Assembly: GCA_018057825.1 (NCBI GenBank)
Contig: JAGPCY010000013.1
Coordinates: 124,001-188,000, forward strand
Length of the DNA: 64,000 nucleotides
Origin: Kofleriaceae bacterium
Lineage (GTDB): Bacteria; Myxococcota_A; Polyangia; Haliangiales; Haliangiaceae
Direction of reading: 5' to 3'
The notes below the pieces were generated by a model. The model had not been told where the DNA came from. It was given only the letters and a program-made list of their open reading frames with translations, and made no database searches. Of the stretch, positions 1 to 64,000 are shown one piece after another. Each line of letters begins with the position of its first letter. Position 1 is the first letter of the stretch. A program made the position numbers and the translations under genes.

Positions 1-547
1 CCCAGCCGGCCGGCGAGGTCGCGACCGCGGTCGCGGCCAGGTTGTCGGTGGAGTGACGGAGCTGATACGAGACTGGCGCGCCGCTGACTGGGAGGAACGT
101 CAAGAGCGCGCGATCGGGCTCGCCGACCGGGACCCCGGTGCGTGAGGTCCCGACCGCGAGCATGCTGGCGCCGTCGCTGGCGGCGGAGACCAGGAGCTCG
201 CCGCCGGTGCCGCCGATCCGCCAGGCCTCGTTCGTGGTCGCGCCGGTCCGCCGGATGATGAGGCCGTCGAGGGCGTCGACGGCGCGCGCGACCCCGGCGA
301 GCGCCCGATTGGAGCCGAGCTGGACCGCCGCCTGCGGCTCGAGGGTCCAGCCGACGGCCGACATCACGCGAGCGCCGCCGGGGTTGGTGCCGATCGCCGG
401 GCCACAGGTCGGGACGGCGTCGCTCGGGTCGGCGTCGGTCGGGTCGGCGTCGGTCGGGTCGGCGTCCGTGCGGCCGGTCAGCGGGTCGAGGCCGAAGATC
501 GGATTGCAGCCGATGGTGGCCAGCGCGAGCGAGACGACGAGCCGCAC
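1..547 (-). CDS. Predicted lipoprotein, partial (3' end beyond window)
   Basis: The frame is open from a GTG at 547 to the window edge, so the C-terminus is missing (about 182 residues seen). The N-terminus is a short hydrophobic signal (VRLVVSLALATIGC) with a lipobox-like Cys at residue 14, then CNPIFGLDPLTG, a start typical of myxobacterial exported lipoproteins. A short TDADP repeat (three tandem copies, 15-bp DNA repeats near 418-470) forms an Asp-rich linker. The remainder looks like a secreted beta-rich domain (EAWRIGGTGGELLVSAASDG). No family was recognised. It is divergent from the operon at 679 and shares its upstream region. The start was chosen as the only one that gives a signal peptide. 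Confidence 0.6.
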   Translation of the reverse strand, partial: MRLVVSLALATIGCNPIFGLDPLTGRTDADPTDADPTDADPSDAVPTCGPAIGTNPGGARVMSAVGWTLEPQAAVQLGSNRALAGVARAVDALDGLIIRRTGATTNEAWRIGGTGGELLVSAASDGASMLAVGTSRTGVPVGEPDRALLTFLPVSGAPVSYQLRHSTDNLAATAVATSPAGW

Positions 548-620
548 GTTCGCTCGACGATACCCCAGACGCCGGGGCGCGTCAGCGGCCGCGGTCGGAC
601 CGGGTCGGCTGGCCTGATAG

Positions 621-637
621 TTAGTTCGACGAACGAA
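621..637. promoter_or_regulatory. 17-bp near-perfect palindrome, candidate MarR operator
   Basis: TTAGTTCGACGAACGAA has seven of eight arm pairs matched around a central A, with a perfect GTTCG/CGAAC core at 624-634. It lies in the 131-bp divergent spacer between the genes at 547 and 679. MarR dimers typically bind AT-leaning palindromes of about this length, and a MarR gene lies inside the operon starting at 679, so autoregulation is plausible. Binding is inferred. Confidence 0.4.
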
Positions 638-678
638 TTTGATGGACGACCCGGGCCCGGTCGCGGTACCCGAGCGGC

Positions 679-2325
679 ATGCGCAGCTACCTCCTGGTCA
701 GCCTCGGTCTCGGCGCCGCCCTCGCGTGCGGCGACGGCGGCCGCACCACCGTCGACGCGCCGGTCGCCGACGCGCCGGTCACCGACGCCGCCACCATCGA
801 CGCCGCCCCCGGGCCCGGCGTCGGCCAGCTCACCACCCGGGCCGCGGACGCGGTGTGCGCGGCGCTGTTTCGCTGTTGCGACGACGATCTCGTCACCTAC
901 TTCGCGCCCTTCGCCGCCGACGAGCGCCTGGCGGCGTTCGCGCCGCGCCTGCCGCCGCGGGCCAGCCTCGACGAGGCCGGTTGCCGCGCGGTGGTGCGCG
1001 AGATGTTCGACGTCGCGCCCTTCGCCGACTGGGTGCGCGAGGTCCAGGCCGGCCGGGTCGACTACCTGCCGAGCCAGACCGACGCCTGTGTCGCCGAGCT
1101 GTCCGCGGCGGCGTGCGGCGCGCCGGCCCGGGCCGCGCTCTACGACTCGACGTGCTTCGCCTACGCCGCGCCGGCCGGCGGCGACGAGCAACGGCGGATG
1201 TTCGCCCGCACCGCGACCGCGGGCGCCGCCTGTGGGCCGATCCGCGACGGCATCGGCGCCACCTTCTACGGCACCTGCGATCCGACGGCAGCGTTTTGCT
1301 GCTACCAGGCGGCGGGCGCGACGGGTTGCCAGTTCCCCTTCGGCTCCGGCGGCGTGCCGCGCCCCGGGACGTGCCAGGCGGTGGCGGCGGTCGGTCAGGC
1401 CTGCTCGGCCGCGTTGCCGCTACAGCTCTGCGCCACCGGCAGCGACTGCGACGCCGCGACCGATCGCTGCCGGCCGCCGGCCACCGCGCCGCTGGCCAAC
1501 GGCCAGGCCTGCGCCGATGACGCCTTCAACCTGCTGGGCGAGTGCGCCGACGGTTGGTGCGACGTCCTCGGCAGCAAGCGCTGCGAGCCGCGGCGCGCCG
1601 ACGGCGCGGCCTGCAGCGGCGGCGACGAGTGCGGGTCGGGTTACTGCCAGGGCACCTGCCAGGCCAACCCGGTGTGCGCGGCGACCGGCCCTGGACCTGA
1701 CGCCGGCATGCCCGACGCCGCGATGGCGCTCGACGCTGGCGCCGCCGACGCCGCGATGCCGACCGACGCCGCGACCGCCACCGACGCTGCGATCGCCACC
1801 GACGCCGCCGCCGGCGACGGCGAGCGGTGCGCCACCGCCCTCGACCTGCTCTCGTCCTCGAGCCCGTCGCCGCTGGCCACCTACACCCACCGGGTCGCGA
1901 CCAGCTTCGGCGCCAGCGACGACTACAACCCGCTGACCAGCGCCGGTCGGCCGCCGGCCTGCTCCGTGGTCTACGACGCCCGCGGCCGCGAGCGGGTGTT
2001 CTCGATCACGTTGGTGCCGGGCGATCGCCTGCGCCTGCGCGCCGAGCTGGCCGACGGACGCCAGGTCGGGATGTATCTCCTCGACACCTGCCCCGAGGGG
2101 AGCTGGCCCGACTTCGACGGCACCGGCGCGTGTGGTGGCAACGAGTACAACGTCGGCTTCTGCGGCGTGGCGTCGGGCTGCGACCCCGCGGTCCTCGACG
2201 TCCGCTACCCGACCAGCCTGGGCGGTGTGCCGACCACGACCGCGACCTTCTGGGTGGTCGTCGATCAGATCGGCGCCGACACCTCGCCCGGCTTCATCCT
2301 CGACTGGCAGCGGATCTCGCCGTGA
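679..2325 (+). CDS. Cys-rich predicted lipoprotein with Asp/Ala linker
   Basis: A 548-residue exported protein. The signal peptide runs to about residue 16 with a lipobox-like LAC at Cys17. Residues 50-330 are Cys-rich (many CxxxxxC spacings, e.g. CAALFRCC, GDECGSGYCQGTCQ), resembling the small disulfide modules of myxobacterial surface lipoproteins. Residues about 340-375 are a linker of repeated DAA, DAG and TDAA units. The last 170 residues form a globular domain (RVFSITLVPGDRLRLRAEL) like the beta-sandwich domains at the C-termini of such proteins. It probably sits on the outer membrane; ligand unknown. First gene of an overlapping trio with the MarR regulator (GTGA at 2322). Confidence 0.75.
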   Translation: MRSYLLVSLGLGAALACGDGGRTTVDAPVADAPVTDAATIDAAPGPGVGQLTTRAADAVCAALFRCCDDDLVTYFAPFAADERLAAFAPRLPPRASLDEAGCRAVVREMFDVAPFADWVREVQAGRVDYLPSQTDACVAELSAAACGAPARAALYDSTCFAYAAPAGGDEQRRMFARTATAGAACGPIRDGIGATFYGTCDPTAAFCCYQAAGATGCQFPFGSGGVPRPGTCQAVAAVGQACSAALPLQLCATGSDCDAATDRCRPPATAPLANGQACADDAFNLLGECADGWCDVLGSKRCEPRRADGAACSGGDECGSGYCQGTCQANPVCAATGPGPDAGMPDAAMALDAGAADAAMPTDAATATDAAIATDAAAGDGERCATALDLLSSSSPSPLATYTHRVATSFGASDDYNPLTSAGRPPACSVVYDARGRERVFSITLVPGDRLRLRAELADGRQVGMYLLDTCPEGSWPDFDGTGACGGNEYNVGFCGVASGCDPAVLDVRYPTSLGGVPTTTATFWVVVDQIGADTSPGFILDWQRISP

Positions 2326-2900
2326 CCGCCCTCGCGCCGGCCGCGGTTCCGATCGATGCTCGGCGGGTGACCGCACCGCCTGGCCCCCTCGCGCGCACCG
2401 CCGCCGTCGAGGAGGCCATCGTCCTCGCCTTGTTCGACCTCGCCAACCAACTGGTCCGGCGCGGCGACGCGCTGGCCGCCACTGCCGGGCTCACGACCCA
2501 GCAGTGGCTGGTGCTCTTGCAGATCTCGGGCGATCCCAACTTCCGCGATCCGGCGGGCCAGGCCGGCGCGCCGTTGCCGTCGGAGATCGCCCGGGCGCGC
2601 GGCGTCACCCGGGCCACGGTCAGCGCGGTGATCGCCGCGCTCAAGCGCCGCGGCCTGATCCAGGAACAGGTCGACGACGCCGACGGCCGGCGGCGGCGCC
2701 TCGCGGTCACCGCCGCCGGTCATGCGGTGATCGAGCAGATCCAGCCGCTGCGGCGGGCCGCCAACCGCCGGCTCCTGGCCGGCCTCGATCGCGACCAGCG
2801 GCGGGCCCTCCTGCGCGGGCTCGAGTCCTGTCTCGACGTCCTGTGGGGGCGCCCGGTGGCGGCGCCGCGCGCGCCACGCCGTCGGCGAGCCGGGACGTGA
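2322..2900 (+). CDS. MarR-family transcriptional regulator
   Basis: A 192-residue winged-helix protein. The recognition region ARGVTRATVSAVIAALKRRGLI and the wing DDADGRRRRLAVTAAG are typical of MarR (residues about 80-135), with dimerising helices at both ends (LFDLANQLVRRGD; LLRGLESCLDVLW). The GTG start overlaps the preceding stop (GTGA); an in-frame GTG at 2367 is an alternative that removes a non-conserved 15-residue leader. MarR proteins are usually ligand-releasable repressors. Likely targets are its own operon and the divergent gene, through the palindrome at 621-637. The ligand is not evident. Confidence 0.85.
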   Translation: MTALAPAAVPIDARRVTAPPGPLARTAAVEEAIVLALFDLANQLVRRGDALAATAGLTTQQWLVLLQISGDPNFRDPAGQAGAPLPSEIARARGVTRATVSAVIAALKRRGLIQEQVDDADGRRRRLAVTAAGHAVIEQIQPLRRAANRRLLAGLDRDQRRALLRGLESCLDVLWGRPVAAPRAPRRRRAGT

Positions 2901-3775
2901 GCGCGCGCGCGGCCGTGATCGCGGTCGGCCTGGCGGCGGCGTGCGCGACCGCCTCGGCGCCGCGCCTCGTGGTTCCGCCGTCGACCCGGCCGATCACCGT
3001 CGACGAGCTGGTCCGGTTGCGGTGCGCCCACGACGGTCGCCAGGTCCTCACCACCTGGACCGGTACGGTCTACGGCTACCCGGCTGGCGACGCGCCGGTG
3101 GCGCTGTTCGACGTGGTCGGGCTCAACGTCGCGCGCTGCGTCCGCCACGACGGCGCCTGGCACCTGACCTCGCGCGAGCTCATGTACTACCTGGCGCCGG
3201 GCGGCGAGCGCCCCCTCGAGCGCTGGCGCAACCCGTGGACCGACGTCGAGGTGCCGGTGGTCCACGTCGCCAACCACCTGGTCCAGGCCCGGCTCGCCGG
3301 CGGCGCGCCGCTCACCGTCGCCGACGGCCGTGCCACGGTCGCCATCGACGTGCCGTTGTTCTACCCCAACCCGCTGGCCGCCGATCCCGCCGGCGGTGGG
3401 CCGACCTACCAGGGCGGCGAGTTCTTCGTTCTGGGCGCGCCGGCCGCGGAGCTTGCGGCCGGCCCGTCGGTGGCGAGCCTCGACCTGGTCTGGCACCGCG
3501 TCGGGCCGTGGTTGCCGTGGATGGGGCAGGGCGATCGCCCGGGCTACCTCCTGTACCGCGCGACCGGCCGCAAGGTCGGAGGTCTCGACGAGCTGCCCGG
3601 GTTCTTCGCCGCCGAGCTCGAGCGGCTGCCGCGCTTTCGCGCCGCGCCGACCTGCGTCGTCGACGAGCGCAACGTCACCTCGTGGACCTACTTCGCCGCG
3701 CATCGCGAGGCCTACGCCCGCGGTGAGCGCTTCCCGGTCGCGGCGCCGGTCGTCGACGAGCGCTGCCGGGATTGA
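2897..3775 (+). CDS. DUF1838-family protein, probably lipid-anchored
   Basis: A 292-residue protein with a short signal peptide and a possible lipid-attachment Cys16 (GLAAAC). The body matches the DUF1838 pattern: [45 protein letters not shown] and VVHVANH in order, ending with [12 protein letters not shown]. No enzymatic activity is established for the family; the many invariant aromatic and charged positions suggest ligand binding or catalysis. It is translationally coupled to marR (GTGA at 2897) and is the last gene of the trio. The hexamer array follows directly after its stop. Family call from recognition, not from a search. Confidence 0.75.
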
Positions 3776-3796
3776 GGCGAGTCCGGCTCGGTGGTG

Positions 3797-3999
<203 letters not shown>

Positions 4000-4002
4000 C
4001 CC

Positions 4003-4881
4003 CTATGGCGCGCTGAGGGCTTCGATCAACCGGCGGGCGGCTGGGCCCGGGCGGACCCCGGCGCGGGTGTAGAGCCGCGGAGCGAACCGGTGCTGATGGC
4101 CGCCGACGTAGCGCACCGCGCGCAGGCGACCGGCGGCCAGGTCGTCGGCGCAGAGGTGATCGGGCAACCAGCCGTAGCCGATGCCGGCGCCGATCGCCGA
4201 GCGCTTGGCGTGGAAGTCGTTCAGGTCCACGGCGGCGCGCCGGGGCAGCCCGTCGGTCGGCAGCTCGAGGCGCGGGTCGCCGCCGCGCACGGTGAGGAGC
4301 ACGTGGCCGGCCAGCTCGTCGGCGGTGATCGTCCCGCGGCGCCGCGCCAGCGGGTGCGCGCGCGCACACACCAGGTGGGCCGTGATCGGCGGCAGCCGGG
4401 TCGCGACCAGCGGCGTCCGGCCGAGCGGCGGCACCACCGCGACCATCAGATCGGCCAGAGTGGCGTCGAACTCGGCCTCGACCCCGCCCAGGAAGGCCGA
4501 TGACACCCGCAGGCGGGTCGGCACCGCCTCGGCCACCAGGGCCCCGACCGCGCGCAGGAGCGGCGCGTCGGGCACGACGCCGTCGTAGACCACGCGCAGG
4601 TCGGGCTCCCAGCCGGTGCGCATCTCGTGGCAGGCGGCGACCAGCTCGGCCTCGACGGCCAGGAGTCGGCGGGCGTGCTCGAGGACCCGACGCCCGGCCC
4701 CGGTCAAGCGCAGCCGGTAGCCGCGGCGATCGAGCAGCGCGAGGCCGGTCTGGGCCTCGAGCTGGCCGAGCGCGTACAAGACCGCGGTGTGGCCCTTGTG
4801 GAGCTGGGCCGCCGCGCCGACCAGCGTCCCGGCGCGGTCGAGGGCGTCGAGGGCGCGGGCCCACTCGAGGGTGATGGCCAT
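4003..4881 (-). CDS. LysR-family transcriptional regulator
   Basis: A 292-residue LTTR. The N-terminal winged HTH ([20 protein letters not shown] ... [20 protein letters not shown]) is followed by a coiled linker and a periplasmic-binding-like effector domain (residues about 90-290) with [18 protein letters not shown] and HPLARR. ATG 4881 gives a standard LTTR start; ATG 4902 would add seven residues. It diverges from the homogentisate dioxygenase-like gene with an 87-bp spacer, the usual LTTR arrangement for controlling a neighbouring catabolic operon. The aromatic pathway next door (an intermediate such as homogentisate or hydroxyphenylpyruvate) is the likely effector source; this is inference. 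Confidence 0.88.
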
Positions 4882-4890
4882 GGGGCCGGC

Positions 4891-4924
4891 GACATTGTTC
4901 ATGGCGATGACATTGTAGTGCAGA
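4891..4924. promoter_or_regulatory. Direct repeat GACATTGT in the LysR/dioxygenase spacer
   Basis: GACATTGT occurs at 4891-4898 and again at 4909-4916, 18 bp apart, followed by a locally AT-rich stretch, within a region otherwise very rich in GC. Two same-face half-sites next to the divergent starts fit an LTTR recognition/activation site pair. If the LysR start is 4902 rather than 4881, the first copy lies inside its coding region. Confidence 0.35.
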
Positions 4925-4968
4925 ACTTTGTGCTTTCCTTCCCAAGGCCGGGTTGCCAACGTCCGGCC

Positions 4969-6078
4969 ATGGACATCCCCTACATCCGCGGTCAGGTCGC
5001 CGCCCAGGCCCACGTCGCCGTCCCCGAGGGCACGGTCGAGGAGGAGTTCGCGCGCGACGGCTTCTTCGGGCAGTACGCCCACCTCTACCGCACGCACCCG
5101 CCGGTGGCGTGGACCCGGATCGAGGGGCCGCTGCGGCCGCGGGCCTACGACCTGCGCGAGCTGACCCCGGGCGCCGACTACCTGTCGGCGCGCCACGTCG
5201 TCCTCGAGAACGCCGACGTCAAGATCCGTTACGCCACCCTGACCGCGGCGGCGCCGTACCTGTTCCGCAACGCCGACGCCGACGAGCTGTTGTTCGTCCA
5301 CGGCGGCGCCGGGCGGCTCGAGACCGACTTCGGGACGATGGCGTACCGGAGCGGCGACTACCTGCTCATCCCGCGCGGCACCGTCCACCGCCTGGCGCCG
5401 ACCTCGCCGACCAAGCTCCTGGTGGTCGAGGCCGCCAGCGAGATCGGCTTCCCCGATCGCGGCATGCTCGGCCAGCACGCGCTGTTCGATCCGGCGGTGA
5501 TCGAGGTGCCGACCCCGGGCGAGGGCTCGAGCCTCACGCCCGACGAGCGCGGCGAGTACCGGGTGGTGATCCAGCGCGAGGCTGCGCTGACCTCGGTGTT
5601 CTACCGCCACGATCCGCTCGACGTGATCGGCTGGAAGGGCACGCTGGCCCCGCGGCGCCTGAACGTCGCCGACATCCGGCCGGTGATGAGCGAGCGCTAC
5701 CACCTGCCGCCGTCGGCCCACACCACCTTCGCGATGCACGGCGCGGTGGTGTGCTCGTTTCTGCCCCGCGGCCTCGAGACCGGCGATCCGCGAGCGATGA
5801 AGGTGCCCTTCTACCACTCCAACATCGACTACGACGAGGTCCTCTTCTATCACGCCGGCGACTTCTTCAGCCGCGCCGGCATCGCCCCGGGCATGGCCAC
5901 GTTCCATCCCCAGGGCATCCACCACGGCCCGCAGCCCAAGGCCGAGGCGCGGACCCGCGACCTGACCCGCACCGAGGAGGTGGCGGTGATGATCGACACC
6001 CGCCGGCCGCTCCACCCCAGCCCGGCGGCGACCACCGTCGAGCAGGTCGACTACTGGAAGTCCTGGCAGGAGAAGTGA
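4969..6078 (+). CDS. hmgA: Homogentisate 1,2-dioxygenase-family protein
   Basis: A 369-residue cupin-type dioxygenase. Homogentisate dioxygenase opens the ring of homogentisate to maleylacetoacetate using Fe(II). The C-terminal cupin holds the family signature: FYHSNIDYDEVLFYHAGDF with Glu290, then FHPQGIHHGPQ with His313, His318 and His319 as candidate iron ligands. It is shorter than the well-studied enzymes (about 430 residues), so it belongs to the short bacterial branch; substrate is supported mainly by the adjacent hppD. ATG 4969 was chosen because it follows the LysR divergent spacer and begins a conserved N-terminus (MDIPYIRGQVAAQAHV). Its stop lies one base before the hppD ATG. Confidence 0.82.
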   Translation: MDIPYIRGQVAAQAHVAVPEGTVEEEFARDGFFGQYAHLYRTHPPVAWTRIEGPLRPRAYDLRELTPGADYLSARHVVLENADVKIRYATLTAAAPYLFRNADADELLFVHGGAGRLETDFGTMAYRSGDYLLIPRGTVHRLAPTSPTKLLVVEAASEIGFPDRGMLGQHALFDPAVIEVPTPGEGSSLTPDERGEYRVVIQREAALTSVFYRHDPLDVIGWKGTLAPRRLNVADIRPVMSERYHLPPSAHTTFAMHGAVVCSFLPRGLETGDPRAMKVPFYHSNIDYDEVLFYHAGDFFSRAGIAPGMATFHPQGIHHGPQPKAEARTRDLTRTEEVAVMIDTRRPLHPSPAATTVEQVDYWKSWQEK

Positions 6079-6079
6079 C

Positions 6080-7129
6080 ATGACCGCCGCGTTCACCTCG
6101 ACCAACCCCTGTGGCCTCGACGGCATCGACTTCGTCGAGCTGGCCGGCCCCGAGCCCGACGCGCTGCACCGCCTGCTGGTCGGCTTCGGCTTCGCGCGCA
6201 CGATGCACCACCCGCGGCGCGCCATCGACCTGTACCAGCAGCACGACATCACGATGCTCCTGCATCGCGGCCCGGGCTTCGCGACGCGGTTCGCCGCCGC
6301 CCACGGCCCGGCCATCACCGGCATGGGCTGGCGGACCAGCGACGCGGCCGCCGCGGCCGCCGCCGCGGTCTCCCGGGGCGCCCGACCGGCCGACGGCGAT
6401 CTGGCGCGCGACGGTCGCCCGGTGCCGGCGGTGTTCGGCATCGGCGACAGCCTCTTGTACTTCGTCGACGGCTACCGCGCCGCCGAGCGCTGGGCCGCGT
6501 TGGGCTTCGTCGCTCATCCTCAGCCGGTGGTGGTCGCCGACAAGGGCTTCCTCGCGATCGATCACCTGACCAACAACGTCCCCAAGGGCGAGCTGGCGAC
6601 CTGGGGTCGGTTCTACCAGGACGTGTTCGGCTTCACCGAGGTCCGGTACTTCGACATCCGCGGGGTCCAGACCGGCCTGACCTCCTACGCGCTGCGCTCG
6701 CCGTGCGGCCGCTTCTGCATCCCGATCAACGAGGGCACCGAGGCCAAGAGCCAGATCAACGAGTACCTCGAGGAGTACAAGGGCCCGGGGGTCCAGCACC
6801 TGGCGTTTCTGACCGCCGACATCCTGGCGTCGCTCCGGGCGCTCGACGGCAGCGGCATCGAGACCCTCGACATCGACGCCGACTACTACGCCTCGGTGTT
6901 CGACCGCGTGCCGGGCGTGACCGAGGATCGCGGCGAGCTGGCGCGGCGCAACGTCCTGGTCGACGGCGACGCCGAGGGCTACCTGCTGCAGATCTTCACC
7001 AAGAACCTGATCGGCCCGATCTTCGTCGAGATCATCCAGCGCAAGAACCACCTGTCGTTCGGCGAAGGCAACTTCGGCGCGCTGTTCCGCTCGATCGAGC
7101 GCGATCAGGCGAAGCGCGGCTACCTGTAG
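6080..7129 (+). CDS. hppD: 4-hydroxyphenylpyruvate dioxygenase
   Basis: A 349-residue enzyme converting 4-hydroxyphenylpyruvate to homogentisate, the substrate of the preceding gene product. It is a two-domain vicinal-oxygen-chelate fold: the N-terminal half is structural and the C-terminal half catalytic. The three iron ligands are all visible: His162 (IDHLTNNV), His240 (VQHLAFLT) and Glu317 (FVEIIQRK), followed by the C-terminal helix motif FGEGNFGALFRSIE. Length and spacing match bacterial HPPDs. It forms a two-gene operon with the homogentisate dioxygenase-like gene, probably controlled by the divergent LysR protein. The CTCGGTCTC array begins about 20 bases after its stop. Confidence 0.95.
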   Translation: MTAAFTSTNPCGLDGIDFVELAGPEPDALHRLLVGFGFARTMHHPRRAIDLYQQHDITMLLHRGPGFATRFAAAHGPAITGMGWRTSDAAAAAAAAVSRGARPADGDLARDGRPVPAVFGIGDSLLYFVDGYRAAERWAALGFVAHPQPVVVADKGFLAIDHLTNNVPKGELATWGRFYQDVFGFTEVRYFDIRGVQTGLTSYALRSPCGRFCIPINEGTEAKSQINEYLEEYKGPGVQHLAFLTADILASLRALDGSGIETLDIDADYYASVFDRVPGVTEDRGELARRNVLVDGDAEGYLLQIFTKNLIGPIFVEIIQRKNHLSFGEGNFGALFRSIERDQAKRGYL

Positions 7130-7150
7130 CGCCTCCGCGCTCCGCGTCCG

Positions 7151-7340
7151 CCTCGGCCTCGGTCTCGGTCTCCGCCTCGGTCTCGGTCTCCGCCTCGGTC
7201 TCCGCCTCGGTCTCTGCCTCGGTCTCGGTCTCTGCCTCGGTCTCGGCCTCGGCCTCGGTCTCGGCCTCGGTCTCGGTCTCGGTCTCCGCCTCGGTCTCGG
7301 CCTCGGCCTCGGTCTCGGCCTCCGCCTCCGTCTCCGCCTC
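7151..7340. repeat. CTCGGTCTC/CTCCGC hexanucleotide array, right copy
   Basis: About 32 hexamers of CTCGGT, CTCGGC and CTCCGC lie between hppD and the nitronate monooxygenase gene. On the minus strand they read GACCGAGACC, i.e. the inverted counterpart of the array at 3797-3999. The array is open in the frame of the downstream oxygenase (Ser-Val/Ser-Ala dipeptides), but the gene has its own ATG beyond it. Confidence 0.95.
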
Positions 7341-7377
7341 GCGACGCCGTCCCTCGACTCGTGGCATGGTCCCCTCG

Positions 7378-8325
7378 ATGTCCTGGTCGTCCCTGGTCGC
7401 CCGCCTGCGCTTGCCGGTCATCGGCTCGCCGCTGTTCATCATCTCCAACCCCGAGCTGGTGATCGCCCAGTGCACCGCCGGCGTGATCGGCGCCTTCCCG
7501 GCGCTCAACGCCCGGCCGCCGGAGCTCCTCGACACCTGGCTCAGCCAGATCGCCGCGGCCTGTGCCGCCCACGACGCCGCCCAACCCGAGGCGCCGGCGG
7601 CGCCGTTCGCGGTCAACCAGATCGTCCATCGCTCGAACCCGCGCCTCGAGCACGACCTCGAGGTGTGCGAGCGCCACCGGGTGCCGATCGTGATCACCTC
7701 GCTGGGCGCCCGCGAGGACGTGAACGCCCGCGTCCACGGCTGGGGCGGCGTGGTCCTCCACGACATCATCAACGTCACGCACGCCAAGAAGGCGCTCGAC
7801 AAGGGCGCCGACGGCCTCATCGCCGTGTGCACCGGCGCCGGCGGCCACGCCGGCACGCTGTCGCCGTTCGCGCTGGTCGAGGAGATCCGCCAGTTCTTCG
7901 CCGGGCCCCTGGTGCTGGCCGGCGCGATCGCCACCGGGCGCGGGATCCTGGCGGCTCGGGCCCTGGGCGCCGACCTGGCCTACGTCGGCTCGGCCTTCAT
8001 CGCCACTCGCGAGGCCAACGCCGCCGCCGCCTACAAGCAGGCGATCGTCGACGGCAACGCCGCCGACATCGTCTACACCAACCTCTTCACCGGCGTGCAC
8101 GGCAACTACCTGCGGCCGTCGATCGTCGCCGCCGGCCTCGACCCCGACGCGCTGCCGGCCAGCGATCCGTCGAAGATGGACTTCGGCGGCGCCGGGGCCA
8201 AGGCGTGGAAGGACATCTGGGGTTGCGGCCAGGGCATCGGCGCGATCGACGCGGTGGTCCCGGCCGGTGAGCTGGTGGCGCGCCTGCGCCGCGAGTACGA
8301 CGCGGCCCGCGCCGCGCTGGCCTGA
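7378..8325 (+). CDS. Nitronate monooxygenase (2-nitropropane dioxygenase family)
   Basis: A 315-residue FMN-dependent TIM-barrel enzyme that oxidises alkyl nitronates. It starts with LRLPVIGSPLFIISNPELV and has the FMN-phosphate/active-site segment CTGAGGHAGT with His157, then LAGAIATGRGILAARALGADLAYVGSAF, the second phosphate-binding region. The C-terminal WGCGQGIGAIDAVVPAGELV is also usual. ATG 7378 gives the conventional N-terminus; ATG 7366 would add four residues. It is co-oriented with hppD but separated by the repeat array, so it may be a separate transcription unit. The true substrate is often not nitronate in this family. Confidence 0.88.
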   Translation: MSWSSLVARLRLPVIGSPLFIISNPELVIAQCTAGVIGAFPALNARPPELLDTWLSQIAAACAAHDAAQPEAPAAPFAVNQIVHRSNPRLEHDLEVCERHRVPIVITSLGAREDVNARVHGWGGVVLHDIINVTHAKKALDKGADGLIAVCTGAGGHAGTLSPFALVEEIRQFFAGPLVLAGAIATGRGILAARALGADLAYVGSAFIATREANAAAAYKQAIVDGNAADIVYTNLFTGVHGNYLRPSIVAAGLDPDALPASDPSKMDFGGAGAKAWKDIWGCGQGIGAIDAVVPAGELVARLRREYDAARAALA

Positions 8326-8372
8326 GCGTGCGCTAGAACGCCTCACACGTCCGCGTCTCGCGACGGCGTGCG

Positions 8373-9134
8373 CTACAGCGCGAACGACGCGGCGCCGAGG
8401 GGGACCAGGACCGTCGAGCGCTCGGCGCACCCCGGATCGGCGACGATGCACATCTCGTCGCGGCCGATCGCGCCGACGCCGAGGTCGAGTTGCCAGAAGC
8501 TCCGGCGGTAGCGTCCGCCCAGGTAGCTGACGTCCTGGGGGAGCTCGATCGACCAGTCGCTGGGGCGGCGCAGCGCCCGCTGGTACTCGACCACCAGCCG
8601 GGCCCGCTGCCCGACCGACAGCCCGCCACCGAGCGCGATCGGGCCGAGCCCATCCGCGGTCTGGGTCAGGTGGGCGCCGGCGTTGACCAGGACCCAGCAC
8701 TGGCGATCGAGGCACGCGGTGATCGCGGCGCCGCCGACCCCGAACAGCTCGTGCGACCCCGACGGGCCCACGCCGACGCCGAGGGTGAGCGCCGCGGCCA
8801 GGCGCGGCCGCTGGAGCACGCCGAGCTTGAGCTGACCGTACCCGCCGACGCTGCCGTCATCGCCGGGGGCGACCATCGCGCCGGCCATGAGCTCGAGGCG
8901 CTCGGTCACGCCGTGGCGGAACCCGAGCTCGAACAGCCGCCAGGTCACCCGGGTGGCGGCGGCCGGGGTCAGGACCGCGGTGTCGGCGAGGAACAGCCGG
9001 CCCGACAGGCTGTCGGCCCGCGGCGCGGTGAGCTCGACGGGCGCGGCGGCCTCGACCGCGGGCGCGGGCTGCGCGTCCGCCCCGGCGGCGAGGGCCCCTA
9101 CCACCATCACGGAGATCCAGCGCGACTTCGCCAT
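8373..9134 (-). CDS. Predicted outer-membrane beta-barrel-like protein
   Basis: A 253-residue protein with a clear Sec signal ([21 protein letters not shown]) and no lipobox. The mature part alternates Gly/aromatic and hydrophobic strands ([37 protein letters not shown]) as in outer-membrane or periplasmic beta-barrel proteins, and contains three to four Cys ([15 protein letters not shown]) that could form disulfides. No named family was recognised. It converges on the nitronate monooxygenase gene and lies 56 bp downstream of the lipoprotein gene at 9191-9883 on the same strand. Confidence 0.65.
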
Positions 9135-9190
9135 CGCTCAAGCATAGCGCCGCGCGGGCGGCCGGTGCACGCGATCGGCGTCACAGTGAG

Positions 9191-9883
9191 CTACCGGCAC
9201 GGCCGACCGGGGCGGGCCAGGGCCCGGGCCAGGCGCGGCCAGGCCCGCTCGAGGGGCGCGCCGGGCGCGGTCCGCACCGCGGCCACCAGGCGGGCGCCGC
9301 GGTCGTCGTCGGGCGCGAACAGCAAGGCGTAGCCGTCGTCGGTGGCGTTGGCCGGCGGCGAGGCGCACAGCATGTGGCGGCCCAGCCCCGCGCGCGGGTC
9401 GGGGGGCGCGGCGGCGGCGGTGGCCCGCTGGTTGTCGCAGGTCACCGCGGCGCGGCCGATGATCTGGCGATCGACCAGTCGCCCGAGGTTGTCGTCGAGG
9501 AGCTGGGCCGCGGCGGCGCCGCAGCGGCGCTCGGCGCGATCGTCGCCGGGGGCGGCGCCGAGGGTGACCTCCCAGACCCCGGCCGCCGGGTCGACCAGGT
9601 AGCGGCGCTCGGCGCGGCCGGTGCCCATCGCGACGATCAGGATCTCGGTCACGACCTGGGGCGGGCCGGCCCCCGGCAGGCCGGTCGCGCGGTCGGCGCG
9701 GGCGGCCGCCTCCTCGGGCGTCACCGCGACCGCGGCGTCCTCGAACAGGGCGTCGGGCGGCGGCGCGGCGTCGGGCCCGGTCACCGCGGCGTCGGCGGCG
9801 ACCGCCGGCGGCGACGGTGGGGCCTCGCGGCGCTCCCCACAGGCGGCGAGGGTGAACACGAGCGTCGGCAACGCGGCGCGCAT
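9191..9883 (-). CDS. Predicted lipoprotein of unknown function
   Basis: A 230-residue protein. [15 protein letters not shown] gives a good lipobox (LAAC, Cys15). An Ala/Asp/Pro-rich linker (about residues 20-60) leads to a small globular domain with three Cys ([23 protein letters not shown]). The start at 9883 was selected because it yields the signal sequence; longer in-frame starts run through metG antisense and are not credible. It diverges from metG with 66 bp between starts, so both promoters must lie in 9884-9949. Confidence 0.7.
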
Positions 9884-9949
9884 CGCCGGGACTTCACCAC
9901 GGCCAGGCCGTCGACGCCAAGCCGACCGCGCGTGGTAGAACCCCCGTCG

Positions 9950-11653
<1,704 letters not shown>

Positions 11654-11857
11654 CGGTCGAGGCCGGGGCTCGCGCACGGCCCCGCGACCGGGTGTTGCGG
11701 CGGGCGCGACACCGTTGCGTCGGCGTCGACAGCGGCCGACCGGCGTCCTGGGCCAACCCGCGCGAACCGAAGCGCAGGCGGGCTCCCACCTTGCGGCATG
11801 GCGGCTGCACTGACGGTCGGCGCGCGCGACTCACTCCCTCGCGCCAAGGAGATCGTC

Positions 11858-13225
11858 ATGCTGAAGCGATGCGCCGGCCTCGTGGCCGTATGGTTCCTGA
11901 CCGCCGCGGGCTGTGTCTCGTCCACGCCCGAGGCGCCCCCTGACCTGGCGGTCGCCGTCCGCGCGGTGCCGTCGACCCCCGACGGCGACGGCGCGCGTCG
12001 CGAGACCGTGGCCCTGACCGCCGCCGGACAGACCTGGACCGCCGAGGTCGTGGTCTTGCCGGGTGGGCAGCTCACCAGCCGGCTGGTCGATCCGACGACT
12101 GGCGCGTGGAGCGAGGTCGACGTGGTCGCGTCGCGGGTCCGCTGGCGGTCCTTCGACGGGGTCGAGCTGCACGAGGTCGAGGCGCTGATCGAGCGCGGCA
12201 CCGTCGACGACCTGGCCGGGTCGTGGCCCGACGTCGATCTCCACGCCCGGGCCGCCGGGAGCGTGGCCGCCGGCGTCGACGCGATCGGCGAGCGCGCCCT
12301 GCGCGACGGCCACGTCCTGGCGTTGGCCGCGGTCGCCGGGTCGCCCTATCCGAACCTGCCGGCGGTCCTCGACGCCATGGTCGGGGCCAGCGATCTGGGC
12401 GGTTCGCCGGCCGTGGCCCGCGCGGCCGTGGCCATGATGCCGGGCCGGGCCTGCGCGGTCCGCGACCCCGCGCTGCGCAGCGCCGCGGTCCAGGTCCGGC
12501 TGCCGCCGATGCAGCCGACCGCGACCATGCCGTGGAAGCTCTACACCACCCTCGGGAGCTCCTCGACCAACACCGACGTGCGCTTCGAGTGTGACGCCTC
12601 GGTCGGGTTCGACTTCAACCTGAGCTGCAGGAACGGCCTCGCCGACGTCACCACCAAGGTGCTCGACACCACGTACACCCAGCTCGAGCTGATCAGCGAC
12701 GACGACAGCGACTTCAACTCGAGCCAGGCCCACGGCAACCCGGCCTGCCAGCTCATCGGCTGGGATTGGACCGGGCGCCCCGATCGCGCTGCGACCTTTT
12801 CGCTCCGCGGCGGTCAGATCAAGGGCGGCGCCGATGGGCAGTGCGTCGGAGAGACCGTGGAGCCGGCGGTCCTGCCGGGCGGCTGCCGCGCCTTCCTGAC
12901 CGGCGCGTGGGAGGACGACGTCTACGTCGACCGCGAGGCCGGCTACGACGAGAACACTGGCAGCTACCCGGTGCGCAAGAGCACCTCGTGGTCGGCGAAG
13001 CCGGCCATCGTCGGCAAGACCGAACTCAGCGGTCACCTAGCGGTGTGCGAGGAGGACGACCTGATGGACGCCAACGACATCGCGGTCCACCTGCGCGACG
13101 TCCGGTTGACCTACGCCACCGCCGGCTGCGACGAAGAGCTCGCGGATCTGACCCCGGTCGAGATCAAACACCTCGAGGAGGACGCTGCCCCGGCGCTGCC
13201 GCCTCCGCCGGGAGGTGCGCCGTGA
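11858..13225 (+). CDS. Predicted lipoprotein of unknown function
   Basis: A 455-residue exported protein starting MLKRCAGLVAVWFLTAAGC with Cys19 as the likely lipidation site. A Shine-Dalgarno AAGGAG at 11846-11851 is six bases from ATG 11858 and decides this start over the ATG at 11798. The N-terminal half resembles a beta-rich region with a helical stretch (RALRDGHVLALAAVAGSPYPNL). The C-terminal half has several Cys and an Asp-rich turn (ISDDDSDFNSSQ). No family was recognised. It is the first gene of a two-gene unit with the Cys-rich protein at 13222 (GTGA overlap). The 204 bp upstream show no other gene. Confidence 0.7.
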   Translation: MLKRCAGLVAVWFLTAAGCVSSTPEAPPDLAVAVRAVPSTPDGDGARRETVALTAAGQTWTAEVVVLPGGQLTSRLVDPTTGAWSEVDVVASRVRWRSFDGVELHEVEALIERGTVDDLAGSWPDVDLHARAAGSVAAGVDAIGERALRDGHVLALAAVAGSPYPNLPAVLDAMVGASDLGGSPAVARAAVAMMPGRACAVRDPALRSAAVQVRLPPMQPTATMPWKLYTTLGSSSTNTDVRFECDASVGFDFNLSCRNGLADVTTKVLDTTYTQLELISDDDSDFNSSQAHGNPACQLIGWDWTGRPDRAATFSLRGGQIKGGADGQCVGETVEPAVLPGGCRAFLTGAWEDDVYVDREAGYDENTGSYPVRKSTSWSAKPAIVGKTELSGHLAVCEEDDLMDANDIAVHLRDVRLTYATAGCDEELADLTPVEIKHLEEDAAPALPPPPGGAP

Positions 13226-15114
13226 ACCGCCGCTCTGGATTTCTCGCGACCCTGGCGCTGGCGCTGGTTGGCGCCTGTGTCGAACCGTCGACGCCTCCGC
13301 CGCTGGCGCTGATCGCGCCGGGCTCGGGGGCGCCGCCACCGACCACGGACCCGCCGCCGACCTGTGGCGAGCCGACCTGCCCCGACGGCCAGCTCCCGGC
13401 GCTCGGGCCCGACGGCGCCCCGCGCTGCGTGGTGCCCGACTGCACCTCGGACGAGGCGTGCCCGATCGGGACCGCCTGCGCCCCGGCTACCTGGACCTGC
13501 GTGCCGGTCGGCGAGTGCGAGTACGACGATGAGTGCGCGGTCGGAGAGCGGTGCGTCGCCGGCGGCTGCGCGCCCGACACCTGCGATCGCCACGATCAAT
13601 GCCCGTACGGGGTGTGCGTCGACGGGGTGTGCGCGCCGCCGTCGCCGTGCACGGTCGCGGCCGACTGCGCCGAGGGCTGGACCTGCCCGACCTTCGCGGC
13701 CGGGGGCGCGCGGACCTGCGTGCCGATCGAGCAGGTCTGTGGCGACTGTGCGCCCGGGTTCACCTGCGACGACGCCGGCGTCGGATGCGTCCCGATCGAG
13801 CGCGCCTGCGGCGACGACTGTCCGACCGGGTTGTGCGTCGATGGCGCCTGCCGGTTCTGCGACGCGAGCACCCCGTGCGCCGACGGCCTGACGTGTGCCG
13901 CCGGCTACTGCATCGAGGCGGCCTGCGCCGGTGACCTCGAATGTGGCGACGGCGCCTGCGTCGACGGCGTCTGCCAGCCGCAGGCGTGCGAACCGGTCGA
14001 GACCTGCGATGGCGGACGGTGCCGCGCGGTCTGCGAGACGACCCGTGACCCGACCCCGCGCGACCTGGGTGGGCTCGACCGGGCCACCGCCCGCGCCCCG
14101 GCGCCGGGCAGCCCGCTGTACCAGGGCACCCTCGACGTGATCGTCCTGCCGCCCCCCGGCCACCTGGACTTTCGGGCCCCGGTCGATCTGATCGCCACCG
14201 CGCTGGCGTCCTCGGTGCGCGGCGATCGCAACGTCGCCGATGGCAAGGCCGAGCTCGGCCACTTCATCGGCCACATCCACGTCGAGATGACCTGCACCAA
14301 CGGCCTCGGCAAGGCCCTGCGCATCCCGCTCACTGGCTTCACCAGTGGCGGCAACAAGCTGCAGAGCTACTGGGACAACTTCCGGGCCGCGTCCGGGGGC
14401 ATGGGCGTCATGTTCTACCCGTTCCCGGGCGCGCTCGACGAGGGCAACCCCAAGGTCGCGGCGGACCTCCAGAAGCGCGCTCGCCACCCCGGCATGATGT
14501 CGCGGATGCGCTTCCCGCTCGATCACGATCAATGCGTGACCTTGCGCGAGCACTACCAGAAGGTCCGCAACCAGGTCGGCCAGATGGTCTACTCCGGCCA
14601 CACCCGGCCGCGCCGCCTCGAGGGCGCCGGCTGCACCGCGTTCGGGCAGCTCTGGGTCGAGCTGTCGCGGCTCCTGCCGCGCAGCAAGATGGTCGACGAG
14701 TGGGCCCAGCAGCTCGGGATCGGTATGAGCACGATCGCCAACAGCCTCGACGTCAAAGATCTGCCGCGGTCGTACGAGACCTACCCCTACGGCTCGAACC
14801 TGGTGGCGTGGCTGGCCGGTGGCTGGCATCGCTGGCCGCGCGGGCAGGGCATCAACGCTGGCAAGCGCTTCGTCCGACCGATCGACCTGGTCAAGTGGCG
14901 CAACGGCACCGAGGACTTCGTGCCGTTGACGATCTTCGACGCCGAGCGGATGAACGACTACGTCAACGCGGTCCACGCTCGCACCAAGGACGTGGACCTG
15001 TGGGACGCGATCACCGAGAACGATGGCAACGTCAAGGTCATCGTGCGCAAGCGCCCGCCGTGCGGGGAGGCGCTGCCGCGCAACCCCGATGACGACGACC
15101 TCCGCAAGGACTGA
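13222..15114 (+). CDS. Cys-rich predicted lipoprotein with large C-terminal domain
   Basis: A 630-residue protein: lipobox VGAC at Cys19, then about 250 residues packed with Cys in repeated short modules (e.g. CSDEACPIGTACAP-like, CVDGVC, CGDGACVDGVC), the tandem Dickkopf/EGF-like small-disulfide style frequent in myxobacterial surface proteins. The remaining 340 residues (from about LDVIVLPPPGHLDFRAPVDL) form a globular domain without a recognised family but with conserved-looking motifs such as GHFIGHIHVEM, GHTRPRRLEG and CTAFGQLW. The GTG start overlaps the previous stop; GGAGG lies at 13211-13215. It is likely surface-exposed; function unknown. Confidence 0.72.
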   Translation: MNRRSGFLATLALALVGACVEPSTPPPLALIAPGSGAPPPTTDPPPTCGEPTCPDGQLPALGPDGAPRCVVPDCTSDEACPIGTACAPATWTCVPVGECEYDDECAVGERCVAGGCAPDTCDRHDQCPYGVCVDGVCAPPSPCTVAADCAEGWTCPTFAAGGARTCVPIEQVCGDCAPGFTCDDAGVGCVPIERACGDDCPTGLCVDGACRFCDASTPCADGLTCAAGYCIEAACAGDLECGDGACVDGVCQPQACEPVETCDGGRCRAVCETTRDPTPRDLGGLDRATARAPAPGSPLYQGTLDVIVLPPPGHLDFRAPVDLIATALASSVRGDRNVADGKAELGHFIGHIHVEMTCTNGLGKALRIPLTGFTSGGNKLQSYWDNFRAASGGMGVMFYPFPGALDEGNPKVAADLQKRARHPGMMSRMRFPLDHDQCVTLREHYQKVRNQVGQMVYSGHTRPRRLEGAGCTAFGQLWVELSRLLPRSKMVDEWAQQLGIGMSTIANSLDVKDLPRSYETYPYGSNLVAWLAGGWHRWPRGQGINAGKRFVRPIDLVKWRNGTEDFVPLTIFDAERMNDYVNAVHARTKDVDLWDAITENDGNVKVIVRKRPPCGEALPRNPDDDDLRKD

Positions 15115-15136
15115 CCGCGGCGGGAGGCGAGCGCCG

Positions 15137-15853
15137 TCAGTCGAGGGCGGCGGCGGCCGCGGCGACGGCGCGGCGGCGCTCGGGATCGGTCACGGCGGTC
15201 GCGGCCTGGCGCAGGGTGGCGATCGTGTCGTCGAGGAGGCCCGCGGGTAGCTCGGCGCGGACGGCGGCGATCGCGGCGCCGAGGCGCTGCCCGACCGCGG
15301 GCGGGACGTCGCCCGGGATCTCGACGTCGCCCAGCATGGCCACGGTCGAGGCGATCCCGCCGTCGAGGCCGGCGATCATCTTGTCGAGCCCGGCCTGGCG
15401 GCTGGCGCGCTCGGGGCTGTCGGGGGCGGCGGCGTCGCGCATGGCCCGGCCGACCGCCAGGGACTCGGCGTAGCCCTCGAGGAGCGCGGCGTTGGCGGCC
15501 AGGGCCTCGGGCAGTCGGCCGCAGGCGAAGTAGGCGGTGTAGATCTCGAGGAGCGCGGCGGTGTGCGCGGTGATCGCGTCGTGGCGGGCCGGCAGCGGCG
15601 ACGCGACCAGGGTGGTGCGGTTGTTGGCGTCGACCAGGCGGGAGAAGGCCGGCGAGCCGAAGGCCGGCATGGTGGTCGCGCCGCGCTCGCACAGGTCGGT
15701 CACGATCGCCGCGGCCTCGGCCTGCTCGCGCACGGTCCACGGTCGGTCGAGGGCCGGCAGGCCGTAGGGGTTGCCGCCGGTCGGCCGCGCGTCCTTGCCG
15801 CAGCCGCTCGCCAGCGCCGCCGCGATCGCGAGGACGAGGCCCACGCGGCTCAT
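15137..15853 (-). CDS. Predicted helical lipoprotein
   Basis: A 238-residue protein with a clear lipobox (ALASGC, Cys18). The mature part is mostly alpha-helical (EQAEAAAIVTDLCERG; ITAHTAALLEIYTAYF), without a recognisable family. It is the last of three overlapping minus-strand genes: its ATG overlaps the stop of the IgGFc-binding-like gene (ATGA at 15853-15850), so it is probably co-translated with it. It may be a companion of the larger exported proteins. It converges on the gene ending at 15114. Confidence 0.65.
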   Translation of the reverse strand: MSRVGLVLAIAAALASGCGKDARPTGGNPYGLPALDRPWTVREQAEAAAIVTDLCERGATTMPAFGSPAFSRLVDANNRTTLVASPLPARHDAITAHTAALLEIYTAYFACGRLPEALAANAALLEGYAESLAVGRAMRDAAAPDSPERASRQAGLDKMIAGLDGGIASTVAMLGDVEIPGDVPPAVGQRLGAAIAAVRAELPAGLLDDTIATLRQAATAVTDPERRRAVAAAAAALD

Positions 15854-17787
15854 TGCAGGTTGATCCGATCGACGTTGGAGCCGCCGGGGTAGCCGTAGCT
15901 GACGAAGCTATCCCAGCCCCAGACGATCAACCCGATCGGCTCGCCGCCCTCGGAGGCCAGGCTGTGCACGCCGTCGTCTTGCAGCCCGGGGCCGCCCGGC
16001 ATGGGGAACGCGAGCTGGCAGCGGATGGCCAGGTACTCGATCGGCGCGCCGCCGTTGATCGGGACCTGGCTGCCGATCGGCTCGCGCTCGCAGGTCAAGA
16101 CCTCGTCGATCGGCAAGCCGTCGTAGCGCAACCGCGCGCTGGCCGGCGCGGCGATCAAGAGGAAGTCGAAGGCGTACTTGTTGGGCACCAGGAACAGGTA
16201 GCGGTTGCGCCACTGCTCGACCGGCGGCATCCAGATGAGCGAGGGATCGCCGCCCGGCGGGCGCAGGCCGTCGGGCAAGGTCGACGGGATGCCGGTGGCC
16301 TGCTGGCTGGCCGGCACCTGGATCACCGCGACCGGCTGGTCGGACTCGAACAGGAAGTCGCGCTCGGCCTCGATGATCACCGAGGCGCCGCGGCCGAGCG
16401 AGAACCGATCGTTGGGCGGTGGCAGGTTGGTCGTGATCGCGGTCGGATCGACGGTGGCCATGATCCGCCAGTACTCCGGCTCGTCGGGCACCACCGCGAC
16501 GTCCCAGCCGGCGGCGTCGACCAGCCGCGACCGGAGCGGGGTCTTGACCGCGACGAACTTGGTGCCGAGGCTGTCCTCGGGGAAGACCTGCTCCTCGAGG
16601 TGATCGGCGCAGCACTGCCGGGTCGCCAGGGTGTCGAAGCGCGGCGCGTCCGAGGCCTCGCTGCCGGTGAAGACCGCGACCCGCTTGCCGCCGCTGGTCA
16701 CCACCCGGGTGCCGGTGAAGTCGGCGTTGAAGCCGTCGGTCTCGAGGTTGACGATCTCGAAGCGATCGAGGTTGAAGGTGATGGTCTGGTTGGCCGCGGC
16801 CGCTGGCAGGTCGCCGCCGCCCAGGATCGCGGTCGACAGCGTGACCTCGACCGCGGTCTCGTCCTCGACGCCGACGATGGTCAGGAACGCCCGCAGGTCG
16901 ATGCCGGCGTTGTTGAGCGGGTCCTCGGTGCGGGCCAGGGTCTGGGGCCACGACGGCACCAGGTAGCGACCCGACAGCGCTTCGGTCGGCAGGAGCAGCG
17001 AGGCGTCGTTGGAGAACACGCCGACGTTCTCGAGCGGGTTGAACTGGTAGGCGATGATCGGCGCGTTCGACACCAGCCGGTAGGCGTGGCGCGAGCGCGC
17101 GGTGCCGGTGCCGTCGTTGAGCTCGGGGCGGCTCGAGCCGTCGACCTCGCGGGGGTCGAGATCGATCACCCGCAGGTCGCCCGGGCCCATCGCGAAGGGC
17201 CCGCGCACGGTGAACGGCTGCCCCGGGGTGCACGGGGTCCGCGGATCGGCGGCGTCGGCGTCGGTGCACCACAGCTCGACCCGGACGGTGGCGTCGAGGA
17301 GGCTGGCGTTGGACACCACCAGCGAGAACTGCTGGGCCGCCGCCGCGCCCTGGGTCGCGACCACCGCGTTGTCGAGGTCGACCGCCCAGTACTCGCAGCC
17401 CTCGTAGTCGCGGCTGTCGGCGGCCAGGGCGCAGGCGTCCTTGCACAGGCCGCCGGCGCACACCTGCTGCTGGCTGCCGTCACAGGTGGCGACGACGTCG
17501 AAGTCCGAGCCATCGGGGCGGCACCGCACGATGTCCTGGCCGTCGCAGGCCACGCTGTCGGGCACGCACGGCGCGCAGCCGGTGCCCATCACGCACAGCT
17601 CTCCCGAGGCCGAGCAGTCGTCGACGACCACCCAGGCGGTGCCGTCGTCGTTGCACTCCTCGAGGCGGTTGGCCGAGCAGCGCTCGGCGCTCTCGACGCA
17701 CACCGGGCCGGCCTTGCCGGTCGAGCAGGCGGCGGCGGCGACGGCGACGGCGGCCAGTCGGAGCAGGTTCACGGCGCGCGCGATCAC
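15850..17787 (-). CDS. IgGFc-binding-like exported protein
   Basis: A 645-residue exported protein. The signal region is followed by Cys21 (VAAAAC) and a Cys-rich segment (residues about 28-115). From about residue 120 it matches the IgGFc-binding N-terminal type domain: EYWAVDLDNAV, FSLVVSN, RVIDL, ISNAPIIAYQFNPL-like (here VSNAPIIAYQFNPL), FTGSEA, DHLEEQVFP and LGTKFVAVKTPLR appear in order, which is diagnostic of that family. In bacteria its role is unknown, presumably adhesion or surface structure. GTG 17787 overlaps the upstream stop (GTGA); GTG 17772 is an alternative. Middle gene of a three-gene unit. Confidence 0.82.
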   Translation of the reverse strand: MIARAVNLLRLAAVAVAAAACSTGKAGPVCVESAERCSANRLEECNDDGTAWVVVDDCSASGELCVMGTGCAPCVPDSVACDGQDIVRCRPDGSDFDVVATCDGSQQQVCAGGLCKDACALAADSRDYEGCEYWAVDLDNAVVATQGAAAAQQFSLVVSNASLLDATVRVELWCTDADAADPRTPCTPGQPFTVRGPFAMGPGDLRVIDLDPREVDGSSRPELNDGTGTARSRHAYRLVSNAPIIAYQFNPLENVGVFSNDASLLLPTEALSGRYLVPSWPQTLARTEDPLNNAGIDLRAFLTIVGVEDETAVEVTLSTAILGGGDLPAAAANQTITFNLDRFEIVNLETDGFNADFTGTRVVTSGGKRVAVFTGSEASDAPRFDTLATRQCCADHLEEQVFPEDSLGTKFVAVKTPLRSRLVDAAGWDVAVVPDEPEYWRIMATVDPTAITTNLPPPNDRFSLGRGASVIIEAERDFLFESDQPVAVIQVPASQQATGIPSTLPDGLRPPGGDPSLIWMPPVEQWRNRYLFLVPNKYAFDFLLIAAPASARLRYDGLPIDEVLTCEREPIGSQVPINGGAPIEYLAIRCQLAFPMPGGPGLQDDGVHSLASEGGEPIGLIVWGWDSFVSYGYPGGSNVDRINLQ

Positions 17788-19859
17788 GGGAACTGCACGA
17801 CCCAGGAGTCGGTGGCGTAGGCCCGCCAGTAGGCGCTGCCCAGCCAGCGGTAGCTGAACGTGTCGTAGCTCCCCGCGGTCGTGATCGACCAGCTCACCCA
17901 GGTCGTCGGCTGGGCGCTCGGCGGGTAGCTCACGCCCTGGGCCGACAGGTCGGGCAGCTCGACGGTGGTCAGCTCGCCGCAGGTGATGCCACGCCACACC
18001 GGGTTGCCGACCGCGTCGTAGAGCATGTGCAGGCGGAAGGTCGGCACCGCGTCGGCCGGCGGCAGCCCACCCACCACGACCCGCCGGCCGCTGGCGACCG
18101 CGGTCGGCGTCGGGTCGAGGGCGCGCGGCACGGCGAGGAAGTCGTCGATCACCACCGGGCGGTTAGTCGAGGTGACCTCGCGGACGACCCGGACCGAGAA
18201 CGGCGGCGCGCCGCCGTCGGCGTAGGCCCCGACCGACATCGCGTAGGAGCCGTCGGCCAGGCTGCGGGCCAGGGCCGGGATGCCGCGGACCGTGAGATCG
18301 GGGTCGCTGCCGATGAAGCGGGTCTCGCCCGGCACCAAGCCATCGGAGGTCGGCTGGCTGAGGCCGTGGCGGCCGAAGTGGACCAGGCCCTCGCCGCCCA
18401 GGTCGGCGCCGCCGCGGAAGATGCGCTGGGTCGGGCCGCGCCCGAGCTCGAAGGCCGGCGGATCGACGAGCTGAACCCGCAGCGCGGCGTCGAGGGGTAC
18501 GTTGACGACGACGTCGACCCCGGTCTTGTCCTCGCCCGGGCCGACCAGGACGCCGCGGGCGACGCCGACCGCGAAGGGCTCGAAGCCGTCGCGGTTGTTA
18601 CCGTCGGGATCGCGGGCGGGATCGTAGAGCCCGGCCATCGCCACCACCGCCAGCGCGCCGGGGCGGGCGGCCACGGTGTACGGCCAGGCCAGGCGCTCGG
18701 GATCGAACTCGTAGTCGATGAACGCCAGCGGCGGCGCCGGCCCGCCGGTCAGCGACCCGGCCGCGCTGGTGACGTAGACCCGCTTCTTCTCGGTCGGCGT
18801 GCGCGGCTCGGGCACCAGGTTCCACAGCGGCGAGCCCAGGCCGACGCCGTCGCCGAAGACGACGTGGCCGCGGATCGTCGCGCCGCTGACCCCGACCGGC
18901 GGCGGGCCGGTCTCGGGCGGCGGCACCGGCGAGCGCAGCCAGATCGTCAGGTTGGCGGCGTCGAAGCAGTGAAACGACGCGACCTCGTGCTCGGCGGCGG
19001 TCGCGACCACGGTCACCGGGCCGACCAGGTCGGCGCCCGAGAAGGTGATCTGGCCGAGGGCGTCGGTGGTGCCGCGATGCGTGGTCGTGGCGGGATCGCC
19101 GACCGCGACGAAGGCCCCCGGGATCCCGTCTTTGGTGTTCTGGTCGAGGACCACGACGTTCAGGGTCCCGGCCAGCGGGCCCCCCGACATGCCGCCGGCG
19201 AAGGGATCGCCGGTGGTGAAGTAGGTGTAGGCCCGGCCAGCGCGGTAGGTCGCGACCCCGGGGACGGTGACCTCGACGTCGGCGTCGCCGGCGACCCCGG
19301 GCGGGGCGAAGCCGGTCAGGCGCTGGGCGTTCTCGACCACCACCCCCGACAGCGGCACGCCATCGAAGCGCACCACCGCGCCCGGCGCGAAGTCGGTGCC
19401 GAAGCCGGTCAGCGTCACGAAGGTGCCGCCGGCCACCGAGCCGCTGGGGGGATCGAGGGCGATGGCGTCGTAGGTGAAGGCGGCGGCGCGCTCGACGCCG
19501 CCGCCGGCGCGGCGGATCTCGAGGGTCGCCGGGCCGGGCTCGCCTGGTGGGGTCAGGATCTCGAACCGCCGCGAGTCGATGAAGCGCTGGCCGATGACCA
19601 GGCGGCCGCCGATCCACACCTCGTCGGTCTCGCGGAAGCCCTGGCCGCGGATCACCGCCAGGGTCGAGCCGCGGAAGGGGCCGTGGTCGGGGTCGGCGTA
19701 CTGCACCAGGAACCCGGGGCCGGCGGCGTCGCTGGCGCTGGCGTCGCCGGCGGTGACCGCGTCATCGGTCGGGCCGGCATCGGCGGGCTGATCGCGCGGC
19801 GGTCCGGCGCACGCGGTCGCCAGCGTCGCGAACACGAGCAGCCCGAGCGCGCGCGGCAT
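17784..19859 (-). CDS. IPT/TIG-domain predicted lipoprotein
   Basis: A 691-residue protein with a lipobox-like site (LATAC, Cys17) and an Asp/Ala linker. Two IPT/TIG immunoglobulin-like domains follow at about residues 48-125 (FRGSTLAVIRGQGF) and 128-215 (PPSGSVAGGTFVTLTGFG). A carboxypeptidase-regulatory-like segment lies near 230-275 (LNVVVLDQNTKDGIPGAFVAV; TTDALGQITFSG). The rest is beta-rich and unassigned. Such domain sets occur in surface or cell-contact proteins. First gene of the unit leading to the IgGFc-binding-like and helical lipoproteins, so all three may form one envelope structure. Divergent from the gene at 19918 by 58 bp. Confidence 0.78.
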   Translation of the reverse strand: MPRALGLLVFATLATACAGPPRDQPADAGPTDDAVTAGDASASDAAGPGFLVQYADPDHGPFRGSTLAVIRGQGFRETDEVWIGGRLVIGQRFIDSRRFEILTPPGEPGPATLEIRRAGGGVERAAAFTYDAIALDPPSGSVAGGTFVTLTGFGTDFAPGAVVRFDGVPLSGVVVENAQRLTGFAPPGVAGDADVEVTVPGVATYRAGRAYTYFTTGDPFAGGMSGGPLAGTLNVVVLDQNTKDGIPGAFVAVGDPATTTHRGTTDALGQITFSGADLVGPVTVVATAAEHEVASFHCFDAANLTIWLRSPVPPPETGPPPVGVSGATIRGHVVFGDGVGLGSPLWNLVPEPRTPTEKKRVYVTSAAGSLTGGPAPPLAFIDYEFDPERLAWPYTVAARPGALAVVAMAGLYDPARDPDGNNRDGFEPFAVGVARGVLVGPGEDKTGVDVVVNVPLDAALRVQLVDPPAFELGRGPTQRIFRGGADLGGEGLVHFGRHGLSQPTSDGLVPGETRFIGSDPDLTVRGIPALARSLADGSYAMSVGAYADGGAPPFSVRVVREVTSTNRPVVIDDFLAVPRALDPTPTAVASGRRVVVGGLPPADAVPTFRLHMLYDAVGNPVWRGITCGELTTVELPDLSAQGVSYPPSAQPTTWVSWSITTAGSYDTFSYRWLGSAYWRAYATDSWVVQFP

Positions 19860-19917
19860 CGCGTGAGTATGGCACAACCGGTTGGGGGCGCGAGGGTCGC
19901 GGTGTATCCTGGCCGCG

Positions 19918-21225
19918 ATGAGGTGCGCCGCCCTGTGGGCCGTGGTCCTGGCCGGCTGCCTCGGGCCGGCCGAGCATCGCTGCGCCGATGACACGGCGTG
20001 TGGCGGCGGCACCTGCGTGAGCGCCACCGGCTTCTGCGCGTTCCCGAGCGATCTGTGCTGCGGCGCGCTGGTCTACGGTAGCGGGGCCGGCCCGCTGGCC
20101 AACACCTGCGTCCTCGAGGCGTCGGACTGCGCCGATGGCGGGACGGCGGTCGACGCCGCGGTCGACGCGGTGCCGGTCGATGGGCCGCCGCCGATGGTCG
20201 CCCACCTGACCGAGGCCGATAGCTACCTCGGCACCGGCGACTGGCTGATCGCCGAGGACCAGGCCCTCGACACCACCATGAGCGGGCCCGGTGGCCTCCC
20301 CCCGGGCGTCACGGCGACCGTGGCCCGGGCCACGCCGGGCGGCGCCGAGGTGATCGTGATCCACGCGCGCTCCGTGATCCTCAGCGCCGACGTCACGCTG
20401 CAGGTCACCGGCACCCGCCCGCTGATCGTGATCGCCGACCGCATCGACATCGCCGGGCGGCTCGACGTCAGCGCCGACCGCGAGCGGCCCGGCCCCGGCG
20501 GATCGTCCGGCAGCATGGGGCTCGGGCGCGGCGGCGACGGCGAGACCAACGCACCCAACGGCGGAGGTGGCGGTGGCGGCGGCTACGGGCAGCCAGGCGG
20601 ACGCGGCGGCGCCGACGGTGGGACTCCGGCGGTGGAGGGCGGCGTGCCGGGCGTGAGCTGGGGCGACGCCCAGCTCACGGTGCTGGCCGGCGGCTCCGGT
20701 GGCGGCGGCGCGGCCCAGACCTCGGAGTGCGGCAACCCCGGTGCTCCCGGTGGTGGTGGCGGCGGCGCGCTCCAGCTCACCGCGGTCACCTCGATCGCCG
20801 TGACCGGCGTGATCGACGCCGGCGGCGGCGGGGGCCCACCCGGTCGCCAATGCGCGAGCGGCGCCGAGGCTGGCCGCGGCGGTGGCGCCGGCGGCGCGAT
20901 CTACCTGCAGGCGCCCCAGGTCTCGATCGCTGGCGCGGTGGCCGCCAACGGCGGCGGCGGCGGCGCGGCGACCTCCCTGGCGGCCGGGCAAGGCACCGCC
21001 GGTGCCGACGGCACGGTCACGACGATGGGCGCGGCCGGCGGGACCCTGGGCGGGATGCCGTGTGGCGGCGGCGGCGGCTCATCGGGCCAGCCGGCGGGCG
21101 CGGGCCGCGGGCTGTCGACCTACGACGGCTGCGGCGGCGGTGGTGGCGTCGGACGGATCGTCGTGCGCGGCGACCTGGAGCGGACCGGGGTGGTGTCGCC
21201 CAATCCGGTCGCGGTCATGCCGTGA
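19918..21225 (+). CDS. Gly-rich predicted lipoprotein
   Basis: A 435-residue protein with a textbook lipobox (LAGC, Cys14), a Cys-rich segment (residues 22-70) and a beta-helix-like region (VIVIHARSVILSADVTLQV; LIVIADRIDIAGRLDV). Extended poly-Gly stretches follow (residues about 215-410), alternating with short strands such as LQLTAVTSIAVTGVIDAGG. The pattern suggests a solenoid interrupted by flexible Gly loops on the cell surface. No family name is certain. ATG 19918 was chosen over an upstream in-frame start because it gives the signal peptide. Its gene ends 51 bp before the TonB-receptor gene. Confidence 0.7.
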   Translation: MRCAALWAVVLAGCLGPAEHRCADDTACGGGTCVSATGFCAFPSDLCCGALVYGSGAGPLANTCVLEASDCADGGTAVDAAVDAVPVDGPPPMVAHLTEADSYLGTGDWLIAEDQALDTTMSGPGGLPPGVTATVARATPGGAEVIVIHARSVILSADVTLQVTGTRPLIVIADRIDIAGRLDVSADRERPGPGGSSGSMGLGRGGDGETNAPNGGGGGGGGYGQPGGRGGADGGTPAVEGGVPGVSWGDAQLTVLAGGSGGGGAAQTSECGNPGAPGGGGGGALQLTAVTSIAVTGVIDAGGGGGPPGRQCASGAEAGRGGGAGGAIYLQAPQVSIAGAVAANGGGGGAATSLAAGQGTAGADGTVTTMGAAGGTLGGMPCGGGGGSSGQPAGAGRGLSTYDGCGGGGGVGRIVVRGDLERTGVVSPNPVAVMP

Positions 21226-21276
21226 CCGGCCGGCGGCCGACCGGACAGCGCGCCGATCTCGAGTAGGCTTGGCCCG

Positions 21277-23966
<2,690 letters not shown>

Positions 23967-23970
<4 letters not shown>

Positions 23971-24938
23971 GGGCGGCGGCGCTCGGGCTCGCGCTGGCGG
24001 TCGCGGCCTGCGGCTCGTTCGAGGATCCCGCGATCGTGATCGATCTGCGGCCGCTGGCGGCGGTCGCCGAGCCGCCCGAGCAGGTGGTCGTGATCGATCC
24101 CGCCAACCCGCTGGCGATCGAGCTGGCCGACGTCCGGGTGTGCGCGCTGTACGCCGACCCGGAGCGCCGCGTCCTCGACTGGCAGATGACCTTGTGCCCG
24201 CCCAAGCGCGACATGCGCTGCGATCAGGTCGACGCGCCGTCCTTGCCGGCCACCCTCGAGCCGACGCCGACCGCGATCACCGAGGTCAGCCAGGTCGCGT
24301 GTGGCGTCATCCCGGCCGGTCCGGGCTTGACCGCGATCGTGCGCCGGACCTTCGAGGACGACTCGCTGCAGGGCTTCGGCGGCGTCGACGTCAACCTGCT
24401 GGTGCGCGCGGTGCCGCGCGGCGCCGGCGAGGAGCAGGCGGTGTACCTGGGCAAGCAGATCCGGTTCTCGGCCAAGGTCCCGGCCGAGCGCGTGGCCAAC
24501 ACCAACCCCGCGGTCGACGAGCTGACCGCGCAGATCGATCGCGGCGCCGGGTTGGAGACGCCGATCGCCCTGCCGCGCGGCGGGTGCACCGACGGCGGCC
24601 CGCGCACCGAGGTGCCGGTCGGCGCCGAGCTCAAGCTGACCCCGGTGCCGCGGCCGGGGTCCTTCGAGACCTACGTCGTGCCGACCTTCGAGGGCGGCTC
24701 GCGGACGTTCACCGAAAACCTGCGCTACCAGTGGCTGGCCACCGGCGGCGACTTCTCGCGCGGCGACACCGGCGGCCCGCGCGATCCGGCCGGCAACCCG
24801 GCGGTGATCGACACCGAGTGGCGGACCGGCGAGCTGCCCGACGGGGTGGCGCGGCGGGCGATCGACCTGTGGGTAGTGCAGCGCGACGAGCGCGGCGGCG
24901 CGTCGTGGTGGACCACCTGCGTCGAGGTCGTGCGGTAG
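23967..24938 (+). CDS. Predicted lipoprotein partner of the TonB-type receptor
   Basis: A 323-residue protein with lipobox VAAC (Cys15). The mature sequence is beta-rich, has several Cys (VRVCALYADP, MTLCPPKRDMRC, VACGVI, GGCTDGG) and a late Ig-like segment (LRYQWLATGGDFSRGDTGG). No family was recognised. It is coupled to the receptor gene by GTGA at 23967, so it may be a substrate-capturing surface or periplasmic lipoprotein serving the receptor, by analogy with receptor-lipoprotein pairs; this is inference. Confidence 0.65.
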
Positions 24939-24943
24939 CGCGG

Positions 24944-26530
24944 GTGACGAGCGACGACGAGCTCGGCCGCCTGCGGGCGCTGATCGCGGATCCGACCTTC
25001 GAGGCGCGGTTCGAGGTGATCGGCGCGGCCGGCACCGGCGGCATGGGCGAGGTCATGCGGGCGCGGGCGCGCGACGATGGTCGCCCCCTGGCGATCAAGC
25101 TCTTGGCCGCCACCGGGCTCTCCGAGCGGGCGCGGTTCACCGCCGAGGCCGAGATCCTCGAGCGCCTCGACCACCCGGCGATCGTCGGCTACGTCGCCCA
25201 CGGCGTCACCGGGCGCGGTCAGCCGTACCTGGCGATGGAGTGGCTCGACGGCGAGACCCTGGCCGACCGCCTGCGCGGCGGGCCGCTGGCGATCGACGAC
25301 GCGATCGCGCTCGGCCAGCGCCTGGCCGCGGCCCTCGCCTACGCCCATGGCCAGGCCGTAATCCATCGCGACGTGAAGCCGTCGAACGTGATCCTGGTCG
25401 GCGGCGCGGTCGCGGCGGCGCGGCTGATCGACTTCGGCGTCGCCAAGGGGCACGACCGCGATCTGACCCACACCGGCCAGCTCATCGGCACGCCGGGCTA
25501 CATGGCGCCCGAGCAGGCCCTGGGCCGCCGCGCCGTCGACGGTCGCGCCGATCTGTTCGCGCTGGGCGCGACCTTGTACCAGGCCCTGGCGGGCGCGCCG
25601 CCGTTCGCCGGCGACGAGGTGATGGCGGTCCTGGCCCAGGTGCTGTTACACGAGCCGACCCCGCTCACCGCGGTGCGCCCCGAGGTGCCGCCGCGCCTGG
25701 CCCACCTGATCGCTGCCCTCCTGGCCAAGCAGCCCGACGATCGTCTAGCCGACGCCACGGTCGTCGAGGCCGAGCTGGCCACGATGGCGGCCGCCCGCGC
25801 TGCGCGCGATCGCGCGACCCTGGCGCTCCGGCCGCGGCTGGTGCCGACGACGACGGTCGCGGTGCCGCGGCGGGCTCGGCGCGGCCTGACCTTGGCGGCG
25901 GCGCTGGTTGTCGCCGGCGCGATCGGGCTGACGGTGGCGTGGCGCGCCGAGCGCTCGACCGGCGCGGGCCCGCCCATGGGCGGTGCGCCGGCCGCCGGTT
26001 GCGACGTCGACGTCCGCCGCGGCTGCGCCGCCCGATGCGCGGCCGGCGACGGCGAGGCCTGCTACTTCCTGGGCGAGGGCCACGCGCTCGGCTTCGGCGG
26101 ACTGGTCAAGGACGACGCCGGGGCGCGGACCGCGCTGACCCGCGGCTGCGACCTGGGCAGCGGTCGGGCCTGCACCAAGGCGGCGACCCGCGGCCTCGAG
26201 CAGCTCGGGCGCGGCGGCGACGACGGCGCGATCCGCGCGGCGGCGGCCGCGGTCCTGCGCCGCGGCTGCGACCTGGGCAGCGGCCACACCTGCCGACGCC
26301 TCGGGCTCGAGTACACGAGCCCCGATGGTCGGCTCGGCGCCGACGACGCGCTCGCGGTCGACGCACTCACGCGCGGCTGCGAGCTGGCCGACTACCCGAG
26401 CTGCTGGGCGGTGGCCGGGCTGCTCGACGCCGGCCGCGGCCCGGCGATCCACCGCGCGCGCGCCTCCGCCGCGATCGCCCAGGCCTGCGCCCAGGGCGCG
26501 CCCCACCCGCGGTGCGCCGCGGCGCGCTGA
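24944..26530 (+). CDS. Ser/Thr protein kinase with C-terminal Sel1-like repeats
   Basis: A 528-residue membrane kinase. The N-terminal Hanks domain (residues about 22-290) has the glycine loop AAGTGGMGEV, ATP-anchoring Lys52 (AIKLL), catalytic HRDVKPSN (141-148), DFGVA and GTPGYMAPEQ. One transmembrane helix follows at about 312-331 (LTLAAALVVAGAIGLTVAW). The extracytoplasmic part has Cys-containing Sel1-like repeats (RGCDLGSGRACTK; RGCDLGSGHTCRRLG; RGCELADYPSCW) that probably bind a protein or peptide signal. GTG 24944 lies just after the lipoprotein stop, so it is likely co-transcribed with the receptor-lipoprotein pair. All catalytic residues are present. Confidence 0.9.
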   Translation: MTSDDELGRLRALIADPTFEARFEVIGAAGTGGMGEVMRARARDDGRPLAIKLLAATGLSERARFTAEAEILERLDHPAIVGYVAHGVTGRGQPYLAMEWLDGETLADRLRGGPLAIDDAIALGQRLAAALAYAHGQAVIHRDVKPSNVILVGGAVAAARLIDFGVAKGHDRDLTHTGQLIGTPGYMAPEQALGRRAVDGRADLFALGATLYQALAGAPPFAGDEVMAVLAQVLLHEPTPLTAVRPEVPPRLAHLIAALLAKQPDDRLADATVVEAELATMAAARAARDRATLALRPRLVPTTTVAVPRRARRGLTLAAALVVAGAIGLTVAWRAERSTGAGPPMGGAPAAGCDVDVRRGCAARCAAGDGEACYFLGEGHALGFGGLVKDDAGARTALTRGCDLGSGRACTKAATRGLEQLGRGGDDGAIRAAAAAVLRRGCDLGSGHTCRRLGLEYTSPDGRLGADDALAVDALTRGCELADYPSCWAVAGLLDAGRGPAIHRARASAAIAQACAQGAPHPRCAAAR

Positions 26531-26552
26531 TCGAGGCGCGGGCGGCCGGCCG

Positions 26553-27242
26553 TCACGGAGTGACGTCGAGGCCGAACACCGCCTTGGCCTCGGCGACGAA
26601 CTCGGCGTCGTCGTGGCACAGCTCGCGCAACAGCTCGAGCGCGGTGCGCCGGAACTCGCGCCGCGCGTAGGCCAGCCAGTTGGTGACGTCGGTGACCGTG
26701 ATGCCATGGGCGGCGGCGGCGGCGGCGTAGCTCGGCGGCGCGTCGCCGTGGAAGGCCTCGAACAACGCGGCGTGGACCGGGCGGGCCTTGGCGATCAGCG
26801 TCGCGACCGTGCGATCGCGCGCCACCGTCACCAGGTGGCGCAGCCACGACGCCTCGAAGGCGGCGTCGGGATCGCCGGCGCTGGCGGCCGCGACCTCGCG
26901 CTCGGCGGCGGCGAAGTCGAGGGTCACGCCGGCGTCGCGCCGGGCCGCGCGCTCGCGGCGGTGGACGTCGATCACGTAGCGGTCGACGCAGCGGCGCAAG
27001 AAGGTGCGGAACCGGCCGCGCCCGGGGTCGTAGCTGGCCAGGGCGTCGCGGTGAAGCGCGGTGGCGAAGAACCCCTGGGTCAGATCCTCGGCGTCGGCCG
27101 GGGGGCGATGGTGGCGCAGGCGCACGTAGAGGTAGAGCGGCCGCCAGTAGACCTCGGCGATCACCGCTCGCGCCCGCGACGCGATCCGCGGGTCGGGGTC
27201 GCCCAGGTCGCTCACCGCCGAGGCGCGGGTGGTCGGGAACAT
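26553..27242 (-). CDS. ECF-type sigma-70 family factor
   Basis: A 229-residue sigma-like protein. Region 2 is clear: DAEDLTQGFFATAL (2.2-type) and GRFRTFLRRCVDRYVIDVHRR (2.3/2.4). Region 4 is divergent, with PPSYAAAAAAHGITVTDVTNWLAYARREFR as the HTH candidate. The protein ends in a short acidic tail. Its ATG overlaps the stop of the MshEN/HEAT gene (TGATG), making it the last gene of the rpsU-led operon. No adjacent anti-sigma gene is visible. Such sigma factors with weak region 4 are common in Myxococcota and Planctomycetes. It converges with the Sel1 kinase gene, 22 bp apart. Confidence 0.8.
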   Translation of the reverse strand: MFPTTRASAVSDLGDPDPRIASRARAVIAEVYWRPLYLYVRLRHHRPPADAEDLTQGFFATALHRDALASYDPGRGRFRTFLRRCVDRYVIDVHRRERAARRDAGVTLDFAAAEREVAAASAGDPDAAFEASWLRHLVTVARDRTVATLIAKARPVHAALFEAFHGDAPPSYAAAAAAHGITVTDVTNWLAYARREFRRTALELLRELCHDDAEFVAEAKAVFGLDVTP

Positions 27243-29812
27243 CAATCCCGCCGGGTCGGCAGCATCCCGGTCGGGCGCAGCCGCTCGTCGTCGTCGCGAA
27301 CGAAGCGCCGCCGGCCGGTGTCGCGCCACCAGGCCTGCCACCGCGCCTGCAGCTCGCCGCGATCGCGCCGGCCCACGTCGTCGCTCGCGCCCAGCGACTC
27401 GCCGGTCATGCGCCGCAGATCTTCGAGCGCGGCCTGGCGCAGGTGGGGCTCCTTGGCGTCGAGCGCGTCGATCAACCACTCGATCCGGTGGCGCTCGCGG
27501 TGCTCGTCCCACCACCGCCGCCAGCGCCGCTCCGAGGTCCCGTGATCGACCCGGGCCAGGGCGACCAGGGCTCGCCGCGCGTGCTCGGCCCGGCGGCCGT
27601 CGAGCGCGAGGAGATCGACCAGATCGGGGATCGCGGCGCGATCGCCGAGCTCGGCGATCGCGGTGGCGGCGGCCTCGACCCGATCGAGATCCTCGCTGTG
27701 CAGGGCGTGGCGGGCTCGGACCATCGCCAGATCGAGGTCGCGGGCCGGGTAGGTGGCCAGGGCCTCGATCGCGCAGGCCCGCACCCCGTAGTCGCTGTCG
27801 AACAGGCGCTCGACCAGGGGATAGACCGCGCTGCGCAGGCGCAGGCTGGTCAGGCACACCGCGGCGTAGAACCGGACGTCGCGGTGGGCGTCGGTCAGCC
27901 GCTCGAGCAAGAGCTCGCCGGCCGGCGCGCCCAGGCTGACCACCAGCTCGAGGAGGTTGCCGTACTGGCCGGGGCGCAGGGCGCGGCCCGACACCCGGTA
28001 GCGATCGACCCGCAGCCGACCGGGGAAGCGCGCCGCCACCACCGGCAGCGCCTCGTCGGCGCGCGCCTGGGCCGCCGCGATCGCGGCCGCCGCGACCGCG
28101 TCGTCATCGCTGTCGACCGCGTCGAGCACGACCTCGATCGGCGGCGGGGCCGGGGCGGGCGCCGGCGGCGCGGACGCCGACGGGAGCGGCGCGGGCGGCG
28201 CGGCGTCGGGGCTCGGCACCGCCCAGCCGGCCGGCCGCGGCCGCTGCTGCTTGGTCGCCACCGTCGACGGATCGATCGGCGCGATCGGCGCCGCCGGATC
28301 GGCGGTCGGCGCGCGGTAGCCGACGGCCTTGCTGCGCGCGATCAGCCGGCCCAGGGCGTCGGCGGTCGCGGTCGCCAGCGGCAACAGGTCGGTGATCTCG
28401 GCCAGGGCCAGGGCGCCCGGGCCGCGGTGGGCCACCGCCAGCGCCACCGTGCGTTCGCGCAGGACGATCGGCAGGAGCAGGCCGGCCGGCGGCACCACGC
28501 CGCCCATCCGGGTCAACATCACGTCGAGCTCGGCGTGACCGATCGACAGCGGCCCGCAGTACGGATGCGCCGCGGCGATCGCCGCGCGAAACGGCGAGGC
28601 GAGGTCCAGCGGGATGAGCACCTGCGCCATCTGGGTGACGTCGAGCCCGGGCTCGGCCAGGGCGATCCGACCGATCGCGGCGCCGCCTTGCACCGTGAGG
28701 AGCCCGGCCCACCGCGTCTTCGAGCGCAGCCCGCGCAAGAGCGCCATGAACACCGCGTCGCGATCGCCGGCTCCGGCGATCTGGCCGCGGGCGACCAGCG
28801 CCGGCATCGGGGTGCCGTCGGCCGGCGCCAGCGACACCGCCAGCATCGCCTGGGTGGTCGGCGACAGCGGCGTGGGCGAGTCGCGGCCGGCCAAGGGACC
28901 GGTCGGCACGCCGTCGCCCGGGGTCGGGCGGATCGGCGGTGGCACCGAGCGGCGCTCGTCGGCCTCGCGCCGGCGGGCCTCGGTCTCGGCCAGGTGCGCG
29001 GCCAGCCTCGGGGTGGCCATCTCGGCGGTGCGCGAGCGCGCGACGATCGGCGGCGCCGCGACCTCGCCGGCGACCGGCTCCTCGGCGTCGATCGTGCGCG
29101 GCGGCGGCGCCGGCATCGCCACGCCCATCTGGGTCACCCGGCGATCGCTGCGATCGCGGCGCGGCGGCGTCGGCACCGGCACCGCGGCGGCCTGCTCATC
29201 GGTGAGCGCGGTGAGCCGCATCGTCACGGCCTCGGGGCCGACCGGGGCCAGGGGCGGCGGCGGTACGTCGACCACGCGCTCGTCGCCGTCGACGATCACC
29301 GTGCGGGCTCGGCCGACCGGCGCCACCGTCGGCGTCGCCTCGGCTTGGCGCGCCAGCGTCGAGAACCGCGCGCTGGCCTGGCCGCCGAAGGTCCGCGCGA
29401 AGACCACGTGCCAGCGGTACTCGGGCACGATCAGCGGCTGGACCGCGCAGTCGAGCTCGTCGGCCAGCTCCTCGAGGGCGGCCATGTCGACCGGGTCGTA
29501 GACCAGGACCCGCAGCGAGCCGTGATCGAAGGTCAGCGGCACCACCTTGTAGCGGTGCGCGACCTCGCGCCCGCACCGCTGCACCGCCAGCGCGTCGAAC
29601 ACGTTGCACTCGGCGCGGTTGGCCGGCGGCAGCCCGGAGGTCAAGGCCAGGTACTGGGTCAGGCGCTCCTCGGGGACCAGCCCCATCTCGATCAGCGTGG
29701 TGTCGAGGCTGCCGCCGTAGATCACCTGACGCTGAAACGCCTTCTCCATGCGCTTCACGCCGACGAGCCCGTCGCGGACCAGGAGGGAGCTCAGGCGGGA
29801 GGGCATGGTCAC
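27242..29812 (-). CDS. MshEN-domain, GAF-like, HEAT-repeat protein
   Basis: An 856-residue cytoplasmic protein. Residues about 5-140 match the type II secretion/MshE N-terminal (c-di-GMP-binding-type) fold: LSSLLVRDGLVGVKRMEKAF, LIEMGLVPEERLTQYLA, VPLTFDHGSLRVLVYDP. A long Pro/Arg linker (to about 330) leads to a GAF-like domain (about 330-510; VFMALLRGLRSKTRWAGLLT ... LLLPIVLRERTVALAVAHRG). HEAT-type helical repeats follow at 575-770. No ATPase domain is present, so it is not a secretion motor. GTG 29812 overlaps the RDD-gene stop; ATG 29806 is an alternative. It may sense nucleotides and scaffold partners, possibly the downstream ECF factor. Confidence 0.75.
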   Translation of the reverse strand: MTMPSRLSSLLVRDGLVGVKRMEKAFQRQVIYGGSLDTTLIEMGLVPEERLTQYLALTSGLPPANRAECNVFDALAVQRCGREVAHRYKVVPLTFDHGSLRVLVYDPVDMAALEELADELDCAVQPLIVPEYRWHVVFARTFGGQASARFSTLARQAEATPTVAPVGRARTVIVDGDERVVDVPPPPLAPVGPEAVTMRLTALTDEQAAAVPVPTPPRRDRSDRRVTQMGVAMPAPPPRTIDAEEPVAGEVAAPPIVARSRTAEMATPRLAAHLAETEARRREADERRSVPPPIRPTPGDGVPTGPLAGRDSPTPLSPTTQAMLAVSLAPADGTPMPALVARGQIAGAGDRDAVFMALLRGLRSKTRWAGLLTVQGGAAIGRIALAEPGLDVTQMAQVLIPLDLASPFRAAIAAAHPYCGPLSIGHAELDVMLTRMGGVVPPAGLLLPIVLRERTVALAVAHRGPGALALAEITDLLPLATATADALGRLIARSKAVGYRAPTADPAAPIAPIDPSTVATKQQRPRPAGWAVPSPDAAPPAPLPSASAPPAPAPAPPPIEVVLDAVDSDDDAVAAAAIAAAQARADEALPVVAARFPGRLRVDRYRVSGRALRPGQYGNLLELVVSLGAPAGELLLERLTDAHRDVRFYAAVCLTSLRLRSAVYPLVERLFDSDYGVRACAIEALATYPARDLDLAMVRARHALHSEDLDRVEAAATAIAELGDRAAIPDLVDLLALDGRRAEHARRALVALARVDHGTSERRWRRWWDEHRERHRIEWLIDALDAKEPHLRQAALEDLRRMTGESLGASDDVGRRDRGELQARWQAWWRDTGRRRFVRDDDERLRPTGMLPTRRD

Positions 29813-30363
29813 ACCCGGATCACGTACGTCCCGGCGATCCAATCGTGCAGGCCACGCTTCTCGGCGTCAAAGGCGATCCACAGGTACCCGAGCGACAGGG
29901 TCATGACCCCGAGCAGGTATCCGACCACCCGCAGGCCGATCCGCGGCAGCGAGGGGCGCTCGCCGTAGACGTCGATCACGCGCAGGCCGAGCACGCGCAT
30001 CCCGATGGTCTGGCCGAGGGTGGCCTGAAAGACGTAGGCGTAGAGCGCGCCGACCGCGACCGCGATCACGATCCCGGTCATCATCGCCGGGTCGCTCACC
30101 AGCAGCAGATCGAGCCAGAAGTCGAGGCCACGGACCCGCGACGGCGGCGGGTGGATGTCGGCGATCGCGGCGGCCAGGGCGATCAGCGCGATCGCGACCG
30201 GGACGATGATCGCCAGATCGATCATCGCGGCGCCCAGGCGCCGGCCGAAGCCCGCGGCGGTGACGGTGCGCGCCGCCGGGCGGGGGCGCGGCCGGGGCGC
30301 GGCCGCGGCGGTCGCCGGGGACGCCCGGTCGACCCCGAGGATGGCCGGCTCGGGTTCGCTCAT
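29809..30363 (-). CDS. RDD-family membrane protein
   Basis: A 184-residue inner-membrane protein. A basic Pro/Ala N-terminus precedes the RDD signature (FGRRLGAAMIDLAIIVPVAIAL). Further helices follow around 95-115 (MMTGIVIAVAVGALYAYVF) and 140-165 (LGYLLGVMTLSLGYLWIAF-like), with the family's GQTIGMRVLGLRV loop and the ending KRGLHDWIAGTYVI. RDD proteins include ion antiporters and transport accessories, but the function here is open. It sits inside the rpsU-prmA-rsmE operon six bases after rsmE. Confidence 0.87.
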   Translation of the reverse strand: MSEPEPAILGVDRASPATAAAAPRPRPRPAARTVTAAGFGRRLGAAMIDLAIIVPVAIALIALAAAIADIHPPPSRVRGLDFWLDLLLVSDPAMMTGIVIAVAVGALYAYVFQATLGQTIGMRVLGLRVIDVYGERPSLPRIGLRVVGYLLGVMTLSLGYLWIAFDAEKRGLHDWIAGTYVIRV

Positions 30364-30369
30364 GCCTGC

Positions 30370-31101
30370 TTATACGGCGGGGGCGGGGCCGGGGGCAAAT
30401 AGCCGGAGGGCCGCGGCCAGGATCAGGCCGGCGGTCTCGGCCCGGAGGATGGTCGGCCCCAGGGACACCGGGGCGAAGCCGGCGGCCAGGGCCGCGGCGC
30501 GCTCGTCGTCGGACAGGCCGCCCTCGGGGCCGACCAGGATCGCGACCGCCGGCGCCTTGGCCTGGGCGGCCGACAGCGGTGGTCCGGCGGGGTCCGCGAG
30601 GAGCCGCCCCGGCGCCGACACCGCGCCCAGCGCGGCCGCCAGCGGCGTGATCGCCGCCACGGTCGGCAGATCGGCGCGCCCACACTGCCGGGCCGCGGCG
30701 GCGGCCACCGCCTGATGGCGCTCGCGCCGGGCCGCGCGCTTGGCCGGCTCGACGCGGACCACCGTGCGCGCGGTCTCGCACGGCACGATCGCGTCGACCC
30801 CGACCTCGACCAGCTTCTCGAGGCACCAGTCCATCCGCTCGCCCTTGATCACGGCCTGCAGCACGGTCAGGTGGGGCCGGCGCGGCGGCGTCGCCACGAT
30901 CTCGTCGATCGCCAGCACCGCCCGGGTCGGGCCGACCTCAGCCACGGTCGCCAGGGCCTCGCGACCGGCGCCGTCGAAGACCCGGACCGGGTCGCCGACC
31001 GCCAGGCGGCGGGCGCGGAACAGGTAGCCGTAGTCGTCGCCGTCGACGACGAGGGGACCGGGGACCAAGCGAGCCGGCGCGACCAGGAGCGCGGCGGTCA
31101 C
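30370..31101 (-). CDS. rsmE: 16S rRNA m3U1498 methyltransferase
   Basis: A 243-residue SPOUT-class methyltransferase that methylates U1498 of 16S rRNA. The N-terminal PUA-like domain (GDPVRVFDGAGREALATV) is followed by the trefoil-knot AdoMet domain with VLQAVIKGERMDWCLEKLVEVG, RQCGRADLPTV, ILVGPEGGLSDDE and SLGPTILRAETAGLILAAAL, all hallmarks of RsmE. The GTG start overlaps the prmA stop (GTGA at 31101). The prmA-rsmE neighbourhood is common in bacteria and supports the assignment. Confidence 0.94.
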   Translation of the reverse strand: MTAALLVAPARLVPGPLVVDGDDYGYLFRARRLAVGDPVRVFDGAGREALATVAEVGPTRAVLAIDEIVATPPRRPHLTVLQAVIKGERMDWCLEKLVEVGVDAIVPCETARTVVRVEPAKRAARRERHQAVAAAAARQCGRADLPTVAAITPLAAALGAVSAPGRLLADPAGPPLSAAQAKAPAVAILVGPEGGLSDDERAAALAAGFAPVSLGPTILRAETAGLILAAALRLFAPGPAPAV

Positions 31102-31991
31102 GGTCGCTCGAGCACCGCGCTCGACCACGCCGGGTCGGCGGCGCTCGGCCGGATCGCTACCTTCCGCAGCCCGGCGGCGACGTACTCGTCGGCGACGGCC
31201 TCGGCCTGGGGCGTGAGCAGCCCCGAGAGGATCAACGTGCCGCCGGGGGCGACCCGAGGCGCGATCGCGTCGCGCAGCTCGCGCAGGACGTGGGCCTGGA
31301 TGTTGGCCAGGACCAGCTCGAAGGTGCCGCCGACCTCGCCGACCGGCGTCGCGGCGGCGGTGATCCGCTCGGACGCGGCGTTGACCGCCGCGTTCTCGGC
31401 GCACGCGGCCACCGCGATCGGATCGTTGTCGACCGCGATCACCCGGGCCGCCGGCCACAGCTTGACCGCGGCGATCGCCAGGATCCCCGAGCCGGCGCCG
31501 ACGTCGAGGACCGCGGCCGGGGCCCGGCCGTCGGCGGCCAGGCGGTCGAGCTCCTCGAGGACCAGGCGGGTCGAGGCGTGGGTGCCGGTCCCGAAGGCCA
31601 TGCCCGGGTCGAGGGCGATCGTCACGTCGTCGGGCCCGGGCGTGAAGCTCTCCCAGCTCGGCACCACGACCAGCCGCGGGCTGACCCGGGTGACGTGGAA
31701 GTACCGCTTCCAGGCGTCGCGCCACTCGGCCTCCGGCAAGGCCGGTTGGGCTCGCACCGCGCCGGGATCGACGCCCAGCCCGGCCTCGGCGAACGCCGCG
31801 ACGGCGACCCGGACCTCGGCCAGGGTCGCCTCTTGATCGGCCAGGGGCGCCCAGATCACGACCTCGTCGCCGCGGACCTCGGTGCCTTCCTTGGCCGGCT
31901 CACACGCGTCGGCCAGGAGGGCGGCGATCTCGTCGACGTCACCGGCGGTGGCCGGGACGATGATCTCGACCCACTCGAGAGTTTCGGTCAC
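31098..31991 (-). CDS. prmA: Ribosomal protein L11 methyltransferase
   Basis: A 297-residue Rossmann-fold AdoMet methyltransferase modifying ribosomal protein L11. The N-terminal recognition domain (about 1-110) precedes DPGMAFGTGTHASTRLVLE, the AdoMet motif LDVGAGSGILAIAA, acidic VIAVDNDPIAV and LVLANIQAHVLREL, the last being the PrmA version of the NPP(Y) motif. It starts six bases downstream of the rpsU stop and overlaps rsmE, making a translation-related unit. Confidence 0.95.
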   Translation of the reverse strand: MTETLEWVEIIVPATAGDVDEIAALLADACEPAKEGTEVRGDEVVIWAPLADQEATLAEVRVAVAAFAEAGLGVDPGAVRAQPALPEAEWRDAWKRYFHVTRVSPRLVVVPSWESFTPGPDDVTIALDPGMAFGTGTHASTRLVLEELDRLAADGRAPAAVLDVGAGSGILAIAAVKLWPAARVIAVDNDPIAVAACAENAAVNAASERITAAATPVGEVGGTFELVLANIQAHVLRELRDAIAPRVAPGGTLILSGLLTPQAEAVADEYVAAGLRKVAIRPSAADPAWSSAVLERP

Positions 31992-31997
31992 GGCCGC

Positions 31998-32237
31998 TTA
32001 CATGCGGCCGGGGCCGGTCGCGCCGAAGCCAGCCTTGCGCTTCATCTCGCGGCGCAGCCGCTTGCGCGCCTCGCGGGTCTTCCGCTTCTTCTTCACCGAG
32101 GGCTTCTCGTAGAAGCGGCGGCGCTTCAGCTCCTGCAGGATGCCCTCCTTGGACATCTTCTGCTTGAGGATCTTCATGGCCTTCTCGAGGCTGTCGCGGA
32201 CCTCGACTTCGACCGGCTTACCGAACGAGCTTTCCAT
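31998..32237 (-). CDS. rpsU: 30S ribosomal protein S21
   Basis: A 79-residue basic protein with the S21 pattern: KPVEVEVRDSLEKAMKILKQ, then LQELKRRRFYEKPSVKKKRK and a long Arg/Lys tail. S21 helps 16S rRNA recognition at initiation. It leads the minus-strand operon running to the ECF sigma gene. The N-terminus carries about five residues (MESSF) beyond the usual family start. No strong Shine-Dalgarno precedes the ATG. Confidence 0.95.
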   Translation of the reverse strand: MESSFGKPVEVEVRDSLEKAMKILKQKMSKEGILQELKRRRFYEKPSVKKKRKTREARKRLRREMKRKAGFGATGPGRM

Positions 32238-32250
32238 AGAGGTGCGAAGG

Positions 32251-32277
32251 GGTATCCGATCGCCTGGCCAATAGCAA
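32251..32277 (-). promoter_or_regulatory. Candidate sigma-70 promoter for the rpsU operon
   Basis: On the minus strand TTGCTA (32277-32272) is followed after 15 bp by GATACC (32256-32251). The match is weak and the spacer short, and transcription would start only some ten bases before the rpsU ATG. It is listed because it is the best candidate close to the gene; a more distal promoter is equally possible. Confidence 0.2.
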
Positions 32278-32326
32278 GCTGGATCCGGCCAGGTCGGCGG
32301 CCGCCCTGGGCTTCGGCCGCGACGTC

Positions 32327-32378
32327 GATCCCGGGCGCCGAACTCTGGCGCCGATCCCGGGCGCCGAACTCTGGCACC
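32327..32378. repeat. 26-bp tandem duplication upstream of rpsU
   Basis: Two adjacent 26-bp copies begin with GATCCCGGGCGCCGAACT and differ at one base (GGCGCC versus GGCACC at the end). Each contains self-complementary CCCGGG and GGCGCC, so alternative hairpins can form. They sit about 90-140 bp upstream of the rpsU start in a 251-bp spacer that holds no gene. Confidence 0.85.
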
Positions 32379-32488
32379 GGCCGGGCCGAAAACGGCTCGC
32401 GCCCGAGGGGCCCCCGGGCGCGGTCGCGAGCGTCACACGGCGAGGGCAGCCAGCGGCCGAGGGTGGCCGAGCACGCCTCGCGCGCGGC

Positions 32489-32683
32489 TTACGCCTTGTG
32501 CTTGTAGAACAGCGTGATCGTCAGGCAGTGGAACTCCGAGTCCGACGACTGCGTCACGATCTTGTCGACGATGTCGATGCGATCCTGGTTGGTGCGCATC
32601 CAGTCGGTGATGACCTCGCCGAGGAGTTCGCGCTCCTTGGCCTTGGTCGCGGAGAAGACCTTCACGCCGGTCACATCGATCAC
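32489..32683 (-). CDS. Small conserved-looking protein of unknown function
   Basis: A 64-residue protein, mixed alpha/beta: VIDVTGVKVFSATKAKEREL, LGEVITDWMRTNQDRIDIVD and QSSDSEFHCLTITLFYKHKA. The GTG at 32683 was chosen over the ATG at 32728 because AAGGAG (minus strand, 32694-32689) lies five bases upstream. The compact, well-balanced sequence with no Ala-Arg shadow bias looks genuinely coding. The C-terminal half (SSDSEFHCLTITLFY) looks like a conserved small-domain motif, but no family was recognised. It lies upstream of rpsU, same strand, 251 bp away. Confidence 0.7.
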   Translation of the reverse strand: MIDVTGVKVFSATKAKERELLGEVITDWMRTNQDRIDIVDKIVTQSSDSEFHCLTITLFYKHKA

Positions 32684-32990
32684 GCGGGCTCCTTCGTCAT
32701 TCGTCGCTTGGGCTGCAGCTCGGGCCACGTCGACCTCGCATTCTTATTGCGGGGAATCGGCCCCGCGCGGTGAAAGACAGTTTCTGGTACGGGCGGAAGC
32801 CTGGCCCGAAATTTCGTTCCAGTCAAGTCGAAGAAATGCCGTATTGCTATCCGCGGCTACCTCGCTCCCCCCCGGGATGATTGAACAAATCCGTTGTTCA
32901 TACGTTTTGATAGGACTGTAATTCGACACTACGCGCGCCCGTCGATAGAAAACCGTTGCGAGGTCAGCACGATGCGCCAGTTCGGCGCGG
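32684..32990. other. Gene-free, locally AT-richer spacer
   Basis: This 307-bp stretch holds no convincing gene; short ORFs on both strands have no coding character. It is clearly richer in A/T than its surroundings, especially 32740-32945. A small hairpin GCGGGG/CCCCGC lies at 32749-32766. It probably contains promoters for the small gene at 32683 (minus), and a sigma-70-like match on the plus strand. Confidence 0.6.
32894..32922 (+). promoter_or_regulatory. Sigma-70-like promoter match
   Basis: TTGTTC (32894-32899), a 17-bp spacer and TGTAAT (32917-32922) form one of the best consensus-like matches in the window. It points rightward, antisense to the small membrane-protein gene at 32991-33308 and toward the M16 peptidase genes at 33418. 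No plus-strand gene starts immediately downstream, so an RNA or a long leader would be made if it is active. Confidence 0.35.
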
Positions 32991-33308
32991 TCACCGGCCG
33001 AGACGGGCGCCTCGCGGGTCGGTCGGACCTTCGCCAGCGCGGTCCGGGCGCGCCCCGCGGTCGAGTCGCTCGAGCCGAGCGATCTGCATCTTCCAATCCG
33101 AGATGTGGGCCGCGGTGACCCAGAAGCCGCAGATCGCGACGATCACCGCCGCCAGGAGCACGAGCCCACCCCACAGCGGCTGCCACACCGCGAGGATGAG
33201 CCCGACGGCGCCGAGGGGGGCCAGCACCGTCGCGAGCTGGCGCTGCACGCGGCGACTCGCGACGATGTACCCGGTCAGGCGCGCGCGCTCGGCGGCTCGA
33301 TCGGCCAT
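32991..33308 (-). CDS. Small membrane protein with two transmembrane helices
   Basis: A 105-residue protein. A charged N-terminus (MADRAAERARLTGYIVASRRVQ) precedes a predicted helical pair at about residues 28-45 (LAPLGAVGLILAVWQPLW) and 47-68 (GGLVLLAAVIVAICGFWVTAAH), then HISDWKMQIARLERL and a basic tail. The topology looks like a small inner-membrane hairpin with both ends cytoplasmic. No family was recognised. ATG 33308 is the natural start; 109 bp separate it from the divergent M16 gene. Confidence 0.6.
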   Translation of the reverse strand: MADRAAERARLTGYIVASRRVQRQLATVLAPLGAVGLILAVWQPLWGGLVLLAAVIVAICGFWVTAAHISDWKMQIARLERLDRGARPDRAGEGPTDPRGARLGR

Positions 33309-33417
33309 CGCGTGACGTATAGCGCAAAGCCGATCGCGACGCTACGCCCCGACGCCGACTTCCCGCCCCGGCCATGGCAGCGGCCGATCATTCGGGCTAG
33401 CTTCCGCGCGAGGAACC

Positions 33418-34830
33418 ATGCCCACATTGCCCCGCCTCGCTGCGCTCGCGCTGGCCGTGGTCGTGCCCACGGCGGCCCTGGCTCAGCCCGCCGCCCCCGG
33501 CACCGCCGCCCGCCGCCCGCCGCCCGCCGCCGCGACCACGCCGGCCAAGGCCCCGACGCTCAAGCTGCCGACTCTCGAGCAGTGGACCCTGGCCAACGGC
33601 CTGCGGGTCGCCTACCTCCGCCACGACGCCGCCCCGGTGGTCGCGGTCGAGGTCTGGTACCGGGCCGGCTCGAAGGACGAGCCCCGCGATCGCAAGGGCT
33701 CGGCCCACATGTTCGAGCACATGATGTTCAAGGGCACCCAGCGGGTCCGCCCCGAGGAGCACGCGCGCTTCATCGGCCGGGTCGGCGGCGACGCCAACGC
33801 CCAGACCACCGAGGACGCCACCGCGTACACCCAGGTGGTGCCGGCCGGCGAGCTCGACTTCGTGCTGTCCCTCGAGGCCGAGCGCATGCGCAACCTCCTG
33901 TTCCGCGACGACATGATCGCGACCGAGCGCGAGGTCGTGAAAGAGGAGATCCGTCGCCAGGACAACGATCCGATCGCCCAGGGCCTCCTGCGGTTCCTCC
34001 AGATCGCGTTCGCCAAGCACCCCTACGCCTGGACCGCGGGCGGCACGATCGCCGACCTCGATCGCACCACCGCCGCCGATCTGCGCACGTTCTACGACGC
34101 GTATTATCAGCCGGGCAACGCGCTGGTCGTGGTGGTCGGGGCGCCGGCCGCCGCCGAGGTCAAGGCCGCCGTCGAGCGCCACTTCGGCGCGATCCCCGGC
34201 GGGCCGCCGCCGCCGCGCCCGGCCGACGCCGCCCCTGAGCCCGAGCAGACCGCGCCGCGCCGCGAGGTCGTCGACCCCGGGCAGATCGGCATCGTCTTGG
34301 TCGGCTGGAAGATCCCCGAGGCCAAGCACGTCGACGTCTACGCGCTCCAGCTCCTGTCGCTGGTGATGGGCGCCGGCGAGTCGTCGCGGCTGCGCCAGCG
34401 CATCAAGGCGCCCGATCCCAAGGCCAAGCGCCCGCTCGGCGTCGAGGCCGCGGCGCCGATCCTGGTCCGCGAGCACCCCGGGCTGTTCCTGGCCCTGGCG
34501 GTGTTTCGCGACGCCGACGGCGCGCCCGCGATCGAGGCCGCGATCGCCGACGAGGTCGCCAAGGTCGCGGCCAAGCCGCCGGCCGCCGACGAGCTGCGCA
34601 AGGTCAAGAACCAGGTGCTGTCGTCGTTCGTGTTCGGGCTGCAGAGCCCGCGCGGGCTGGCCGCGCAGATCGGCCAATCGTGGATCCTGACCGGCGACCC
34701 CGGCCAGTTCCTGCGCGACGTCGACGCCATCGAGCAGGTGACCGCGGCCGACCTGGCGCGGGTCGCCAAGACCTACCTGACCCCGGCGCGGGCGACCACG
34801 GTCGTCGTGCCGGTCCGGAGCACGCCATGA
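33418..34830 (+). CDS. M16-family zinc metallopeptidase, active subunit
   Basis: A 470-residue periplasmic peptidase. A signal peptide (ending near ALAQP, residue 22) precedes the N-terminal M16 domain with the inverted zinc motif HMFEH (residues 97-101), and the distal Glu in TEREVVKEEI about 75 residues later. The second M16 half (from about 240) includes VVDPGQIGIVLVGWKIPE and GAGESSRLRQRIK. Such peptidases degrade unfolded peptides. The next gene overlaps by ATGA and encodes a homologue without the zinc motif, so the two probably form a heterodimer. Confidence 0.92.
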   Translation: MPTLPRLAALALAVVVPTAALAQPAAPGTAARRPPPAAATTPAKAPTLKLPTLEQWTLANGLRVAYLRHDAAPVVAVEVWYRAGSKDEPRDRKGSAHMFEHMMFKGTQRVRPEEHARFIGRVGGDANAQTTEDATAYTQVVPAGELDFVLSLEAERMRNLLFRDDMIATEREVVKEEIRRQDNDPIAQGLLRFLQIAFAKHPYAWTAGGTIADLDRTTAADLRTFYDAYYQPGNALVVVVGAPAAAEVKAAVERHFGAIPGGPPPPRPADAAPEPEQTAPRREVVDPGQIGIVLVGWKIPEAKHVDVYALQLLSLVMGAGESSRLRQRIKAPDPKAKRPLGVEAAAPILVREHPGLFLALAVFRDADGAPAIEAAIADEVAKVAAKPPAADELRKVKNQVLSSFVFGLQSPRGLAAQIGQSWILTGDPGQFLRDVDAIEQVTAADLARVAKTYLTPARATTVVVPVRSTP

Positions 34831-37034
34831 TCCGCCGCTGGTTCGCGCTGCCCCTCGTCGTCGTCGCCTGCGGCCCGGGGCCGGGCCGCGAGGTCATCCC
34901 GCGGCTGCCCGGCGACGGCACCGCCAACGTCGAGCCGCCGCCGGCCGAGGCGCCGGTGGTCAAGCCCAAGGATCCGTGGGCCGGCCGCACCGATCTGATC
35001 ACGCCGCCGCCGTCGCCGCCGCCGCGGGCCCTGGCGCTGCCGCCGATCGAGCGGTGGACCTTGCCCAACGGCCTCCAGGTCGTGGTGGTCAAAGACGATC
35101 GCCTGCCGACCGTGGCCATGCAGCTCGTCGTGCGGGCTGGCGCTGGCGATGAGCCGCCCGGGCTGGTCGGGGTCGCCGAGCTGACGGCCGATCTCTTGCC
35201 CAAGGGCGCCGGCGGCAAGAGCGCGCTCCAGATCGCCAAGGCCATCGACTTCGTCGGCGGCACGATCACCGCCGACGCCACCCTCGAGACGACCTGGATC
35301 ACCTGCGCCGCGCTGGCCAAGGACGCCGGCACCTGCCTGGGCCTGGTGCCCGACATGGCGATGCGGCCGAGCTTCCCGGCCGACGAGCTGGCCTACGCCA
35401 AGCAGGTCCAGCTCGCCGAGGTCGGTCGGCGCCTCGACGACGCCGGTGCGCTGGCCAATGCCCACCTGCAGAACCTCCTGTGGGGCGACGATCACCCGCG
35501 CGGTCGCGTGGTGTCGGCGGCGTGGGTGAACGCCCTGCGCCGCGAGGATCTGATCGCCTGGCACAAGGCGTGGTTCGCGCCCAACAACGCCACCCTGGCG
35601 ATCGCCGGCGCGGTCGACGTGCCCAAGCTCAAGGCCGAGATCGCGCGGCGCTTCGGCGGCTGGAAGAAGGCCAAGCTGCCGCCGCGGCCGCCCCAGGCCG
35701 AGCCGGCGCCGCGCGCCGCGATCCGCCTGGTCGACAAGCCGGGCCAGACCCAGACCGAGATCCGCCTCGGGCAGCTCGGGCTGCGCCACGACGACCCGCG
35801 GTTCTTCGCGACGCTGGTGTGGAACGACGTCCTGGGCGGCGGCGGCTTCGCGTCGCGGCTGATGACCGTGGTGCGGTCCGAGGCCGGCAAGACCTACGGC
35901 GCGTCGTCGAGCTTCGACCGCAACCTCGAGCGCGGCGCCTGGGTCGCGACCACCTTCACCCGCACCGGAGAGACCCTCGAGACGGTGGCGCTGGTGCGCG
36001 GGGAGCTGGAGAAGATGGCGGCGGCCGGCCCGACCGACGACGAGGTCGCGGCCGCGATCGCCCACCTGGCCGGCGGCTACGCCCTGCGCATGGACAGCGC
36101 CGACGATCTGGCGGCCGCCCTCATCACCGCCGATCTGCACGGGCTGTCCGAGGCCTACGTCGCCAACTTCCCGCTCCTGGTCGGCAAGGTCACCCGCGAC
36201 GAGGCGGCGGCGGCGGCGGCCGAGCTCTTGACCCCCGACAACCTGGCGGTCGTCCTGGTCGGCGACGGCGACAAGCTGGCGCCCGTCCTCGAGGCCGTCG
36301 GCATGCGCTTCGAGCGGGTCGAGTTCACCAAGCCGATCGGCCCGCAGCCCGGCGGCGGTGAGCCGGCCGCGGTCGACCCGGCCAAGATCGCAGCCGGGAC
36401 CAAGATCCTCGACGCCGCGATCGCCGCCAAGGGCGCCCGCATCACCACCCTGAAGGCGCTCAAGATGACCGCCTCGGGGACCTTGGTGACCCAGGGCCAG
36501 ACCCTGCCGGTCACCTTCAAGCGCACCCTGGTCCTGCCCGACAAGATGCGCATGGACATCGAGCTGGCCAAGCAGTTCAACGTCGTCCTGGCGGTGACCG
36601 CCGGCAGCGGCTGGCAGAGCGGACCCGGGGGCCTCGACGATCTGCCGGCGGCCCAGCTCGCGGCCCTGGCCCAGCAGCGCTTCATCGACGGCGAGCTGAT
36701 CCTGGTCAACGCCAAGGGCCCCGGGGTCCTGGCCGCGCTGGTCGGCACCGACAAGGTCGGCAGCGCCACCTGCGACGTGGTCGCGGTCCGCAGCCCCGAC
36801 GGCATCGAGGCGCTCTTGCTGATCGATCAGAAGACCAAGCTCCTGCGCCAGACCCGCTACATGAACGGCGCCGCCGAGGCCCGCGAGACCTACGATGACT
36901 ACCGCCTGGTCGACGGCCTGCAGATCGCGCACAAGCGGTCGAGCGCCGGCGGCGATGAGAAGTCGGAGCTGACCGTCGAGTCGGTCGAGATCGATCCCAC
37001 GGTCGACCCGGCCGTGTTCGCGAAGCCGAAATGA
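34827..37034 (+). CDS. Inactive M16-family subunit with LolA-like C-terminal domain
   Basis: A 735-residue predicted lipoprotein (lipobox VVAC, Cys15). Two M16 halves span about 70-510: LPNGLQVVVVKDDRLPTVAM and VWNDVLGGGGFASRLMTVVR are typical, but the position of HxxEH reads VAELTADLL, so there is no zinc site. The second half keeps the substrate-binding region (GGYALRMDSADDLAAAL). Residues about 520-735 resemble outer-membrane lipoprotein-sorting (LolA-like) beta-sheets (MTASGTLVTQGQTLPVTFKR; LLIDQKTKLLRQTRYMNG). It pairs with the upstream active subunit. The fused C-terminal domain may position the complex or bind lipid. Confidence 0.85.
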   Translation: MIRRWFALPLVVVACGPGPGREVIPRLPGDGTANVEPPPAEAPVVKPKDPWAGRTDLITPPPSPPPRALALPPIERWTLPNGLQVVVVKDDRLPTVAMQLVVRAGAGDEPPGLVGVAELTADLLPKGAGGKSALQIAKAIDFVGGTITADATLETTWITCAALAKDAGTCLGLVPDMAMRPSFPADELAYAKQVQLAEVGRRLDDAGALANAHLQNLLWGDDHPRGRVVSAAWVNALRREDLIAWHKAWFAPNNATLAIAGAVDVPKLKAEIARRFGGWKKAKLPPRPPQAEPAPRAAIRLVDKPGQTQTEIRLGQLGLRHDDPRFFATLVWNDVLGGGGFASRLMTVVRSEAGKTYGASSSFDRNLERGAWVATTFTRTGETLETVALVRGELEKMAAAGPTDDEVAAAIAHLAGGYALRMDSADDLAAALITADLHGLSEAYVANFPLLVGKVTRDEAAAAAAELLTPDNLAVVLVGDGDKLAPVLEAVGMRFERVEFTKPIGPQPGGGEPAAVDPAKIAAGTKILDAAIAAKGARITTLKALKMTASGTLVTQGQTLPVTFKRTLVLPDKMRMDIELAKQFNVVLAVTAGSGWQSGPGGLDDLPAAQLAALAQQRFIDGELILVNAKGPGVLAALVGTDKVGSATCDVVAVRSPDGIEALLLIDQKTKLLRQTRYMNGAAEARETYDDYRLVDGLQIAHKRSSAGGDEKSELTVESVEIDPTVDPAVFAKPK

Positions 37035-38227
37035 CCGCGCGCCGTCTCGCCGTCGCCGTCGCGCTCGCGGTCGCGGTCGTGGTCGCCGGGCTCGGCCCCG
37101 CTGCGGCCCAGGTCGGCCGCATGGGCCTGATCGAGGCCACGCCGGGCGTGACCCCGCCGGTGGTCGAGCTCTACACGTTCGGCCGCGGCGCGCTGATCTT
37201 CGAGAAGTTCGGCCACACCGCGCTGTGCCTCGACTACCAGGAGCCGGAGCGCGAGACCGCGTGCTTCAACTACGGGGTCACCGACTTCACGATCCCGGGC
37301 GCGACCCTGACCTGGCGCTTCATCCGCGGCCAGCAGGTGTTCTTCGTCGAGGCCATCCCGCTGCGCGGCATGCTGCGGTTCTACCAGCGCGAGGATCGCA
37401 CGATCTGGCGGCAACGCCTGCCGCTGTCGCCCGAAGAGGCCCGCGCCGTCGAGGCCACGCTCCTGGGCGACCTCGATCCCAAGCGCGGCTCGTACATCTA
37501 CGATCACTTCGTCGACAACTGCACGACCCGGCTGCGCGACATCATCGATCAAGGCTCGGGCGGCAAGCTCAAGGTCGACTCGGGCCGCCGGTTCCCGCAG
37601 ACCCTGCGCGAGATGGGGCGGCGCGGCCTGGCCGAGCTGCCGCCGCTCATCGCCTTCGCCGACTTCGCCCTCGGGCGCTACCTCGATCATCACCCGACGA
37701 TCTGGGAGGCGATGTACCACCCGTTCGTCTTGCGCGACGAGGTCGCGGCGCGGTTCGGGGTCCCGGCCGACGTCGTCTACCAGCGGCGCGGCCCGCCGAT
37801 CCCCGACGACGGCCCGACCGGGCGGCCGTGGGCGCTCCTGATTGGCCTGCTCTTCGTGCTGCCGCTGGCGGTGGCCCGCGTCACCGGGCGCTTCGAGCGC
37901 GCGGCGATCGCGTTCGCCGCGGTCCCGGCGGGGCTCCTCGGGATCGTGCTGTGGACGGTGGCGATCGTCAGCACGATCCCGACCGTGCGCTGGAACGAGG
38001 CGCTGCTCTTGTACCTGCCGCTCGATCTCGCGCTGCCGTTCCTCGCGCCGGCCCGCCGCCAGCTCTACGCCCGGATCCGCCTGGGCATGGTGATCGTCGT
38101 GTCGCTCCTGCGCGCGGTCGGGCTGTTCTTGCAGCCGCTGTGGATCCCGATCGTGATCGCCTTCGCGCTCCACGGCCTCATCGCCGCGGACGTCCGCGGC
38201 TGGCTCGGTCGGCGCGCCGCGCGGTGA
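37031..38227 (+). CDS. DUF4105 membrane protein
   Basis: A 398-residue protein with a signal sequence and a DUF4105 (Lnb N-terminal periplasmic type) domain at about residues 35-235: FEKFGHTALCLDYQE, CFNYGVTDFT, FYQREDRTIWRQRLPLS and YIYDHFVDNCTTRLRDIID. The Cys in DNCTTRL and the His in FGHTAL are conserved in the family, whose fold is papain-like. The C-terminal part has five or so membrane helices (PWALLIGLLFVLPLAVARV onward). It overlaps the M16 partner by ATGA, so it belongs to the same operon. The last 50 bp overlap the antisense gene at 38178. Confidence 0.85.
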   Translation: MTARRLAVAVALAVAVVVAGLGPAAAQVGRMGLIEATPGVTPPVVELYTFGRGALIFEKFGHTALCLDYQEPERETACFNYGVTDFTIPGATLTWRFIRGQQVFFVEAIPLRGMLRFYQREDRTIWRQRLPLSPEEARAVEATLLGDLDPKRGSYIYDHFVDNCTTRLRDIIDQGSGGKLKVDSGRRFPQTLREMGRRGLAELPPLIAFADFALGRYLDHHPTIWEAMYHPFVLRDEVAARFGVPADVVYQRRGPPIPDDGPTGRPWALLIGLLFVLPLAVARVTGRFERAAIAFAAVPAGLLGIVLWTVAIVSTIPTVRWNEALLLYLPLDLALPFLAPARRQLYARIRLGMVIVVSLLRAVGLFLQPLWIPIVIAFALHGLIAADVRGWLGRRAAR

Positions 38228-38795
38228 CCAGCTCGTCGAGGGCGGCGGCCAGGGCGGCGCCGTCGCGCGCCATGCGCGCGTGGTTGTCCTCGGCGACCTG
38301 CTCGCTCACGTCGCGCGGCCGCGGCGGCGGACGGCCGGCCAGGGCGGCGAGCTGATCTGACGGCACCAGCATCGTGCCGCCGCGGCGCAGGCCGGCCAGG
38401 GTCTCGTGGCGGACCGCCTGGATCAGCGGATCGGGGGAGCGGCGCAGGAACGGGATCAGCCGCTGCGGCGTGGTCGCGTCGAGGGTGGCGTCGGGATGGA
38501 AGTCGGCCAGGGCCAGGACCTTGCCGAGCGGGCGCTCGCACAGCGCGCCGCGCCAGCGCCGGAGCGCGGTCGGATCGCCGTCGAAGTTCGGGACCACGCA
38601 CAGCCCGACCACCGCGGTCGGGGTGGCGGTGAAGCGGGCCAGGGTGTCCTCGACGTCGTCGACCTCGCAGGCCTCGATCCACACCTCGCCGCGGGCCCGG
38701 GCCGGCGCCGCCCACGGGCACAGATCGTAGGCCTCGATGATCGCGATGTAGCGCTCGGCCCAGGTGCGCGCGTCGTCCCGCTCCGCGTCGTCCAT
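38178..38795 (-). CDS. DUF1415-like protein
   Basis: A 205-residue soluble protein. TWAERYIAIIEAYDLCPWA, VVGLCVVPNFDGDPTALRRW, VLALADFHPDATLD, TPQRLIPFLRRSPDPLIQAVRH and a basic tail match the DUF1415 pattern. The family is widespread and biochemically uncharacterised. ATG 38795 gives the standard N-terminus. The 3' end overlaps the DUF4105 gene for 50 bp on the opposite strand. It lies 53 bp after the rhodanese gene, same strand, and could be the last gene of that operon. Confidence 0.78.
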   Translation of the reverse strand: MDDAERDDARTWAERYIAIIEAYDLCPWAAPARARGEVWIEACEVDDVEDTLARFTATPTAVVGLCVVPNFDGDPTALRRWRGALCERPLGKVLALADFHPDATLDATTPQRLIPFLRRSPDPLIQAVRHETLAGLRRGGTMLVPSDQLAALAGRPPPRPRDVSEQVAEDNHARMARDGAALAAALDELVTARRADRASRGRPRR

Positions 38796-38848
38796 CCGTC
38801 GAGGGTAGCCCCGGGAGCCGGGCCGCCGCCAGCCGGCCGGCCCCGCGA

Positions 38849-39454
38849 TCAGCGCAGCGCGTACAGCGGCTCGAGGAAGTCGACCAGGCGATCGGAGTCG
38901 GTGCCGAGGGCGCGCAAGAGCCCGGCGGCGCGGTCGAGCAGGCGCCAGGTCCCGGTCGGTCCCGGGGTCGGCGCCGCCGGGGCCGGGGCGACGCCGCTGG
39001 CCTGGTAGACGTGGGTGAGCAGCGCCAGCGGATCGAGCTCGAGGCCGGTGTCGACCGACACCTGGATCAGCTCGGCCAGGAAGGTCGAGCGGAAGCTGGC
39101 GTGGAAGGTCCGCGCCGCCGGCGCCGGTCGCTCCTCGGCGTGGCACAGCGGGTACCCGGCCGCGCCCCAGGCCAGGAGCCCACCCTCGAGGTGACGGGTC
39201 GGCCCGAGCAGCGGCGCCAGGGCGTCGACCGCCAGGCCGCTGCGCCGGCCGCTGACGCACGACAGGACCACCGGGCCGTCGGCGCCGAGGTGGGCCAGGC
39301 GCTCGGCGAACTGCACCGGCTCGTCGGCGTAGGGCAGGAGGATCGAGCCGGGGATGAAGCCGAGCTCGGTGACCCGCTCCTCGGGCGGGCGCATGTCGAC
39401 GATGACCAGGCCACGATCGGCCTCGAGCTCGATCGGAGTGAGGCCGATCAACAT
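38849..39454 (-). CDS. Rhodanese-domain protein
   Basis: A 201-residue protein. The N-terminal rhodanese domain (1-105) has VDMRPPEERVTELGFIPGSI and the active loop CVSGRRSG with Cys66 for persulfide transfer. The C-terminal 90 residues (FRSTFLAELIQVSVDTGLELDPLALL onward) are helical and not assigned. The ATG overlaps the upstream stop (TGATG at 39454), tightly coupling it to the triple TusA-DsrE fusion. It probably supplies or receives sulfane sulfur in that relay. Confidence 0.88.
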   Translation of the reverse strand: MLIGLTPIELEADRGLVIVDMRPPEERVTELGFIPGSILLPYADEPVQFAERLAHLGADGPVVLSCVSGRRSGLAVDALAPLLGPTRHLEGGLLAWGAAGYPLCHAEERPAPAARTFHASFRSTFLAELIQVSVDTGLELDPLALLTHVYQASGVAPAPAAPTPGPTGTWRLLDRAAGLLRALGTDSDRLVDFLEPLYALR

Positions 39455-41055
39455 CAGAACACGAGGCTGGTCTGGCTCGACCGGGCGGCGTCGACGAAGG
39501 TCGCGACCCCGGCGTACTCGAGGTGCTGGTACGGGTGGAGGTCGCGCTTGGTGATGCCCATGACCGACATGCTCATCGTGCACGCCACCATGCGCACCCC
39601 CAGCTCGTCGGCCGAGCGCATGAGCGTCGGCAGATCGGTGATCTGCTGCTGGCGCATGATCGAGCCCATGATGCGCGAGCCGGCGCCGCCGAAGTTGAGC
39701 TTGCCGAGCTGCTGCTTGCGAGGGCCGCGCGGCATGAGCCACTTGAAGACCCGCTGCAGGAACGACACCTTGGCCTTGGGCTCGGTCGGGTTGGGCTCGT
39801 CGCCGCGCAGCGCGTTCAGCCCCCAGAACGTGAAGAACACCAGCACCCGCATCCCCGAGGCGGCGGCGCCGTTGGCCACCAGCATCGCCGCCAAGAGGCT
39901 CTCGAGATCGTTGTGCAAGACCAGGAGCGTGCAGTCGGGGGCGTCGGCGGCGCGGGCCACGGCGGTGGCGTCGCGCGCGACCAGCGCGGTCGAGGTCGGG
40001 GCCGCGACCAGTCGAACCGCGGCCCGGCCGGCCCGCGCGTCGACCTCGATCAGCTCGTGGCCCGCGCCGACCAGCGCGCGCACCGCCTCGTGGGTCGCGG
40101 CGGCGTCGGGCAGGAGCAGCTCGGCGGTCATCGCGTTGCCCATGCCGGCCACCGTGCGCACCGCCGCGATCGCCTCGTCGGCGGTGCGGGCCCGCCAGTC
40201 GAAGCGAGCCTCGTAGACCGCGCTCGACGCGCCGCGCGGCGCGGGCGCCGCCGCAGGCATCGGCGCGGGCGCGTCGACCGCCGCGAAGGCCGCGCTGGTC
40301 CGGATCGGGCCGGTGCGGCTGGCGAGCTGGAGCGTGACCCGCAGGGCCGCGCCGTCGCGGACCTTGGCCGCGATCGTGGCGCCGCTCGAGCGCGACCACG
40401 CCTCCACATCGGCCTCGAAGGCCGGATCGTCGGCGACGATCTCGACCGCGCCGCCGGGGTTGGTGCGGTTGTGGCGGGCCAGGGCCAGGACCGGCTCGGG
40501 GCACTGCTTGCCGCGGTAGTCGAGGACCTCGGGCGCGGTCGTGGCCCGCACCACCGGACCCGAGCCGGTGACGCGGCGGGCTGGGATGTCGACCAGCGCG
40601 CGCACCGCGCCGCCGTCGAGCTCGATGCGCTCGAGGCGGGCCCCGGCGTTGCGACACCAGGCGTCGAGGTCGGCGCGGAACGCCGGATCGTCGGCCAGCA
40701 CCTCGACCAGGCCAGGCTGGGTGCGAGCGTGGCGGGCCAGCCCGAGGATCGGCTCGGGGCATTGCCGACCGCGGAAGTCGAGGCGCGGCGGGCCGCTCGC
40801 GCGCGATCCGGTCGCCGCGGCCTTGGCGGCGATCTCGATCACGGCGCGGTGGGCGGCGCCGTGGGGCTCGAGGGACACCAGGGCGGCGCCGGCGCTCCGG
40901 CACCAGCTCCGCACGTCGGCCGGGAAGGCGTCGTCATCGGCGAGCACCTCGAGGAGGCCGCCCGCGGGGGCGAGCTGCTTGGCGGCGCGGGCGGTGCGCA
41001 GCACCGGCTCGGGACAGGCCAGGCCGCGACAGTCGACGGTCGTGGTTGGGGACAT
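39454..41055 (-). CDS. Three tandem TusA-like domains fused to a DsrE-type domain
   Basis: A 533-residue protein. Three TusA/SirA-type domains each begin with the CPEP signature: Cys14, Cys99 and Cys185 (DCRGLACPEPVLR; FRGRQCPEPILGLAR; YRGKQCPEPVLALAR). Domains 1 and 2 carry a second Cys (WCRSAG, WCRNAG), which is Ser in domain 3. After a linker there is a divergent alpha/beta region (280-355) and a DsrE2-type domain (375-533; LLVLHNDLESLLAAMLVAN, LVFFTFWGLNALRG, VACTMSMSVMGI with a conserved Cys). TusA domains carry persulfides and DsrE proteins relay them, so this looks like a built-in sulfur-relay chain. It sits between a kinase and a rhodanese gene. Confidence 0.87.
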   Translation of the reverse strand: MSPTTTVDCRGLACPEPVLRTARAAKQLAPAGGLLEVLADDDAFPADVRSWCRSAGAALVSLEPHGAAHRAVIEIAAKAAATGSRASGPPRLDFRGRQCPEPILGLARHARTQPGLVEVLADDPAFRADLDAWCRNAGARLERIELDGGAVRALVDIPARRVTGSGPVVRATTAPEVLDYRGKQCPEPVLALARHNRTNPGGAVEIVADDPAFEADVEAWSRSSGATIAAKVRDGAALRVTLQLASRTGPIRTSAAFAAVDAPAPMPAAAPAPRGASSAVYEARFDWRARTADEAIAAVRTVAGMGNAMTAELLLPDAAATHEAVRALVGAGHELIEVDARAGRAAVRLVAAPTSTALVARDATAVARAADAPDCTLLVLHNDLESLLAAMLVANGAAASGMRVLVFFTFWGLNALRGDEPNPTEPKAKVSFLQRVFKWLMPRGPRKQQLGKLNFGGAGSRIMGSIMRQQQITDLPTLMRSADELGVRMVACTMSMSVMGITKRDLHPYQHLEYAGVATFVDAARSSQTSLVF

Positions 41056-41066
41056 GGCTCCTCGGA

Positions 41067-42707
41067 CTAGCGGAGGCCGGCGCGGGCGCGCACCGACTGG
41101 ATGAAGGCCGCGCTCAGATCGGCGATCAGCGAGGTGGGATCGGTCAGGTCGCCGGTGTCGCCGAGAGCGGCGATCATGGTCGCCAGCGCCTCGACCTCGC
41201 GGACCCGCGCGGCGCGGGCCAGCCCGGAGATCCGCTCGGCCAGCCGCGGCAGCTCGGGCGCGCCGCTCGCGGCCTCGAGCTCGAGCAACAGCTCGGGCAT
41301 CGCGCCGAGGAACGACTCGTACGCCGCGGTTGGCCCCGAGCCGGTCGTCGGATGGCCGGCCGCGGTCGGCTGCGAGCCCGACAGGTAGGTGCGCGCGGTC
41401 GCCAGGGGCACGCCATCGGTCTGCGAGACCGCGGCCGCCGCCGCGTGGGTCGGCGCCGCCCGGCGCGCGCGCAAGGTCTCGCCCAGCTCGATCAGGCGGT
41501 ACCCGCCGCCGGGCAGGCGCACGCGATCGCGAAACGGCACGTCGTCCCACGCCACCGGCGCGGTGCCGAGGGCGACCACCAGGACCGGCACGTCGGGGAG
41601 GAACTCGGCGAGATGAGCGTGGATCGCGCCGGCCCGCGGCGCGGTCAGGCTGGCGTTCACGACGATGGCCGCGAACTCGCCCTCGGAGCGGGTGGCGCGC
41701 CGCGGATCGCCGGTGACCGCGATCCGCACGCCGTAGGGCGCGAGCTGGGCCCCGACCTGGGGCGCGATCGCCTCGGCGCCATCGACGATCAGGACCCGGC
41801 GCGCGACGCTCTTGGCGTGGGGCGTGACCAGGGCGTCGAGCTCCTCGAGGATCTCGTCGAGAGATGGCCGCATCCCCGGCGCCGGGTCGAGCAGGCCGCG
41901 GATCAGCGCGGCCAGGCCGGCCGGCACGTCGGGGTTGACGTCGTGCGGGTTGGCGCCGAGCTGCCAGCGGTTGGTCTCGGCGACGATGTCCTCGGGGGCG
42001 ACGCCGGCGAACAGCTCGTGGCCGGTCGCGGCCCAGTACAGGAGCGCGCCTAGGCCGAATAGATCGGACGCGGTCGTGGTCTCGCCGCGGAACTGCTCGG
42101 GCGCCGAGTAGCCCGGGGTGCCGGCGGCGAAGTCGGCGTCGCTCGAGTCGAGCAGCGACGCGATGCCGAAGTCGACCAGCTTGACCAGGCGCTGGCCGTC
42201 GTGGTCCATCGTCAACATCACGTTGTTGGGCGACAGGTCGCCGTGGCGGATGCGCTGGGCGTGGACCGCGCGGACCACGCCGACGAGCTGGCGGAACAGC
42301 GGCACCAGCTCGGCCACCGCCATCGGGTGACCGGCCAGGCGCTCGAGGCGGCTGCGCAGGATCTCGCCGTCGATGAACTCCATCGCCACCGCGGGGGCGC
42401 CGTCGCTCGTGCGATCGACGGTGTAGACCGTGCACAGGTTGGGGTGCTGGAGCCGGGTCGCGGCCCGGACCTCGGTGTCGAACCGCGCCAGGATCGCGTC
42501 GCGCCGCGGCGACTCGAGGAGCGCCCGGCGCAGGACCTTGACCACCGCCAGCCGTCCCAGCCCGAGCTGCTCGGCCAGGTAGGCGGTGCCGAACCCACCT
42601 TCGCCGAGCACCCGCACCAGGCGAAAGCCGCCCAGCTCCACGCTGCCGCAGCGATCGACGTCGATGCCTGTTCCGGTTGGGCGAGGGGGACGGCGGTTGG
42701 GGTGCAT
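41067..42707 (-). CDS. Ser/Thr kinase with degenerate receiver-like domain
   Basis: A 546-residue protein. The kinase domain (about 27-295) has GEGGFG (35-40), Lys57 (VVKVL), a catalytic loop reading HGDLSPNN (155-162; Arg of HRD replaced by Gly), DFG 179-181 and GTPGYSAPEQ. Residues about 310-420 look like a response-regulator receiver (RVLIVDGAEAIAPQVG ... VPVLVVALG), but the phosphoacceptor position reads VVNASL, i.e. no Asp. A helical C-terminus (470-545) follows. ATG 42707 starts at a natural N-terminus; an ATG ten codons upstream is possible. Eleven bases separate its stop from the TusA-DsrE gene, so it probably regulates that operon's products. Confidence 0.85.
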   Translation of the reverse strand: MHPNRRPPRPTGTGIDVDRCGSVELGGFRLVRVLGEGGFGTAYLAEQLGLGRLAVVKVLRRALLESPRRDAILARFDTEVRAATRLQHPNLCTVYTVDRTSDGAPAVAMEFIDGEILRSRLERLAGHPMAVAELVPLFRQLVGVVRAVHAQRIRHGDLSPNNVMLTMDHDGQRLVKLVDFGIASLLDSSDADFAAGTPGYSAPEQFRGETTTASDLFGLGALLYWAATGHELFAGVAPEDIVAETNRWQLGANPHDVNPDVPAGLAALIRGLLDPAPGMRPSLDEILEELDALVTPHAKSVARRVLIVDGAEAIAPQVGAQLAPYGVRIAVTGDPRRATRSEGEFAAIVVNASLTAPRAGAIHAHLAEFLPDVPVLVVALGTAPVAWDDVPFRDRVRLPGGGYRLIELGETLRARRAAPTHAAAAAVSQTDGVPLATARTYLSGSQPTAAGHPTTGSGPTAAYESFLGAMPELLLELEAASGAPELPRLAERISGLARAARVREVEALATMIAALGDTGDLTDPTSLIADLSAAFIQSVRARAGLR

Positions 42708-42849
42708 CGGTACGGCAGGGACGGGGGGCCTCAGCACGCGCTGACGTCACCCCGTCGAATGAACTCACCACACTCGCGGGGTGACGCGCTAGCCTGCGAC
42801 GGGTAGCGGCGGGGAACCGGTCGGTCTGCCGATCTCGCGCCGGCGTGGC

Positions 42850-42893
42850 ATGCTGGTCGCAATGCTGGTGGCAATGCTGGTCGCAATGCTGGC
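42850..42893. repeat. Four tandem 12-bp repeats (ATGCTGGTCGCA type)
   Basis: ATGCTGGTCGCA, ATGCTGGTGGCA, ATGCTGGTCGCA and ATGCTGGCGGCT follow head to tail, each nearly identical, in the 223-bp divergent region between the kinase (42707, minus) and the exported protein (42931, plus). Translated they give MLVA repeats, but the downstream ATG is the better start. They may be an iterated protein-binding site. Confidence 0.8.
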
Positions 42894-42930
42894 GGCTGCA
42901 ACCGTGGGCCGCGGACGCTGTCGATCGATC

Positions 42931-43590
42931 ATGCGCGCGCCCCTGCTCCTCGTGCTTCTCGTCGCGGTCCCCGCGATCGCTCACGCCGGCGGGGGCCAGG
43001 CGCGCGGCAAGCGCAAGCCGCGGCCGGCGCCGATCGACGTCGCGGGCGCCGTGGCCTCGGGCCAGGCGGACCGGCTGTGCGCCGCGGCCCTCGACCTGGT
43101 CGCCGCCGGCCAGCACCCGCGGGCCAGCTTCCTGATCGCGCATTGCGCCGAGGTGCCGGCCCGCGCCGAGGCCGCGCGGGCGGCGCGGATCGCGATCGCC
43201 CGGCGGGCCACCGCCGAGGCCTGGTCGCAGGTCGAGATCGGCTTTCGCGGCGACGCCGTGGGCGCCCCGGCGACCGTGCGCATCGACGCCTTCCCCGACA
43301 CCCCGGTGGCGGTCGGGACCTGGAAGCTGCCGGCCGGCCGCTACGCGGTGAGCGCGCGCGTGGGCGACGGCGAGCTCCGCGCGGAGCTGACCCTCGAGGC
43401 CCACAGCCGGGCGCTGGTCCTCCTCGAGATGCCGGTCGCCCCGCCGGCGGCGCCGGCCCGCGCCGGCGTGATCGATTTCGGCCGGGACGAGGGCGGGCCG
43501 ATCGCGGCGCCGATCGTCGGGCCGCCGCCCAAGGCCAAGCACGAGTCGCTCCTGCCGGCCCGGTTCCGCGCCGGCCTGCGCGGGCGCTAG
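42931..43590 (+). CDS. Secreted protein of unknown function
   Basis: A 219-residue protein with a Sec signal (LLLVLLVAVPAIAHAGG) starting at ATG 42931; the longer ORF from 42850 would begin with the MLVA repeat and then need an internal signal. The mature part has a short helical repeat (residues 35-80, VASGQADRLCAAALDLVAAGQ) and a beta-rich domain (EIGFRGDAVGAPATVRIDAF; LEAHSRALVLLEMPVA). A Pro-rich C-terminus ends in RFRAGLRGR. No family was recognised. Its stop lies within a run of small direct repeats. Confidence 0.65.
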   Translation: MRAPLLLVLLVAVPAIAHAGGGQARGKRKPRPAPIDVAGAVASGQADRLCAAALDLVAAGQHPRASFLIAHCAEVPARAEAARAARIAIARRATAEAWSQVEIGFRGDAVGAPATVRIDAFPDTPVAVGTWKLPAGRYAVSARVGDGELRAELTLEAHSRALVLLEMPVAPPAAPARAGVIDFGRDEGGPIAAPIVGPPPKAKHESLLPARFRAGLRGR

Positions 43591-43619
43591 GCGGGCGCTA
43601 GGCGGGCCAGGCGGGCTAG
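43580..43619. repeat. Stop-codon-containing tandem repeats
   Basis: GCGGGCGCTAG (43580-43590) is repeated at 43591-43601, followed by GCGGGCCAG and GCGGGCTAG (43602-43619). The first copy contains the TAG stop of the preceding gene, and the later copies extend into the 51-bp convergent spacer. Confidence 0.85.
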
Positions 43620-43641
43620 GCACGCGGCGCGGTCGAGCGGG

Positions 43642-44187
43642 TCACCAGCGCAGGACGTCGACGGCGACCGCGGCGGTCGCGCCGACCCCGCGATCGAGAT
43701 CGCCGAGGTCGGCCAGCCAGGCGGCGATCCGCAGGTCGACGCGATCGAGCCGGATCCCGCCGCCGATCGCCGCGGCGAAGCCCAGCTCGCTGTCGTGGTC
43801 GGCCAGGTCGCCGATCTGGACCGACGTGCGGGTCGCGACCATGCCGACCTCACCGAAGACGAAGCCGGCGACCCGGCCGAGCCGGGCCGCGGTGTAGCGG
43901 GCGCCGCCGACGATCGGCGCCTCGAGGAGGCGGGTGGCCACCGGGCCGTCGACGACCTGGCGGTGGAGCACGACGGCGATCCGGCCGGTGACCTCGAGGT
44001 CGGGGGCGAGCGTCACCGCGAGCGCCAGCCCACCGCCGGCGCCGCCGCCGGCCACCCGGTCCCACTCGGCGAACGGCACGACGGCGTCGGCCTCGAGCCG
44101 CAGGGTTCGCGCCGGCTCGGCCACCGTCGGGGTGACCCGCGCCGCGACCGCCGCGACCGCGCCGAGCGCCGCGAGACGGGCCTTCAT
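43642..44187 (-). CDS. Predicted exported beta-barrel-like protein
   Basis: A 181-residue protein with a signal peptide (MKARLAALGAVAAVAARV...AEP). The mature part is made of alternating beta strands (LEADAVVPFAEWDRVAGG; GLALAVTLAPDLEVTGRIAVVLH; VAGFVFGEVGMVATRTSVQI), suggestive of a small outer-membrane barrel. It ends in an aromatic residue (VLRW), as expected for BAM-inserted proteins. No family name is certain. ATG 44187 was chosen because it gives the signal. Divergent from the WD40-kinase gene by 133 bp. Confidence 0.65.
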   Translation of the reverse strand: MKARLAALGAVAAVAARVTPTVAEPARTLRLEADAVVPFAEWDRVAGGGAGGGLALAVTLAPDLEVTGRIAVVLHRQVVDGPVATRLLEAPIVGGARYTAARLGRVAGFVFGEVGMVATRTSVQIGDLADHDSELGFAAAIGGGIRLDRVDLRIAAWLADLGDLDRGVGATAAVAVDVLRW

Positions 44188-44320
44188 CCCCGGCACGATA
44201 CGGGAATCGGCGGTTGGACGGCGCCGGTTGACCTCCCGAAACCTCGCGGTCAACCGACCGGCCGCCTGTGGCATCCTCACCCGTGGGCGCCCGTGGGCGC
44301 CGCCGCGACGTGGAGCGCTC

Positions 44321-47300
44321 GTGCCGCCGCCGGGAACCGCCGAATCACCGCTCGCCACCGATCTGACCCCGACGCTGGGACCGCGCGTCGGCGCCGGGGT
44401 CGCGCCGCCGCGTGAGACCTTGTCCACCGACGAGGCTCGGGTCGACGATCGCTACGAGCTCCTGGCCGAGCAGGGGCGGGGCGGGCTAGGTCGGGTCATG
44501 CGGGCGCGGGATCGTCGGCTGGGTCGGCTGGTGGCGGTCAAGGAGCTGCTCCGCACCTCGGAGCTGGGGGAGCAGCTCTTCCTGCGCGAGGCCATGATCA
44601 CGGCGCGCCTCGAGCACCCGGGGATCGTCCCGGTCCACGAGGCCGGGCGTTGGACCAACGGCGACCCGTTCTACGTGATGAAGCTGGTCTCGGGGCGGAC
44701 CCTGAAGGAGGTCCTGGCCGCGGCCACCACGACGGCCGAGCGGCTGGCGCTCCTGCCGCACCTGATCGCCGCCTGCGAGGCGGTGGGATACGCGCACAGC
44801 GAGCAAGTCGTGCATCGCGACCTCAAGCCGGCGAACGTGCTGATCGGCGAGTTCGGGGAGACCGTCGTGATCGACTGGGGCCTGGCCCGCGACCTCCGGG
44901 TGGTCGACGCGGTGCCGCTGCCGGCCCTGGGGTCGTCGCCGCCCAGCCTGTCCGCCACCGTGACCGGGCGCGTGATCGGCACGCCGCAGTACATGCCGCC
45001 CGAGCAGGCCCGCGGGGAGGCGGTCGGCCCGGCCGCCGACGTCTACGCCCTGGGCGCGATGCTCTACGAGCTCCTGGCCGGGCGGCCGCCGATCGAGGGC
45101 GACTCGGTGCAGGCGATGTTGGCCCAGGTCCACGCCGGCCCGCCGCGGGCGCTGGCGGCGGTGGCGCCCGGCGTCCCCGCCGATCTCGAGGCCATCGTCG
45201 TCAAGGCCATGGCCCGCGACGTCGCCGAGCGCTACCCGACGGCGCGCGAGCTCGCGGCCGACCTCAAGCGCTACCAGACCGGCAAGCTGGTGACCGCCCA
45301 GCACTACGGCACCTGGCGCCTGGTGCGTCGGTGGATCGTGCGCCACCGCGGCTACGTCGCGATGGCGGCCCTGGCGATGGTCGCGATCGCCGCGGTCGCG
45401 ATCGCCCTGGTGTGGCGCGTCCTCGACGAGAGGCGTGAGGCCCAGGCCCGTCGGGTCGAGGCCGAGGCGGCGCGCGCCGAGGCCCAGGCCGGCCAGCACG
45501 CGCTGGTGATCGCCCAGGCCACCGCCGCGGTCGCCAGCGATCCCACCACCGCGCTGGCCTGGCTCAAGCGCTATCCGATCGACGACGCGAGCGCGCCCGC
45601 GGTGCGGGCCCTGGTCGACGAGGCCGAGGCCGCGGGCGTGGCGCGTCACGTCTGGCCGCTCGCCGAGCGGCCGCGCGGCGCGGTCCTGGCGCGCGACGGG
45701 CGCTACGTCGCGATCGGTCAAGCGGACGGCCGCCTGCGGGTCTTCGACGTCGCCACCGGGCGGGCCCGCCAGCTCGGCGATGGCCGGGCCGCGATCACCG
45801 CCCTGGCCGGCCGCGCCGACGGTGGGCTGGCGGTCGGCGATGCCAGCGGTCGAGTCGCCGTCCTCGACCTCGCCACCGGCCGGCGCGTCGAGCTGGCGAC
45901 CGTGGCCGGGGTCCGCGCGCTGCATCCGCTGGCCGATGGCGGCCTGGTCATCGACACCGGCGCCGAGCTGATCCGCTGCGACGCGACCGGGGCGGTGACG
46001 CCGCTGTTCCCCCCCGGGCGCCATCTCCAGCACCTGACCGCCGCCTGGGATGGCCGGGCCGCCAGCGTCCGCCTCGGCCACGGCGCCGACGGTGCGGTCC
46101 GACGCTGGCGCGGCGATGGTCCGGGCGAGGTAGTGGCCCGCGTGCCGGGCATGCCGCACCGCCTGATCGTCACCGACGACGGCGCGGTCGCGCTGGTCGC
46201 CACGACCACCGCGCTCCACCGGGTCGACCTCGCCACCGGCGCGGTCAAGCTCTTGCGCGCCCTCGACGCCGAGGTCAACCAGATCGTCCTCGATCCGGCC
46301 CAGCGCCGGGCCGCCCTGGTCGGCGGTGGGCCCGAGGTCATCTTGATCGATCTCGCCGACGGCGCGGTCGACGTGCTGCGCGGCCACGCCGACGGCGTGT
46401 TCGAGGCGGCCTTCGCCGCCGATGGCGCGCGCCTGGTCACCGCCGGCGACGAGGGCACGGTGCGGGTCTGGGATCTGGTCACCGGCGACACCCGCGCGCT
46501 ACGCGGCCACACCGACGACGTCCTCACGGTGGCGATCACCGCCGATGGCCGGACCGTGCTGTCGACCAGCTACGACGATTCGATGCGGTTGTGGCACCTC
46601 GACGCGCGGCGCGCCGTGGTCGTGGGGCACCTCGATCAGGTGCGCACGGTCGCGGCCCTGGGCCGCGATCGGGTCCGGGTCTTGAGCCTGGGGCAGGACG
46701 CGCGCCTGGTCGACGTCGATCTCGCGGCCCGCACCACCGAGCTGCGCTTGTCCGCGCCCGGCGTGGGGGTCAACGGCGCGGCCCTGACCCGCGACGGCTC
46801 CTACGCCGTGTTCCGCCGCAGCCCCACGGAGTACCTGCAGTGGCGCGACGGCGAGAGCCGGGTCATCCGCCTACCGGCGACCGCGGCCGGGGTCCGCTTC
46901 GCCCGCGATGGCGCCATCTTCACCGTCGACGATCAAGGCCGGGTCTGGCACGACGCGGGCGCTGGCGCCGCGGTCCTGGCCCAGGTCGAGCCGGGCGGCA
47001 CCGTGATGGTCCGCGCCGATGGCGGCGCCGTGCTCCTGCGCGATCGCGAGCGGTTCGCGGTGATCGATCGCGCCACCGGGGTCGAGCTGGACGCGCTGAC
47101 CCGCGCCGAGCTCGGGCTGTCGCCGCTCGCCACCGCCGGGTTTCTGCCCGACGAGGCTCGGGTGGTGATCGCCGGCGACCCCGACGTCGGCGTCGGCATG
47201 CGGCTGTGGGATCCGGCCCGCGGCACCGTGGTCACCCTGGCCAACTCGGTCTACGCCTATCCCGTGTCGGCGGTGTCGCCCGACGGTCGACGGGTCGCGG

Positions 47301-47686
47301 CCGGGGTCGAGAGCCGCGCGGTCCGGGTGTGGGACGCCACTACCGGCGCCGAGCTGGCGACGCTGCGCGGTCACCGCGACGGCGTCTTCGACCTGGCGTT
47401 CTCGCCCGACGGCGCGCGCCTGGCCAGCGCCAGCTACGATCGCACCGCGCGGGTGTGGGAGCTGGCCAGCGGCGATAGCCGGGTGCTGTCGGGCCACGGC
47501 GGGCCGGTGTGGAGCCTGGCCTGGCTCGGCGACGCTGAGCTGGTGACCGCGTCGGCCGACGGCACGGTCCGCCGATGGTCGGTCGCGCCGGTGCCCGCGC
47601 CCGACGCCGCCGCGCTGCGCGCCCGCATCGCCGGGCTGACCGCGGTCGAGATCGCGGCTGGTCAGCGCGCGCGCACGCCGAGCTGA
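44321..47686 (+). CDS. Ser/Thr kinase with C-terminal WD40 propeller
   Basis: A 1121-residue membrane kinase. The Hanks domain lies at about 45-310 with GRGGLGRVM, Lys74 (AVKELL), HRDLKPAN (165-172), a DWG in place of DFG (VVIDWGLARD) and GTPQYMPPEQ. A transmembrane helix follows near 345-362 (AMAALAMVAIAAVAIALVW), then a helical linker. From about 440 onward there is a long WD40-type beta-propeller region, probably two propellers (VLRGHADGVFEAAFAADGARL; LRGHTDDVLTVAITADGRTVL; LRGHRDGVFDLAFSPDGARLAS). GTG 44321 follows a GGAG at 44312. The propeller probably recognises protein partners outside the cytoplasm. Kinase residues appear complete. Confidence 0.9.
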   Translation: MPPPGTAESPLATDLTPTLGPRVGAGVAPPRETLSTDEARVDDRYELLAEQGRGGLGRVMRARDRRLGRLVAVKELLRTSELGEQLFLREAMITARLEHPGIVPVHEAGRWTNGDPFYVMKLVSGRTLKEVLAAATTTAERLALLPHLIAACEAVGYAHSEQVVHRDLKPANVLIGEFGETVVIDWGLARDLRVVDAVPLPALGSSPPSLSATVTGRVIGTPQYMPPEQARGEAVGPAADVYALGAMLYELLAGRPPIEGDSVQAMLAQVHAGPPRALAAVAPGVPADLEAIVVKAMARDVAERYPTARELAADLKRYQTGKLVTAQHYGTWRLVRRWIVRHRGYVAMAALAMVAIAAVAIALVWRVLDERREAQARRVEAEAARAEAQAGQHALVIAQATAAVASDPTTALAWLKRYPIDDASAPAVRALVDEAEAAGVARHVWPLAERPRGAVLARDGRYVAIGQADGRLRVFDVATGRARQLGDGRAAITALAGRADGGLAVGDASGRVAVLDLATGRRVELATVAGVRALHPLADGGLVIDTGAELIRCDATGAVTPLFPPGRHLQHLTAAWDGRAASVRLGHGADGAVRRWRGDGPGEVVARVPGMPHRLIVTDDGAVALVATTTALHRVDLATGAVKLLRALDAEVNQIVLDPAQRRAALVGGGPEVILIDLADGAVDVLRGHADGVFEAAFAADGARLVTAGDEGTVRVWDLVTGDTRALRGHTDDVLTVAITADGRTVLSTSYDDSMRLWHLDARRAVVVGHLDQVRTVAALGRDRVRVLSLGQDARLVDVDLAARTTELRLSAPGVGVNGAALTRDGSYAVFRRSPTEYLQWRDGESRVIRLPATAAGVRFARDGAIFTVDDQGRVWHDAGAGAAVLAQVEPGGTVMVRADGGAVLLRDRERFAVIDRATGVELDALTRAELGLSPLATAGFLPDEARVVIAGDPDVGVGMRLWDPARGTVVTLANSVYAYPVSAVSPDGRRVAAGVESRAVRVWDATTGAELATLRGHRDGVFDLAFSPDGARLASASYDRTARVWELASGDSRVLSGHGGPVWSLAWLGDAELVTASADGTVRRWSVAPVPAPDAAALRARIAGLTAVEIAAGQRARTPS

Positions 47687-47815
47687 GCGCGCGCCGCTCG
47701 ATCGCCCGTCAGCGCGCGCGCACGCCGAGCTGAGCGCGCCGATCGATCGCGCGTCAGCGCGGAAGTAGGCCGCCCTGAGCGCGCGCCGCTCGATCGCCCG
47801 TCAGCGCGGAAGTAC
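47661..47815. repeat. Interlocked duplication of two convergent gene ends
   Basis: A 32-bp segment at 47661-47692 containing the last codons and stop of the WD40-kinase gene is repeated exactly at 47708-47739. A 33-bp segment at 47684-47716 recurs at 47776-47808. A 15-bp unit GTCAGCGCGGAAGTA at 47753-47767 repeats the stop end of the minus-strand gene (47800-47814). Together they fill the convergent spacer. Confidence 0.9.
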
Positions 47816-48412
47816 AGTGACCGCGACGGTGCCGCCCAGGGTCGCGGTGGCGGCGGTCGGCGCGCCGCTGCCGCAGGTGACGTTCATCGGGATCGTGCCG
47901 GCCAAGGTCACGGCGAACCCGGCGGGGTCGCCGCCGTCGTCGCACAGGCCGGCGAAGCTGGCGGTGGCGGCCAGCGGCTGGGTGCCGTCGAGGCGGGCCA
48001 CGCAGCCGCCGGCCAGGACCGCGACCGCGTCGATGAGCTGGGCGCGATCGTCGGCGGCCGGCGGGATGCGATCGTGGGTCAGGGCGACCGGCGTCGCGTC
48101 GAGCAGGTCCGGCCGGGGCAGACACAACGTCAGCGGCGAGGTGTCACCGGTCTGGGTCCCGGCGACCGTCACGCTGATCACGCCGGTGCCGGCGACGTTG
48201 CAGTCGTTGTTCTGGCCGCCGACCCAGCCGCCATAGCGGAAGGTCTGGCCGTCGACGGTCAGGGTCGCGCCGTCGGCGGTCGCGGTGCCCGGGCCGCAGG
48301 TGGCGTCGTCGGAGCAGCCGGCCAGCGCGATCGCGGCGACCGCCGCGAAGCCAGCGGTCGCGCCGAGGACGCGAGCGCGATCAATACGTGAGAGGAATCG
48401 TGACAGCGGCAT
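47801..48412 (-). CDS. Predicted lipoprotein
   Basis: A 203-residue protein from ATG 48412; the N-terminus is unusually long and basic (MPLSRFLSRIDRARVLG) before the hydrophobic core and a strong lipobox (LAGC, Cys33). The mature domain contains several Cys (DDATCGPG, NNDCNVAG, LTLCLPRP, GLCDDGG, NVTCGSG) and beta strands. No family was recognised. Its 5' end overlaps the DUF3570 gene by 32 bp, so it is likely co-transcribed with DUF4266-DUF3570. Its stop codon region is duplicated in the spacer beyond it. Confidence 0.65.
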   Translation of the reverse strand: MPLSRFLSRIDRARVLGATAGFAAVAAIALAGCSDDATCGPGTATADGATLTVDGQTFRYGGWVGGQNNDCNVAGTGVISVTVAGTQTGDTSPLTLCLPRPDLLDATPVALTHDRIPPAADDRAQLIDAVAVLAGGCVARLDGTQPLAATASFAGLCDDGGDPAGFAVTLAGTIPMNVTCGSGAPTAATATLGGTVAVTVLPR

Positions 48413-49481
48413 GGGCGATCCCGGCGTTGCCAAAGTAGCGGTCGTCCTGGAGGTAGTACTCGAGGATGACCTCCATGCGCACGTCCGCCCAGCGATCCTC
48501 CCACCCGAACGTGGCGCCCATCACGGCGAGCTTGGCGGTCATCGTGTGCGTGGTGATGTCGGCCAGCTTGCCGTCGGCGGTGCGCAGCGGCTGACTCATC
48601 GGATCGAGGCCGTTGTAGCGTTCCCGCCAGAAGTCCGCGGCGGTCTGCACATGAAAGCGATAGCCGCCGCCGAAGACCACGTTGTCGCCGGCGGCCTGAG
48701 CGAACCGCAGCTCTGGCGTGTGAGCGACGATGCCCCAGTCATCGCGGTAATACCGGTAGGCCGCGATCACCGTGGTCTCGGTGCGCGGCACGAAGCGCCG
48801 CAGCGACAGCGCGGCGGCCTGGCGCACCCGCGAGTCGGGGTGAACCTCGGCGAAGGCCCCGTTGTCGAACGGGACCCTGCGGTACGGGTTCTGCTGAAAC
48901 CCGTCGAGCAAGATCAGATCGTAGGTGATCGCGCCGACCGTGTTCTCGCCGAAGAGCTGGGACACGCTGGCCGACACCAGCCCGGTGTCGAGGGTGCCGC
49001 GGACGCGCTCGACCAGGTCGGACGCGCCGGCGTTGGACACCTGATCGTGGCCGGCGCCGACGGTCAGCCCGAGCGTCAGGTTGCGCTGGAACAGCTCGGC
49101 CTGGCCGCGCACGGTGGCGAAGGTCGAGCGGTAGTCGGGCTCGGTCGAGTAGCGCGCGGTCGCGCCCAGCGTGAGCTTGCCGAACACATGGCTGTAGCCG
49201 AGGCCGCCCTCGACCCGGCGCTCGTCGAAGGCGGCGCCGCCGCTGGCCACTGCCGACGCCGAGCTGATGGCGTCGACCAGGAGATGCCCTTGCAGCGTGC
49301 CGTGATCGCCGAGGTCGAAGCGGCCGTCGATCATCGGCTGCTGGACCCGGGTCGCGCGCTCCTTGTAGTAGACGCCGCGGACCTGGAGCTCGCCGTCGGC
49401 GCGGGCCGGCGCGGCCGCGCCGAGCCCCAGCGCGAGCACCAACGCCGTCGTCGTCGCGCGCGTCGACCGCATCAGTTGCAT
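48381..49481 (-). CDS. DUF3570 outer-membrane beta-barrel protein
   Basis: A 366-residue exported protein. After a signal peptide (ALGLGAAAPARA) the chain is a run of amphipathic strands ending in an aromatic Tyr (VTIPLTY), as in outer-membrane barrels. DGRFDLGDHGTLQGHLLVDAIS, YSTEPDYRSTFA, FQQNPYRRVPF and TVIAAYRYYRDDWGI match the DUF3570 family. The family usually neighbours DUF4266, and often thioredoxin-like and ApbE genes; here only the DUF4266 partner is present, overlapping by ten bases. Function is unknown, possibly electron-transfer or metal-linked envelope chemistry. Confidence 0.85.
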   Translation of the reverse strand: MQLMRSTRATTTALVLALGLGAAAPARADGELQVRGVYYKERATRVQQPMIDGRFDLGDHGTLQGHLLVDAISSASAVASGGAAFDERRVEGGLGYSHVFGKLTLGATARYSTEPDYRSTFATVRGQAELFQRNLTLGLTVGAGHDQVSNAGASDLVERVRGTLDTGLVSASVSQLFGENTVGAITYDLILLDGFQQNPYRRVPFDNGAFAEVHPDSRVRQAAALSLRRFVPRTETTVIAAYRYYRDDWGIVAHTPELRFAQAAGDNVVFGGGYRFHVQTAADFWRERYNGLDPMSQPLRTADGKLADITTHTMTAKLAVMGATFGWEDRWADVRMEVILEYYLQDDRYFGNAGIAHAAVTIPLTY

Positions 49482-49681
49482 CCGCAGCCGCCGCCGGGCT
49501 CGCCGGTGCCGCCGTCGGCGCCTTCGCGCGACCCGGTCTGGTGCTGACGGAAGCGAGCCTCGCCGGGGTCGCGATCCGCCGTCATCTCGCGGCGCGCCAG
49601 GTTCTGGCGTTCGTGCGGGCGCACGACGGCGCAGCCGGAGAGCGAAGCGATGACGGCGATCGACAACAGCAGGCGTCGCAC
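49472..49681 (-). CDS. DUF4266 small lipoprotein
   Basis: A 69-residue lipoprotein: MRRLLLSIAVIASLSGC gives a clean lipobox (Cys17), followed by VVRPHERQNLARREM and the family's C-terminal GGGCGCN. This Cys-Gly-Cys tail is diagnostic of DUF4266. It overlaps the DUF3570 gene and leads the three-gene minus-strand unit. The paired cysteines could bind metal or be modified, but nothing in the sequence proves it. Upstream 80 bp separate it from the divergent gene at 49762. Confidence 0.85.
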   Translation of the reverse strand: MRRLLLSIAVIASLSGCAVVRPHERQNLARREMTADRDPGEARFRQHQTGSREGADGGTGEPGGGCGCN

Positions 49682-49761
49682 GCGCGCATCCTACCCGGGA
49701 TCGCCGAGGTGCGCTCGTCGCGGGCCGCCATTGTCCCGCGCCGTCGTGGTATCACCGGCCG

Positions 49762-51348
49762 GTGACCTCGACGTGCGCTCGGGCCGTCCTCGCCGTCGCG
49801 GTGGTCGGCTGCGGCGCATCGTCGCAGCCACCGCCGAGTGGGCCGAGCGCGCCGGTGGCGGTCGACGAGGACGTCGCGATCGACGCCGGCCAGGTCGCCC
49901 TGACCGGCGAGCGCTACCAGCCGGCCGCGGTGCCGCCACCGTCGATGCTCCTCGTGCGTGGGCCGCGCAAGGCCACCCTCGAGCGCCTGCGGGCCGCGGT
50001 CGCGCGCTCGCGCGGCGATCGCCGGGCCGGCGCGGCCAAGCGCGCCCTCGACGTCCACCTCTTGGCCACCGCGCTCTTCGAGGCGGCGCGGATCGATCCG
50101 GCCCGGCGGGCCGCGCTTCTCGCCGAGGCCCAGGCGGCGGTCGCCGAGGTGCGGGCCCGCGATGGCGCCGCGACCGACGAGGTGACCTTGGTCATGGGGG
50201 CGGCCCTGGCCTTCGCCGTCGACGATGCCGCCGGCGCCGAGCCCTACCTGGCCGAGCTGTCGGCGCGCTTCGGCGATCGCAGCAGCGGGCTGGCCGCCAA
50301 GACCCAGCTCGCCTACGCTCGGTTGCGCGACGGCGACGATGCCATCGCGCTGGCCCTGGTCAGCGGTCAGACCCCGGCCGCGGCCCGCCCGGAGCAGGCC
50401 TACGTGATCGCGTGGACGCGGTGGCGCGCCGGCGATGGTCCCGGCGCCGCCGCGGCGATCACCCTGGCGGCCCAGGGCTGGACCGCCGCCGCCAGCCAGG
50501 CCGCGATCGATCGCGACTTCGTCCTCATGCACGCCGCCAGCGGCTTGCCCCTCGCGGTCAGCGCCGACGCGGTCGCCGCGGTGTCGGGGGCGCCGGCGCG
50601 CCAGGCGGCGCTCTTCACCCAGCTCGCCACCGCCTACGGCTTCGCCGGTCGGCCGGCCCAGGCCGCCGAGGCCCTGGCGCGGGCGCTGGCCGTGACCCCG
50701 ACGCCAACCCCGGCCGCCACCGCGGTGGGCCGCCGGATGATCGCCGAGTTCGTCCGTCGGACCGGCACCACCGAGCAGCAGCGCGCGGCCTGGCAGGCCG
50801 CCCTCGACGCCGCGCGGGCCTGCGCCGGATGTGTCGACGAGCACCAGGCGATCGGCGACGCCGTCGCGGCGCGCGCGGTCGAGGCCCACACCGTCTTCGC
50901 GACCACCGGCGACCTCGGCTACCGGGCCCTGGCCGACGAGCTGTATCAGCGCTTCGCCGCGCTGCCGGAGGCGGCGGCGCGCGCCGATCGCGCGCGGGTC
51001 GCCGAATACGCCGCCGACTTCGCGCGGCTGTCGGCCCCGACCGACAACACCCAGTACGGCGATGTGGTGCCGGCGCTGCTCGCCGTCCGCCAGGCCGAGG
51101 TCCTCGGCTGCCTCGAGGCCGGGCTTCAGCGCGACCCGTCCAGCGGTGGGGTCCTGCGCTTGACCCTCGAGGTCGATCGCGCCGGCGCGGTCACCGGGGC
51201 GGCGACGGAGCCCGCGCGCGGCGAGGGTGGCCTGGCCGGGGTCGCCGGCTGTGTCGAGGATCGCGCGCGCCAGTGGCGCCTGCCGACCCGGCCACGACCT
51301 GGGATCGCCCGCATCACCGTGCGCTACGTGCTGGGCGCGAAGCCCTGA
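49762..51348 (+). CDS. Predicted lipoprotein with AgmX/PglI-type C-terminal domain
   Basis: A 528-residue protein with lipobox VVGC (Cys17). Residues about 70-420 are TPR-like helical repeats (LAAKTQLAYARLRDGDD; TQLATAYGFAGRPAQAAEAL). The C-terminal 100 residues match the AgmX/PglI C-terminal domain found in myxobacterial gliding-motility and other envelope proteins (RQAEVLGCLEAGLQRDPSSG; LTLEVDRAGAVTGAATEP; CVEDRARQWRLPTRP), a TonB-like fold with two conserved Cys. The role is probably a periplasmic scaffold; motility itself is not demonstrated. The GTG start follows the divergent spacer; the last 25 bp overlap the minus-strand gene at 51324. Confidence 0.75.
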   Translation: MTSTCARAVLAVAVVGCGASSQPPPSGPSAPVAVDEDVAIDAGQVALTGERYQPAAVPPPSMLLVRGPRKATLERLRAAVARSRGDRRAGAAKRALDVHLLATALFEAARIDPARRAALLAEAQAAVAEVRARDGAATDEVTLVMGAALAFAVDDAAGAEPYLAELSARFGDRSSGLAAKTQLAYARLRDGDDAIALALVSGQTPAAARPEQAYVIAWTRWRAGDGPGAAAAITLAAQGWTAAASQAAIDRDFVLMHAASGLPLAVSADAVAAVSGAPARQAALFTQLATAYGFAGRPAQAAEALARALAVTPTPTPAATAVGRRMIAEFVRRTGTTEQQRAAWQAALDAARACAGCVDEHQAIGDAVAARAVEAHTVFATTGDLGYRALADELYQRFAALPEAAARADRARVAEYAADFARLSAPTDNTQYGDVVPALLAVRQAEVLGCLEAGLQRDPSSGGVLRLTLEVDRAGAVTGAATEPARGEGGLAGVAGCVEDRARQWRLPTRPRPGIARITVRYVLGAKP

Positions 51349-52751
51349 TCGCCGGGGCGGGTCCGGCGCAGCGCGCCGTGATCGGCGAGGAAGCGGCGAG
51401 CCAGCGCGACCCGGTGGCGGTGCTCGGTGTCGAGGTGTGCGGCCAGGCGATCGTCGGCGTGCTCGAGGAAGTCGTGGAGGGCGCGGGCGCAGCTCGCGAG
51501 ATCGCCGGCGCGGTGGGCGGCGGCCGCCAGGTTCCAGTGGTGCAGCGGCCAACCCGGCTCAAGCCAGGCCGCGCGGGTCAGGGCCTCGACCGCGCCCGGG
51601 TAGTCGCCCTCGGCGTAGCGGCACAGGCCGAGGTGGGCGTGGGCGTCGGCGTCGTCGGCCCCGGTGCGGGCGCAGTGCTCGAGGAGCGGCCGGGCCCGGG
51701 CCGGCGCGCCGCCGGCCAGCAGATCGATCGCCCGGCCGAGGAGCGCGCCGCGCTCGGGGCCCGGGGGCGCGCCCAGGTGGTGATCGGCCAGGCCCAGCAG
51801 ATCGCGGCCGAGGTAGTAGCCCGACGGCAGGGCCCGCCCGGCCGCGACCGCGCGCTTGGCCGCGCTGGCCACCGCGCGATGGGCCGCGCTCGAGGTCATC
51901 GCGATCGGCTGGTAGCCGTCGGTGGTCAGCGGCCCGACGATCGCGTCGCGGATCGCGCGCGGCGTGGTGTCGTCGTCGTAGCGCACCGACAAGAGCGCGC
52001 CGTCTTCGCCGCACAGGACCGCCAGCGCGCGCCAGCGATCGCTGGCCTTGCGCACCACCGTGATCACCGTCCGGCCGTCGGGGTGGCGCAGCCCGACCAG
52101 GAGCGCCGGGCGCCCCAGGGCCCGGGCCGGGGGACGGCCGGGCCCGGCGGTGGACGCCAGCTTGAGCGGCGCGGTCACCCGGCCGAGCTCGCCGCGCGCC
52201 GCGACGTCGAGATCGACCCGGCCGGCCAGCTCGTCGCCGAGCTGACGGGCTCGCTCGGGATCGGCCTCGGAGAACGCCTCGACGAACTCGACCAGCTCGT
52301 CGGCGCCGAGCCGCGACACCAGCAGGTCGGCGGCGCTGGCGATCTCGGCCGGGGTGTCGAGCTGATCGGCGAACCGGGCCAGGGACTGACGGTGGACCTG
52401 GCGCGGGTCGGCGAAGCGCGCGGTGGTGGTCTCGTCGCCGAGCTCGGCCAGGAGCGCCAGCGCGGTCAGCTTGGCGTCGTCGCTGGCCGGCCGGGCCACG
52501 ACCGCGCGCAGCTCGTCGACCACGCGGCCGTAGGCGACCGCGGCGATCGCCCGCAAGAGCTCGACGGCGTAGGCCCGACGCTCGGCATCGCCGGCCAGCG
52601 CCCGGGCGCACAGCGGCACCGCGGTCGCGCCCAGCGAGCGAGCCAGGCCGCGCATGGCCGCGCGCGCGGCGACCCCGAGCGGCGCGTCGAAGCTGGCGCG
52701 CAGCCGGTGGAGGTCGCTCCACGACCTCGAGATCCCATCGGGCTCGGCCAC
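51324..52751 (-). CDS. HEAT/TPR-repeat protein of unknown function
   Basis: A 475-residue soluble protein. The N-terminal 170 residues are HEAT-like helices (ARAAMRGLARSLGATAVPLCARAL; ELLRAIAAVAYGRVVDEL). A central alpha/beta region (about 205-330; GRPALLVGLRHPDGRTVITVV, ALLSVRYDDDTTPRAIRDAI) is unassigned. C-terminal TPR motifs follow (340-450; AHAHLGLCRYAEGDYPGAVEAL; LHHWNLAAAAHRAGDLASCA). No catalytic motif was found. Similar mixed repeat proteins serve as scaffolds in myxobacteria. It ends against the AgmX-type lipoprotein gene with a 25-bp overlap. Confidence 0.65.
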   Translation of the reverse strand: MAEPDGISRSWSDLHRLRASFDAPLGVAARAAMRGLARSLGATAVPLCARALAGDAERRAYAVELLRAIAAVAYGRVVDELRAVVARPASDDAKLTALALLAELGDETTTARFADPRQVHRQSLARFADQLDTPAEIASAADLLVSRLGADELVEFVEAFSEADPERARQLGDELAGRVDLDVAARGELGRVTAPLKLASTAGPGRPPARALGRPALLVGLRHPDGRTVITVVRKASDRWRALAVLCGEDGALLSVRYDDDTTPRAIRDAIVGPLTTDGYQPIAMTSSAAHRAVASAAKRAVAAGRALPSGYYLGRDLLGLADHHLGAPPGPERGALLGRAIDLLAGGAPARARPLLEHCARTGADDADAHAHLGLCRYAEGDYPGAVEALTRAAWLEPGWPLHHWNLAAAAHRAGDLASCARALHDFLEHADDRLAAHLDTEHRHRVALARRFLADHGALRRTRPGDQGFAPST

Positions 52752-52819
52752 CCACTGACGTTACGAGGCCGGATCCGGGCGGTCAACCGGGGGGATCCGG
52801 ACCCCCGGCCCGCCGCGCC

Positions 52820-53713
52820 CTACGCGAGGGCGAGCCGGGTCAGGCGCGGGGCGGTGTGGGCGACCGCGTCCCAGTCGCGATGGCCCAGGACCTGGCCGTC
52901 GGCGCGGACCCGATCGATGGCCGACAGATCGAGGCGCGCCACCACCGCGCCGGGCCGATCGAGCTCGCCGATCGCGACCACGCCGTCGTCGGGGAAGCCG
53001 CGGTCGGGGGGGGCGTAGATCGCCGCCGCGCCGTGGTTGTCGTCGACCGCGGGCGACCATGGCGCCAGCCCGACCGTCGGGGCCTGGACCACGTAGCACT
53101 GGTTCTCGAGCGCCCGGGCCTGGCACGCGACCCGGACCCGCCAGTAGCCGGCGAGCGCGTCGGTGCAGCTCGGCACCAGCACGACCCGGGCCCCGGCCGC
53201 GGCCATGGCGCGGACCAGGAGCGGGAACTCACTGTCGTAGCAGATCGCGACGCCCAGGGGCCCGACCGCGGTGTCGACCACCGTCGGGCCGTCGCCGCCG
53301 GTCACGCCCCAGCGCTCGCGCTCGAACCGGGTCATCTGGGTCTTGGCGATCGCCACCGCGTCGCCCGACGGCGCGTACAGCCGGGCGAGGTTGCGGTAGC
53401 GGCCGTCGTCGCCGCGCTCGGGCAGCGAGCCGGCCAGGAGGTGGACGCCACGCCGTCGCGCGATCGCCGCGCAGGCGTCGCGGTAGGCCGGCACCAGGTC
53501 CTGGAGCGCGCCGAGCTGGGCGTCGAGGTCGGCGGCGATCGCCGGCGCCAGCGCCGAGGTCAGCTCCATCGCCGCGTACTCGGGCACGACGATCACCTCG
53601 GCGCCGTCGGCCACCGCCGCGGCGACCAGGGCGTCGAGCTTGGCCGCGTGGCCGGCCACCGAGCCGACCGGCTCGATCGGAAACGCCAGGGCCGCGACCC
53701 CGAGCGTGGTCAC
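52820..53713 (-). CDS. Nitrilase-superfamily carbon-nitrogen hydrolase
   Basis: A 297-residue enzyme with the complete nitrilase triad: Glu45 (VVPEYAAME), Lys124 (AIAKTQMTRFERERW) and Cys158 (VAICYDSEFPLL). It hydrolyses a C-N bond (amide or nitrile); the exact substrate is unknown. GTG 53713 overlaps the upstream acetyltransferase stop (GTGA) and is preceded by AAGGAG about five bases away. The SnoaL-GNAT-hydrolase order suggests one small-molecule or protein-side-chain modification pathway: in other bacteria GNAT and nitrilase domains are fused in one protein. Confidence 0.9.
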   Translation of the reverse strand: MTTLGVAALAFPIEPVGSVAGHAAKLDALVAAAVADGAEVIVVPEYAAMELTSALAPAIAADLDAQLGALQDLVPAYRDACAAIARRRGVHLLAGSLPERGDDGRYRNLARLYAPSGDAVAIAKTQMTRFERERWGVTGGDGPTVVDTAVGPLGVAICYDSEFPLLVRAMAAAGARVVLVPSCTDALAGYWRVRVACQARALENQCYVVQAPTVGLAPWSPAVDDNHGAAAIYAPPDRGFPDDGVVAIGELDRPGAVVARLDLSAIDRVRADGQVLGHRDWDAVAHTAPRLTRLALA

Positions 53714-54303
53714 GTCAGCTCCTTGGTCCAGAACACCATCGGCTTGGTGGTCTCGCCGTCGTCGTCGAGATCCTTCCACGCGAAGCCGGCCGTGATGTCC
53801 GGACGCCGGACGAAGCCGCGCTTGGTCCAGAACCCGTCGAGGGGGCGGTAGCTCGGCGGTCGGCGCGGGTGATCGGCCGGGCGGGCGACCGCGCAAAACG
53901 TCGCGGTGCGGTAGCCGCGGGCCCGGGCGAAGGCCTCGCGCTCGTCGAAGAACCGGTGACCCAGGCCGCGGCCGCGGTGGTCGGGGCGCAGCACCGACTC
54001 GCCGAAGTAGTAGACCGTCGCCGGGTCGTAGTCGGCGGCGACCAGCGGCGGCGCGACCGCGTCGGAGTGGGCGGCCAAGGGCATCGCGGTCGCGGCGCCG
54101 ATCAGCTCGTCGCCGTCCCACGCGATCACGACGACGGTGTCGGCCGCGGTGGCGTAGGGCGCTAGGTAGCGCTCCTCGTAGGCGACGTCGCCGTCGTACA
54201 GGTACGGCCACTCGCGGAAGACCTCGATCCGCAGGACCGCGAGGGCCGACAGATAGCGAGCGACGTCGGCGCCGGTGACCGGCTCGACCCGCAGCGCGCT
54301 CAC
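53710..54303 (-). CDS. GNAT-family N-acetyltransferase
   Basis: A 197-residue acyltransferase. The acetyl-CoA-binding motif ESVLRPDHRGRGLGHRFFDERE (residues about 106-127, R-x-x-G-x-G) and the downstream beta-5 region (YRTATFCAVARP) are clear, as is the C-terminal strand (FWTKRGFVRRPDIT). The N-terminus LRVEPVTGADVARYLSALAVLRIEVFREWPYLYDG resembles GNATs fused to nitrilase domains elsewhere. ATG 54303 overlaps the upstream stop (ATGA). Confidence 0.88.
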   Translation of the reverse strand: MSALRVEPVTGADVARYLSALAVLRIEVFREWPYLYDGDVAYEERYLAPYATAADTVVVIAWDGDELIGAATAMPLAAHSDAVAPPLVAADYDPATVYYFGESVLRPDHRGRGLGHRFFDEREAFARARGYRTATFCAVARPADHPRRPPSYRPLDGFWTKRGFVRRPDITAGFAWKDLDDDGETTKPMVFWTKELT

Positions 54304-54698
54304 TTCACCTGCTCCAGCCAGTCGGTGAGGTTGTAGTAGTTGGTGACCCGCGCGATCTTGCCGTCGCGCAGGGTGAAGAACGCGCCGCCCGGCAGGACGT
54401 AGCGCTGCCCGCGGGCCGGCGGCAGGCCGGCGTCGTCGGCCAGGTACTCACCGTGGACGACGTACTCGGCGGCCAGCCGCTCGGGCGCGCCGGGCGCTGC
54501 GTAGATCACGATGTCGGCCAAGCGCTCGCGGTAGCTGCGCTCCATGCGGGCCAGGAAGGCGGCGAAGGTGGCGCGCCCGATCTCGCGCCCGCCCTGGTTG
54601 AGATCGTGGGCGACGTCGTCGGTGAGGCAGGCCAACATGGCGGGCCAGTCGCCGGCGTTGAAGGCCGCGTAGTACTGCTCGATGATCGCGGTGGTCAC
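54300..54698 (-). CDS. SnoaL-like (NTF2-fold) polyketide-cyclase/isomerase family protein
   Basis: A 132-residue single-domain protein: IIEQYYAAFNAGDWPAMLACLTDDVAHDLNQGG at the N-terminus and GGAFFTLRDGKIARVTNYYNLTDWLEQV at the C-terminus are the NTF2/SnoaL pattern. The family includes cyclases, isomerases and binding proteins. GTG 54698 gives the canonical start and lies only 21 bp from the divergent oxidoreductase ATG. It overlaps the GNAT start (ATGA), so it is the first gene of a three-gene unit. Confidence 0.85.
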   Translation of the reverse strand: MTTAIIEQYYAAFNAGDWPAMLACLTDDVAHDLNQGGREIGRATFAAFLARMERSYRERLADIVIYAAPGAPERLAAEYVVHGEYLADDAGLPPARGQRYVLPGGAFFTLRDGKIARVTNYYNLTDWLEQVK

Positions 54699-54719
54699 CG
54701 CGGTACAGTACGGACGAAC
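54699..54719. promoter_or_regulatory. 21-bp divergent spacer with near-palindromic -10-like element
   Basis: GGTACAGTACGG lies between the two start codons. On the plus strand TACAGT (54704-54709) and on the minus strand TACTGT (54710-54705) sit about seven to ten bases upstream of their start codons, where a -10 box of a leaderless promoter would lie. The -35 regions would be inside the opposite coding sequences. The element is inferred. Confidence 0.35.
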
Positions 54720-56189
54720 ATGACGCCGCGCTACGATCTGTGCATCCTCGGCGCTGGCCCGGCCGGGCTGGCCGCCGCCGCTCGCGCCTACGACCTCGGC
54801 CTGCGCACCGCTTTGATCGAGCCCGGTCGACCGGGTGGGGTCGGGATCGCCGACGGCGCGCTGTCGTCGAAGACCCTGTGGCACCTGTCGATGGACTACG
54901 CCCGGGCCCGCCGCACCGACCGCGGCTACGACGGCCGGGCCCTGACCGTCGACTGGGGCGCGGTGGTGGCCGAGGTCGGCGCCGCGTGTCGCGCCGCGTG
55001 GGATCACGCCGAGCGCCTGCTGGCGGCGTGGGCCGCGCCCTCGCCGACCGGCGGCGTCGTCACCCGCCTGCGCGGCCGGGGCCGGTTCGTCGGCCGCGAC
55101 CGCATCGCGGTCGACGGCGAGGACGCCATCACGATCGACGCCGACCGCTTCGTGATCGCGGTCGGCTCGCGGCCGCGTGGCCTCCCCGGGGTCGAGGTCG
55201 ACGGCGCGCGCATCGTCACGAGCGATCACATCGAGCGTCTGCCGGCGCTGCCCCGCCGGCTGGCGATCGTCGGCGCCGGCGTGGTCGGCTGCGAGTACGC
55301 GACGATCTTCGCCAACCTCGGCCAGACCGCGGTCGAGCTGTTCGATCGCGGGCCGCGGATCTTGCCGTTCGAGGACGCCGACGTCGCCGCCGAGGTCGCC
55401 GCCAGCTTCGCCAACCTGGGCATCACGGTCCACGCCGGCGCGCGCCTCGAGCGCATCGAGCGCACCGCCGACGGCGTGCGCCTGACCGGTCACCGCGTCG
55501 GCGCCGACGGCGCGACCACGCCCCTCGAGCGCGAGGTCGACTGCGTGCTGCTCGCGATCGGGCGCACGCCTAGCCTCGACGGCCTCGGCCTCGAGCATCC
55601 GGGCGTGGCGGTGACGGGCGGCGCGATCGCCGCCACTGCGCCCGGCACCGCGCGGACCTCGGCCCCGCACGTCTGGGCCGCCGGCGACGTCACCCCCGAC
55701 GTGATGCTGGCCAACGTCGCCGAGCAGGAGGGCCGTCACGCGGTCGACGATCTCGCCGGCCGGGCGCCGCCGCCCATCGCCTACCAGGCCAAGAGCGCGA
55801 TCTACTTCTTCCGGCCCGAGGTCGCCGCGGTCGGGTGGAACGAGCAGCAGGCCATCGCCGCCGGGGTGCGCTACCGCGCCGCGGTGGTGTCCCATGCGGT
55901 CCTACGCCGGGCCATCGCGATGCGGGCCACCGACGGCTTCGTCAAGCTCCTGGCCGACGCCGACGGCAAGCTCCTCGGGCTACGGGTCGTCGGCCCCCAG
56001 GCCTCGAGCTGCATCCAGGGCGCGGCGCTCCTCATCGAGAGCGGCGGCACGCTGGCCGATCTCGATCGCTGCCCCCATCCTCATCCGGCGGTCACCGAGG
56101 GCGTGCAGGAGGCGGCCCGGTTGCTGCTCGGTTCGTCGATGTACAAGCCGGAGGCCTTCCCCGGGCTGGTCCGGGTGGGCGAGGGCTGA
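54720..56189 (+). CDS. Class I flavoprotein pyridine-nucleotide oxidoreductase lacking redox cysteines
   Basis: A 489-residue protein of the dihydrolipoamide dehydrogenase/transhydrogenase fold. FAD site GAGPAGLAAAARA (11-23), NAD(P) site GAGVVGCEYATIFANLG (about 190) and second FAD segment VWAAGDVT are all intact. The redox-active CxxxxC segment reads GGVGIADGALSSK: the two Cys are Gly42 and Ala47. The C-terminal active-site segment is HPHPAVTEG. It therefore cannot reduce disulfides in the usual way; a transhydrogenase-like hydride transfer is likelier. Divergent from the SnoaL unit by 21 bp. ATG 54720 is the only start consistent with the conserved N-terminus. Confidence 0.88.
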   Translation: MTPRYDLCILGAGPAGLAAAARAYDLGLRTALIEPGRPGGVGIADGALSSKTLWHLSMDYARARRTDRGYDGRALTVDWGAVVAEVGAACRAAWDHAERLLAAWAAPSPTGGVVTRLRGRGRFVGRDRIAVDGEDAITIDADRFVIAVGSRPRGLPGVEVDGARIVTSDHIERLPALPRRLAIVGAGVVGCEYATIFANLGQTAVELFDRGPRILPFEDADVAAEVAASFANLGITVHAGARLERIERTADGVRLTGHRVGADGATTPLEREVDCVLLAIGRTPSLDGLGLEHPGVAVTGGAIAATAPGTARTSAPHVWAAGDVTPDVMLANVAEQEGRHAVDDLAGRAPPPIAYQAKSAIYFFRPEVAAVGWNEQQAIAAGVRYRAAVVSHAVLRRAIAMRATDGFVKLLADADGKLLGLRVVGPQASSCIQGAALLIESGGTLADLDRCPHPHPAVTEGVQEAARLLLGSSMYKPEAFPGLVRVGEG

Positions 56190-56252
56190 CGCCGGGTGGG
56201 CGGATCCCGCCGTGACCGCGGCCGCGGTTGGCGCGTATGGTGAGCACGCCCG

Positions 56253-57884
56253 ATGCCGACCGCTGACCTGGCCCTGACCGAGCTCCTCGACTTCGCGCCC
56301 GGCCGCATCAGCCTGCGCGATCGCCGCATGCTGCTGTGGGACGCCGACGCTTTCGGCAGCCTGCGCCGCGAGCTGATCGATGGCCTCGGCCTCGACGCCG
56401 CCCGCGGCATCTTGCGGCGGTTCGGCTTCGCCAACGGCTACCGCGACGCCTTGACGATGCGCAGCTTCGTCCCCGAGGCCAGCGATCGCGACTGGTGGTT
56501 GACCTGCCCGGCGCTCCAGGCCCACCAGGGCAAGGTCCGACCCGAGGTCGTGCAGCTCGCGGTCGATCGCGAGCGCGGCGAGTTCGCCCTCGAGGTCCAC
56601 TGGCACGGCTCCTACGAGGCCGAGCAGCACGCCCGGGTGCTCGGTCCGGCCGCGGCGCCGAGCTGCTGGACCTTGGCCGGCTACGCCTCGGGCTTCTCGA
56701 CCGCGGTGCTCGGTCGCGAGGTGTTCGTCATCGAGCAGGAGTGTCGGGCCCTCGGCCACGAGCGCTGTCGGGTGCTGGGCCGGCCGCGCGAGGCTTGGGG
56801 CGCCGAGGCCGACGCGATCGCCGTCGAGTACCAGGCCCCGGCGCTGGCCCGGGAGTTGTCGGCCCGCGACGCCGAGCTGCGGGCGACCGCGGAGGGCGAG
56901 GTGGCGGCCGCGCCGCTCAGCCCGGTCGACGGCGTGGCCGCGGCGCTGTCGGCGCGCAGCCGCGGCATGTTGCGCGTCCTCGATCTGATCGCCCGGGTCG
57001 CGCCGGTCGACGCCACCGTGCTGATCGCGGGCGAGAGCGGCGTCGGCAAGGAGCGCATCGCGCGGTTGATCCACCAGCAGTCGGCGCGCGCGGCCGGGCC
57101 GTTCATCGCGGTCAACTGCGGGGCCATGCCCGAGCCGCTCCTCGAGAGCGAGCTGTTCGGCCACGTCCGCGGCGCCTTCACCGGGGCCACCACCGACAAG
57201 CCCGGGTTGTTCGCGGCCGCCCGCGGCGGCACGGTCTTCCTCGACGAGATCGGCGAGATGACCGCGGCCACCCAGGTCAAGCTCCTGCGGGTCCTGCAGG
57301 AGCGCGAGGTCCGTCCGGTCGGCGCCACCGCGTCGACGGCGATCGACGTCCGGGTGGTGGCCGCGACCCATCGTCGTCTCGCCGACGAGGTCGCCGCCGG
57401 GCGGTTCCGCCAGGACCTGTACTACCGACTCAAGGTCGTGCCGGTCGAGGTGCCGCCGCTGCGCGAGCGCCGCGAGGAGATCCTGCCGCTGGCCCGCCAC
57501 TTCCTGGCCAAGACCTGCGCCGCTTACAAGCTGCCGACCCGCTTGTTGTCGCCCGAGGTCGCGGCGGTGCTCACCTCCTACCCCTGGCCCGGCAACGTCC
57601 GCGAGCTCGAGCACGCGATCGAGCACGCGGTGGTGGTCGCCGGCGACGACGGCAAGCTCGCGGTCGCGCACCTGCCGGCCGAGCTGCGCGAGCGGGGCGC
57701 CGATCCGGCGGCGGCCTTGACCGCGGGCGAACTCACCCTGGCCGAGCTCGAGCGCCGCTACACGCTCGTCGTCCTCGAGCGCAACCGGGGCAGTCGGGCC
57801 GCGACCGCGCGCGCCCTGGGCATCGGCACCAACACGCTGTGGCGCAAGCTCAAGGCCTGGGGCGTGTCGGGCGGCGACGACTGA
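56253..57884 (+). CDS. XylR/DmpR-type sigma-54-dependent activator
   Basis: A 543-residue enhancer-binding protein. The N-terminal ligand-sensing part combines an XylR_N-like region (10-110; [15 protein letters not shown]) and a V4R domain (about 110-180; [21 protein letters not shown] ... [10 protein letters not shown] with conserved Cys). The AAA+ core has Walker A GESGVGKE, the sigma-54 contact GAFTGA and Walker B FLDEIGEM, then arginine fingers. A Fis-type HTH ends the protein ([24 protein letters not shown]). V4R domains bind hydrophobic or aromatic effectors. It sits alone; target promoters may include the candidate -24/-12 site at 60442. Confidence 0.93.
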
Positions 57885-57908
57885 GCGGCGCTGACCGCGC
57901 GGCGCTGA

Positions 57909-58613
57909 TCACCGCGGCGGCGCGAAGGCGTCGAGGGCGACCAGGAGCGCCTCGGCCTGGGCCAGCCGCGCCCGCAGCGCGGCGGTGGTCGCGCCGGTGG
58001 TCGCCGCCCGGCCGACCTCGCCCAGGTGGCGCTCGAACGTGCGGCGCAGCTCGTCGGGGACGGTCGCGGGGGCGGGCGCGGGGGTCGGCGCGGGGGCGGC
58101 GGCGCGCGGTGCGGCCGGGGGCACCGGCGGCGCGGGCAGTGGCGCGGGCGTCGCGATCGTGGGCGCGCTCGCGCTCGGCTCGACCACCGAGCGGCCGGGC
58201 TGGTGGGGCATGGACCCGTCGGCCTTGGCCAGGAGCAGCGTGCACACCTGATCGTGGACCGCGCGGAGGTCGGCGGGCAGCTCGCCGATGTGGAGCTCGC
58301 GATCGACCTCGTCCTTGACCGCGGTCAGCGCCTCGACGGTCGGCGCCTCGAAGCTGACGCCGTGCTGGCGCAGGCGCCGGCGGAACATCGCCGCGGTGAC
58401 CCGGGCGACGTCGTCGTCGGTGCCATCGATCGCGACCAGCGACTTCAGGCCCAGGGCCACGCCCTGAAAGTAGGTGGCGATGAAACAGTCGACGATGCCG
58501 TCGCGGGCGTCGGCGATCGCGATCGCCGGACGATCGAGGCGGGCTTTGACTCGCTGCGCGTAGCGGGCCTGGACGGCGGCGGCGGTGGGCGAGGGCGACG
58601 GGACGGGTTGCAT
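57909..58613 (-). CDS. Protein of unknown function with Pro/Ala-rich linker
   Basis: A 234-residue soluble protein. Residues 1-130 look globular (AIADARDGIVDCFIATYFQGVALGLKSLVAI; FEAPTVEALTAVKDEVDREL). A Pro/Ala linker spans about 145-190, and a helical tail ends the protein (LRARLAQAEALLVALDAFA). No family was recognised. It starts three bases after the stop of the kinase at 58617, so it is probably co-translated and may be its substrate or regulator. It converges on the XylR-type gene. Confidence 0.65.
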   Translation of the reverse strand: MQPVPSPSPTAAAVQARYAQRVKARLDRPAIAIADARDGIVDCFIATYFQGVALGLKSLVAIDGTDDDVARVTAAMFRRRLRQHGVSFEAPTVEALTAVKDEVDRELHIGELPADLRAVHDQVCTLLLAKADGSMPHQPGRSVVEPSASAPTIATPAPLPAPPVPPAAPRAAAPAPTPAPAPATVPDELRRTFERHLGEVGRAATTGATTAALRARLAQAEALLVALDAFAPPR

Positions 58614-58616
58614 GGG

Positions 58617-60287
<1,671 letters not shown>

Positions 60288-60354
60288 GGCGCTCCTACGT
60301 TGCACGTGGCCTGCCAGGTTACAGAGCGATGCTCACGCCGGCGTCGGCCGCCGT

Positions 60355-60387
60355 CATTCCATCGTGGAATGCTCACGTTCCGGAATG
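60355..60387. promoter_or_regulatory. Palindrome plus repeated half-site, candidate enhancer/operator
   Basis: CATTCCATCGTGGAATG (60355-60371) has perfect 7-bp arms, and GGAATG recurs at 60382-60387 within TTCCGGAATG. The half-sites at 60366 and 60382 are 16 bp apart. The element lies about 100 bp upstream of the predicted sigma-54 start point, the usual distance for an enhancer-binding protein. It sits in the spacer shared with the kinase at 60287. Confidence 0.4.
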
Positions 60388-60441
60388 GGCGGTCGGTGAC
60401 CGCGCGACCCCGAAAGCGCGTCGGTCGAGCGCCCACGGCGT

Positions 60442-60456
60442 TGGCATCGAACCTGC
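60442..60456 (+). promoter_or_regulatory. Candidate sigma-54 (-24/-12) promoter
   Basis: TGGCATCGAACCTGC has the GG-N10-GC skeleton of sigma-54 promoters (consensus TGGCACG-N4-TTGC): five of seven and three of four consensus bases match. Transcription would start near 60467, ahead of the NrtS-like gene (GTG 60470 or ATG 60506). A palindrome lies at about -100, and a sigma-54 activator gene is 3 kb away. Confidence 0.35.
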
Positions 60457-60469
60457 TCAGGGCCGAACC

Positions 60470-60709
60470 GTGACCGTCGTCGGACAACACCTGCCCTGGC
60501 GCGCCATGTTGACGCGCTCCGCGGTGATCGCCCTCGCCGTCGGCTCGCTGCTCGTGTGCATCAACCACGGCGACCACCTGTGTCAGGAGCCGGTGTGCGC
60601 CGGTTTCTTCTGGAAGCTCGCGCTGTCCTACGTCGTGCCCTTCGTCGTGTCCCTGGCGTCGACCACCTTGGCGCTCCGCGACGCGCGCGGTCGGAGCTCG
60701 GCGCCATGA
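60470..60709 (+). CDS. NrtS-like small membrane protein (putative nitrate/nitrite transporter)
   Basis: A 79-residue inner-membrane protein with two helices: LTRSAVIALAVGSLLVCINHGD and FWKLALSYVVPFVVSLASTTLAL. The loop motif INHGDHL and the second-helix pattern KLxLxYxVPFxVS match the NrtS family, small proteins linked to nitrate or nitrite transport. GTG 60470 or ATG 60506 (67 residues) are both possible; the former was kept because the N-terminal LPWRAM extension resembles relatives. It lies upstream of the metallophore genes, 157 bp before the first precursor gene. Substrate is a family-based guess. Confidence 0.6.
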   Translation: MTVVGQHLPWRAMLTRSAVIALAVGSLLVCINHGDHLCQEPVCAGFFWKLALSYVVPFVVSLASTTLALRDARGRSSAP

Positions 60710-60776
60710 CGACGCGTCCGATCGTCACGCCGTCGGCGCTCGTCGTCGTAGCGCTGGGTTGCCTGCGCGATCTCGT

Positions 60777-60799
60777 AACTCGTGTTCGCCGGCCGCGTA
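60777..60799 (+). promoter_or_regulatory. Candidate ECF-type promoter upstream of the first precursor gene
   Basis: AAC (60777-60779) is followed after 16 bp by CGTA (60796-60799), the skeleton of many ECF-sigma promoters. Related gig/buf operons are known to respond to ECF sigma factors under metal stress. The match is short and could be chance in GC-rich DNA. Confidence 0.25.
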
Positions 60800-60866
60800 G
60801 GTCGGCGGTCAGGTCGGTTCGTCCGACGCTCACCCTCGTCCCTCTCGCTAACGATCCAGGAGACCC

Positions 60867-61223
60867 ATGACCCCTTCGCTCAAGCACGGAATGATGATCG
60901 CGTTGGCCGCTGGCTCGATGTTCGCTGCCGCCTGCAAGAAGGCCGACGACAAGGCCGATGACAAGGGCGGCGCCGCCGCGCCCGCCGCCGCGCCCGCCGC
61001 GAAGGAGCCGGCCAAGGCCGAGCCGACCGCCGCCGCCGCCGCGCCCGCCGAGAAGACCGCCAAGGTCCACTGCGGCGGCGTCAACGCCTGCAAGGGCCAG
61101 AGCGGCTGCAAGACCGCGGCGAACGCGTGCGCCGGTCAGAACGGCTGCAAGGGCCAGGGCTTCGTCGACATGACCGAGGAGGAGTGCAAGGCCAAGGGCG
61201 GGTCGGTCGTCGCCGGCATGTGA
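60867..61223 (+). CDS. bufA2: BufA2-like Cys-rich exported peptide (metallophore precursor)
   Basis: A 118-residue protein. An N-terminal signal ends at FAAAC, with Cys23 a possible lipidation site. A Lys/Ala/Pro linker (24-66) leads to the core with Cys69, Cys75, Cys81, Cys88, Cys94 and Cys107, arranged as [16 protein letters not shown] and [12 protein letters not shown] followed by [11 protein letters not shown]. The CKGQ-type repeat is characteristic of BufA2-type bufferins, periplasmic peptides modified by DUF692 enzymes on Cys to bind copper or other metals. A good AGGAGA (60858-60863) precedes the ATG. A strong hairpin follows the stop. Modification by the downstream enzyme pair is inferred from the shared locus. 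Confidence 0.83.
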
Positions 61224-61227
61224 CCGG

Positions 61228-61255
61228 CGCGCGCGGGGCGTGTCCCCGTCGCGCG
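61228..61255 (+). terminator. Strong GC hairpin after the first precursor gene (no U tract)
   Basis: An 11-bp stem (CGCGCGCGGGG pairing with CCCCG-CGCGCG, one bulged U) closes a five-base loop, starting five bases after the bufA2-like stop. No poly-U follows, so it is less a full terminator than an attenuator or 3'-end stabiliser that would let the precursor mRNA exceed the enzyme mRNA. Confidence 0.5.
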
Positions 61256-61429
61256 ATGGCGGCGCCGCTCGCTCGCTCGGCGCCGCGTCCATCGTGAGCG
61301 AGCCCTCTCGCGTCGCCGATCCGACGTCGTCTTCGACCGTCCGATCGCGCGCTCGCGCTGCGCCCTTCGCGGAGGGCGCGGCCGGTCGATCGCTCCCCGC
61401 GATCGCCGCGTCACCCGCGTGGAGTTGCC

Positions 61430-61906
61430 ATGCTGAAGACCCTGACCGCTCGCGTTCACTCGCTCACCGATCGCGCCGCCTGGCTGGCGCCGCTGGCCCT
61501 GCGCATCGTCCTCGGCGTCGCCTTCATCAAGACCGGCTGGGGCAAGCTGAACAACCTCGACCGCGTCGAGAAGTTCTTCACGTCTCTCGACATCCCGGCC
61601 GCCCACATCCAGGCGCCGATGGTCGCCGGCATCGAGTTCGTCGGTGGCCTGCTCTTGCTCGTCGGGCTCGGCACCCGCCTGGCCGCCGCGCTCCTGGTCA
61701 GCGTCATGGCGGTCGCCATCTACACCGCGATCTGGCCCGAGGCCGCCGGCTGGACCGAGGTCCTCGGCGGGATCGAGGCGATCTACCTGGTCGCCTTCCT
61801 CCACCTCGCGCTCACCGGCGGCGGCGCGATCTCCCTCGACCGCGCCCTGACGCGCTGGGTGCCAGGCCTCGCCCCGCCGCGCGCCGCCGCGCCGGTCGTG
61901 GCCTGA
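61430..61906 (+). CDS. DoxX-family membrane protein (HvfD/BufD-type)
   Basis: A 158-residue inner-membrane protein with four helices. LALRIVLGVAFIKTGWGKLNN is the DoxX signature; further helices are at about 65-82 (GIEFVGGLLLLVGLGTRL), 86-101 and 112-130 (GGIEAIYLVAFLHLALTG). GGAG at 61421 precedes ATG 61430. DoxX proteins accompany DUF692-DUF2063 operons (gig, buf, hvf), where they may handle quinone-linked redox or export. Here the gene lies between the two precursor genes. Confidence 0.88.
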   Translation: MLKTLTARVHSLTDRAAWLAPLALRIVLGVAFIKTGWGKLNNLDRVEKFFTSLDIPAAHIQAPMVAGIEFVGGLLLLVGLGTRLAAALLVSVMAVAIYTAIWPEAAGWTEVLGGIEAIYLVAFLHLALTGGGAISLDRALTRWVPGLAPPRAAAPVVA

Positions 61907-61983
61907 GCCGGTCGACGCGGTCCTCCTCGTCGCCCGACGCAACCTGTCTCTCCAGACCCACTCGCACCGAAGGATCCCACACC

Positions 61984-62268
61984 ATGAAGACCACCACCAC
62001 CGCCCTCCTCCTCGCCGCGGCGCTCGCCGGCGCCAACGCCGCCGCTGCCGCGCCGACCGGCGCCGCGCCAGCCGATCCCATCACCTTCGACGACAAGCCC
62101 GCCCCCGAGGGCGAGAAGAAGGCGCCGCCTCCGGCCGACAAGGACAAGGACAAGAGCAAGGACAAGTCGTCGTGTGGCGGCAAGGACGGCTGCGGCGGCA
62201 AGGACACCCAGAAGGACAAGGACAAGGAGGCCTGCGGCGGCAAGGACGGCTGCGGCGGCAAGAAGTGA
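61984..62268 (+). CDS. HvfA-like precursor peptide with twin CGGKDGCGGK motifs
   Basis: A 94-residue exported peptide. A Sec signal (to about residue 23) is followed by an acidic/Pro region and a Lys/Asp spacer. The core has four cysteines as two identical blocks, CGGKDGCGGK at 64-73 (Cys64, Cys70) and 84-93 (Cys84, Cys90), separated by ten residues. It is reminiscent of HvfA-type precursors, whose EGKCGxGKCG repeats are oxidised by DUF692/DUF2063 enzymes to metal-binding oxazolone/thioamide or thiooxazole groups, but the residue before Cys differs. AAGGAT at 61971 precedes the ATG. The stop is eight bases before the DUF692 start. Confidence 0.8.
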   Translation: MKTTTTALLLAAALAGANAAAAAPTGAAPADPITFDDKPAPEGEKKAPPPADKDKDKSKDKSSCGGKDGCGGKDTQKDKDKEACGGKDGCGGKK

Positions 62269-62276
62269 GGTAGCGC

Positions 62277-63173
62277 GTGACCGCCCCTCGCCGGCATCCC
62301 CATCGCGACCTCGGGGTTGGCCTCGGTCTACGCGCCGCCCACGTCGACGACCTGTGCGCGTCCGCGCCCGAGGTCGGCTGGCTCGAGCTGCTCGCCGAGA
62401 ACTACCTGGTCGACGGTGGCCGTCCGCTCGAGACCCTCGAGCGGATCGGCCGGCGCTACCCGCTGGTGGTCCACGCGGTTGGCCTCTACGTCGGTTCGGC
62501 CGACGGCGTCGACCGCGCGCACCTGGCGCGGGTCCGCGCGCTGGCCGATCGGGTCGACGCGCGCTGGGTCACCGACCACCTGTGCTGGGGCGCGGTCGAC
62601 GGCCGCACCAGCCACGATCTCCTGCCGCTGCCCTACACCCGCGAGCTGGTCGCGCTGTGCGCCGACGCGATCCGCGCGGTCCAGGACACCTTGGGCCGGC
62701 CGTTCGCGATCGAGAACGTCAGCTCGTACGCGCAGTGGCGCGAGTCGACGATGACCGAGTGGGACTTCGTCGCTGAGGTGGCCGAGGCCGCCGACTGCGG
62801 GATCTTGCTCGACGTCAACAACGTCTACGTCAGCGCCACCAACCACGGCTGGGAGCCGCGGACCTACCTCGCGCGGTTGCCGGCGGCGCGCATCGCGCAG
62901 TTTCACCTGGCCGGCCACGCGCCCCACGACGGCTACCTGATCGACACCCACGATCGCGCGGTCGCCGACCCGGTGTGGGCGCTCTACGCCGACGCGGTCG
63001 CGCGCTTCGGCGCGGCGCCGACGCTCCTCGAGTGGGACGCCGACGTGCCGCCCCTGGCCACGCTCCTCGAGGAGGCCGCCCGGGCCCGCGCGATCGCCGC
63101 GACCGCGATCGCCGCGACCGCTACCGCCACCGCACCAGCGCCCGCCGCCGGAGCCTACGCCCGTGCGAGCTGA
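62277..63173 (+). CDS. bufB: DUF692-family multinuclear iron-dependent oxidase (MNIO)
   Basis: A 298-residue TIM-barrel enzyme of the MbnB/HvfB/BufB family, which uses two or three iron ions to rearrange peptide cysteines. Conserved segments occur in order: GWLELLAENYLVDGG, VVHAVGLYVG (His66), VTDHLCWG (His101), IENVSSYA (Glu146, Asn147), ILLDVNNVYVSATNHG (Asp179, His190), FHLAGHAPHDGYLIDTHD (His210, His214, Asp223, His225) and LLEWDADVP (Glu252, Asp254). These are the expected iron ligands and active-site residues. The tail is an Ala/Thr extension. The GTG start is eight bases after the second precursor; the C-terminus overlaps the DUF2063 gene by 11 bases. Confidence 0.93.
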   Translation: MTAPRRHPHRDLGVGLGLRAAHVDDLCASAPEVGWLELLAENYLVDGGRPLETLERIGRRYPLVVHAVGLYVGSADGVDRAHLARVRALADRVDARWVTDHLCWGAVDGRTSHDLLPLPYTRELVALCADAIRAVQDTLGRPFAIENVSSYAQWRESTMTEWDFVAEVAEAADCGILLDVNNVYVSATNHGWEPRTYLARLPAARIAQFHLAGHAPHDGYLIDTHDRAVADPVWALYADAVARFGAAPTLLEWDADVPPLATLLEEAARARAIAATAIAATATATAPAPAAGAYARAS

Positions 63174-64000
63174 CGCCGTGCGCGCCGCGCAGCGCGCCTT
63201 CCTCGACGGGCTGGCCGCGCCGCTCGCCGGCGAGGATCGCGTCCGGGCGGGCTTGCCGCCCTCGCCAGCGCCACCGTCACCGGCGATCGCCACCGCCGTG
63301 GCCGCGCTGCGCCCGTCGCCGCGCCTGTCGGCCGCCGCGTGCTTCGACCTGTACCACCGGCAGTACTGGTTCCGGCTCCTCGACTCGCTGCGTGAGGATC
63401 TCCCGGCCACGACCTGGCTCCTCGGCGACGCCGCCAGCGCGGCGTGCTTCGAGGCCTACCTCGCCGCGCACCCGCCGCGCGACCGCAGCCTGCGCGCGCT
63501 GGGGACCGGGCTGCCGGCCTTCGCCGCCGCCGCCGCCGCGCGCGGCTCCCTGCCCCGCGCCGCCGCCGAGCTGATCGCCCTCGAGGACGCCTGGGTCCGG
63601 GCCTTCACCGCCGGGGCCGGCACCGCGGTGTCGGCGGCCGACCTGGCGACCGAGCGCCTGGCCCTCGCGCCCCACGTCACGCTGATCGCGGCGCGGGCGC
63701 CGATCGATCGGCTGTGGCGCGCGGCCCGTCGCGGCGGACCGCGGCCACGGCGGCGCGATCTCGCACCCGGCGCCAAGGTCCGGCACCTGGTGGTCTTCCG
63801 TGGCGACGACGGGCGGAGCGTGGAGCGCCTCCACCCCGCGGCCCACGCGGTGCTAGCGACGGTGGCGGCCACCGGCTCCCTGGCCGCGGCGCTGGCGGCC
63901 GCGGCGCCGCTCCTGCCGGCGCGCGGCGCGGCGATGATCCGGCGGTGGTTCGCGACCTGGTGTGGTCGCGGCTGGCTGGTCGCGGTCTCCGCTCGCGGCG
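63163..64000 (+). CDS. bufC: DUF2063-family partner protein (HvfC/BufC-type), partial
   Basis: The frame runs open to the window end; 279 residues are seen. The N-terminal DUF2063 part (about 10-120) has AQRAFLDGLAAPL, LYHRQYWFRLLDSLREDLP, TWLLGDAASAACFEAYLAAHPP and LRALGTGLPAFA, the standard pattern of the protein that delivers the precursor to the MNIO. The later part (140-279) is like the second domain of HvfC. GTG 63163 overlaps the DUF692 gene by 11 bases; GTG 63178 is an alternative. The missing C-terminus prevents a complete judgement. Confidence 0.88.
   Translation, partial: MRADAVRAAQRAFLDGLAAPLAGEDRVRAGLPPSPAPPSPAIATAVAALRPSPRLSAAACFDLYHRQYWFRLLDSLREDLPATTWLLGDAASAACFEAYLAAHPPRDRSLRALGTGLPAFAAAAAARGSLPRAAAELIALEDAWVRAFTAGAGTAVSAADLATERLALAPHVTLIAARAPIDRLWRAARRGGPRPRRRDLAPGAKVRHLVVFRGDDGRSVERLHPAAHAVLATVAATGSLAAALAAAAPLLPARGAAMIRRWFATWCGRGWLVAVSARG

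Follow-up and report, generated by a model that had tools for sequence, protein, structure and literature searches.

A recurrent pairing of Hanks-type kinase genes with multi-TusA/DsrE2 sulfur-carrier genes in Myxococcota

In this study, we show that a Ser/Thr (Hanks-type) kinase gene and a gene encoding several TusA folds and a DsrE2-type domain on one chain (the array protein) form a cluster which is no accident, since the pairing recurs in distant relatives. The cluster was found in the window, a stretch of DNA of 64,000 nucleotides. Judged from the sequences, phosphorylation control over persulfide traffic is plausible, and the reverse direction, control of the kinase by the sulfur state, fits as well. 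To our knowledge, control of sulfur-carrier relays is transcriptional in the known cases; a kinase gene that has stayed next to a carrier array in distant lineages would make a concrete case that sulfur traffic is controlled post-translationally. Alternatively, the pairing may represent a kinase that reads cellular persulfide. On the single chain of the array, moreover, the carrier domain has been multiplied and in part disarmed, which raises the question of what role extra and cysteine-less carriers play. No earlier description of a kinase-linked multi-TusA array was found in the literature searched.

The gene cluster and its recurrence in Myxococcota

The three genes of the cluster lie on the minus strand in the order kinase gene, 11 bp spacer, array gene and, by a TGATG overlap, rhodanese gene (Table 1). 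The sequence-only reading had described this arrangement correctly: the kinase gene ends 11 bp before the array gene, the array stop is overlapped by the rhodanese start codon inside TGATG at position 39454, and the 533-residue chain carries both TusA-type CPEP domains (Pfam TusA E 1.6e-46) and a DsrE-type domain (DrsE_2 E 1.2e-36). That the genes are real is shown by four homologues, which share 44-48% identity with the array protein. The host genome is myxobacterial and of high GC content. Promoter and terminator scans of the cluster found none and are uninformative at its GC content.

Table 1. Features of the kinase-array-rhodanese cluster, in window positions
Feature	Position	Strand	Basis
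Kinase gene, Ser/Thr (Hanks-type), 546 aa, first in cluster	41067..42707	-	PF00069 E 3.7e-33
Kinase catalytic domain, residues 29-288, HGD replacing HRD	41844..42623	-	PF00069, motifs
Receiver-like domain, about residues 303-380, Asn not Asp at end of strand 3	41568..41801	-	model, Foldseek
HPt-like four-helix domain, about residues 459-543, without His	41079..41333	-	model, family Pfam matches
Multi-TusA/DsrE2 (array) protein, 533 aa	39454..41055	-	ORF, Pfam, CPEP Cys
TusA domain 1	40831..41046	-	Cys14 in CPEP, second Cys52
TusA domain 2	40582..40785	-	Cys99 in CPEP, second Cys134
TusA domain 3	40327..40530	-	Cys185 in CPEP, Ser at second position
Fourth TusA-like domain, about residues 281-350, without Cys	40006..40215	-	profile comparison and model
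DsrE2-type domain, residues 375-533	39457..39933	-	Cys375, Cys492 (ACTMSM)
Rhodanese, C-terminal extension of about 100 aa, start in TGATG	38849..39454	-	PF00581 E 1.3e-8

In all 22 Myxococcota array loci whose upstream side is in view, the array is directly preceded by a signalling gene of the same strand. This partner is a kinase or pseudokinase in 20/22 loci (pseudokinases by motif at L003 and L118) and a receiver-like gene without a kinase in two (L126 and L131). This supports the proposal that the kinase gene and the sulfur-carrier genes belong together as one unit: adjacency and strand are kept in 20/22 array loci, at gaps of -58 to +68 bp. Left out of the 22 are L119, which shares its genome with L004, L117, whose upstream side is off the contig, and the 3' fragment L128; a further kinase and TusA pair at a contig end (L157) was found later and stands outside the count, and in two of the loci counted (L129, L134) the array is seen in its 5' part only. 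Among control loci, i.e. non-array DsrE2 loci of Myxococcota, a kinase is found just upstream in 1/20, two of the 20 (L137, L145) having less than 0.4 kb upstream. The difference gives a Fisher P of 1.7e-8, uncorrected for shared ancestry; because the array loci share ancestry, the 20/22 are not independent events.

The window's own genome holds at least 157 kinase-domain matches in 8.9 Mb, so that a single kinase neighbour means little and it is recurrence that counts. A chance neighbourhood in such a kinase-rich genome, of which control locus L148 with its generic kinase upstream is an actual instance, is nevertheless extremely improbable for the arrays, given an upstream signalling partner in 22/22 loci at tight spacing.

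An array search at E 1e-55, a threshold not reached by the DsrE2-only relatives found, was passed by 17/377 Myxococcota genomes and by 0/392 and 0/396 genomes of two other phyla. Among the best 80 of 568 matches of a genome-contig scan, picked by similarity and assigned to phyla by record title alone, the 76 beyond L001-L004 contained no ORF with more than one TusA domain and no kinase match in any ORF. Within flanks of about 5-6 kb, no other neighbour family occurred in three or more array loci, antisense ORFs of the module aside, and the flanks beyond the module are unrelated to each other. This bears on the view that the cluster is a rhd-tusA-dsrE2-type carrier set which serves dissimilatory sulfur oxidation by supplying an Hdr-like or a Dsr system. 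The same three domain types are present, and elsewhere in the genome a further DsrE2 adjoins a DsrC-family gene, near an SQR-like gene. However, no neighbour family recurs beside the arrays beyond the module and the DsrC-family cluster has a DsrE2 of its own, which makes this view very improbable.

The array protein and the rhodanese

Pfam TusA (PF01206) covers three stretches of the array protein (156.5 bits against a cut-off of 28.6). The earlier count of three TusA domains holds for those with a cysteine and is too low for the fold, of which there are four in all. Over residues 281-350 of the array protein, neither a PF01206 stretch nor a catalytic Cys was found; profile comparison identifies this region as TusA-like (probability 98.5, E 2.4e-15), as does a leave-one-out profile (E 2.1e-6 for the window protein), and its strand-helix order in the predicted model is that of TusA. 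By leave-one-out profile, this domain is common to 20/21 array proteins.

An extra Cys had been noted in the first two TusA copies only, and indeed Cys52 and Cys134 are present while domain 3 has Ser. The ordered transfer derived from this pattern is not supported and was rejected: TusA domains commonly have a second Cys, which is present in 57/77 single TusA domains from other phyla and in 29/40 array domains (20/23 first and 9/17 later domains), and the patterns of other arrays differ from that of the window. We also rejected the idea that the third TusA copy is an ancient feature, as domains 2 and 3 of the window and domains 2 and 3 of L115 group apart in a tree of 72-residue domains, where support is weak in places.

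The DsrE2-type domain matches DrsE_2 (PF13686) over residues 376-531 with 126.5 bits (cut-off 25, E 1.2e-36) and, by Foldseek, structure 3pnx (E 9.5e-12). The array protein falls below the equivalog cut-offs of NCBIfam NF047629 for DsrE2 (41.7 vs 210 bits) and of TIGR03527 for YedF (51.4 vs 110 bits). MurA matches to the array model (TM about 0.1) were put down to repeated folds that happen to coincide in topology, and discarded.

The rhodanese matches PF00581 with 35.6 bits (cut-off 22.2, E 1.3e-8) and has the active loop CVSGRRS. Its active Cys is invariant in 12/12 family members, the window's own included, and no Pfam family matched its C-terminal extension. Where the downstream side is in view, a rhodanese follows the array in 10/18 loci.

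The kinase and its C-terminal domains

The kinase of the window scores 115.5 bits with PF00069 (cut-off 31.7) and keeps the Lys, the HGD Asp and DFG. Lys, catalytic Asp and DFG-type Asp are kept in 18/20 array-adjacent kinases, and kinase activity is therefore probably under selection. A hydropathy scan found no membrane helix in array-adjacent kinases, the window's included, which suggests that their input is probably cytosolic.

Behind the catalytic domain lie a receiver-like and an HPt-like domain without the phospho-acceptor residues, which the sequence-only reading had missed. Foldseek's best matches for the receiver-like domain are receivers (E 4e-3). The HPt-like domain, with motif AERISGLARAARV, is modelled as four helices with block pLDDT of 86-96 except for the last block. 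Response_reg (PF00072) matched 5/23 and Hpt (PF01627) 9/23 C-termini of the family, the window's own being matched by neither. At the end of strand 3, the phospho-acceptor Asp is Asn in the window and is Asp in 1/12 of its subtype, as aligned by eye; an HxLKG-like motif with the phospho-accepting His of HPt domains is absent from all 23 C-termini. For the window's kinase subtype we therefore rejected a phosphorelay through receiver and HPt, the acceptor residues being absent. In a second C-terminal subtype (L125, L126, L127, L130, L131, L132, L133, L134), an FGD motif is retained for the most part. Phylum-wide, 8/9 best matches to the kinase C-terminal profile adjoin arrays or a TusA gene; the ninth (G288) is non-array and generic receivers follow below, and strict exclusivity of this C-terminus to arrays was not upheld. 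The models of array and kinase reach a pTM of only 0.37 and 0.38, one each, i.e. low overall confidence, and therefore no interface is readable from them.

Acceptor-less receiver-like and HPt-like domains, pseudokinases and the receiver-only partners at L126 and L131 would suit a plain multidomain sulfur carrier whose operon kinase serves as a general scaffold, with phosphotransfer irrelevant to sulfur. We consider this quite unlikely, as 18/20 array-adjacent kinases keep their catalytic residues.

A putative sulfur relay and its relation to known systems

Instead, we propose, with about even confidence, a cytosolic sulfane-sulfur relay of rhodanese, TusA array and DsrE2 complexed with a kinase-containing signalling scaffold. 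By the chemistry of the families, sulfane sulfur would pass from a small persulfide donor to the active Cys of the rhodanese and from there to the CPEP Cys of the TusA domains, the one to three Cys-bearing domains acting as interchangeable swinging carriers on flexible linkers. The TusA domains would then load the DsrE2 Cys of the same chain, which would deliver to an onward acceptor, and the Cys-less TusA domain beside DsrE2 may be a docking or spacing part. The adjacent kinase, which includes receiver-like and HPt-like domains without acceptor residues, would bind to the array and could tune the relay by phosphorylating the carrier or a partner. Scaffold and carrier would be the constant part, with kinase activity as a modulating layer open to loss. 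Speaking against relay plus scaffold, there are the pseudokinases at L003 and L118, the absence of a kinase at L126 and L131, and the missing rhodanese in 8/18 loci.

Somewhat more tentatively, Myxococcota may have a dedicated system of kinase and carrier with mutual regulation: phosphorylation would set persulfide flow, or persulfide load would set the activity of the Hanks-type kinase, and receiver, HPt and TusA domains that lack their acceptor residues would all be reused for docking. If the array were the sensor and the kinase its output, the persulfide load of the TusA/DsrE2 chain would alter the activity of a docked cytosolic kinase, which would thereby report reactive sulfur to other targets. 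Kinases without membrane or recognised sensor domains fit this, several carrier domains per chain suit a graded readout, and the available text of PMC9918477 offers a parallel in the sulfide-responsive two-component system NreBC beside TusA, DsrE and rhodanese-like genes of Bacillus licheniformis. NreBC, however, relies on a histidine kinase and works at the level of transcription, and the array is kept at two pseudokinase and two kinase-less loci, which would be odd if kinase output were its sole purpose; we hold this explanation to be rather unlikely.

Several known systems resemble parts of the relay proposed here. YedF (TIGR03527) likewise fuses TusA to a DsrE-type domain and, unlike the array of the window, has one TusA domain. 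One TusA domain is also found in CstA. As far as the accessible text of PMC5480029 goes, this multidomain sulfurtransferase of Staphylococcus aureus is reported to take persulfide from the desulfurase SufS, and its gene is repressed by CstR and grouped with cstB and sqr. It shares with the array several sulfur-carrier domains per chain and differs in being described there without mention of a kinase (PMC5480029).

Clusters of rhd-tusA-dsrE2 occur in the sulfur oxidisers Allochromatium, Metallosphaera and Acidithiobacillus and, in the portion of PMC4175335 available, likewise unite rhodanese, TusA and DsrE2 in one relay in which TusA and DsrE-type Cys carry the sulfur group. There, each domain has a gene of its own, and these genes are linked to dsr or hdr (PMC4175335, same portion), whereas in the window a single chain combines DsrE2 with several TusA folds, one of them without Cys, and its gene is preceded by a kinase gene. 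In the yrkD...nreBC...sqr-pdo cluster of Bacillus licheniformis, a protein kinase gene also adjoins TusA, DsrE and rhodanese-like genes; in contrast to the window, that kinase is not of the Hanks type but a histidine kinase which with its response regulator acts on sqr and pdo transcription, and a TusA array goes unmentioned in the available text (PMC9918477).

The kinase, TusA array and rhodanese cluster

The sequence-only reading had proposed a kinase-controlled sulfur-relay operon. Its coordinates and domain counts for the kinase, the rhodanese and the chain that joins three TusA domains to one of DsrE2 type (here the array protein) are right according to Pfam and gene positions, and we extend the observation below. 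The interpretation is partly supported: kinase and carrier genes do form one recurrent unit, and the ordered transfer through extra cysteines did not hold. Kinase and array genes are separated by an 11-bp gap, and the array stop codon shares the overlap TGATG with the rhodanese ATG. The DUF1415 gene lies outside the recurring kinase-array-rhodanese unit. The C-terminal extension of the rhodanese (about 100 aa) matches no Pfam family; most relatives carry a cysteine there (SCF or ACF), which is missing in the window and in locus L117. The start codon of the divergent ORF is uncertain because near-perfect copies of a 12-base unit are repeated where this ORF begins.

Coordinates of the cluster and of related features (L, loci of compared genomes; G000, the own genome)
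Feature	Location	Strand	Description
Kinase gene	window 42707 to 41067	minus	546 aa, protein kinase by Pfam
Multi-TusA/DsrE2 gene	window 41055 to 39454	minus	533 aa, three TusA and a DsrE2-type domain by Pfam
Rhodanese gene	window 39454 to 38849	minus	rhodanese by Pfam
Rhodanese extension	window 38849-39160		C-terminal
DUF1415 gene	window 38178-38795	minus	next gene after rhodanese
12-base repeats	window 42850-42900		start of divergent ORF
Receiver-like gene	L126:4603-5349	plus	kinase-less, before array
Receiver-like gene	L131:3423-4271	minus	kinase-less, before array
Second kinase gene	L002:1996-5072		two tandem kinases upstream of array
Second kinase gene	L121:7638-9128		further kinase downstream of array
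Second kinase gene	L124:7163-8296		further kinase downstream of array
Divergent gene	L003:2862-4505	minus	C-terminus similar to HPt-like domain of kinase; no confident Pfam family
DsrC-family and second DsrE2 genes	L155, G000:C79 about 96.2-99 kb		adjoining
TusA-like and LarE-like genes	L082/L156, G000:C64 about 140-141 kb		adjoining

Recurrence of the kinase-array pair

Array loci came from 377 Myxococcota genomes searched with a profile and from a genome-contig scan (best 80 of 568); 22 distinct ones have their upstream side in view. Each of the 22 is directly preceded, on the same strand, by a signalling gene, at gaps of -58 to +68 bp including six 4-bp overlaps. It encodes a kinase domain in 20; the kinases of L003 and L118 lack catalytic residues, and in L126 and L131 a receiver-like protein stands in the place of the kinase. 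The L126 protein adds an MJ0042-type zinc ribbon. Among 20 control loci of Myxococcota with a non-array DsrE2, a kinase, of generic type, lies just upstream in one (Fisher P 1.7e-8 against the array loci, to be interpreted cautiously given the common ancestry of the loci). At least 157 kinase matches occur in the own genome. Apart from antisense ORFs belonging to the module, Blast clustering of the flanks brought out no further ORF family shared by at least three array loci. Of the 18 loci whose downstream side is in view, 10 have a rhodanese after the array. The two genomes listed under the same genus and the four under the same family gave no match in the profile search, so the distribution is patchy.

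Further domains of kinase and carrier

The earlier reading had overlooked a receiver-like and an HPt-like domain after the kinase domain. Among 23 C-termini of the family, Hpt matches nine (best 2.7e-6) and Response_reg five (best 3.2e-7); that of the window matches neither. Its structural model combines a four-helix bundle with a fold of receiver type; the best Foldseek hits, weak ones, are receivers (E 4e-3). The acceptor position is Asn in the window, Asp being retained in 1/12 of its subtype, and no HPt-type His motif occurs among the 23. In a second subtype the receiver-like domain is a different one, with a motif of the FGDM type, and an HPt is not recognisable. Kinase ORFs of L130 and L133 encode two kinase domains, the second motif-degenerate, and then a receiver-like domain.

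Also overlooked was a fourth TusA-like domain, which comes after the third CPEP domain and before DsrE2. Its profile (15 family members) matches canonical TusA domains (probability 98.5, E 2.4e-15), and the AlphaFold model (mean pLDDT 69.5) places strand-helix-strand-helix-strand-strand at residues 283-349, ordered as in domain 1. Leave-one-out profiles, some scores of which linker composition may inflate, detect it in 20/21 array proteins, all but that of L123. It lacks CPxP, so the window protein contains four TusA folds, of which three are armed with the catalytic cysteine; in relatives the number of armed copies ranges from one to three. Foldseek also aligned the TusA array to MurA-type enzymes (TM about 0.1), which consist of repeated units of similar topology.

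A putative sulfur relay

Domain content, intact catalytic cysteines and a tight, recurrent gene order are directly established for the module. The rhodanese would load the TusA domains with sulfur, and these may act as parallel carriers delivering to DsrE2. Docking of the parts could fall to the TusA domain without Cys and to the kinase appendages, which lack acceptors; kinase activity may tune the relay. An opposite flow of information, with the array reporting persulfide to the kinase, is a less probable but plausible alternative. Some lineages lost kinase activity but retain the array, which points to the relay as the core and to phosphorylation as an added layer.

Joint action of rhodanese, TusA and DsrE2 is described for sulfur oxidisers (PMC4175335), multidomain sulfur carriers are represented by CstA (PMC5480029), and in Bacillus licheniformis a histidine-kinase system adjoining carrier genes is described as controlling sulfide oxidation (PMC9918477). 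In the full-text searches, titles and abstract openings, mostly from outside subscription journals, described no TusA array paired with a Hanks-type kinase. The module is worth testing at the bench.

Separate from the array cluster, the own genome has a second DsrE2 gene next to one of the DsrC family, with a globin-like ORF and a flavoprotein that is SQR-like nearby (both named by eye); thus a DsrC-type candidate acceptor is present. Elsewhere a CPYT TusA-like protein adjoins a sulfur transferase that by eye is LarE-like.
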